Of a stretch of 64,000 bases of DNA, positions 1 through 64,000 are shown in pieces. The notes beneath the pieces are model-generated. The model searched no databases, was not told the DNA's origin, and worked only from the letters and a program-made list of their open reading frames with translations. A program made the translations under genes and the position numbers. The stretch is from Odontesthes bonariensis (taxonomy: Eukaryota; Chordata; Actinopteri; Atheriniformes; Atherinopsidae): the NCBI RefSeq assembly GCF_027942865.1, contig NC_134515.1, forward strand, positions 14,299,227-14,363,226, given 5' to 3'. The number at the start of each line of letters is the position of its first letter. Within the stretch, counting starts at the first letter, position 1.

Positions 1-2391
1 GCGCTCCACGCACGGCTTTTACCTTCAGACTGTTCATCTGCTTCTTGCATCCTCGAATCCACATCGAAAAGATCCGTTTTAAATCCAACTCATCGTTGGA
101 AAAAAACACCCAAAGATGTCGACGGCGCGAAGCTGAACAGAGCCGCTAACCTGAATTATAAAAGGTTTTCCCAGCGCAGACCCCGAGAGGAGCGCTGAAC
201 ATTTTCGCCACATCCGGGTGCCTGCCTGCAGATTCACGGCGGATCCGAGAGGACGCGCTGGCAGCTGCGGTCAATCCACTGCTGTCAATTCATCTCACTG
301 TGGCTGAACAAGGACTGGTCACGAGCTGGAGCAGTCTTAACGACGCTTTATTGACATCACACTCGGTCAGAATGTGGAAATGCACCTGTTGCTTTGGGGG
401 GAAAGGGACGTCTTTACATCGACTGTGATTTAGAGATTTAGAACTATTTTCTATGATTGCCAGATGTTTTTGATTATGCTGTTTGTAACACAATTCAAAG
501 GACGAATAAAGGGAAAGTTTTGTAAATCATTTCAAGAAGTTCTAAAACAAAACTCACAAGATGTCAGTAATTATTCCTACTTGTTGCATTACATTAACAG
601 AGTTTGTGTACGCCTTGATCTGTATCTGATATGGAGTTTAGTTCAGCCTAAACGTTCCGAAGCTGACAGATCTGTGGGGAATTTTATAAATAGCAGGTTA
701 TCATGACGATAACTTTACCAAGCTGGTTGCTCTTTAAGATGAATATTTAATCATATCCACATGGATAAACTCACGCTGTGTCCCAGGTCTTTGGACTTAC
801 CCCTCAGGGGTCTTCCCCTTATAATGAACGGCATTCTGTCACCTGGCTCTTCGCTGGGGCCTCATAGTGCCGTTTTCTGTGCTCTGTCCACGGCGGTTCG
901 AAAGGAAATGACTTGTTTAGAGCTCTGCTGGAAGGTTACCCGTGATTGGATTACCTGTGCCTGTACGGAGGATAAAAGTGTTTCACGGTGGTGCGTAATC
1001 CTGCGGTTCTAATCCCTGCGCCAATCTTCATTACATGAGGCAGGTGAGGTAGACAGCTGCAGCCCAACTGGGTCAGATAATTAACAATACGAATTGAAAG
1101 TATTCTGTTAAAATAATTACATTGAATATGCATTCTCGAACACACTCAGGGTTATTCTGACTTTAGACTCTGCTTTTGGTTAGGTTGTATTACCTAAATG
1201 TAAGGACGATTATCTTATGATTTCATTACGACTAACGGAAGTACTATACTGGGGCCCTGCGACAAAGATATATTGCATTTACATATTAGGTACCTGGGCA
1301 TTAATTGGGAGGCAATTTGAGTCAATCTTTGGTTTAAAATGTAACATTGACTGTTCAGAATGGCTTTGATTAATATATTTGTGCAGATTTTCAGAATATC
1401 CAGAATATCATATGCTATAGAATAGATTAGTTAGTAAATTAGAATGAATTGAAATAATTACATTTGAAGGAGACTACAGTACAGGCGAAGAGTTTGTTTT
1501 CTTTTGAAAAAGCATATCCCTGACACTTCCACATGTGACAAATTACATTTTAACCAGTGCATTTTTTTTTTGCTGTATTCACGATGACATGTTGAAGACA
1601 TGAGTTTTTAGTGGGTATCGTGGATATCGCTCAGCAATAGAAAAAAAGAAATGTCAGAAAATATTGTCAACAGACTTATGATTGATAAACAACAAGATTT
1701 TGATTCTTTTTTTTTAAACAATATTCAATAATTAAAAAAACGTAATAATATAAATACAAAAAAAGGCTTCTTTTTACATTTCTGGTTTTTAAAAAGAAAA
1801 TTATTTAAAAAGTTGTGGATTTTAAAAGATACACACTTTTAACCACGAGTTTACACTTAAAATATTGATCCCTTCCTATTTAAAACTCCCTGTTGATTAT
1901 TCAAATACCTACACGTTCTCTTTTTTTTTTTTTTGTATTACAAGTTTTATGAAACGTTATGTTTAGATTGAGCAAATTATGTTTTATTGAATTAAAAATG
2001 CAATAATTTGCATATATCTTAAAAAGACAAAGGTCAGTAACAAAAACAAACGTTTTTGTATAGACGTTATATTTTATTATCCTTATAGACAACATACTAT
2101 TGACACAAAAATAAGTATAAAATCAGTATAAAGGCGCTGTTTTTATAGCCTCATTTTTTATATGTATGAATTGAATTGCTGAAGTGTATAAATCATAATC
2201 AATGAGACACTTTGGAACACAACCACTTTCTACAAAGAGGTGAGGGCTACTTTAGGAAATTTCAAATGACAATTCATATTAATACCAGCGGAACAAATTA
2301 TTCGCAGGGGAATTTGTTCTAACGCTGAGACGCCGGAAGTTATAAGTGTCTGCAGAAATCCGTCCGTGCGGGAGCAACAATCACATCCAAG
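1..2391. other. Upstream intergenic DNA and dcp1a promoter side
   Basis: No convincing coding exon was found. The first 300 bases are GC- and CpG-rich compared with the AT-rich DNA that follows, which fits a promoter or 5' exon of a gene reading off the left edge. On the minus strand there is a short ATG-led frame next to a GTAAAAG donor-like sequence around 20-50, but it is too short to assign. From about 1,100 to 2,200 the DNA is AT-rich with A/T runs and shows nothing else. The last 100 bases before 2392 are GC-richer and should contain the dcp1a transcription start. Confidence 0.5.
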
Positions 2392-5300
2392 ATGGAGACG
2401 ATAAACGCTGGACATATGATGAGTTTAGCAGCGCTGCAAAGACACGATCCGTACATACACCGACTGCTCGATGTAACCGGCCAGGTGGCTCTCTACACCT
2501 TTAACTCCAAAACGAATGAATGGGTAAGTTTGATTAAGACTTGAAACAGTAAAGTGGAAATCCAGCAAAGCTATCTATAAATTAACCTAGCAGCATAGCT
2601 TCTCTAGAAAAAAATAAATAAATAAAATACTAAGAGAAATAGCCAGGATTTGGACAATTTATCCTGCCAAAATTCTCAGATGATTTTTATTTTTACTAGT
2701 AGTTCAGTTCTTCTCATGTATAAGTTCGTTTAGTACTAATAGTTCAGCGTCATTTTACGGGAGCTAACTGAACATGGCTCGTTGGGCTAACTGTAGTCGC
2801 CCCCATCATTCAGCACGTTTGGATTAGCGGTTGTTGTTTGTTTGTTTGTGTCTCAGAATATAATTTCTTATTTCAGGAGAAAACGGACATTGAAGGTACC
2901 CTGTTTGTGTATGCAAGGTACGTACAAACATGTATCTGTTGTAATTTATCTGGAGCTCCGTGAAGGTTGTTTACTTGTTTATCGTTACGTATCTTTACGC
3001 TGTCATTTGACGTATTCCGCGCACGTGTGTAGGCCGCGGTCCTTGTAAACAAACTGTAAGTCATCTTTGTGTGATTGTATGAATTATACCCATAGCTCTG
3101 AAAACGAAAAAAACTATACACTGTTTGGTGATAAATTCAAATGTTTGTTATTTAGGATATAAGCCTCTTAGTGCACTAATCAATTAAAGGACAAAGAGAT
3201 TTTCTTTGCTTTTTTAAAAAAAAAAAAAAAAAAAAAAAACTCAAGACGCCTGACTTACGACCAAACAAAATAATTAAACTGTAAAATATTTACTTACAAT
3301 TAAAATGTCTTTTTATATTTGTTCCATCTTGAAAAAAATCAAACCAAATTGTAACTAAACTTTTCCTACAATACTTGATTATATTTCATTTGAAGTGTTA
3401 TGTGATGTATGTGTTTAAATTGGATTACTTCTGAGCATATTCATTTTGCTAAACAGGTTTAAAGTCCAAAGCTTTGCTAGATGTTCGTCATTAAAAACAA
3501 TAAAGTAATAACTTGATATTGTGCACAAGGGTATGTAAAGTGGGATCAAGAAGGTGACGTTTGTCCTCTGTCCATTGAAGGTCTGCCTCCCCTCGTCATG
3601 GATTCACCATCATGAATCGACTGAGTACAAAGAACCTGGTGGAGCCCATCAATAAAGATCTGGAGTTCCAGCTGCAAGATCCCTTCCTGCTCTACAAGAA
3701 TGGCAACTGTGAGTGTTTTATAGAAAGGAAACACTTACACAGAAAGCATTCTGTGTAGGAGAGAAACGTAAAGAATTTACCTGTCAACATAACTCTAGTG
3801 CATTTCTTTTAAATTACCTAATGTCTTGTCTGTAATCTCTTCATTGTTTCTTGAAGTTCAGAACAGAAGAGAGTCAGTGGCTACTAGCCAAATAGCCACT
3901 TTAGCAAATGAGTTGCAAGTTTTAAGATTCAGATATCAAATACAGTTGGATAGATTATGAAAAATCTGTCCATCTGTGGGAATATCACAAACTTTTCTTA
4001 GTACCATATTTCTTTTCAAAATACATCGGCTATAAAACATTGCTTTGTTACAGAAGATTCTGTTAAAGAAAAATGTAAATGTGCATATCTTTGAAGGCAC
4101 CAAGCATACATTTGTACACTTATAGAATATGAAAAGCTAAATGCTAAGTTATTTAGACCCTCTGCTTGTTTTTCATCCCCTTTTTGCATTCGTTTTCACA
4201 TCTAAAATAAGCTTAAATAAGTGCACTGGGAGTTCCCAGAATTTTGCTTACAACTGTCAGTGTTAATGATGTTCATTGACACTCACATACACATACACAG
4301 TCACAATCACATGACTGATTATAACGGTACCTCTTAGTATCTTCGACAAACACCTCCCCAGTGTTCGGTGGAACATCTCTTCTCCTTTTTGCTTGAGGTC
4401 ATGTTGGCATCTTGGCGCATTAAGCAGGAACACTTTGTCGCTCATGGCCTACGCTGGCCAACCAAATGGCAGCTTCAGCTCAGCTTGGTCAGATTTATCT
4501 TTCTGCATCGGAGCAACAACTAAAGAGAGTTAGGGTTCTGATTGGTTAATCAGACTGCTACTTGATCTATACTAGTTTATAAGTTGGGATTTTGCTGGTG
4601 GCTGAATTCAATGATGTCCACTGGCCTTAAGAAAGTAAGATGAAGGGAAGAATGACAAAATTCCTCAGATCTTCAAAAAGTAACTGACACCGCTGCCACC
4701 AAGGTGATCTATTAAAAGTCTGAACAGGAGTTTCAACAAGGCAACGAACAAGGAGTTTGATTGCTTTCCCATTTGTTTGCTTATGAGAAAAAACAGCATG
4801 GCCAGAGTCAACGTCAAAGTAGACTGCTCCCCTTTTGGACTTTGTTTGCCTATCAGCCTGGCTGGTATGGAGGACATGATGATAAGTCTTGTTGGTATTC
4901 CGTTAAGAGCAGCTTCTCCGATAGCGTCACTTGAGCGTGATTGCTTTTGGTGTCATTTTAATTCCTTAGAATGAGTTGAGCCACAGAAAGATAGATTTAC
5001 ATACATGTACAGTCGTTTGGCACACCTCTGATTGACAGTATTCCTCAGGCTGTGAGCTCTGACAGCTGTAAGTTTCCTCTGGAAGATGGGTCGGAGTAAA
5101 CGGTTCCCGGTGGTATCTTCTCCTGGTTTTTATTCCATCTATTTGTTCCTGAATCAGTCCAAATGTCCACTATGTCTCGGAAAGTAATTCTGTCAGCATG
5201 CAGAGTCAGTTGTTTGTTGTTTTGCTGACATGAAGGTGTGCCAGTGAAAGTATAATTTCCCAGTTTGTCATCTCAAAAGAGCAGCATGCACAACATTTTA

Positions 5301-8300
5301 AGACCCCTCCCTCTGAGGAGTTGACACAAGATAGAAGTTTGATTAAAGAGCAGCGAGTCCGACACGGAGAGAGTTGATTCCTCACAGAAAAGTTGATAGT
5401 TGATGATGGTTTGAGTCTCGCTCCAGTCTCCTTATAATCCCGGTCAGCTCACTTCTCAAGGCTGGCAAATCTACTCGGACTTAGAGAGTATTGTTGAGGC
5501 GAAGCTCAGACACACACATTCACCTGTTTACACTGCTTCATATTCCCTGAGGTAGCAGCAGGTGCTGCAGGGAGGCAGGCGCTCAGGTTGCTAGGTTACC
5601 ACAGCCTCTTGGGGAGCTTCAATACACCAGTATGTCATCACACACAAACAACAGATAAGCAGTGGAATATATTCTAGCTAATGTTTCAGCGAAAAACTTA
5701 TGATTTCCAGTTTGTTTCATTACATTTCATTCTGCATCAGGTCGTTTCTTGCTGGTGATGGTGATCTCATATTAGTCATGATTTTTGTTCTACATCACAG
5801 CTTCAGTGGTTCATGTTTTTACTCATTCCAAACACTCTAAAGCTCAGTAGTAGTTGCTTTGGTTGTCTAAGAAGTTTCTTTATGTGTCAAGAGTTTTGTT
5901 TGTTTTGTTTTGCTTTGCAGCCAGAATGGACAAAGTCCAAAATACACTGTTTGTGTTTTTTTTAACAGTAGGTATCTACAGTATTTGGTTCTATGACAAG
6001 AGGGACTGTCAACGCATTGCTCAGCTAATGGTCAGGTAAGTAAGCTGACATATAAGCAAGTCTGTTATTAATTGGGGGCTATTATTTATTATTTTAGTTT
6101 TTTTTTTTTGTCGTCCTTTATGCATTCGCTTTACTTTAATCAAGGATTCTGTAAAAGGTTTGAAAGTTGACAAACATCTGTTAGGTGAGGAGTTTATTTT
6201 ATGCTTCCGCTCTCCTCCAGGATTGTGAAACAAGAAGCAGACTATGCCCAGAGAAAGACACCAGAGAGGACAGCACCAGGGAGAACCAATGGGGTTGCTG
6301 AACCACGGCCCATTGATATCCTGGAGCTGCTCAGCAAAGCCAAGGAAGAATACCAGAAAGTGAGAAGACACGGCTGGATTTTTGATCTTTTTATGAGCAG
6401 ATATATTTTCTTTGCTTCTTTTAGCCTTGGTGGTACCATCCTTTACCAGCCTTTTTATGTAATAAAAAAATCTGTGTATGTGTGTATGTGGTGAAGGCCC
6501 AGTCAGGCGATACAGATGTGTCTACAGAGCCAAATCTGAAAGCAGCCATAAGCACAGTTATGGAACGTGCACATGGTGCTCCACTGCCAGAAAAGGTACA
6601 TGCATGACACAAACATATGCACTAAAAAATTCATTTATCTGTATTACTCTACGTGAAAACCATTGTGGTCCTCAACAGACGGTGAGAAGGGTCCAGTTTC
6701 ATCCCAAGGTTGTGTTCACATTTGGCAACAGAAAAAGCTGCTAATGTTTGTTAAGTTGCAAACAAACCACTGTCAGTGCTCTGTGTACTGATTCTGCTCT
6801 ACAGGTGCTCGAAGAGAGCAGAAGCTGACTCCAACAGTTTTTGACAATAGATCTTAACAAACTTGATAGCAAGAGACATTTGCTGTATTTCGATTCAGGA
6901 GCATGTCAGCTGCAATGTCTTTTTTACACGTTTAAATCAGAAAAGAGCTAGGTTAGAGCTTTTTCTTTTTTTAAATCCGACTTTTTATCTGCTTACTCTT
7001 TCTTTTGTTTGCAAAGTTCTGTGTGTGTCACAAAGTCTACTGAACGCGTCGGCTTTGTGTTTAAATAAGCACCCAGGTTTTTCTCCATATCATTTTGGGA
7101 TGGCAATATAACTACGTCAGACATTGTGACATCTATGTATCACTGTGAACATGACAGAGGGGAAACGTGCTTTGTCAGCATGCAGAAAGCAGCTGAAAGA
7201 CAGCTGAGCTAATATGGGATATATATAACTTTTTAAGTGTCGTATTCAGTCATATTCCTGATGTTTGCACTCAATGAAAGGTCGCTGTGGAAAATGTATA
7301 TCGTCCTGCTGAAGATAAGTCAAAGTCATTCTGAATTTTAGTTGTAATTCTGAAAATTGAATTATATTTAATGATGAGTTTATCATTCATTCTGATGCAG
7401 TCAATTGCTTTTAATTCAAACCATCTGTGGTTTGATGAATTATGCTGTCGTTTATAAATTGAATTTAGAAAAAGATTTAAAAAAGCAAACGGTCACAAGT
7501 TTCCCCAGAATAATATGGTGTCCTCGTATTGATTATTTTGTCCACCAAAGAGTCAAAATGCAGTGACTGTTTACAGTAATGCAGAAAAGAAAATCAACAA
7601 ATCCTCATAGTAGATCTTTCTACAAGAATCATTATCAGCTTAGGAAATTAAATTAGTATTAACGTTGCTGTTTATTAGTTTTGTGTCCGTCTTGTGATTG
7701 TTTGAGCTAACAGAGTTATAATTATTGCCCACCAGACCTCGCATACAATGGTGAAGCAGATCACAGTTGAGGAGCTCTTTGGCTCGTCCGTCCCTAAAGA
7801 GTCTCTTCTACCGAACAATCCTGCACAGAACCACACTGCTACCAGTGACCTCTCTGCTGCCTACATCCAGAAACAACCATATCCTGCTCCAGCCCACCAA
7901 AGTCCTCTCTTCACTCCCCATCTTGCTGCCCAAGATCCAGGGTCCAACCAGCGGCATCAAGCCCCCGCCCTCATCCCAGCGCCATACGTCATAAACCCCA
8001 GTCCAGTTTTCCAGTCAGTGGTCCCCAGGCCAGACCCCCAGTCTCACTGCTCTGTCTCCCCGCTGATGTTGCCTCCAGCCGGCTCAGAGCATCATTCTGC
8101 CCCCCTCGGCCCTACACCGCCTCCAGTAGCGTCTGCCACCTATTTGGGAAGCGAGATACTCAGCACACTCAAACCAGCCGTGCATTCAGACATCCACAAA
8201 CCCATCCTAGCACCCAACTTCCTGCCAAGCACTCTGGTTCCTCCCCATAGCTTCCAAGAACCCAAGATGGATGTTTTCTCCCAGCCTCCAAACCTGATTA

Positions 8301-10141
8301 AGCCAATGTCTGTGAGTTCAGTTCTGTTTGCTAATGTCACCCTCATCAGTGTGCTGTCCCTCATGCTCCCAGTACCATGGCCAATTAGTTTGTAATTCAG
8401 TGTGTTGTCTCTTTGTCTTCCTTTTCTGTTCTCAGGGTGTCCCCATGAGTCCAGGACTCACTGTTCCAGGGACGGACGCTTCTTTGCTTCTCTCCCCCAG
8501 CGCCTTCCAGCAGTCTGTCAATAAAACCCCGGCAGTAGCAGCACCAGTGGTCCCTCCTGGTCCCGCTGAGCCACCGTCAGCCTCTGGAGGAGCCGTAGAG
8601 CCCTTAGCGGTCCCCTGCAGCAAAACACAGTTACAGGAGACTTTGATACACCTCATTAAGGTACACCAATGGCATAAAACAAAGGGCACACTCTTGGGAG
8701 AAGTTCAAGCAAAAGCAGTTGACTCTAACCAGAGCTGCACAGTATATTGCGACAGAATTATTCAGAGTTGATTATTGACAAAATAAATGATAGATTAGCT
8801 GAAACTCACATCCTTTCCATTTTCTGTTATATACAAAAGTTCAAATTCATTTTTATTTCTTTTTTTCTTCTAAACTGTTCAGTTCTCACAAAAAAAAAAA
8901 AATCTATGTAAGCTGACTAATTAGTTTCAAATAGCTATTTAAGTATTCTCCTGGAGCTTCTGTATCTTTTTATTTTAGTTGAGTTATTTGGTTTACTCGG
9001 ATAAAGACTGAAAACAGTTTATTTAGTCTTGGCTGAATTTGTCTGCGTTTTAAGACTCTGCCTCCACACTGGTATGATTAAACTGGCTGTTCTTTCATTT
9101 TGGGTGGTCACAGCACTGGGAAAATACATAGAAATATTTTAACAGTTTCTCTCTAGAAACAACATTACTGATAGTCAGGATAATCTGTTCATCTTTATAT
9201 TTGCCAAGTCATTTATGGTGTTGCTCTGTCTATTGATGCTTCCAGATCTTGTGGCAGAATACAACCGAGTGTCTTTACTGACTCTGAAATAAAAGAGTGT
9301 TTGTTAAGAAAAGCAAATGCAAAGGTGCATTAAGCCTGCGTTCTTTCTAATGACCAGCAGGGGGCAGCTCCAGGTCACAGAAAGATGACAGTTGGTTTGA
9401 AGACTTTAAGGAAGTTGCTGCACTTCTAACTTGAAATTATTTCCTGAAGTTTTTGGTCCCATTCACTAGTTTAAATTATCCTGGTATGCATGGTTTAGTT
9501 GGCCTATTAGCTCATTTTTTGTGAGGGTGGGATAATGTCCTCAGGTTCACAGTCAGATCTTCCCCTCTTTTCTTCTTCTTCTTCTTCTTCTTCCCTAAGC
9601 TAACGATCAAACGGTTACAGGTTCTACTGGGTCTCTTGGGCAGATTTGATTTGGGGCTCTTAACTTATCACCAGCTTCTCGGGTCCTTCCCAAAATGAAA
9701 TCCAAGTTCTCATGTGATTAATGTTGGCCATCCCAGTTTTCCCCTATATTATTTTTAAAGTCAAAAGCATTCATGTTTATGTTAAACGTCAATTAAACAT
9801 CATACAAATGTTAGCCCAGCAATTTGAGCAGGAACTCCGTGTATGTAGCTTAAGCTCCTCTTTGCAGTTAGTCTGGGTTTGGACCCTTTGCTGCTTGTAA
9901 TCCTCCTCTCTTGTTCTGACTTTACTGTCCAGCAACTTTGAAAAACTTTCTATTTCTCCTATTAAAAAGGTAGAAATGAACTAGGATCAGAAATGTCTTT
10001 TCTTTTTTTGTAAAATTTCCCAGTTTGCTAATTCTTCTTGTTCACTCCCTCCTTGTCCAGAATGACCCAGACTTCCTCAGTGCCATTCATGATGCTTACC
10101 TGCAGAGTCTATCCAAGGACTTCAGCAGCATGAAGCTATAG
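2392..10141 (+). CDS. dcp1a: mRNA-decapping enzyme 1A (Dcp1 family, EVH1 domain), 9 exons
   Basis: Coding exons are 2392-2523, 2877-2917, 3581-3708, 5969-6035, 6221-6359, 6497-6595, 7736-8311, 8436-8660 and 10061-10141. They join in phase to give 495 aa plus TAG. Residues 1 to about 123 form the Dcp1 EVH1 domain, including QVALYTFNSKTNEW, a HGFTIMNRL block, QLQDPFLLYKN and IWFYDKRDCQRIAQLM. A VEELFG motif and a long Pro/Ser/Gln-rich low-complexity region follow (exons 7-8). The end (LIHLIKNDPDFLSAIHDAYL) matches the Dcp1 C-terminal trimerisation domain. Dcp1a is the co-activator of the Dcp2 decapping enzyme in cytoplasmic P-bodies. The start is the first ATG of the EVH1 frame. Human DCP1A is 582 aa, so this one is shorter, mainly in the disordered middle. 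Exon 6 could instead begin at 6503, a tandem acceptor that would remove two residues. tkt lies downstream on the same strand, as I remember for human. Confidence 0.93.
9354..9368 (+). promoter_or_regulatory. CTCF-like core motif, forward
   Basis: CCAGCAGGGGGCAGC in the last dcp1a intron matches the CTCF core consensus CCASYAGRKGGCRS at every position. The motif is known to be conserved across vertebrates. Whether it is occupied cannot be seen from sequence. Confidence 0.5.
9569..9593 (+). repeat. (TTC)n microsatellite
   Basis: About eight uninterrupted TTC units in the last intron of dcp1a. Confidence 0.9.
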
Positions 10142-12350
10142 TTCAACCACAACCACAGATGCTTTCAATGCTCCATTTCCTGTCAGACCATGGAAGAGAA
10201 TACAGGATCGTGGAAGTTGCACCAAGCGGAGCGAACAGGTTTTTGACACACTGTACTCTAAAACTCCTCAGCATTGGTCTGTGTGCAAAAGCACCTCACC
10301 ATTTAACCCTGATGCTGTTCCGGCTGCCCTTGTGACCCTGGATTGACATTTTGTCTTATATCAAACGAGAGCTGCTTAAGGAAACAGGATGAAAAAAGAT
10401 TTCCTAGTACGTCTTTGTGTTAACTTTTTAAACTTGATGAATATGTTCAAACTGCTGGCCACTTATTGGGGAAGTTGGCTGAATTCTCCGGATGGGACCA
10501 CAGATGAGATTTGATGGCATCAAAACCTCTCGACTTTCAGACGGGCAGTTTTTTTTTGCTGAAACATTGTGGGAGTCATAAATGTTGCTTCTCTTACTCA
10601 TCGCGCATCTTTGTGGAGTTCTCGCAGTACGAGAGTATGAGAAAAAGCTACACATACCACTTATATTCCAAATGCTTATTAAGACAAACTTGACGTCTAT
10701 GTGGGTGGACCTCAGAACTCTTTTTGAGGTCTCAAAAGAACCGCTCGTTTTCCTTTTTTTTTTTTTTTTTTTTTTCTTTCCCACTTATCCAATCAGAAGA
10801 TAAATATGAAGCCTGTATATTTTTGGTAAAGATAATCAGATGCTGAACAGCTATTTCAGTTTTTGCTACATTTTGCGTTAGACAGAATTTTTTTCAGCCT
10901 TTTCAGCCAGGAGGATAAATGATTTTCATAACTGTCCTCAGAAGCACTTGCAGCTAAGAACTTAAATTAGGAGTTGGTCTCTCCCAGCTGTTTTTGTTTT
11001 TTTTAAATGTTACAGACTGTGACGCCTTTATAATGACTCAAACGCACAAACTCTCTTCTTTGCTACCTTTCCTTTCACCACATTTCGCTGTATCCTGGCT
11101 TTATTTTTTTCTCATTGTCTTTGTGACATTGTCTCCTCCAGCAGCTAAGCTCAAGAGTATTTGATGTTCTTGGAGGGACATGTGCAATAGACGACAGTTT
11201 TAGAGCCTTTAGGGAGACCAGCATCTGGAGATGTGATGATGGTACTATAGAACTAAGTTCATATGAACCCCAGGGTTCTGCAGTTGATCTATGATTTAAA
11301 TATTACGAGCAAAAAGATGTAAAGGTTGTTATTGGTTTTGTATTCCTGTTTACACTTAAGCATTTTAATCTCATAAACCTTAAAGAAAAGGTGGAGCTTC
11401 TGACAGCTTCAGTCGCATTTTACCATCTGCTACCCGTTACCTTAATTGATTGTGAGAAAATACAAATCACCTCCCTTCCCATTGCTTAGTTTCTGTTTTC
11501 AAGTCACAGTTAAGTCTCAACTTGCAGTAAAAAGCTACTGCAGCACATATCCGTAAACCTGTGGACCACAGTGGAATCAGGATGAAGCACACTTGTCATC
11601 CTCTTAAAGGCGTCACTGAGTGGCCGCTGATTGCCGTTCACGAACAATGACGACTGATCCGATGCATATAAAGAACTAACTTTCAACAACTTGGAGGGAA
11701 AAAAATTATGTTTGAATGCAAAAAAAAAGTTTTCTCTTGTCCTGTTATTGTACGACATTGAGCACATGCGAGCTTGTTAAAGCTGCTGAAAGATATTGGG
11801 GAAAACGGGGGAATTTAAGTTAAAAGCTTGTGTGGCACAGTGATGTTCTCAGTTATCCGGTTACCTAAACGTCATTCAATGTGAAAACATGTATTTCTGC
11901 TTGTTTTAGTTTTGTGAACAATATAAAAGGCAAAGATTGTTGTTCTTTTTTTCTTTCTTTTTATTCATTTGAAAAAACAAAAAAAATCTTAAAACATCTT
12001 AAAACAATTGGAAATTGCTGAATTGTTAACATAAATTGCTGCATTCATTCCTTGTCTTGACTTTGATATCATGATTTGTGTTTGGTCTGCTATTTGAATG
12101 CGGTTGATGTTTATTCCCAGTCTCGTTTTTCTTCCGAGTATAACAGCACTTCAGATCCACACGCCTTCAGTGCCCTCTCTTGCCTTTTTCATTCGGCAAA
12201 GGTTGAAATGTAGAATGTAAGATTTGTGCAGGCAGGAAGGAGATCAGATGATGAAATGACTTGATTGGCATGTGATAAATCTTCATTTCAGACATGGTTT
12301 TACCAACACTTTAATTGTGTGTTGGTTGAATAAAGAATGATTGAAATTGT
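10142..12350 (+). other. dcp1a: dcp1a 3' UTR
   Basis: About 2.2 kb of AT-rich, non-coding sequence follows the TAG. It ends at a canonical AATAAA (12329-12334), the probable polyadenylation signal. It contains a 21-base T run (about 10757-10777) and many ATTTA-type motifs, consistent with a long 3' UTR. The frames open on either strand here are low-complexity (poly-Lys from the T run) and have no homology I recognise. Confidence 0.55.
12329..12334 (+). promoter_or_regulatory. Polyadenylation signal AATAAA (dcp1a)
   Basis: Canonical AATAAA about 2.2 kb after the dcp1a stop codon, followed by T/GT-rich DNA. It is the best candidate for the dcp1a cleavage signal. Earlier, weaker signals may also be used. 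Confidence 0.5.
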
Positions 12351-12715
12351 AGACGTTGTTTTAATCTCAGTCACATATTTAAGATTTTAATGTTCTTTTA
12401 TTTTTCTTTTTGGCCAAACTTATCATTCTGGGTACGTCTTTGCGATTTACATTCATTTTCTAAATTTGTCACTGTGCATAATTTGGCTTATTATAAATAT
12501 TTTGTGATATTAAAGATTTGAAAGTAGAGTTGTGGTGTTTGCTGCATTTTTGTCAGCTGTGAAAATTTCTTTCAAAGCTGAAATGGTGATGTCTTCATTT
12601 TCCATCTGCCTTTTTATCCTAAAATTCACTCATTTTTGCCAATTTTTACTGAGACTATATGATTTAAGTGCAAACTGCCCTCAATGTTGACCATTGGTGT
12701 ACTTTGTTACTTTAA

Positions 12716-12729
12716 CCACCAGGTGTCGC
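12716..12729 (+). promoter_or_regulatory. Weak CTCF-like motif
   Basis: CCACCAGGTGTCGC differs from the CTCF core consensus at one position (T for G). It lies between the dcp1a poly(A) signal and the non-LTR cluster. Such motifs are common by chance. Confidence 0.25.
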
Positions 12730-12814
12730 TGTCTGCTTCTATGTCACAGCATGTGGTTGGTCATCCATTGCCAGCTTTAAATTTGTATAAATGTCATTTC
12801 ATCTGCTAAATGAC

Positions 12815-13045
12815 ATTTAGTTACTTAGCAGACGTTTTTATCCAAAGAGATGAGGGGGGTAATCGAATTCAAGGATGGAAAATTTGAAGACGTAAATTCA
12901 GTTTTGGCTTTGTTGTGCGTTAGGAGAAGAGATGTTCTCATAGGCAATGAGTCTTAAGTAGATTTTTGAAGGTAGAAAGGGAATTCTCTATTCTTATAGC
13001 TCTTCATAGCTCATTCCACCAATCATGGAACCACAAATGATTGGA
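12815..13045 (-). mobile_element. 3' part of an older L2-type element or associated teleost repeat
   Basis: It begins with the phrase 'tagcagacgtttttatccaaag', a sequence I recognise as widely dispersed in teleost genomes. It ends in DNA with 'cattccaccaatcatggaacc', which resembles the 3' flank of fish L2-like elements. It is probably the distal part of the older element whose RT remnant lies at 15995-16366, separated from it by the younger element. The family name is from memory. Confidence 0.45.
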
Positions 13046-13749
13046 AACCAACAGATTGCACCGAAACTTGTCTTCAGTTCAATCTCCCGTCCTGAGCGTG
13101 CCTGAGGCGACTGTGGAAAGGAACGACTCCCTTTGAACAGGAAGAAACCTCTGGCAGAACCAGACTCAGGAAGGGTGGCCATCTGCCTCGACCAGCTGGG
13201 GTTTGAGAAGACAGAAAAGAGGGGAAAAACACTAACACCATTCAAAGGATACCTGTTGGAACAGGGAAACGCAAGTTAATGACCTCACTAATGTCACCTG
13301 TACATAATATCATTTGAGAAATTAAACGGGGGGAAAATAGAGTAAAGTGAGGAAAGGTGTGACAGATGAGGCCCCCTAGCAGTCTAGGACTGTAGCAGCT
13401 TAATTATGGGATGTTTCAGGATCACCTGAGCGATCTCTAACTATAAGCTTTATCAAAAAGGAAAGTTTTAAGCCTGGTCTTAAAAGTGGAAAGGGTGTCT
13501 GCTTCCCGGACATTTACTGGCAGCTTATTCCACAAGAGAGGGGCCTGATGACTGAAGGCTCTGCCTCCCATTCTACTTTTAGAAACTCTGGGAACCATAA
13601 GTAAACCTGCAGTTTGGGAACGAAGTGCTCTGTTAGGAAAATATCTTACAATGAGATCTTTAAGCTATGATGGAGCTCAGTCATTAAGAGCTTTCTATGT
13701 GAGGAGAAGAATCTTAAATTCTATGCTGAAGGGAGCCAATGAAGAGAAG

Positions 13750-14690
13750 CTAAAACTGGAGAAATATGATCTCTCCTGTTAGTTTTATCAGAACTCTGGC
13801 TACAGCATTTTGGATCAGCTGAAGGCTTTTCAGAGAATATGTGGGACAGCCCAATAATAAAGAATTACAGAGGTCCAGTCTTGAAGTAACAAATGCATGG
13901 GCCAGTTTTTCTGCATCACTCTGAGACAAGATGTTCCTGATTTTAACAATATTACGAAGATGAAAGAAGGCAGTCCTAGAAACCTGTTTTATATGCGAGT
14001 CAAATGATAAGTTCTGGTCAAAAATAACTCCATGGTTCCTCACTGTAGAGCTAGAAGCCAAGGAAATGCAATCCAGAGTAACTATATAGCTAGACAATTT
14101 CTCCCTAGAGCGCTCAGGTCCAAAGACAACAACTTCAGTTTGGTCTGAATTTAGAAGCAGACAGTTCTGAGTCATCCAGGTCTTTATGTCTTTAAGACAT
14201 GCTTGTAGTCTGACCAACCTATTGGTTTCATCTGGTTTTATAGATAAGTACAACTGAGTATCATCAGCATAGTAATGGAAATTTATACCATGCTGTCTAA
14301 TAATGTTACCTAATGGCAGCATAAAGTGAAAAGAATCGTTCCAAGCACAGAACCCTGAGGAACTCCATGACTTACTCTGGTGTGTGAGGAAGATTCTTCA
14401 TTTACAAGAACAAACTGAAATCTATCAGATAAATATGACTTAAATCAGCCTAATGCAGTTCCTTTAATCCCAATAACATGTTCAAGTCTCTTTAATAAAA
14501 TACTGTGATCGACCGTATCAAATGCAGCACTGAGATCCAACAGGACAAGCACAGACACAAGTCCGCTATCAGAGGCTAAGAGGAGATCATTGGTAACTTT
14601 CACCAGTGCTGTTTCTGTGCTATGATGCACTCTGAATCCGGACTGAAACTCATCAAACAGATTATTTCTGTGTAAATGATCACAAAGCTG
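13750..14690 (-). pseudogene. Reverse transcriptase fragment of the L2-like element
   Basis: Two minus-strand frames (14630-14445 and 14322-13750), linked by a short out-of-frame stretch, carry RT motifs in the right order: an STETALVKV block, [16 protein letters not shown] with the first catalytic Asp, and YYADDTQLY with the second and third. The catalytic residues themselves remain, but the frame is interrupted and the N-terminal fingers are absent, so no active enzyme is encoded. Confidence 0.85.
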
Positions 14691-14694
14691 AGCT

Positions 14695-15572
14695 GCAACA
14701 ATTTTTTGTCTGAATACAAATCAGGTTCTAAAGCTGCTGTACTTGATGATACATCACTGATAATAGTGGGAAGGACTCCATCAATCTTCTCTCTGGTAGT
14801 AACAATTTTATTGATAAAGAATCTCATGAAATCATCACTGCTGAGAGTTAAAGGAATACCCGGCTCAACAGAGCTCGGACTCTTTGTCAGACTGGCTAAG
14901 GTGCTGAAAAGAAACCTGGGATTATTCTTATTCTCTTCTATCAACGATGAATAATAAGCAGTCTTGGCTTTATGAAGGGCTTTCTTATACGTTATTAAAC
15001 TATCCTTTCAGACTAATTGAGACTCTTCTATATTAGAGGAACGCCACTGTCTCTCCAGCTTTCTGTCAGTCTGCTTTAAAACATGCAGCTGTGAATTATA
15101 CCAAGGAACCAACCTCTTCTGACAGATTACCTTCCTTTTCAGAGGGACAACATTGTCCAGTGTTGTACACATTGAAACTGCTGTCAACAAGAGAGTCAAG
15201 TTTTACTGGAGTAAAATTTAGGTAGCCATCGTCTGTCATATTTGCACATGGCATTAAAGAAAAGGATGATGGAATTAACTCTTTAAATCTGGTTCAAGCA
15301 TCCTCTGATAGACACCTTCTATATGTAAATTTCTTCTCAGAAACTGTATAGTCAAGTAATGTAAACTCAAAGGTTATCATAAAATGGTCAGATAAGACAG
15401 AGTTATGAGGGAACACTGTTAACTGTTCACTCTCAATGCCATAAGTCAGCACAAGATCAAGGGTGGGATTAAGGCAGTGAGTAGGTCTGTGAACACTTTG
15501 AGAAAAACCAATAGAGTCTAATATAGAATTAAAGTTAATATTTAGGCTGCGCAGGTATGTAATACTAGACAT
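14695..15572 (-). pseudogene. Endonuclease C-terminus and linker fragment of the L2-like element
   Basis: Minus-strand frames 15572-15294, 15199-15008 and 14944-14700 resemble the end of an APE-type endonuclease and the following linker of fish L2-like elements (SVHRPTHCLNPTLDLVLTYG and ENKNNPRFLFSTLASLTKSP). Frames are broken by stops. The N-terminal two thirds of the endonuclease is missing at the left of the element. Confidence 0.75.
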
Positions 15573-15994
15573 CCTTCCTGAGAGGAGCGCAGCAGTCGAG
15601 CAGGAGCCTGTATTCTGTATGACTGAGTTTAAACAGCTTGGTAGAGACCAGAGGTCTCTTTACAGGCAAGTATTAGTCCCTTGAATTTGATTTGGGTAAC
15701 CATTGGAGTTCAGTGAAAGTCGCATGTGCCCTTTTTGGCAGCTCAAATACTGGACACACCTATGTGTTTCAGACCATTTGTAGTTGGGACAGGGAGACCA
15801 GTTGGAAGAGGAATGGAGTAGTCGAAATGAGAGGTAGGTTTGAGGCAAACCGTGTCAAATGTGGCCTGATTTTTACGTTTTTTAACTTAAGGTTCAAAAT
15901 AACATAATCAAGAGACCGGTGCAATGTGGTCAGAGGGACAACTGGTCATGAACCATTACACACAGGTTTTATGGAGCCTGAAGAAAAGACCAAT

Positions 15995-16366
15995 TTAATG
16001 TTGAATGCACTGACTGGCTGAGATGAGCAATAGAGCAGTCTTGGAGTTTAGATAAATGTGGCATTCATTCATCTGTGTAGATTTCTCTGTTGGAGACATT
16101 AACTGAGTTTTAAGATGACACTTTGAGTTAATCTGGTGAGAATTACAGTACAGTTGGGTTTCATCTGGGAAATCATGATAGTAGAAGCCACATGAGCCGA
16201 TGACCAGGCCCAAAGAGGTGGTGTATATTTCAAAGAGAAGGAGTCCAAGTACCAAGCCCTGGGGCAACCCTGTGGAGCGATGATGGGTACATTTGTCATC
16301 GCAATGATTTCCTGAAAGACCAAGACCAGAATATAGAGGTTGTATGATGTCATTAGTTGGTTTCAA
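15995..16366 (-). pseudogene. Older, heavily decayed L2/CR1-type RT fragment
   Basis: The minus-strand frame contains [20 protein letters not shown] followed by a DETQLY sequence. These correspond to the [13 protein letters not shown] and YADDTQLY blocks of CR1/L2 reverse transcriptases, but with the first Asp of the YADD box replaced and frameshifts around it. It differs from the neighbouring element, so it is a separate and older insertion. The downstream part (15680-15860) looks like the post-RT region of the same family. Confidence 0.65.
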
Positions 16367-16379
16367 GCTTGTATGGGTT

Positions 16380-17540
16380 TCCTCAGAGAACTTGACCTGG
16401 GAATTTATCTGAGGTAAAAGTAACTAAATTGATCTGTCTCCCTCTCAGAAGGTAGTGATGAGTCAATAAGGGGCGCCCCATGCTGTGATCTTCTTGTTGG
16501 ATTACCACCCCTGGGTTCCCAGCAGGCCAACTGTGGAAACTAACATTTGGAGATCACAAGAAGGAAAGCCACTCAGTCAGAATTAACCTCATAGGTTAAT
16601 TAAACACAAGAGTACAATAACATTCCTACTTATCACTGATTTTGACAGTTGTAAGGTGCCATGTAAGGTGTTTAAGTGCACTACAGGTGTAGCTGGTTTG
16701 TAACACTGCTAAGCACGCCAGCCTCTGTGGGAGATGCCATTAAAGTCAGATTACTGTCATCTGTGATCTTTCTTTTTGCCTTTCAGCTCTCCCTTCACTC
16801 TGCGTGGAAATGCTGAAGCTTTACATGTTAGGTGTTCTTAACAGTTTAAAACACGTGTTTTTACTGCACTCAATTGTATAGTTACAATTTTTTTTTCTAA
16901 AAAAGCAAATTGAACACCCACCAAATCCACTCTTAAAACTTTCACTATACTTTGATAGCAGTAGTTACTACAGTATGTTGGCTGAAAGCCTACATTCCAG
17001 TGCCTTTTGCGTCTAGTTAATAAACGCTGTTAAATGCAAAGCGCATTAGAAGTATAGAGCTGCTGTTGTGAAATGACTGAAAATGTATCTCCGAGTTTCA
17101 AATCCACCCACATGATTCAGTGTGATTTAAAAAAAAAAATGCTTTAGTATAAAGTAAGACAACATGAAAACCTATTTATAAGTTAAAGAACATGTATTTG
17201 TAGCTTGTAAAGCTGCGTAAGGCAAGGGAAAGTGGCTTCAGTGAGATTTTAAGCACACCCAAATTCAATATAAAGATGGAACAAAATACAGAAACGATTG
17301 ATTGACTCTTGTTTCTGTAATTCTAACTGAGCCTTGCAGCCACACTTTGATTCTAAATTATGTTGGCATGTGTTTGTTTTGCAAGCTATTTGAAGCCACT
17401 CAGAGCGCCCCTGACCAAAGTGTGCCAGAATGCGTGAGAGCGTGTGCACTTGGCTTTTGGTCTCAGTCCAAACCCTATTGGCTGTGCTCATGCGGGAGTT
17501 TGGGCTAACTAGATACAGTTCAGCCCTAGATTAGCCATAT
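16380..17540. other. Intergenic DNA upstream of tkt
   Basis: AT-rich single-copy-looking DNA with no recognisable exon. There is a short A run at 17128-17138. Nothing else was supported. Confidence 0.4.
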
Positions 17541-17544
17541 TCAT

Positions 17545-17741
17545 AGGCTTTGCTTGCAAACACGCCCCCTCCCTCCTCTCTGTGTGTTTGTTGAACAGCG
17601 CTGCTTCTTTTTAACCCCTGCCATCGTCCTCTGCGCACCCTTCGCCTTTAATCTAAGCAGACCGGGGACTGTTAACTCTTACCTCCATTGAACCAGCTTG
17701 TGTGTCTGCGCGTGTGTGCTTTTCTTCTGTGCATCGGACTG
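17545..17741 (+). promoter_or_regulatory. tkt: Probable tkt promoter and 5' UTR
   Basis: A pyrimidine-rich, GC-richer stretch (cgccccctccctcctctc and onwards) lies just before the tkt start codon. It leads into CpG-rich DNA that continues into intron 1, with a second CpG-dense patch at about 18360-18640. This is typical of a TATA-less housekeeping promoter. The exact start site cannot be placed. Confidence 0.45.
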
Positions 17742-20700
17742 ATGGAGGACTACCATAAACCGGACCAGCAGACGGTGCAGGCGCTCAGGAACATCGCCGC
17801 CCGCCTCCGGATCAACTCCATCAAAGCGACAACTGCAGCGGGCAGCGGGTAAGATGAGGGAGCGGAGAGATTTCACCGAGCTGGAGACGCATATTACGCG
17901 TTGAAACATTGTTACTTTGCAGAGAACGATTACCATATGCCTCGTGTACGTTTGTCGTTTTTAAAAGAAGATTTATAAAAGTGCGCTGAAATGCGTAATA
18001 AAAGCATTGGACTGATTTACTAATGGCATTTTCGCAACAAACACTATGCAAGAGGACCACCGGTGTAATAATATAGATGTGTTTATTAACTTACTGTCAT
18101 TTTCAGATTAATGAAATAAGAGTCTTATATAACCAGTGCTGTTGCCAATATTTAAACTGTGCGTAAACGTCACACTGTGCCAGTATTTGTGCGCAGTTTA
18201 CCCATTTGAGATGGAAGATTAGTTGTAAAGGGCTCGAGGTCCTTACAATCATGTAAAGTTATAGAGCAATTGATGAAACGTAATGAATTATCCGTCGTGT
18301 ACGCACAACGCTCCTCTCAAACAGGCTCATAAAACATTTATTACACCGTGTTGATTTGGAGGGTCGGTCATGATTTGCTGCAGGTGCACCGGTGCTCCGC
18401 TCTCCCATTGCTCACATAGGCCTACTGTGTAACAGAGGAGCACATATCGGATAGTTGCACGAGCTTGTGGGGCGGCGTGGTGTGTTGGGCGGCTGCAGCC
18501 AAGTGAAACCAGTAAGTGAACTCGCGTGCGGTCAGCTGCCGCGCCTGCGTGTCCCGGGGCAGATGGTAAAGCCAGCGTAAGGTACGGAAAATTAAAAAGG
18601 AGAAGCGCGTCCGGTGGGACATTTCAAAATAAATCCCCAATGTGTTGCTGCGGTGTGTAACGCAAAAAAAGAACCCAACAACAGCGAGAAATTAGAACGA
18701 GAGATTAAACTTTAAAGGACATTTTTGGTGAAGCATGGGGAGCCAGAGTTTCCATTTATAAATTATTTACCTTAACAAAAAATAAATCTGTTTCAAGTGT
18801 AGCTGTTTCCAGGTCTTATAAACTATCACATTTAATCAAATTCGAGTTTGAGCCTGCAAGCACAAACCAACGGAACCATATACCTGTTTGCTGCAGGGAG
18901 AAGGTCATCCTCCATTCAGTCACCCTTTCACAGAGCTTTTATCTTATTTTAGGTCTCTCATCATCTGCTGCTCTTGTTTCTTTTTTGTTTTTGTTTTTGT
19001 TTTTTTGTCATTTGATTACATTTTTCCTTTCAGGACAGTAAATGAAGTGCCTTCCCGGAGGCCTGAGTCAGGTATTATTGGCATGTGTTGAAAATAAAGA
19101 CAGAAATAACAAGCAAGGATTTGAAAACAAAAAGAAACTCATCTAAAATTATTTTGTGCTGAATTATAATGACATACACAGTTTGGGAACAACACATTGT
19201 GTGTGTGTCCATGCATGGAGGACTGAAAGAGGCAGACAACCTCAGAATGCCTTTGCACTTCTTGATATGTGTCTTACAGAGTGATATTTGTTATATTTGC
19301 ACTATCTGACTGTCTTACCCTGATTACTTTGTCAGATGTCCATGTAAATTTAACTGCAGGTGTTCCGATTTTGATTAACCCTCTGGATCAAACTGTATTG
19401 ATTGCTTCTTATTGTCTGTACTTCTCCTTAACCTGACTTATTTCTACCTTTGCGTCCATTTCTGCACACTTACAGCATTTACTGAACGTGTCAATAGATT
19501 TTATCTGCAATTTGATCTCTGAAGACTGTCGCTTTCTGATTTTCTCTCTCATCCTTTTTTCTTACAGTCATCCCACATCATGTTGCAGCGTGGCGGAGAT
19601 CATGTCTGTGCTCTTCTTTCATTCCATGAAGTACCGACCTGAAGATCCGCGGAACCCCAACAATGACCGATTCATCCTTTCCAAGGTAACACTCGCACAT
19701 TTCCATATTTGTGTCGGGTGTTATTCTGTTGTAAAGACAGTACATACAAGGAAGCAGCATTTTTTTAAGCACACATCCGTACTCTGTGTTTTGTGCTGTA
19801 ATAACGCAGGCAACACATTTTAACAAGCATATTTGAATTGTAACCTTTAAACCTTTTCATCCTCAGGGTCATGCGGCTCCTGTGCTGTATGCCGTGTGGG
19901 CTGAGAATGGCTACCTGAAGGAGAACGAGCTTCTCAACCTCCGCAAGGTTGACTCCATCCTGGAAGGACACCCTGTGCCGGTGAGGTAACATTCAGACCT
20001 GCAGGAAGCTGTGGCTCTGAAAGCTAATGTATTCCATTTAACCAAAGTGCACGAGTTATACATGCTTTTAAACAGTTGTAATGTCTTTCTGTGTTTTATT
20101 TCGGCCATTTTTTACTTTGATGGAAAGGGTTTCTCTAGTTTAGCTTTGTATTCATACAGACCAAAAATAAAACAGTGTTCTTGATCTGTCCCCACCTTAA
20201 AGATCGTAGAAGTGATATTTTTTGCCTGAATGTATCTTTGACTCTGCTTCTGTCCTGCAGCTTCACAGGGCTTTCTGCAAATATTGTCAATATCTGAAAA
20301 TGTTTGAATCAATCACGCAACATCACCCAAGATATATTTGTCTCTGGATGAAAATCTTTCTTTTCGCCTTCTTTCTCTGATAGAGTTTGAGGATTTCTTA
20401 CACTGCACCATAAACATATACAAAGAAGCAACATGAGTTCAAAGAGTGAAAATATTCTTCTCTTCTTAAGATACTGAATAGTTTGATGTCTTTAAGCTAA
20501 AACTTTGTAAATTACATCTTTACGACCTCACATATAATCTAAAGTTTATTTGCTTTACATACTTTATGTCCTATGGAGAGAACTCCCACAGATAACAGAC
20601 AAACTGTTTGCAGGCTGGGACATGGGGACAAGGCTGTAGCTGTATGACAAACAATGTCTGTCCTCTGCTGCAGACATTAACACTGTTCACTGTTCACATG

Positions 20701-23700
20701 AACCCTTATACCAGCACACTAAGACTCAGACTGCAGCTTCAGTCCAGACTGTATCACTGTTGCTTGTTTCTTGTGTTTTATGAAATTGCAAACAATCCAT
20801 CCACTGTATTTCCTGCAGAACCTGAGGTCTCGCACAGTCTGGGGATTAACATCCATGTTTTGTGTGTGCGTATTTGTGTGCATGATAAACAGAAGCAGCA
20901 GTTTGTGGATGTGGCCACTGGATCTCTGGGTCAGGGGCTGGGAGCCGGCTGTGGAATGGCCTACACTGGAAAATACTTTGATAAGGCCAGGTAACATACT
21001 CAAAATCTCACTCAGATACACAAATTAGGGAAAAAAAGAGGGAAAAAATATATAACCACATGCAGAAAACTCATAACATGCAAAGATATTCAGGAGCACA
21101 ACAGGCCAGCATGCATTTGCACACATTAAAGCAGACCGTATGAAATCATGGATGACATAGTGTCCGCTGCAGTGAACTGTGGAGAGTTGACATTTAAGCC
21201 AAGAGCTTTGGATCAAACCCTTCGAGACAAGCCTGGTCTGCGGTGACATTTTGGTGGCCACTTAGAGCTACAGGAACAGCACTTCAATCTGGTTTACCTT
21301 TAGATCATAAACGACAGCATCACATCTGTAATCTGAGATCCAAAGGAGGAGATTAAGTGGTGAAATATATCAGTGGTACAGAGTAAATTGTCTACTCACT
21401 GCGGTTGGATAGTCAATCGGAAGCAAACTGTATAAATATGCATAAAGAAGTGAAAGCATGCACATATAATGTCTTATTTTTCTCCACCCATTTCTTTTAC
21501 ATTCATTGATATTTGTTCATAGTTTCGTCACAATATCCTAACAAGCCTGCAGGGCAGTTTTGCAGCTGAATAGTAGCTGTTTGGAATCGCTCCACGTGCG
21601 TCTCCTTTGTTCTGGGGTGATCTAGAAAGAACCACGTTGATTTCCCTCTGACAATGGACAGATACGGCTTTGTGACTGTAATAGGTCACAACACATTCCA
21701 TTCACATTTTCATAGTAAGAGAATATGATACAAAAACACTTGTGCTGAATTCTGGTTTTCAAGAACAAAGTTTGCCACATTTTATTGGAGACAGAACGGA
21801 AGGAGAGTGTCCAAAGACATTTCAGTTTATTGCGTACAAACAGACTGTTAAACAGAGATTGAGGGAATGCCGTACTTGCAGCTCGAGTCGTCTGTCCTTG
21901 AAATCGCTCTGTCTCTGCATTCTGTGTGCACTCAATTGTTTCCGCTCTAATAATCACACATGCAAAAACACAGTTGCTTCATCCTCTCTCTGCCTCACCC
22001 ATTTTCCTCATCTTCTCGCCAAAGAAATGATAAAATCCTTTGCTCTCTTTCAGTTACATTTATGTAGGCATATTAGATGATATAATAAGCACGTAGTCGT
22101 ATATACGAGGAGTGACAGTAATCTGCACGTTTTCCCTGCATACGTAGAGCAGCATATTAAGGTATTTGACTGCAACTCTCCATGCAGCAGAGAGCTGCAT
22201 AACTGGTTTCATAACATAATCTGATGCGAAAACTGCTGAATAGCAGCTATATCAACCACACTTAGGAACACACACCTTCTCACACAACCTACACTACTCC
22301 AGGATTATTTCTACACTACAACTAATGAACCAGAGAGACTCCTCAGCTATGACATGGTGCTGTATTAAAATATGATACATGGATGAATCTGTCCAATACT
22401 CTTACTAGCAAGTAAGAGTGTTACTGGCTGTTAATGCTTGTGTGGCTTAAACGCCCTGCAGCTGTAAACATGAAAATGTGAGATTATTGGATGAAACAAA
22501 TGCAAATCCCCTTCCCATCTTGAACACTTTGTAGTGAATAAAAATAAGTAGTAGTACTAGTGTGTGTGTGTGTGTGTGAGCCAGCTCGCTGCATTTGTGC
22601 AGTTTGAAAGGAGAAGTATCACCTTATGTTGATCTGATATTCTCACCTCTCAGAGACACAGAAACCCTGTGAGGGATTACTTTACTCATTGAGCCAGACC
22701 TGTCGTAGGTGTACAGGAAGCCTCTCTGACTACAGTACAGTGTGTGTATATCCTGCAGCTTTTACCACTCACTCTTGTATTTTTGAAAACGCGCTCATTT
22801 AGATAAGATGACATTTTAGTCTTGAGTTACTTCCACAGTACGCTAAGGGTTTTGTAAAGATTTTAAATGAATCTGGGAATGATCAGATTCCTTCTTGATG
22901 CTACTGTGTGTCGATAAGACTCATGTTCCACATTTAGTTTTATTCTTCTGTATACAGTACGTTGTAACATTACAAGTGGTGTAACATGGAAAATGACATT
23001 TCAGAAACTGACCTTTTAGCTCAGGCAATTGGTTTACCCTCTGGTCTCAAATCTTTACCTCTTTTTCACCTCATCCCTCCATTTCCATATCTGTGGAATT
23101 CTTCTCATCTCTTTATTATCTTCCTCCTCTCTTGTCTGCCTGTGCCTCATGTTTTTTCTTCGCACTCATGGTTGGAATGCGTGGTTTAATGTGCCGTGTT
23201 TCGGCCTATCCTCCAGTTCTAATGAGAACGTGTCTATCGGACTGGAAAGCTGTCGAGAGTGATTACGCCACAGGAGCAACCACTGAGGATGATCAGAGAG
23301 TGGCAGGGGGGTGGAGCTGAGATGGGGGCTGTTTTGCGTGCCTTTTGGTATTTCTAGGTGTGAAGGTCAGGAATCCGAGGGGGGGAAGATATGTTCAGTG
23401 AAAATTAAGCTGATTTGGAAACTGCCCCTGTTCATCTCAATATATCTGTCATGTAAGCTCCAAAATGACTAAACAGCACATCTCTCTCTCTCCGTAGCTA
23501 TCGGGTGTTCTGCCTACTGGGCGATGGAGAGCTATCGGAGGGATCAGTGTGGGAGGCCATGGCCTTCGCCTCCTACTACCAGCTAGACAACCTGGTAGCC
23601 ATCTTAGACATCAACCGGCTGGGTCAGAGCGACCCGGCTCCACTGCAGCATCATGTGGAGAAGTACCAGCGACGCTGTGAGGCTTTTGGGTGAGCAGTGG

Positions 23701-26700
23701 GAGTTAGTGGGTGAGGTGTTTGTGCTGACATTTTTGTTTTTAAGTGTGAAGTGAACATATGTCCTTTAATTGTTGGACTATTGCTTGAGCAATTCATTAA
23801 AGAAGACTCAATCTGCAACAAACAAAAAAATGCAACTATTTTTGCATTCCTGACACTAAAATAGCAGGATTTGTTGCCTTTTTATCCTTTTAATGCATTT
23901 TTTTTCCTGTAATACAGAAATGATTATGACCACATTTAAAGTCAATCTTCTCCATTTTCCTAGTTGGCAGTCCATTATTGTGGATGGCCACAGTGTGGAG
24001 GAGCTTTGTAAGGTCCTGAGTCAACCCCGACACCAGCCCCTCGCCATCATCGCCAAGACCATTAAGGGCAAGGGCATCCAAGGTATAAAAAACAGTCACT
24101 CAGTGTTTAAGATGAAACATAACTGCGGTCATGAGTAGAATACCAGTTTGGATCAGAGCCTTAACTTTGACAGTGATGTGAGCTGTCAAAGGATGAAAAT
24201 CACAATATTTCACAATCTAAAAGAGGAATGGGTGAAAAGATGGAAACAGACTGGTAAAGGTTCTGCTAGATGTTTTCTCAGCCACTTCAAGGACCCACTG
24301 TCAGTTCTTGGGGCCCCTAACTCACTATAATCCAGGCAGCGCTTTCGTTCTTTAGCTGCTGTCGCTCAGTAATCCGTCAGAATGTGTAGGATACACTCCC
24401 AGCAGCAGCCCATTGTGCTTGTGTTGTATTAGGCATACGGCTAAGTGTGTGTGACCACGTGTGTGTGTGTGTGTGAGAGAGAAAGATGCATGAAGACAGT
24501 TGTTATAAGAGCTTATGTATCTAAGAGCAGTGTGTCTTTGTTAACACATGACTGTGTTAGAAAATCTGAATGTTGTTGTAAACCCGCCGCCCTTTGATTC
24601 TCACCTCTGACCTTTGAAACCGTCTGTTGGGACCTACTGAAGTGGAAGATTGTTGAGTGTGACAGTAAGACGGGCTTGTCTTCATGTGCACTTGCGTACA
24701 TGTGGTGGAGATAACTTTATGGAGGATATCAGGTGGAATTTTGAAATACAGTACATGTATATCATTTTTTTTTTATCACAGCTGCGTGCAGTCCTCTAAT
24801 TCTTCAGGACTGTGTTTTATTGTTTAACTTTACAACAACTTCCCCATGTTACAAATGATTAAACTAATGGGAAAATGTAGAAATTCCACACACCCATGAC
24901 ACATGCAGCAGTTTTGACAGCATGAATAGTGAAAAGAATATACAGTCTAGTGCAGTGGTACCAAGATGTGTGTGTCTTTCAGCGGCTGAGGATAAGATGG
25001 GCTGGCATGGCAAGCCTCTGCCCAAAGACATGGCAGAGAGCGTGATTAAAGAGCTGCAGAGCCGCATCATCAGCTGCAACAAGCGTCTCTATCCTGCTCC
25101 ACCCAATGAGGACTCTTCACCTGTCAGCCTCCGTAACATCCGCATGCCAAGCGCACCCAGCTACAAACCTGGAGACAAGGTAAGATCATCGATGGTGGAC
25201 AGTTGTATCTAACACCCGGTTAAAGCTGCAGTCGGCAGGATTTGTTGTTGTCATACGTAAAGTCCTACTTTTTGGCATTTTAAGAGTTTACATGATCTAT
25301 CAGAACGCTTGAAGTTGAAAACGGTGACCTCCGTAGTCGCAAAATGCAAGAAATGCTTATTTTTTAACCGAAAAATAAAAAGTTATTCAACTTCCTGTCC
25401 CGCCCCATCAAAACACATGAGAACTCGTGCACGTAGACGTGCACGCCAGATGCGCTTACACGACTCCTCATTCATCAACTCACCTGTCATTTGCGATCAT
25501 GGAAGACACAGTAAGTAGACTAGCCCGTAATGAAGTTCAATAGTCTAGATAAATAAGCGTGGGGACGAGCCTACCTTGTATCGCGCGTGCACAACCGGTG
25601 ATTGACAGGCAACAGAGCCCAGCTCGTAAACCTGATTGGTTACCTTTTACCGGTCCGGTCTGCAATTTTGTAAACAAACCTGCTGGCTTTGGAGGGACCT
25701 AGCGGGACATATAGGGGACCTAGAGAACTCATTTTTTTTTGTATTGGGGTATTTAATGTACTACTTTCAGAATCCCCGGACAGTTCCAGGCATTAGGCTT
25801 GAAAAAGAGTTGCAGACTGCAGCTTTAAATGTGTGTTATCTTTATTAACGGATTTGGGACATCTACAATACAACAATAAGTTGTCTTTATATATTGACTG
25901 TTAATGTGACTGTTATAATAAGACTGTTAATCGACTGATTTGTCTCTCTGTAACCAGATTGCTACAAGAAAGGCGTACGGTATGGCTCTGGCCAAGCTGG
26001 GCCGTTACAACGAGCATGTGGTCGTTCTGGATGGTGACACCAAGAACTCCACCTTCTCTGAACTTTTTAAAAATGAGCATCCCAACCGCTACGTGGAGTG
26101 CTACATTGCAGAGCAGAACATGGTAAGAAAGACCCACACTGTAGTTAGAAGACTGGGATAATGTGAATGTGAAGATATACTATGGAGAGAGTCTATGGAG
26201 GTTAAGTGTTGCTAACACTACAAATATTACAGGTACAGTACATTGAATATTTATACAGTAGGGTCTAGAGGGCCTACAGTGGGCACCAGCTGAAGCCCAT
26301 TCTGCTTGGTTTGGCCTGCCCACTTTTAGCCCAAAGTTTGGGCTGTCCCACTGATGCCCTGTCTGGGCTCCACAGGCCCACAGTGTGCTGCCCGTGATGC
26401 ACGATTGCTGGGTTGTTCCTCTTCACCTCATTCCCCGCACACCTCCTCTCTTCCTTTCCTGCAGTTGAGCGTGGCGATCGGTTGTGCTGTCAGAGACCGT
26501 AATGTGGTGTTTGCCAGCACCTTCGCCACATTTTTCAGCCGAGCCTATGACCAGATCCGCATGGCCGCCATCTCTGAGAGCAACATCAATCTCTGTGGCT
26601 CCCACTGTGGTGTCTCCATTGGTCAGTTACCATCTTATTGAACTTCTACCTGTCAGTTTTACTGTTCTTCAATTACACGTACTTTCACTGCTTTCTACAT

Positions 26701-29330
26701 CTTGTTATGAACGTTGTTAGTGAAAAAGTGATTATTTGTATTAGCATATTGACAACAACATGAGGGAGCGAAGGAGAAAAATGTATTACTGATTACAAAT
26801 TAAGGCAAAAAAGGGCAAGTTGGTTTGTGAAACTGCGATGGGCTCATTTATTGTTGACCCATAGGTGGAGATTTCTGCATGTCTTTCCTCTTGCAAAACA
26901 TTTTCTAAAATTCAGTTTGTCATAAATCTGTGGTTGATTCTGCTGGATAAGTAGGTCCATAGTATTTCTTCCCCTGAATGCTAACCCCCCCCCCCTCTTC
27001 TCAACCTCTGTGTTACTGTATTGTCCATATCAGTCCTTCTCCTGTCTTCCCTTCCTCTCTCTGTCTCTGTGTCATGGAGGTAATGACAGAGCGGCCTGAT
27101 TCTCTCTCACCTCCTCTTCCTCCTTCCCTTTCACCTTCTCCTCCGCCTCATCAGGTACACTGCATGCCCACCCTTGCAGACCGAATGCATGCCAGTCTAC
27201 CACAATTTATTCTCCAGCCTACAGCGAACCTGTGAGTTTTACTTTGCCTGACTTGTCTGTTTGTTGTTGATGATTGTTTAGGTGAGGATGGACCATCTCA
27301 GATGGGCCTAGAGGACTTGGCCATGTTCAGAGCCATTCCTACGGCAACTGTCTTCTACCCAAGTGACGGTGTCTCGACTGAAAAGGCTGTGGAGCTGGCA
27401 GCCAATACTAAGGTACTCATTTTAACTTTTAATAAGTAGTGGAAAAAAAGTTGCTAAATCCTCAAGATTATATGGGAATATTTGTCTTGTTAGACTTTGT
27501 TCGGTTTTTCACAGTTTGTGTTAAAAAACTGGAGAAACGTAACCTATTTCTGATCTGTTGCAGGGTTTGTGTTTCATACGAACAAGCCGCCCAGAGAACA
27601 ACATGATCTACAACTGCAATGAAGACTTTCATGTCGGACAGGCTAAGGTTTGTAGCTTTGTTTTCTTACCATAGTCCAACATCCCTGCATGATCCATGAT
27701 AAAATTTGTATTCACAGTATTATCGTAAATTACTAATCTGACCAAGCTGTTTGCACATGTGCTTTTGACGTCCACATACAGATTCATATATTCCTTTCTT
27801 CTCACTCCTCTTAGGTTGTATATAAAACTAATGATGACCATGTGACTGTGGTTGGAGCTGGTGTAACCCTCCATGAGGCTTTGGCTGCTGCTGAACTGCT
27901 GAAGAAAGGTTAGAGGATTTAGAGCAAGACCGACAGAGACCAACCAAAGCCAGCATCAAACGCTGTATAACACACTTTTCTTCATGGCTCCCTTTTATAG
28001 TTTGATGTTTGACAAAAAAAACGTGGTCTGCCCTCTCCTCTCTTCTTTTAGAGAGAATTAACATCCGTGTAATTGACCCATTTACCATCAAACCCCTGGA
28101 CTCCAAGACCATCATTGACAACGCCAGGGCCACCAGAGGACGCATCATCACAGTGGAGGACCACTACTATGAAGGTGAGGAGTCAGCACGCACAAAACGA
28201 GACAAATAACCCTTCAGAGAGAAATCATTCAATCTTTTTGGGAACCAAACAAGATATGGCAAAACTGTACTTTTGTTCTTCTTTTCTAATATCCTAAATA
28301 TGATCAATGAATGTGCATTACAAGCTTGAATCCAAAGATTTGTTTTGTGTTGTATCTGGATTCATAAATCAAATAAAGTAAAGAAAGGGTGACTGCTGTT
28401 GAGTGGATAAATATACTGATTTTGCTGTCATGTCCAGATCAAAACAGGAGAGTCGGTTTTGTTTTGCATGTTTTGTTGCTCCCTGAACCGCTGAGGACAA
28501 AGGTCCATGTGCACACAGAGAAGCTCAGAGATGAGAGAAGAAGAGGAGGAGGACAAACATGTAGATGTAGATGTACATGTAGATGAAAGTGTAGATGGAA
28601 GAGAATTGACATTCATGGTTGTGGCTGTAAGGAATGAGATGTATGATAGGGAAGAAGCACATCTTTTGAGATGGGAAGATTGGAATCAAGAGGAGGAGCC
28701 TGTCAGTGTTTCTTAATTTCAGCTCTGGCCTTTAGGCTCGTGCTGACCTACATACAGTACCAGCATGACAAAAACATGCTTCTGAAACCCACTTCGTTGC
28801 ACTCCTTTACTGTTGCATGTGTTTTTGGTGTGACCAGGAGGGAGGGTCACAAAGAGCAAAACCTGTTTGGGTGTTCATGTTCTTTCAAGGGGGTAAAATG
28901 TGTGACAAAAGAGGAGTGGGAAAGTCACAGGAGTGCGGCGTCAGTGCTGTCAGTCCACATCGAATCTCTGCAGCACTCCGTCGGCGGTGGAGGTGTAAAG
29001 AGACTGAGCATGACAGAAGGGTGCAAATCTAAAATATACATTGAAGATTGATGAACAAAAAACAGGGAAAACAATTTGTGCATGCATAATTTAGGTGAAC
29101 AAACCCTCTAATCAATAGTTTTGTCTGCGCTATAATCCACAGGTGGTCTCGGTGAGGCAGTGTGCTCAGTGGTGGTGAATGAGGCCGGCTTCACCGTCCA
29201 CCGCCTGGCAGTTTCCCAGGTGCCCCGCAGTGGTAAGCCCCAAGAGCTGCTCCGAATCTTTGGCATTGATCGTGACGCCATCGCTCAGTTGGTGCGTAAA
29301 GTGATCAGCAGCTCCACCAATGCCAAGTAG
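17742..29330 (+). CDS. tkt: Transketolase, 14 coding exons
   Basis: Exons are 17742-17848, 19568-19685, 19867-19980, 20893-20990, 23498-23689, 23964-24082, 24983-25179, 25958-26122, 26465-26621, 27282-27412, 27564-27647, 27815-27908, 28052-28174 and 29143-29330. All join in phase to 628 aa plus TAG (human TKT 623). The enzyme is cytosolic, uses thiamine diphosphate and Mg2+, and moves two-carbon units in the non-oxidative pentose phosphate pathway. The [13 protein letters not shown] block (from residue 154) with the later ILDINRLGQ is the ThDP/Mg motif. The catalytic Glu lies in CYIAEQNM (about residue 367). [16 protein letters not shown] and the C-terminal transketolase domain ([10 protein letters not shown]) are intact. 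Exon 1 has the usual start (MEDYHKPD, then [13 protein letters not shown]). The exon 4 acceptor has a weak pyrimidine tract. No damage was seen. It follows dcp1a on the same strand. Fish often have two tkt copies, and I cannot say which this is. Confidence 0.96.
22560..22578 (+). repeat. (GT)n microsatellite in tkt intron 4
   Basis: Nine to ten GT units. Confidence 0.9.
24459..24475 (+). repeat. (GT)n microsatellite in tkt intron 6
   Basis: About eight GT units followed by a short GA run. Confidence 0.85.
25224..25824. mobile_element. Non-autonomous DNA transposon (MITE) with TTAA flanks
   Basis: The left end reads AGCTGCAGTCGGCAGG and the right end, on the opposite strand, AGCTGCAGTCTGCAAC. 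This gives inverted repeats with 13 of the first 14 bases matching. Both ends are flanked by TTAA (25220-25223 and 25825-25828), as expected for a piggyBac-type target duplication. The 601-bp interior has no transposase frame. It sits in tkt intron 7, about 40 bases after the exon 7 donor. The superfamily assignment rests only on the TTAA flanks. Confidence 0.75.
26985..26995 (+). repeat. Poly(C) run in tkt intron 9
   Basis: Eleven C residues next to a long CT-rich tract, a length-polymorphism candidate. Confidence 0.8.
28555..28600 (+). repeat. Short minisatellite of GTAGAT units
   Basis: Degenerate tandem units (gtagatgtagatgtacat and so on) in tkt intron 13. They give a spurious open frame on the plus strand. 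Confidence 0.6.
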
Positions 29331-29930
29331 GAAGGCTGCAGGAGTGCCAGCAGGAGGAAGAAAATGGTAAATGACTCTGTGGTTATCCTGGGATCACCAC
29401 GGAGACAGCTAACCAACAAATAAACCAACACAGAAAGAGGGGTGGCACTTCTGGCCCACATGCTCGCCTCCTCATAGAACAATCCCAAAGCATTTGTTTG
29501 AAAAAAATAAAAAGATTTTCCTCTAACTGTGATCAATGTGGTCTGACACTCCCACCCCAGATTTTTGCCCCTTCAGTTTTTGAGCCCAGTAAACACACCT
29601 TCACGCCTTCACCCACACAGTTATCCACACCTGCACCCTCTATTTCCTTCCTACCTCTCAGAGAAAGTTCTGGTGCTGCTGTGGTGTTTCAGTACAAGCA
29701 GTGAATGTGGTTTGGAGTCCAGTCTCTCTATATAATTTCTGTGGAACCCTTCTCACTTGTCAGGCTCAGCGTCTGCACCCTGTGTGACCGTGTAAATCCA
29801 CCCCATTAGAGCCTGCAGGGTGTGGAGAAACTTTGATTTGGTCTGTTTGAGCACTGACTGTTTTTAACTATTTTGACTCTGACTTTGGTTGGGATTACTT
29901 CACACAAATAAAGGGATGCTTTCTTCACAG
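29331..29930 (+). other. tkt: tkt 3' UTR
   Basis: Non-coding sequence after the tkt stop has two canonical AATAAA signals, at 29506-29511 and 29907-29912. Alternative polyadenylation giving short (about 0.2 kb) and long (about 0.6 kb) 3' UTRs is therefore possible. Confidence 0.6.
29907..29912 (+). promoter_or_regulatory. Distal polyadenylation signal (tkt)
   Basis: Canonical AATAAA followed by a T-rich stretch about 25 bases later. Confidence 0.55.
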
Positions 29931-30799
29931 TTCTTGTGTCTAAGAGGTCTTTCTTATGGGTAGTGGTGGCATGAAGCAAAGGGTAAAAGTTCCAGTGAAA
30001 GAAGCAATGCAGCGACCTTTTTTCATTTTTCTTTGTTCGTTTGTTTCCTACTGGGAATGATACATGTTGAAATGTCACTAAGCTAACTGTATGCTAACTT
30101 GCTGTGGTTACTTGTGAGTGATAATACAGTCAAAATGTCAAATTTTTCCTGTTAGCATTAACACATGCAAAGAGGTACAGGCTGACATGCTTGTGCTCAA
30201 CCTAATAATCTTGTGTGACAGCATGGCCTCTAATGTGGCTATATAATTCACAAACAAAAGGTTTAACAAATAAAGGAGCTCTAACACACACTTTATGAAT
30301 TTATTTCCAAGAAGTCATGCACTTTTTTTTTTCAAACACCGCAGGTATTGTGGCATGACAAAACAGGAGAAGCACCACAACATTGCAAAACATTTAATAC
30401 ACCAGCTTTTCTCAAACAAACAAAGACGACTTGAAACCAAAACACTTCAGAATTCATCCAAAAGTGGCTCATGCTGCAACAGCAGTGACATATGCCGTGA
30501 CCCAGCATTGCAACTGAGAAACTGAATGTTTATTGAGAAGAAAAAAGAAAAAAAACACTGGTGGCTAAAGCATAACAAACTACATATATAAAATGTATGT
30601 CTACCTTCCACTTCATGTTGGATTGTGGAAAGGAAAGAGCCGGTCCTTGCCAAATCACTAAGAGGCCCCCATATGCTCCATACAATGACATATCAGAACA
30701 GCAGTGTAATGTGAAAAATTAAAAAACAAAGTAGAAGCCTTTTGTAGCCCTAAGTAATTCTGATCCGTTGTGTCTTCTTTATTCACAGTAGTGTACATA

Positions 30800-31120
30800 T
30801 AGCTATCCATCCATCTATTTTCTATACCCGCTTAATCCAACTCAGGGTCGCGGGGCCAACTCTCACTGGGCGAAGGGCGGGGTCCACCCTGAACAGGTCG
30901 CCAGTCCATCACAGCGCCACACAGAGACAACCATCCACACGCACACTTACTCCAAGGGTCAATTGACAGACACCAATTAACCCAACATACATGTTTTTGG
31001 GCAGTGGGAAGAAGAGAACAAAGCAAACTGCACACTAAAACACCACAGTCGGGATCCGGGATCTGAACCACACCACACATTCAAACTGTCCTAACCACCA
31101 CACCACTGTGCAGCCCTACA
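30800..31120 (-). mobile_element. RTE/SINE-like dispersed repeat, 3' tail
   Basis: It starts with 'ccatccatctattttctatacccgctta' and continues with 'gggtcgcggggccaac' and 'ccctgaacaggtcgccagtccatcacag'. This is a repeat I recognise as very abundant in teleost genomes. The ATCC tail on the left implies minus-strand orientation with the 3' end at the left. An open frame (30832-31080, minus) exists but is repeat-derived. The exact family is from memory. Confidence 0.7.
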
Positions 31121-33769
31121 CATACCACTACACACTGTAAAATTACTATATAACTATATTTTTACTGATGTATTTCAAAGCAAATGTGACCTTATTTTTA
31201 TCTACGGAAACAAATACAGTAACTTGAAAGCTGACTGATTTAAACAGTCTGTAAAATTAGTTGCAATTGTATAGAAAAGTAAAAATAGTAATAAAAAATA
31301 ATAATAATTTTATTTTGGTGTCATGATTGAACCCTGCATATGTTTTTTAGACTGTGGGAAGAAGTGTAATTATTCACAGGGAGAACATTCCCACAGAAAG
31401 GCTCCATACAACACTTTTTACTATTTCTGCTACTGCACTTCAAAATGTCTACTCAGAAAAGAGCCTTTGATTAAAGGATGTACGAAGGGCATTTTAAAAT
31501 ATTTTGACACTTGGCAATGTTCCTTTTTAACATTGGGTGAATATTAGTTTGTTATGCTGCGTTGTTTATCCGTAATATTTACTGGTGACGAATAAAGCAA
31601 AGCAAAGATGCATTCTGTTTTGGTTTGATGTATGATCTTACAAATAAGTAAGATAATAAATTCATCTTTCCTATAAGCGCAGGTTTTTCCATTCAGTAGC
31701 ACCAATCCTCAACACTTTTACAATCACCTCTGCCCACAACAGAAGGACAAACAGACGACAGTACTGTCCTCAATCATATCGAGGTCAGGTCTGTTTCAGT
31801 ATGGAGCCGAGCCCCACCTCTTGCACTCTGTGTTAGTTAAGTGCTGGTGACTGGCTGCAGTTAAAGCTCACGGACACTCTGTGTGCTGTATATTTAATGT
31901 GTGTTAATAATTGAAAAGCCTATTGAAAGATTTACATTGGCACCATTTGGTACCTGTGCAGGGACGTGCAAGATGCCAGAAAGCATCCCAGATGTGATAA
32001 GCTGTCATTTTTAACAGTCAATATGTTTGTCGTTTATTTCAAATTTCAACGTCACGAGCTTTGCATACTACAATGAATAAAGAGATAATGTCATCTCTTA
32101 TGAGAACCATGTAATGTAAAAGATGAAAACAAGCTTGTAACTTCTGTACAGAATTCTTCACCTCATTCGCTCTGTAGAAAAGATTGTAATTTTCCATTTT
32201 AGAACATAGAAATGAGAATAACTTTAACGTTGTCATCTAACAGTTACATACTGCTGCAATATACACTGATTTACGTTTTTTTTATTTTTAAGTAGATGAC
32301 TGGGTTATTTAATATAAATCATTGGGTTTCCCTTTTTGCAAATATTTCCTTTTGCTCTTCCTGTATGTACTTCTCAGTTCTATAGAGAACCGGACACTAA
32401 ACTCCAGCTGGTGAGAGGGATCTCAGGAGATTGGATGTGATATCCAGGACAACCTTTGACCCTGACTCCTATAGCGCAGCGGGGGTCTGTCTGGTGTTTG
32501 AGGCGGACAGAGTGTGTCAGCTGTGGGTGTGAGAGGGAGAGAAGTAAAACGTACTGACAGATCGCGTGCATTGATGGAAGATTCAGTATGTGTATGTATG
32601 TTCATAAGCCTCGTGCGCTGTAGGTTCTGCGAGCGCACACACATATGCTGGGGGTTTCTGTCCGACTGCCAGCTAAGCATCTGTCTCTGTATCTGTCAAT
32701 CTGTCATATGGATTCTTTTCCACTAATGCACAGCCCAAACATGCACACATTTGCACACATGTGGAGTGGCTGACACGCCCCCTGTCAAACTTAATTTTTG
32801 CTACCTGAGCGCCTTCAAAATACACATTAAGTTATGCTCACAGACACACACCTAAAATTACAATCTTTAGTGCACATTGTACATTCATGAACCATTCATG
32901 TGCTCACCCAATAAACCCAAAAGATATCCATTTTGTCAGTCACCGGATATTCAAGGTAGTACATGTCCATACAGATTAATTTCATTTATATGTGGAAGCT
33001 TAGCATTTCAATAAATATGTGTGTGTGTGTGTGTGTACACACTGTGTGCCACTTTCTCATTGTCTGGCCCTACAGATGATGAGAAAGCTACAGGATTTTC
33101 CACTTCCTTCCACTTCACTGAGCTCCACATCTTGCATCACAAAGACACGTTGCCTCCAGGCTTAGTTCTCAGACACACAGAAATATCAGTGTACAGTTAC
33201 CATACATTACTTCATAACATTTCAATGGCTAAGAACATCTAAATTACAACTAACTTTAAAGATAAATCCACTGTTGAGACATTTGGTTGCTGTCACAGAA
33301 TCAGGGTTCTAGTTTTTCATGATTAACCCAAACAACTCAATAAAAACAGTTTTCTTTTGGGACTGTGGGGAGTTTAAATAGAAAAGAAATTATAGAGAAA
33401 TTGTAGTTTTGTTCTTTGAACGAAAAGTTCCTTTAATAAGCAAACGGACCAAAAACAGCAAAACAAATGAACAAAAATAAATTAAAATGTGAAAAAAAAA
33501 GTAATCAAATGTCCTTTTTCATGTATCAAACAATATACATTCTCTGCCTTTCACACATACTTTACATTTAAAAGTAAACTCTGATTATGTGTTTGTGCGT
33601 TTCATTGCGGCTGTATTCACGCCTGAACGAGAGGCTGCTAACACCGTGTGAGCATTAACGAGTGTTCCCAATAACAACACCTTAAGTATGGAGTCATTTT
33701 TACAACATGTTTAAAATAAAAGATTAGAATTCACAAAAATGGCGAAAGCTTAAAAAGCCAAAGTTACAT
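31121..33769. other. Intergenic region between the convergent tkt and aldo/keto reductase genes
   Basis: AT-rich DNA with no exon-like sequence that I can support. It includes a (GT)9 run at 33019-33036. The genes on either side point towards each other, so no promoter is expected here for either. Confidence 0.45.
33019..33036 (+). repeat. (GT)n microsatellite
   Basis: Nine GT units in the intergenic region. Confidence 0.9.
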
Positions 33770-33775
33770 TTTATT
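33770..33775 (-). promoter_or_regulatory. Polyadenylation signal of the aldo/keto reductase gene
   Basis: TTTATT on the plus strand (AATAAA on the minus strand), about 73 bases after the TGA. This implies a very short 3' UTR. Confidence 0.6.
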
Positions 33776-33847
33776 CTTTTTTCTGTGGCTGCACTCTTCC
33801 TCCTCACTGATCTGCCACATCCAATCTGTCAATCCACCCCTCCCCCC

Positions 33848-36800
33848 TCAGTTCCTGTACTCATCCCCACAGTCTCCGATGAGCGCCGTGAGGTCCCTGG
33901 AGCGCCGTGTCACTGCTTCGATGGCGGCGTGATCTTCCGCCGTCAGCTTCAAGTCGGGGCCGCAGCTACGCAGACTGTCACTGATGTGCTGCCCCGCCCC
34001 TGACACGCCGAGGCGGCAACCCACAATAACTCCGCCCACCGCAGGGCGGTCCAGCACATAACGTGTTGCCACACTGGCCACTGAGCAGCCGTGTCCCTTG
34101 GCGACAGTCTCCAAGGTTACGAGCAGGTCCTGGAAAAGGCTCCATCCACCCCAGGTGTCGATCATGTTCTTGTACTTGGAGAGGGAGGCGGTGTATAGCT
34201 CCGCCCTGGAGTTGGGCTCCGCACTCCCCAGATAACGCTCGGAGAGCAGACCGCCAGCTGAGAGCGGGAAGAGGGATGGAGGAGAGGTGGTGAGATGAAG
34301 GAGTTAAAAGTGGCAGGCAGTATAGAAAGGTTATCAAGACAAAGAGTATGGGGTGGGGAGACGGGAGAGTAGGGGGAGGAGAGACAGCAGGAGTAAAAGG
34401 AGAAGAGTCCAAGTTTAAGAGAGGATGTGTCGTCATGCCAACTGACTCCATCTTAGAAGCCCTCCATCTTACACATTTACACGACAACAGTAAAAGTGCT
34501 GAACATGAAGTGTATTGTGACGGTGATCATTATGTATCTAAAATAATTCAAATGTGGACAAGATGCATCTCACCCAGTGTGCCGTAAGTGAGGAGCTGGA
34601 TGTTGTTTGCCAGACAGAACTGCTCCATCCTCGCTGCCGGTCGCTGGTCAATCAAAGAGTACTGAACCTGCACAGGCAGCCACATCACAAACGAGGTTAA
34701 AGGATGCACTGAAGGAGGAGAGGAGGAACATTGTGACACGTCCTGTAGCGTGTAGACGGATGCGTTACCTGGTTGCTGGAGATGCGGATGCCGATGTTGG
34801 TGATCTCCTCCAGTCTCTGCGTGTCAAAGTTAGTGAGGGCGAGCTCCCCTGGAGAACAAAGAGGACAAAGGATTACAGAAAGGGACAATGAGACACATGA
34901 CCCGTTTTTCTTTCTGATGCTTCAGTGCCATCTGAGTGTGTGTGTTAAAGTCTGAAATGTGTCTTAATATTCAGTCTCCCTTCACACTCACGTTGAATCG
35001 CGTTGTGGCGTGCTTTGCCATGTTTAATTGCGGATTTGCTTTACAGGTATTACTCTGCTCCTGATACTGACATGAAGGGATTTAATAAACAGCTAAAATG
35101 ACATAATTGGTAGAAATTTGTTTTGAAATTCTAACTAACTGATTTGTGATCTAAAGTTGAGATCTATGGCTGATTTGTTACTTTGGAGCAGCAATGTGCA
35201 CATAGTGAAATTCTCAAATTCCATTTAGCTTTTAACACCATATCATGATATTTCTCAGAAGTTGGAGCAGCTGCAGTTGAAATGTGGTGGAAAGCTTCGG
35301 AAACACCATGTAACTGAAGCAAGTGAGAGAACAATATCCAACGAAAGACTGGGAATGAAAGCTGACAGCAAAGCTGGTGAGTGGAACTTGAATTAAGCTT
35401 ATATTACTTACTGTTTACGAGCTATTTTTTTACTAAACGGAAAGCATTCTGGGTCAACTTCTATTGTTTTTTTCTCATGTATCTATAGGTAAAGGTGACT
35501 CAACTTGACTCCCATTTCTAGGTTGAAAAGTTTGTTTTAGCTCCTTAACCAACACTTAAACACAAACTATTATAAACTCTTTTTTTTTTTTTTTATACTT
35601 GTTTAACTGTAAACAAATTTCAAATGTTCAGAGTGCACATACGTATGACTCCCTCCTGCTGCAGGTCAGACAGGTGTCCCAGTGCATCCAGATATCTCTT
35701 GTCTTCGTAGTCCCACCAGTGAAACTGAACACAGTCCAGAGTGTCCACCTGCATTCGGGTCATGGAGCGCTGCAACGCCTTCTCCACCACCTGCACACAA
35801 AGAGGCAGGTCAGCACCCGTCAAAGTCAAACTGACTCTGACCATTAAAAACAACACAGGAAACTGATTTAACTCATAGGGTTGTTTTCAGTCTCTGCAAA
35901 CATAAACACAAAACTTTATATGGAGCCTGACCAGTACTGGATTTTTGTGCTGTATAACAGAACTGATATATAGAATTTCGTCTCTAAATTACCCCAAAAC
36001 AACATCTTGAAAACAATAACTGATAGTGCTGGTAAACATAAATAACATATATCGTGCACAGCAGCTACATGTGAATGTCAAGGTTTCCTAATAATGTGCA
36101 GGTATTTTAGATCAAATGAGACCATAAGAATCACTGCGATCCTATGTAGACCAGAGAGGAGATGCTTTGGTGGTTTATAAAGTAACACAGCGCACCCCGG
36201 TGGATAAAACCAGACTTACAGCTAAAAACACAACAGGAAGTCAGCAGCTCACCTTGCGTTCCATCGTTCCTGGTCTCGGCACATATTTTGTCAAACTCTG
36301 CAGAGCTGGGGCAGTTTTCCCAGAGGACTTTAACTAAGGGTCAGACAAAGACAATCAAAGTTACAAAACAAATTAAAGGAGCTCTGTCATTTTTCTGCCA
36401 TTGTTCTCTATTATCATGTATTTACTATTTTGTGGTCATGACATATGGAACGTGTGAGAACATTTTTTTCAAGTGTGTGCCGTGTATCTGTGGAGATGTG
36501 TAGAGAACTGACACGAAAAATTATCAATACCCAGCCAAGAGTGAGCTGAAAGAATTATGGCGAATATATTATGCATTTCCATCACAGTTACTTAGATGAA
36601 ACTGTGTTAAGTTACACAAAATGCTGTAACTATCAACAGCTTCCAGAAAATACAAGAAGTGCTATCAAAACAAGAAATATTATTTTAGGATGTAACACAA
36701 CCTAATTTTCACAAAAGTTGATCTGAAAGTCAGAATGCAACACTCTGTCAAGCTTTTAAACACTTACATTTTTGCAATAATGTTTCTCAATGTAAAATCC

Positions 36801-38553
36801 AAAAGAATTTTGACATTTTATCCTCTGAAATTCAGAGAATGTGGAGAAATCTCTGAACACCAAGAACAAAATGATTTTCCATAGACATAATCTACAGGAT
36901 CTCACATGTTATTGCATTACAAAGAGACATGATTCTGTGGTGGAAATAACTGCACGGGCTCAAGAACATCTGAAAACAACTGAGTGAGGCCAGTTCATCG
37001 CTGCATCATCACTACAATGCAATGAAAACTCCAACTCCTTCTCTGGGCCCACCTTTATTCAAAATGGACTGAAGCAAAGTGATACATCGCTTAAAAAAAA
37101 AAAAAAAAAAAAAAGCTAGCATCGTTTGACTTTATTATTTCAGCAAAACCCTACCAAAGCACATATAAAAACAATGCTGTAACAATAACATATTGAGTAT
37201 CAACCACTGAAAAATCATCTGCATGAATAAAGAAAAAATACCAAAGATGAGATGCTGAACTGTTAAAGCAGGTTAATTGTTATACGAAGCAAGATGATTC
37301 TCAAACTCCAACAGAGAGATGCAGAAACAGAGCAGATATAAATATGGCCCAACTTTTTTTTTTTTTTTTTTTTTTTAAAGACAGACATTAATGGCATCCA
37401 ATTGAAAATGAGCATGATTTTTCCCCAAATCAAAAAATATTTCTCATTTTTAAGAATTGATCTGTTGTCTTTGTACCATTTTTAATACAATAAGGGGTTT
37501 AAAAACGATTTGGGAATCAAGTCCAATTTGGATCTCCAGTAACAATATAAGAAACAAGAAGAAACAATATATAATATATAGTATTTTGAAAGCACTAACT
37601 TCAGTGTTCAACACTACACCAGAAGTCATGGGTCAAATTGTATTCAGTATTTGGTCACATAGTAAGCAGGCCAGTTACACTTCCATTTGAAAGATCTTTT
37701 TGAAGGTTTGCTCAAAATCGTAGGTCTTTAAAATCTATAAAGCAACTGTCTGAATATCAAAATGCATAAGATACTTTAACTTTACAGAAATAGGAGTGTT
37801 AAACTTACATCAGAATACGTACAAATGCAATGGACTCTGACCAAAGAGGTCAAATTGTGTGGATATATGGAAAAGCTATGTGCTCATTTTGCTTGTCTGG
37901 AATGTGTGCGTGTCTACCTGTCTGTTGAACTGTCCAAATATTTCCTCGGCTGGCCCATAAATGTCTGCCATGTCGAATGTGGTCAGACCAGCGTCTACAT
38001 AGGCCTGCATGGCCTCAACTGGAGAGATGTGATGGGGAAAACAGCAGTGAGAGAAGCAACATGTTGTGTAGAGATAAGAGGGTAATAACAGTGGATATGA
38101 ATGTGCTCAAGTTTTTCTGCACAGTCCTAATGTTAGATCACTAAAATGTGTAATTGGCCAACATTTATATTTTTCATTAAGTCCTCAAACACATTATTTA
38201 AGTAGGTACTGCACTGATTTGCTGTATTTCGTAGACTGCCTGTAGTCATTCTTCAGAGAGGTGGTTGTTATGTAGTTTATGGGCAAAGTGGCTGGAACAC
38301 TTCTCATTTTAATTCTGTGCCATTAAAAAAAAAAAAAAATCTACATTATCAAGAATATTGCTCCAACTGTAATACGTCCAAAACAGCCTAATGTTTTCAG
38401 CTGGTCCGTTATATGACCATTAGCCCTGAGTTTTTGCTTACCTGCTCTGGTTTTATTCACCGGTCCATGTGCACCGGACACCTGCCACATCCCGTTCAGG
38501 ACCCGGCAGACCTCCAGACCTCCGGCCAGAGTCACTTTGGGTACCGCGGACAT
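33848..38553 (-). CDS. Aldo/keto reductase family protein, 7 exons
   Basis: Minus-strand exons are 38553-38442, 38018-37918, 36333-36253, 35790-35643, 34848-34769, 34667-34574 and 34257-33848. They join in phase to 341 aa plus TGA. The AKR catalytic tetrad is complete: Asp53 and Tyr58 in FDMADIYG, Lys87 in SLTKYVPRP and His122 in CVQFHWWD. The spacing is close to the classical 50/55/84/117. Further family marks are [22 protein letters not shown] and the C-terminal [10 protein letters not shown], which corresponds to the cofactor-phosphate loop. A soluble NAD(P)H-dependent carbonyl reductase on the (beta/alpha)8 barrel is expected, substrate unknown. It has no signal peptide or membrane segment. 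It is not one of the classical vertebrate AKR1, AKR7 or Kv-beta proteins as I remember them, and looks more like the bacterial, fungal and plant AKR branch. The last exon is GC- and CpG-rich compared with the others. The start ATG is the first in frame. Confidence 0.88.
37092..37113 (+). repeat. Poly(A) run
   Basis: An A run of more than 20 bases in intron 2 of the aldo/keto reductase gene. A T run of similar length lies about 240 bases further on (about 37355-37376). Confidence 0.8.
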
Positions 38554-39186
38554 CGTGCTGTCGGAGCAGGGGAAGAAAGTCTTAATGGCGGTTTAACTTA
38601 CTTCCAACAGGATGGATAAAGGTTAAAGCCCATTTTAAGTATTTTCAACCCCTCCCGTCATTGCATACAGCTGACAACAAACCACATGTTTTAATAGACC
38701 TTACAGGACCAGAAGGACTTTTGACATTAATCATTTGTAACTGCTTCATGAAGATCTGCTAAAAAAAAAAAGTTACTTACTTTGTGCTTCCTTTAAGTCG
38801 AACCCCAACCAAAGCTGCACACAAATGCACTAGTCACTACTCTTGTAAGGAAGGAGAGCGTTGACATAACATTTAAAAGTTACACAAGATTTTGCGTAAG
38901 GATTACAAAACAGACGACTGTTTCAACCAATAGCTGGCGCCGCTTAACCGGAAATACAACCCGCTGTTAAAGAGACTGCTGCCCTCTGCTGGACGGACCT
39001 CTCAGGAAAAAAACAAATACTGAAACCCTTCAAACAGGAAAGCACTGAGAGCACAAACAATAACGAGTCACACAGATGTGATACTGTAAAAAATCTTTAC
39101 TTTACATTTAAATTCCATCCATGTTTGTAAGAAAACAACACAGCAGTCCCTCCACACCACATGCCGCAGCAGTCTTATTTTGAGCA
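38554..39186. other. Aldo/keto reductase promoter side and nsun5 3' UTR
   Basis: A short spacer between two minus-strand genes. It should hold the promoter of the reductase gene and the end of nsun5. A CTCF-like core motif lies at 38978-38992. No canonical AATAAA was found for nsun5, though an AGTAAA variant occurs at about 39096-39101 (minus). Confidence 0.45.
38978..38992 (-). promoter_or_regulatory. CTCF-like core motif, reverse
   Basis: On the minus strand the sequence reads CCAGCAGAGGGCAGC, which matches CCASYAGRKGGCRS throughout. It faces the forward motif at 9354. Confidence 0.5.
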
Positions 39187-42611
<3,425 letters not shown>

Positions 42612-45600
42612 TCAGTGTTTAGCAGCCACACTGGCCCGTTTAAGAGTCTTTGCCTTTATAGAGTTTTTGTAAAGGAGCAGTCTCTCTGTAGTGTGAGGCG
42701 GCAGGCGGTTTCTTTTGGCTCTTACAATACATGCCGCCATTGGATAAAGACGGTCAAACCCCCCAGAAGTGGCCGGTGCTGCCAGCAGCTTCCTGGCCAT
42801 GTCTTGGAGTTGGGGGAACCGGACGGCAGATTTCCAGTACTGAAGACTGGAATTGTTTTCCCACAGTGGTTCAGATAGGTACACGTCAAACTCTGACATC
42901 TTCATTGTCTTTGCAGGTGGCTGGAGGAAGCTGAAGATGGACTTGCGCTTCAGGTCGTTTCCGATGACTCCATCACAGTTGTCATCTGAGCTGCCACCAG
43001 ATGCCTCCAGTACAGTGTCAGCTTGGTTTTCTTCTTCCACTTCCTGCTTCTTTGTAGGCTCATCACCTGTCTGCTCCTTATCTTCCTCCACTGGGGGAGA
43101 CGCTGAATCCTCTGTGCTTACCAGTGTAGATTTAATAATAGCATGAGCCTCTTTCTTTGTAGGGGGTGTTAGGATATCTGTCTGTTTTTCCACTTTGGCA
43201 TCAGAAAATGGCTAGAAAAAAAATACAGATGCTTATTTTAAAATTGGAATAAATGCCATATTACATCCTTTTTTAAAGCATATAATTTGCGGATCCGATA
43301 TGGTATAAAGATAAGCCTTTATAGTAAATAAATACCTGCAGTTTGATCCTGGGGTCAAGCACAGTAGCTAGTAATATTTCCTTCTGGTGAATCAAAGACT
43401 GGAAGTGTGTGTAGATGCCTGTGCGCAGGGCCTTGCAGAAGTGGGTGTAGTTGGTGACACGGCTTTCCAAGGTCTTATCAAGGCCAATGAGTGAGGGGAT
43501 GATGAAAGAAATGGCCGCACCGTTTCCTTGCAAGACCTATGTTAAAAGCAAAATGATGATTAAGGAATCCAAAAACAATACCCCAGTGATGTCCACAAAG
43601 AAGTGTTTTAGTGTTTATGACTTGGTGTAAAACTGTCATGGGTGCAACAGAAATAAAACAAAAAACTACATAACACTCATGTATCATCAAATGAACCAAT
43701 TAAAGCATTAAAGATGAAGGTGATCTTGTAAACAATGACACAGACATGTTTTCATTTCTTTTTCAATTGCGTGCTTGTTTATGAGGGACAATAAATAGAA
43801 AACGGCAACATAAGAAAGCCAGACAGGCTTGAAAATGATAAAACATGACCTCAAAGATCATCTTATATTCTCAACAATCCAATGCATCCACAAAGTTCAA
43901 AATAAATTGCCATTTTACCTGCAAAGCCTCCTCAAAAGGCTCAAGCAGACCCAGAATGTCAACCACTTGCTCCCTTTTGACCATGACCAGAGGGGGGGCG
44001 CTGGCAGCGTCGGTAGCCTCTATGCGAGCTTGAGCCAGGAGGGTCATGATGGTGCTCCAGGTAGTCTCTTGCACCATTCTCCGTAACGATACCATCATGG
44101 AGTTCCAACGACAGTTACTGGAGGATGGGCACAGAGACACATTGCACTCCTTCAACAAAACCTTGGAGAAAAAAACAGTAGCAATGTTAGAACAGTTGTG
44201 GAAAGGAGGACCTCATCTCATTAGATATTTTGCTGTAAAACTGCATGAGCTACTGTGAGTGGTTCTAAATAAAAAAAAAAATCCTTATTATGTTAGCACC
44301 TCACTAACAACCTTTAAAGACCAAATAAGGTGGACTCTGATGATACAGATGACAGACCTACCCATTTAAAATGAATGAACAGGTGTGTCCAGCCCTTTTC
44401 GAATGATGTAGATAAGTTTATTTCTAATTATATGGGACATTGATAATTATGTAATAATAAAACAGTAGAAAGAAAGCACATTTAAAACATCTCAACGTGC
44501 AGATGCTGTCATTTTTGGATCCATGAAATCTGTCACAGATATACAGACTTTGATTGTGCATCTTTGAAGTAAGAATATATCCATTTTAAATACTCCTCAA
44601 GTAAAATTTGAATGCATTAGCTGTTTTCTCTTACCTCACTCCAGTAGGCGCTGCTCTTGAAAAAAGCCACCACATTGTGGACCTGCGAGAGCAAGTTCTC
44701 AACTACTCTGGAATTTTTTAGGGCATCCTTGATTACCAACTGCAAAGTTTTGGCAACACAGGTGAAATCTGTCCCAATCTGCAGTTCTGAAAATGGAGAC
44801 TCTGTTTCTGACATCTGGTCTGACAGAAATGCCAGTATTTCATCTCCATCTGGTTCTCCCCTGTTAGATGAGCACACAATCTTGTAGTCGCAGAACAAGT
44901 TGTTTCCAGCTAGGGTTTCTTTGGCCTGGTTGGCAAGGATGTAGCCAATGCTGCGAGGAAAGATGCCATAGCTCAGCAGCACACCCTCCAGCTCTTTTGC
45001 CACAGTGGTGCTGAGGTTTTTGTGACTGAGGTGACGGAACGCCATCACAGGACGGCGGATCTGCCAGGAATCATTGACAAAGTGGAGTTGCACAACAAGG
45101 ATTGGACCCTCCGCTTGTTGTGACCGATCCCCTGCCCAGAGGTCACAGGTCACATGAATGGCACTTGCACCATCTTTGGTGTTGGCGAGGGAGGCTTTGA
45201 GGTCACGGATGAGTTGAGGCTTAATGGTTCTTTCCACATCCTCATAGAGCTGCACGCCCATGGCACGCTGGGACAGCTTACTATATTCAGGGTTTATGGT
45301 ACTCATGAATGACCTGAAGCCAGTGCCTTCAACAAAACTGTGAGGAGAAGAGAGTTGTTTTTTTGTTTTTTTCCACAAAGGAATTCTCAAACTTTGACAA
45401 TTTAACAACTTTAGACAACAACCCGAAAAGGGCACTCTGTCAGCCATGGGCAGTACAAGTCACCTGAGGGGCAGCATGTCCTCAGCAATCATCCTCAGCG
45501 CAGCATCTGCAAACTTTCTCTGGTCCACCTGCCCAGTTGATAATGCAACGCCAGAACTCGGACTGGAACTTGAACTGAGAGGCAACGAGGGACTGGGGGA

Positions 45601-48600
45601 GGAAACCTCTCTCCGTGATGAAGTTTGAACAGCTCTCTGTTTTGCTCTCTGATGTTCCTTCTGTTGCTTTGCCTTCTCAGATCTGACCTGCAGCAAACCA
45701 CAGATTCCAACAATGAAACAAGCTTCTCAAATGGGGATATCTTAGAACAAAACATTAAGGATTATTTTATTCAACAGCAGTACATCCAACTACTTCAGAA
45801 AAAAGTTTAAATGGAAAACTTCTATTGTAAGCTTACCTCGTCAGTATTCACTGGATCAGCATCTATTACAACATCACATTTGAAGTCCACCTGTTACACA
45901 ACAATAATGTCAGTGCTGCAAACATAACACCAATTATTATAGACAATCTGATTAGGAAGTCACAAAATGAGAGTATAAAATTTATTCATATTCATTATAG
46001 AAAGTATAAACCAAGCCTTTCATCAGGTTTGATCAATTATCAAATTCTAACTGAAAGACATTTTTTTCATTATCAGTGGAAACTGAAAATGGTTAGCTAA
46101 ATACAATGTATGCTACATTGAACGCACTGTACCTCTCCATCCACAAACTGTTGAATGTCAAGGGAAATGCTGTCAGCTTCATCTTTTAACAAGCCCAACA
46201 CCGCTTTGCGTTTGATGGTTGAGTTCCAGTGATTCTTTACGGAGTTGTCTGATCTGCAGGAGGCATCCAAATACTCAAATTAAAAACAAAATTCTCATCT
46301 AAGGACTTATTTTACAAATATCTGCCTGCCCATCATCCAACTCGTTAACATTCAGCAAAGCAGTCACAGCTAACTGACTCACCTTCCAGGAAGCAGCTTG
46401 GAAATCTCAGCCCACCGGTTACCAAGAATGGAGTGGGCTTTGTAGATGATGAGATCCTCCTCATCAGTCCAGGAACTCTTCTTGATCATGGGGTCAAGGT
46501 GGTTATGCCAGCGCTCACGACACTGTTTCCCCATCCTCCCCTTCAGGTGCTTGGCAATTAAAGTCCAGTTTCTTGAGCCGTACTTGTCCACCAGCTCTAC
46601 TATCTATAGAGAACACATACATACGTAAAAAACATGATAGGACAATATGAAAAGTTGGATTAATCTATTCTAATCCCATACATTTCAGTGAAATTAAGCA
46701 CATATCTCGCCACAGTCTGGTAGCTGTCCTATTTGAGTATGCAATAAAAAACAAATGAGTGGTTAACAAACAGCCCTGGTTCTGTAAATGGGAAACCAAA
46801 AAGTTTAATTGGGCCAATTGACATCATCCAACCAAACGGGGGTTTGTTCATGCTTGTGTAAAGTGTCATATTTGCCAGGGAATGCTGAGACTAATACTAG
46901 TCCCAATAATATAAAGTTCAAACTTGTTTACATGAGTATTGTTGTCTGTCTTTATGTTCATATTTCATTCAGACCTCAGGCACCCTCTCAGCATGGGAAC
47001 TGCAATACCTGTATGCTGCATCAGGTCTTGGGTGAGGACACAGCCAAGGCACTGCCACAATGACGTAAAGATACCAATGCTCACAGTGGAACTTTTCAGC
47101 CTACAGCTAAGTTTAGACTTATGAACTGCAGAGAGCAGTGAAACTGATGTCACAATAATCGGTGCGCCTGGCACTTTAGCTTAATTTCAGCTGGTCCTTC
47201 CCCTCACAACCTTTGCAACCATTCCCGTGCCATACAAGCAGCATGTTTAAAAAATAACAGGAAGAGCTGCAGGGTCCATCAAAACCCATGAGAGTACAAT
47301 TATGGCAAATGTTACAGAAAAATCAAATACAACTTACAAGTTAAGCAGGTAAGTTGAAACTGTAATTATGTTTGTGTTTGAATAGACTAGCAGCTGGTTC
47401 AACCATTTTACTCACTTGTTTTCACTTCATTCAAGACAAAATTGACTAAATTATGCCTTCTGAGGTCTATTCAGCCTGACACAAGGGAATGCTTTTCTTT
47501 TGTCTTTACAGCGACATAGCTTGATGGGAATATTCCAGACTCTACCATTCAGCTTAACCATTTAACATGCCACTGAGCAGACACAGCCTTCGTAAAGCAT
47601 GTTAAGGCTTGCTGTTGACATTCAAGGCAATTTTATATTGTTTGTGCATAACAGTCTTTCTACAGAATGGCTTACTCAACCTATAAAATGTTTTTTAACC
47701 AAGTCTGCAACAGATTTCCCACATTTATGTTTTTCCTACCTTATCATCCTCCTCTTTGGACCAAAATCCCTTAATTAAATCAGGATCCAGATGTTTTTTC
47801 CAACGGAGCATACACTGTATTTCTGTCCGCCCCTGTCCAAGAAACAGAAAAATGATTTAGCATTTCCTCTAAAGAAAACCTCAACTGCCTGCATGATCAA
47901 GACATTTTGCAATATGATTGACAATCTGAAGTTACTTAGTCTCTTTAAGGTGGGGTATGAGATGTTTTCTGGAGCATTTTTTATCATATTGTCTGAAAAC
48001 CTCCTCACGACCCCATTGCACCCACTAAAATAGAATGTTTGGGAAAAAAAAATTATATTTTAGTCCATTGCAGAGGGTGTAGCAAGAGGAAATGTCTGAC
48101 CAATAGAAGTAATGATGAGAGTTACTTCTATTGGATTCTGACATGCCAATCAACCGTCAGCCCCCCTCCCCCCTGCGCGTTCACAGACTCGTGACTCGTT
48201 CATGTGTTTTGAAGGCGTGGTTTCGAGGGGTGGGCTGAAGGGAGAGGCAAGGTTGTGTATTTTCAAAAATATAGCTTGCAGGAACCGTTTTTCCAAGATC
48301 TCAGACCCCACCTTTAACTAACTAATAAAGAGGAAAATATTGCTTTCATGAGTACTTACAGGTAAAAAACTAGCAATGGTGCGCCAATCTTTTTTTCCGA
48401 AGTTGCTGATGAGGATTTTAAGATTTTCATCCTACACATCAGAGAAAAAAGGTTCAGACACATTTCATAACATTGGGTGAAAATGTACCCATTCAAGATC
48501 GGAACTAACTATGCTCTGTGTGAAGGCGCGTGCGTGTTCAGCTGTATTTGGGATTTCAAACTCAGATTCTTGTTTCTTTGCTGTCAAGAGCGATCCCCCA

Positions 48601-50547
48601 CGGACAAAGGAATGGTCTGGACTCTTCAGATAAAGGCACTCTGACAGTGATCGGAAGTTTTTAATCCCAAATACTGCTGAACAAATGTCCATCTTCATTT
48701 GGAGCGCAGTTAACTTTCAACCATATGACTGATTGATACTGAGTTTTTCCACTCTGTATAATTTAATGTAGCTCACAGTAAATGAGCTTTTAAATTTAAA
48801 CAATTAGTATGTTGTCAAAAAAAAAAATAATAATTTTCTACACTCACCTCTTCCTGGGTCCATTTTACTTTACATTCGCCGTCCTTCTTTTCTCCTGTGT
48901 CTGAATCGTTCCCAATGAACAGTTTACAATCCTCCTCTTCCATACTAAAAACGCACACAAAAATAATTACAATTAATATTTACAAACATACAGGATGATA
49001 AAACAAGTTACATCTCAGCATACACAATGGACATTATGTTCTATGAACAGTTCTTATGGCCAGTATGAAGCTTAAAAAGAATTGTGGTTAATTTCATCAA
49101 TAAACTTAATTCCATCTATCTTCATTGCACCAGTAAACAGCACTAAATGACACTTCAAGTACTATGGCGTCGTAGTACAGTATAGGGATCTTTTGAAGAG
49201 TGTTGCCAGAACAACCTCTTTAGAGAAAGCACTCAAAAGTGTAGTCCTAACGTGCAACGTCTCAAAATGCAATACCAAGGACCACCAATGGGCACTGGCT
49301 CCAAAACATCCCTCGCCTCCCACAGTGACTTTGAACGACAAAGCAGTTGCAAAAACTTAAAAACAGTTCATTAAGTTTCAATCCCCAAAGCTCTAGCTCC
49401 AGCCCCAGAAAACCCAGACAGATTGGCATTTACAATCGCTATTTGCATCAGAATTTCTAAACAGTGTTGCAGCTAAATTTGTGAACACTGTCAGGTGTTT
49501 TAAAATAATTATTTTAATGTACATGCACCACATAAATGAATTATTTTCAAACAGATCTATTGAAGGTGCTGCTCCTATAGTTACGCATTATAATTTCAGT
49601 ACTTTTTTTTCAGTTCGGGTTGGCAGCTGCTGATGCCTGGGAGAACAGTTTCCACACGTTTGGAAAACATTTAATGTAACACAGTTTCATCTCAAATATT
49701 AAATATCCAGACAAAATGTGACCGAACTATCAATTATCCAAGTGGTAACAATTTATTTGTATATACGGCATGCGTTTTACAATTTTATATGCAGCAACCC
49801 AGTCAGCTAAAAACAACTTGTCCTACACAACAGCGAGCTAGCATTTAACTGCCAACAGAAAGCTGAGATAGCTAAGTAGCTAACATTAGCTTCTTCAAAA
49901 CAAACAAAAAGTTCGAAATAAACTCGAAATGTGTAGGTATTCCTGCAAAACAATACACTTCACGGCTCTTAAGACAAAACTGGAGTGGCTAATACCTATG
50001 AATGAACAGAACTTACATCAAAAACAGGCTTTGACTTACTGCTAGCTAACGCGGCTAGCAAGTCTCAAGAACATTTCACTTGAGGAAACGTTAGCTCGCT
50101 GACAAAGTAGAGCACCTCAAGCGGCGCACGTACGCTAATGCAGCGAGCCTGTCCGCTACTAGTTTTATCAGCGAAAACGAGACGTTTGTAGTCAATTTTG
50201 ATGTTAGTGACGGACGCAGTGAGCTAACATGACAACAAGGAGAAAACCAAATCGTCTAACTAAATTTAAGAGTGTATAACTACTCCTGGGATACACCGTT
50301 TCCAGCTCTTTGCCGTTACACAACAGAGACGAGGCGTTTAAAGGGACGTGATGGGAGAAAACAACCGACACTCAAACTCTTATACACACAACAAAGCAGC
50401 GAACGTTGATTTACAACTGAAGGATTGCGATGTTTTAAATTCTTTACCCGCGACGCATTTCATGCAAAGCAAAACACAAATACACGTGTGTTGATAATAG
50501 TGCACATTTACAGACATCTATGGCTCCCTCACTTACCCGCGCGACAT
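42612..50547 (-). CDS. Chimeric protein: B-Myb-like R1R2R3 DNA-binding domain fused to a domesticated hAT transposase, 12 exons
   Basis: Minus-strand exons are 50547-50537, 48944-48848, 48431-48360, 47832-47740, 46603-46383, 46253-46133, 45890-45837, 45687-45464, 45337-44635, 44161-43919, 43536-43336 and 43211-42612. They join in phase to 879 aa plus TGA. Residues about 28-180 are three Myb/SANT repeats with the key tryptophans present (W32/W52/W71, W84/W104/W123, W136/W155/W174). The closest match I know is B-Myb/MYBL2 (LIAKHLKGRMGKQCRERW, VKNHWNSTIKRK). After a Ser-rich linker (about 206-275) comes a hAT transposase body: LRMIAEDMLPL, IHVTCDLWAGDRSQQ, CRWNSMM, LATVLDPRIK and the C-terminal dimerisation block (YLSEPLWENN, APATSGGFDRLYP, AKRNRLPPHTTERLLL). 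There is no BED finger. Of the hAT catalytic acids only Asp363 remains: the second is Ala433 and the Glu position is Asp833. The Myb transactivation and LIN-complex regions are absent. It is probably a nuclear, sequence-specific DNA-binding protein. Its function is unknown. Confidence 0.9.
47949..48312. mobile_element. MITE with 15-bp inverted repeats in a Myb-hAT intron
   Basis: The left end GGTGGGGTATGAGAT and right end (opposite strand) GGTGGGGTCTGAGAT match at 14 of 15 positions. Both are flanked by TTTAA (47944-47948 and 48313-48317). The true duplication may be TTAA with one changed base. It is 364 bp with no coding capacity. It is a different family from the element at 25224. It lies between the exons coding the two halves of Myb repeat 1. 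Confidence 0.7.
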
Positions 50548-51040
50548 TCCTCCCCGATGTTGTGCCTGCTCCTCGCGCTGAAAACCAAAGACAGTTATAA
50601 AAGTTTAACAACTGACGCAAATCTTTTAATGAAACACATAATGATACGCTGCATGAAATTGGTATCGGTTAATGAAATACAGTACCAGTGATGGGAGTGA
50701 AAGTACTGTATAAATTCACCGGACAGAGTATAAGAGTTTTGCCTGTTCAAAAGCACCACTGCTGCGCACACTACTCCCCGGAAACGAACCACGTGACAAA
50801 CGGTTTCAACCGACACGAACGGTTAACAGTTGCACACTGGTCATGTAACTTTCTGGACTTTCTCCTTTCAGTAAAAACATTTTAAATGTGTTTTAAAAAT
50901 AACCTTGCCTGATCAAACATTTGTGGATTAAGTTCAAGCATTGTGTAACATTACAACAACAATTTAACAAAATGACCTCTTCACAGAATCACTCCAGGGT
51001 CACATTTCTGTTTAGCTACATGCTATGTAGCTAAGCACAC

Positions 51041-51065
51041 TAACCTTACCCTAACCCTACCCTAA
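51041..51065 (+). repeat. Degenerate telomere-like repeat
   Basis: 'taaccttaccctaaccctaccctaa' is about four imperfect CCCTAA units. Confidence 0.55.
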
Positions 51066-53893
51066 AGTTGAATTTAGCTAGACTTTTCGTTTAAAATACG
51101 GTGGTACCTTTTTTTTTTTTTTACTATTTACAAATACATTAAAAAGCACTCAGCTGGGTAGATCTGCAATTAAAAAAATTATTCTATACGGATAATAAAT
51201 GCTGAAAAGGGGGACCACTTTTTGTAATCAATATTATTTTATACTATCATTTCATCAAATCTATATGGGCACATTTAGGCCTGGCTGTATAAATATATTG
51301 CCTATAAGCTAGTTTTCCCCAGCCCTTGTTTATGAGTAAACTTATTTGTGGAGTCTGGAAACTATGAACTCACTTTGTGGACCACTTGTGGACAAATATG
51401 TATGGTTAATATGGATCAATATTGGATTTATGAGTTGATTTTTAAATTGAATCATGTTTGGTGTGGGGTCAAGGGCTCTTATGTGAAAAACAATTCACAA
51501 AAATGTGGGAAAATAAGGTTGTTTGGGTCTGAACTTGCAAACTTTTCTTCTTTGAACTTCCCCCCATTTTTTCTTCAACGGTGTTGCTAAGCAACTGTTC
51601 CTTACAGTTTGTGCAGTTATGAGTGTGTTTGCACATTAGTATTAGGTTAAATGTATGTTGAATGTACCTGAATGTCAATTTAAAGCTGTTATTTATCCAA
51701 ATTAGATCAATCGTGTTTCCAACATATGATACTGCTTTGTTTGTGCTTTCTTAAGCATTTTAGTTCCAGAAAAGACTGAATAACACAGATTATGTTGCGT
51801 TTTTCACTCTGACCACTAAGTGTTGCAATTGTACAGAAATGCAGATGTTGAACAGTCATCTTCCTTTCTTTTCCCCAAATGAGTAGGTTTAAAACATTTT
51901 CTGGTTGATTTTACCTGGAAAATTTTAATTACCAAGTCACTTGATAAACATGACCATTGCTTATAGTTTTAACATAATTAAATATACCAATGTTATCAGT
52001 CTTCCCTCACCACATCAGTTAGATCATAGACGTAACAATATGGCATGTCTCTTTCCACAATTACACACATTTACACTTGAAAGCTACCAAGTACAAGTGA
52101 AGGCAGGCAAACACATTGCATGCCCACTTGAAGTGTGAAAGGACAGATATGTTCAGATCACTAGTACAATATCACACAGTCCAATTCAACATCCTATTAT
52201 CTACAAAATTGGCAAAATATTGTTGGTTCACATCAGTAATGCTACTCGAAGGCTTAGATTGTGATGATGGAGATAGCATTGACATGTAAGCTTTTGTTCA
52301 GCTTCCCCACCTTTTTGTACATAAAAACTCAGCTACTGTTTTACAGTGTTTCATGTGAAATAGATGCTAATATTATTTTTATTGTGAATTGATTTGTTCG
52401 TCTAAATAAGGTGCATACTTATGGATCAGAGCAGGCAAAATCCTCCACGGATGACAGCAGTCATTTTTAACATTGAGTCTAATTGTGATTAGTAAGTGTA
52501 ATCAAAGATGAATTAAACAAGGTTTAGTTAATCAAGAACTTCCGACTGCCAACCCTCTCCATAATACTCTTAACACATGTTGCATAACATTTTCTTATGA
52601 ATCCGATCTGAGTGTCACTTTGGCTCCCATTACATCAAGAATAAATAGTGAATATAATAAGTTTAATGGAAGGAAGAAATGTGTGCATGGGTATATACGG
52701 CCCACTTAGAGTAAAGGGAAGCTAAACAAAAGAGTACAACAGAATTATTTTTTGTTTTGGATTTTTATAGAACAGAACCAAGCAATTTAGAATCAACAAG
52801 TAAGTTATTTGCATTCAAAATTAGAATCAAAATGACTTATGCATCAATGTATTGGAAGCATTGTTGTTAAATATGCAGCTGTAAATTACATTACTGTAGT
52901 GCTGTATTCTGAATATGCACATAAAATAGTGGTTATAAGTCCTAAAAGCCTTACTTTCACAATAGGATTTCCCTTTGGCATAAATAAAATATTTTTCTCT
53001 TATCATTTTATTTGATTCAAATCAGCCTTCTCGGAAATGTTTTAGTATTAATTTAACTTTAAACTAAACTTTAAACTGTTAAACTTTAACAATGAGACCA
53101 TTTAAAAAAAAAAAAAGGTCTTTACAGTCCGTAGATAGAAATAAAATATTCTGACTCTATGGGCATTTTTGTAGCTTATTCTCAAGAATATAAAACATTT
53201 GGATCTAAATTTCATTATCGATAATTCAGATTTTATTCGGTTTAATGGTCAAGAAGTTTATGTTTAGAATGGCGATAACCTGCAAAAAGATATCAAATAA
53301 ACTAAACTAAAATAAGTGAAGTAGAGTGAGATGTTTGATGTAAGATAGAGCGTAGAAGTTTAAAGTAGTACGGAAAAAGCAAGTTGAAAGCTTGACAGCA
53401 AAAGGACAAAAAAAATAAATAAAGGCATATCTAAGCCCATCAAACTACTTAAAAAATTTACGTTTTTTGTGATACTTAGAATTTGTAGGACAAGGGAAGA
53501 GACAATGACTTCCGAAACCATCAAGTACTTCATATTTCCTTCAGTAAAAATCTATATATTCTTTTTAATCATTATTATGATGAATATTAAGCTAATCTTG
53601 CCATGTAGATAGTTGATTTAGCTCGGTCTTGGGTCATCAGAAAGGTGTGGAAGGATCTGATAGCTTGTAGCTATCAAAAGCTGGTCAGTGATGGAAGTTA
53701 TTAACCAGAACCTTGGTTTTGTCACATTTAACACTTCATATTAAAGAACATGTGATGTTTTGACAGCTGTTTGATTTATCAACAGATTTTCCACGTACAC
53801 AGAGACATGGATTTTTTTGCTATGGTTGTCATCAGCTCACCTTAACTCTGCTGCTGGCAGCGACCGTAATAAGGTCAGCTTCTCTGTTTACAG

Positions 53894-54028
53894 AATCAGT
53901 CAAGGAAGAACTGGTACACAGCGTTACGGCGTTCAAGGTCGAAGCAGCATCTGTCCTTTTAGATCGTTTGAGCACTTGAGGGAGGAAATCAAATTTGTTG
54001 GCCCAGAAAATGTAATCGCTATTTCACC
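53894..54028 (+). other. Exon-like orphan segment, unassigned
   Basis: A 135-base open stretch lies between a good acceptor (ctctgtttacag) and a good donor (gtgagt). It is phase-symmetric: it starts with one base and ends with two bases of split codons. Its frame reads ISQGRTGTQRYGVQGRSS at the start and ends REEIKFVGPENVIAISP. I do not recognise the family and found no partner exon within a few kb. It could be a relic exon of a lost gene or chance. Confidence 0.25.
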
Positions 54029-55548
54029 GTGAGTGCATTTGGTTTCATGGAAAAGCATCTGTTACATATGGAGCTAAAACTTTTTCAAGGTGGGAGACTG
54101 AAACAAGATACGTTCAGAACGTGGAATACATAGTTTAATATCAGATGTGCAAATACGACTTTACATTTATCTTTGATTGGGATAATAAAAATAAAACTCT
54201 TTTGACTGCATCACCCATCACTGTTGAAACATAGCACCATCCATCACAAACTTTGTTTCCAAGGCAGGCACTTCATGGTTGTAGACTGATAGAATCATAT
54301 TAACACGGGACATAATCCTCTCGCAAAGCACCAACTGTATACTTACAAATGTTGGATACAGTACTGTCATACCGACACAAATTCCTTTTTCCTGTTACAC
54401 ATGCTAATGAATCAATCTGCTATTTACAGACTAAAATAATTGCATACAGAGATTTCTTTAAACCTTTCTCAATTACAATAGAGACAAACAAGCTATAGTC
54501 CACATAATAAACATTTATAATGTGCACACTGCAGTGTAGTTGACTGCTATGTGGAATATCTTTTAACATCGGTGCATCCTTGGCAAATGACTTTTGACAT
54601 TTAGCACATTAACAAGACCACTGTTGTGATGACTAGTAGCCACTGTTTCACACCAGGCGCGTTACTCGCAGATTATGTTTCTTTAAATGTTTTTGGTCTT
54701 TAAGGAAAAATATGCTGAAAGTTACTTCATGAACCTCCACAGACTGACAGTGATTTGTAGTGGAAAATCTGCCAAGTCTTGTTTTTTTTGTTTTTTTTAA
54801 ATTGGTTTTGTATGAATTGTTTGGGTTCTGATTGTATTACAATGAATTGGATTGCAATTGTGCAAATGTGCATTTGTGCGGATGTACTTTATGTACTTAA
54901 TAACAATTGTTAAATGGGACAATCTTGGAAATTGTGAAATCTATGTGGAAACGTACATAAATAGGGAAGAACCAGCAGAGGCTGTCCGTCATCTCAGCAA
55001 TGATCTGTGTTTAACATTTACAAGCGTGACAAAAGTGTACACTTGAAACTGATGTTAAAATGAATAACACTGCAGAGTTAAAGTACGAGAATTTTTTCTA
55101 CCATCTTTTTTGGTTTTTGGATATCAAGCCCTGTCTTATGTCACTGATTATTACATTTGTGTTCAGATTCACTAAGGAATTGCTCTCTGATGAACTGAGT
55201 CTGAGACACAGAAAGAATGTTGTGCTCTATGTTTCATCATAAACGGACACAATGTAATAAAGTATGTATGTAAAAGACGAGAAAGAAAAAAATCTTTTGA
55301 ATCCAGACTCATGTTTTGTTCGGTCTTCTGCAAATGAATGGCATAAAGATCATCTGCATTTCATATTAAAAACAATTCTAACTTTGAATAACTCCATCAC
55401 CCACAACCCCCTCCTCTGCACGATGCCAAGTGGGATTCTGGCTGTGTCACATGAGGAGCTGTTATATTTGTGAAATCTTAACTCAGATGAGTAATCGTCT
55501 CCTATCAACAATCGTTTCAACAGACCAGAGGGTCAGGATCTTTGTGTC

Positions 55549-63792
<8,244 letters not shown>

Positions 63793-64000
63793 GGCTATTA
63801 ATATTCCACTCCCCCTGGGGACCCACCTGGCGCATCAGTGTTTCACCGACCTGTTGGAGGACAGGAGGAGAGGTTTGGACAAGTTTAGGATTCAGTCGTT
63901 GTTTCTATATGTTCTCATGTCACACTTTTCTCATGACCACTGACAAAGAAGGAGCAAGCCACATTAATTTTTTCCCATCCTCTGAGTGTGTGTGTGTGTG
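63793..64000. other. sgk2 5' flank and terminal (GT)n microsatellite
   Basis: It holds the alternative first exon candidate at 63835-63827. From 63985 to the window edge there is a (TG)n run that continues beyond it. Confidence 0.5.

Follow-up and report, generated by a model that had tools for sequence, protein, structure and literature searches.

The window analysed here, a 64,000-nucleotide stretch of DNA from the fish Odontesthes bonariensis, contained a gene predicted to join three Myb repeats and a hAT transposase body. In-silico splicing of twelve exons (50547 to 42612, minus strand) gave a single frame of 879 aa, reproducing the gene model of a first-pass annotation made from the DNA alone. 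A splice-site check of this model found all 11 introns to be GT...AG and each exon join to be phase-compatible. The features, from 5′ to 3′ of the gene, were as follows.

50799–50831, minus strand: array of the Myb core motif AACNG on the 5′ side of the ATG, with 7 matches at 4 places
50537–50547, minus strand: exon 1, ATG, MSR and a split codon, placed solely by frame and splice site
48848–48944, minus strand: exon 2, N-terminal segment of the Myb region, reaching to R1
48360–48431, minus strand: exon 3, R1 (72 nt)
47740–47832, minus strand: exon 4, R1/R2 (93 nt)
46383–46603, minus strand: exon 5, R2/R3 (221 nt)
46133–46253, minus strand: exon 6, end of R3 (STIKRK) and a short tail (121 nt, phase 2 to 0)
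45837–45890, minus strand: exon 7, 18 codons (54 nt, phase 0-0)
45464–45687, minus strand: exon 8, chimeric, a Ser/Pro-rich linker followed by hAT homology from about R280
44635–45337, minus strand: exon 9, hAT core with D363, N434 (A433 if aligned to Hermes) and K494 at catalytic positions
43919–44161, minus strand: exon 10, hAT region including RWNSMM
43336–43536, minus strand: exon 11, hAT region including LDPRIK
42612–43211, minus strand: exon 12, an acidic insert, the hAT C-terminal dimerisation region (residues 787–862) with D833 at the catalytic Glu position, and the stop codon
42501–42506, minus strand: AATAAA 3′ of the stop codon, with a further AATAAA at 42055

The neighbour of the gene was nsun5. 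An Rfam scan of the whole window gave no match at gathering scores, and GC3 was similar in the two halves (0.52 and 0.56) and uninformative. In-frame skipping of exon 7 is possible.

Three stretches of PF00249 (Myb repeat) were detected in the 879-aa product (Pfam, curated cut-offs passed, total E = 9.2e-52), and c-Myb 1h88 aligned with residues 29–181 (phmmer, E = 2.7e-70), bearing out the claim that three complete Myb repeats share one frame with a hAT body. Alignment to 1h88 showed the Myb contact residues to be kept; at the position of c-Myb N139, however, Asn was replaced by Asp (D128). A separate mybl2-like gene remains on contig C3 of the same genome, and the Myb half of the fusion grouped with it at a support of 87, or of 89 and 92 when five uncertain exon-junction columns were removed, in trees of only six sequences and with a small margin for this grouping. 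Identity over 140 positions was 97/140 to the C3 gene and 84–93/140 to four other Myb sequences; six residues were common only to the fusion and the C3 gene, one each was common only to the fusion and one of three other fish paralogues, and none only to the fusion and c-Myb.

The two genes also had a common exon plan: exons 3, 4 and 5 (72, 93 and 221 nt) were of equal length in both, and exons 6 and 7 were of equal phase (121 vs 133 nt and 54 vs 60 nt), exon 7 being likened to the presumed exon 7 of the C3 gene by position, length and phase, not by sequence similarity. A pattern search did not recover exon 1 of the C3 gene. Tree and exon plan agreed with the initial assignment of the repeats to the B-Myb type. 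Judged by both, mybl2 was copied together with its introns to give the Myb half, and the Myb donor was a duplicate, because the mybl2-like gene remains on contig C3. The first-pass annotation had a host Myb gene capturing a transposase; the fusion frame stands, and the donor is now seen as a duplicated gene.

In the other half, the hAT C-terminal dimerisation domain PF05699 (Dimer_Tnp_hAT) was detected by Pfam with curated cut-offs passed (E = 1.6e-8), and Hermes transposase matched in three colinear blocks (phmmer, whole-sequence E = 4.4e-12), the first two of which were weak taken singly (i-Evalues 49 and 0.062). L014, a full-length BED-hAT open reading frame of the same genome, aligned to residues 288–864 (23.6% identity, E = 1.9e-33). 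The landmarks lay at residues 362 (CDLW), 550 (RWNSMM) and 673 (LDPRIK), so the landmarks and dimerisation block read by eye were recovered. Alignment with hAT relatives placed the onset of homology at about R280 within exon 8, not at exon 9 (45337) as had been proposed, and put the breakpoint between the two parts at intron 7/exon 8. Intron 8 thus lies inside the transposase-derived part. Each partner was found without its usual half, as first suspected: Pfam gave neither a zf-BED nor a Cmyb_C match in the 879-aa product, two of the three hAT relatives examined by the same scan (L014 and L015) had a BED finger, and the Cmyb_C tail was present in an open reading frame of the C3 gene (E = 4.6e-10).

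Only the first Asp of the catalytic set was kept (D363). The second Asp was replaced by N434 (or A433), the CxxH His by K494 and the Glu by D833, the last a conservative change. Among 13 aligned relatives, counted by hand, the first Asp was present in 10, the second in 11, the CxxH His in 12 and the Glu in 4, the other rows at each position failing to span the block or being misaligned. The fusion thus does not retain the full DDE triad and CxxH of hAT transposases. The loss of catalytic residues had gone unremarked in the first-pass annotation. Four introns split the hAT region of the fusion; in both L014 and L015 the corresponding region was a single open frame. One study of TE-derived genes found significant intron gain in placental mammals alone and describes most fused transposases as intronless (PMC3257199), and by this standard a hAT half with four introns is unusual.

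A search of the fish's own genome with the hAT half revealed no close copy that could be the parent transposon among the best 75 of 593 candidates; the 72 other matches in this set were 20–44% identical (best non-self E = 1.6e-15). The same search with L014 as a control recovered further L014 copies at 79–96%, mostly partial, indicating that close kin of the hAT half would have been detected. A second copy of either half was not found in 945 Mb when the best candidates were scored, and none of 31 pattern matches in viral contigs was confirmed as a relative. Recent capture from a hAT family now absent from the genome could have occurred, and would weaken the argument for age.

That the gene is a once-functional chimera, now a silent and decaying relic, is unlikely. 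It has 879 stop-free codons and 11/11 GT-AG introns, its Myb contact residues are kept, and between its Myb half and the C3 gene pN (0.20) was well below pS (0.71), the latter near saturation and both values pooled over the two branches. When neutral drift of a 600-codon frame was simulated in 300 runs, the frame stayed open in 8, 1, 0 and 0 runs at 90, 80, 70 and 50% amino acid identity, respectively, indicating that neutral substitution closes such a frame quickly.

The halves could instead be two adjoining units mistaken for a single gene, the first a truncated Myb gene and the second a separate hAT gene or remnant, since exons 6–9 alone link them and AATAAA occurs in introns 6 (45986) and 7 (45771). 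The frame of exon 8, however, which holds both linker and hAT sequence, contains no Met from the preceding stop codon to the onset of hAT homology, and introns 6, 7 and 8 are just 242, 149 and 126 bp; the hAT part is therefore without an evident ATG start of its own. The joins also preserve phase, and the C3 mybl2-like gene, which extends beyond its own exons 6 and 7, has the same phases at these two exons. We regard two units as quite unlikely. A further AATAAA lies in intron 9 (44422), and early polyadenylation at the signal of intron 6, 7 or 9 would strip all or most of the hAT half. The main product might then be a short protein of the Myb domain only, ending at the signal of intron 6 or of intron 7, and the fusion would be the minor product; a DNA-binding domain without an effector would serve as a competitor. 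This seems quite unlikely, given that the hAT exons remain open and that AATAAA is commonplace in A+T-rich introns. A mobile element, that is, a hAT transposon which acquired a Myb domain for binding DNA, would explain why the repeats lie N-terminal to the hAT body at the place of the BED finger in L014 and L015, but is highly improbable in view of the single copy of each half found in 945 Mb, the retained mybl2 intron plan and the altered catalytic residues.

The AACNG array lay 256–284 bp 5′ of the ATG. It was the top-scoring of all 60-bp intervals in the whole window, and its maximum was equalled in 1/200 first-order Markov simulations, in a search made with the Myb nature of the gene already known. 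Maxima around other Myb genes were 3–5 matches per 60 bp in seven 10-kb loci (L041–L047), and L049, the hAT locus around L014, had as many as 6 although it contains no Myb gene. The comparison is a weak one, as it took in whole 10-kb loci rather than located promoters and left out L048, which contains a run of N. Membership of the array in a repeat was considered and rejected: the 82-bp stretch holding it matched one place in the genome in a search that skipped common words and that diverged copies could escape. A 39-nt piece of the array folded no better than its shuffles (z = −0.76). TTTGAA and an E-box lie 204 and 248 bp before the ATG and were not counted as evidence. The position of the array just upstream of the ATG suggests feedback control by the fusion itself or by other Myb proteins.

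The reading that we consider likely is an old, domesticated host-transposase fusion, a candidate regulator binding Myb sites and dimerising through its hAT part, possibly controlling itself. The gene looks like a transcription factor built of a host gene and a transposon. In this proposal mybl2 was duplicated with its introns, the duplicate lost everything after exon 7, and the shortened copy was joined in frame to a hAT body already without its BED finger. From family membership and the kept contact residues, the Myb repeats would bind AACNG sites. With three of the four catalytic-set positions changed, the hAT body would no longer cut, and by its homology to Hermes it may form dimers or multimers and so provide a scaffold for pairing Myb sites. 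Because the fusion is without the Cmyb_C region of B-Myb, it would most likely compete with, or modify, canonical Myb proteins at shared targets, and the upstream motifs may provide self- or Myb-driven feedback. More tentatively, and with considerable doubt, the gene could encode an ancient factor of the fish lineage in which a dead hAT oligomer bears several B-Myb DNA-binding domains, acts cooperatively on clustered Myb sites, represses or redirects the cell-cycle targets of B-Myb and shuts its own promoter through the array. Should the gene prove to be old and retained among fishes, it would add a further member to a family central to the cell cycle.

No Myb-hAT fusion gene was reported among the literature matches listed, in which subscription journals were thinly covered, and an automatically assigned name for the gene may well exist in other annotations. 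In humans, NSUN5 and GTF2IRD2 are both located in the Williams-Beuren region, and the presence of nsun5 beside the fusion is probably a coincidence. Mammalian GTF2IRD2 carries TFII-I repeats and a Charlie8 hAT transposase at its 3′ end; it resembles the fish gene in that a hAT transposase is fused 3′ of transcription-factor domains from the host, and differs in having TFII-I rather than Myb repeats (PMC10641963). The ZBED genes are likewise hAT bodies domesticated as host regulators, but they carry BED fingers, which were not found in the fusion, and their DDE triad is described as apparently kept across the group, whereas that of the fusion is altered (PMC3606216). Hermes transposase (PDB 6dww, 2bw3, 4d1q, 8edg) shares the three colinear blocks including the C-terminal dimerisation region; the fusion differs from it in keeping only the first catalytic Asp and in having no detected BED finger. 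MYBL2 (B-Myb) shares R1R2R3 and, in the C3 gene, the lengths and phases noted above for exons 3–7, while in the fusion a hAT body replaces the canonical continuation, with no Cmyb_C match.

Fusion of host and transposase exons is already a known route to new regulators. The tetrapod fusion genes of Cosby et al. 2021, born in this way, reportedly for the most part retain the DNA-binding part of the transposase and a host effector. In the fish gene these roles look reversed: the host supplies the DNA-binding part, whose site preference is known, and the transposon supplies the body. This reversal offers a direct way to test how a dead hAT body contributes to a transcription factor, the genome's own mybl2-like gene serving as a built-in control.

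The exon coordinates proposed for the Myb-hAT fusion in the first-pass annotation were reproduced in a genome of 945 Mb and 187 contigs, probably that of a teleost judging by its gene content and size, the window lying on contig C15. On the minus strand (50547 to 42612), 12 exons separated by GT...AG introns joined without phase error into a single open frame of 2,640 nt, encoding 879 aa. The only Pfam models to exceed their curated cut-offs in the protein were those of Myb type and the one for the hAT dimerisation region, with no match for a BED finger or for Cmyb_C. The c-Myb structure entry 1h88 aligned with residues 29–181 (E 2.7e-70), and Hermes matched the hAT half in three colinear blocks, the first and second being weak taken singly (i-Evalues 49 and 0.062). 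Other features of the window were:

50831 to 50799, minus strand: AACNG array, seven matches at four places, 256–284 bp ahead of the ATG
40529–41701, minus strand: nsun5 N-terminal exon (NSUN5_N, 2.4e-37)
33848–34303, minus strand: aldo/keto reductase exon (Pfam)
13750–14397, minus strand: weak reverse-transcriptase match under the Pfam cut-off, probably a retroelement remnant
8316–8771, plus strand: mRNA-decapping enzyme C-terminus match, barely above the Pfam cut-off

nsun5 lay on the strand of the fusion, starting ~1 kb past its stop.

When the protein was aligned with 13 hAT ORFs from its own genome, hAT homology started at about R280, within exon 8, indicating that exon 8 was chimeric and that intron 8 split transposase-derived sequence. 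Ahead of the hAT body the fusion carried Myb repeats, whereas a BED finger occupied this place in its relatives L014 and L015 (two of three scanned; Pfam gave no match in the third, L017).

A genome search with the R2-R3 exons yielded 13 matches from 26 candidates scored; seven were the fusion itself and the others lay at four places, on contigs C3, C29, C25 and C19. The Myb part descended from mybl2. In a tree of six Myb sequences (145 residues) the fusion grouped with a mybl2-like gene on C3 (ultrafast bootstrap 87), and removal of the exon-junction columns, which were partly guessed in that set, left 140 residues with support of 89 and 92 under two models. Exons 3–5 were 72, 93 and 221 nt in both genes and exons 6 and 7 had equal phases, C3 exon 7 being placed by splice sites only. 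The C3 gene continued into a Cmyb_C region (Pfam 4.6e-10). This grouping and the common exon lengths and phases identify a DNA-level duplicate of mybl2, not a retrocopy, as the source of the Myb half, a mybl2-like gene having been retained. pN/pS between the Myb half and the C3 gene was 0.20/0.71; the duplication looks old, because pS is near saturation, and the Myb half looks constrained along at least part of the path between the two genes. The c-Myb positions K128, E132, N136, N139, N179, K182, N183, N186 and S187, which we take to contact DNA, were all kept in the 1h88 alignment except N139, replaced by Asp. A divergent further R1R2R3 Myb gene (L047, G000:C19:1159716-1159943) was 59–72% identical to the others and adjoined long repetitive sequence, with one junction residue uncertain.

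The catalytic set of hAT transposases was assumed to comprise two Asp residues, the CxxH His and a Glu. Only the first Asp was retained in the fusion (D363); the second Asp was changed to N434 (A433 by the Hermes alignment), the His to K494 and the Glu to D833. The first Asp, second Asp, His and Glu were present in 10, 11, 12 and 4 of the 13 aligned relatives, respectively, the rows lacking one stopping short of the block or being misaligned there (hAT ORF L004 in three blocks).

Searching the genome with the hAT half gave 76 matches, four of them the fusion itself; the other 72 were 20–44% identical (the long ones 20–29%), and no close copy was found among the best 75 of 593 candidates. An equivalent search with L014 gave further copies of 79–96% identity, mostly partial (70 of 2,625 candidates scored). 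L014 (L051/L014, G000:C22:3583869-3585743) was a BED-hAT element whose 625-aa frame was intact. Of 300 runs simulating neutral drift, 8 still had the 600-codon frame open at 90% identity, one at 80% and none at 70 or 50%. As neutral drift closes such a frame, the open hAT frame argues for selection, barring recent capture from a family now absent from the genome.

Some hAT elements contain introns, and introns 8–11 of the fusion interrupted a region that L014 and L015 carry as a single open frame. Passages of PMC3257199 list coding introns for some hAT-derived human genes, give significant intron gain in placental mammals only, and term TEs intronless and fused transposases mostly without introns. 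Against this background the four introns are suggestive but not decisive. AATAAA occurred on the minus strand at 45986 (intron 6), 45771 (intron 7) and 44422 (intron 9), possible early polyadenylation sites that separate the Myb exons from the hAT exons or lie inside the hAT part. PMC10641963 warns that hAT elements are frequently misannotated as genes; three findings count against such an error here, namely the lack of close copies in the search, the altered catalytic residues and the exon plan shared with mybl2.

The AACNG array exceeded every other 60-bp stretch of the window in motif density. Of 200 first-order Markov simulations, each of 64 kb, one reached seven AACNG per 60 bp at any point. 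The motif was chosen in the knowledge that the gene encodes a Myb, the 60-bp width was our choice, and overlapping two-strand matches (AACCGTT, AACTGTT) were scored double. The 82-bp stretch containing it had one match place in the genome. Up to six AACNG per 60 bp occurred in L049, the locus around L014, which has no Myb gene. The fusion may be transcribed as a single mRNA; its Myb repeats would bind DNA at AACNG and its hAT body would mediate dimerisation, and the protein might compete with canonical Myb proteins and feed back on its own promoter.

No Myb-hAT fusion was among the literature matches listed, and the main text of PMC10027918, on TE-derived transcription factors of animals, contained the whole word Myb once, for MADF. 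Genes of this kind are already known. GTF2IRD2, a transcription factor carrying a hAT fused 3′ according to a passage of PMC10641963, resembles the fusion in joining a host transcription factor to a hAT, and the ZBED genes, domesticated hATs in the relevant part of PMC3606216, resemble it as hAT-derived host genes.
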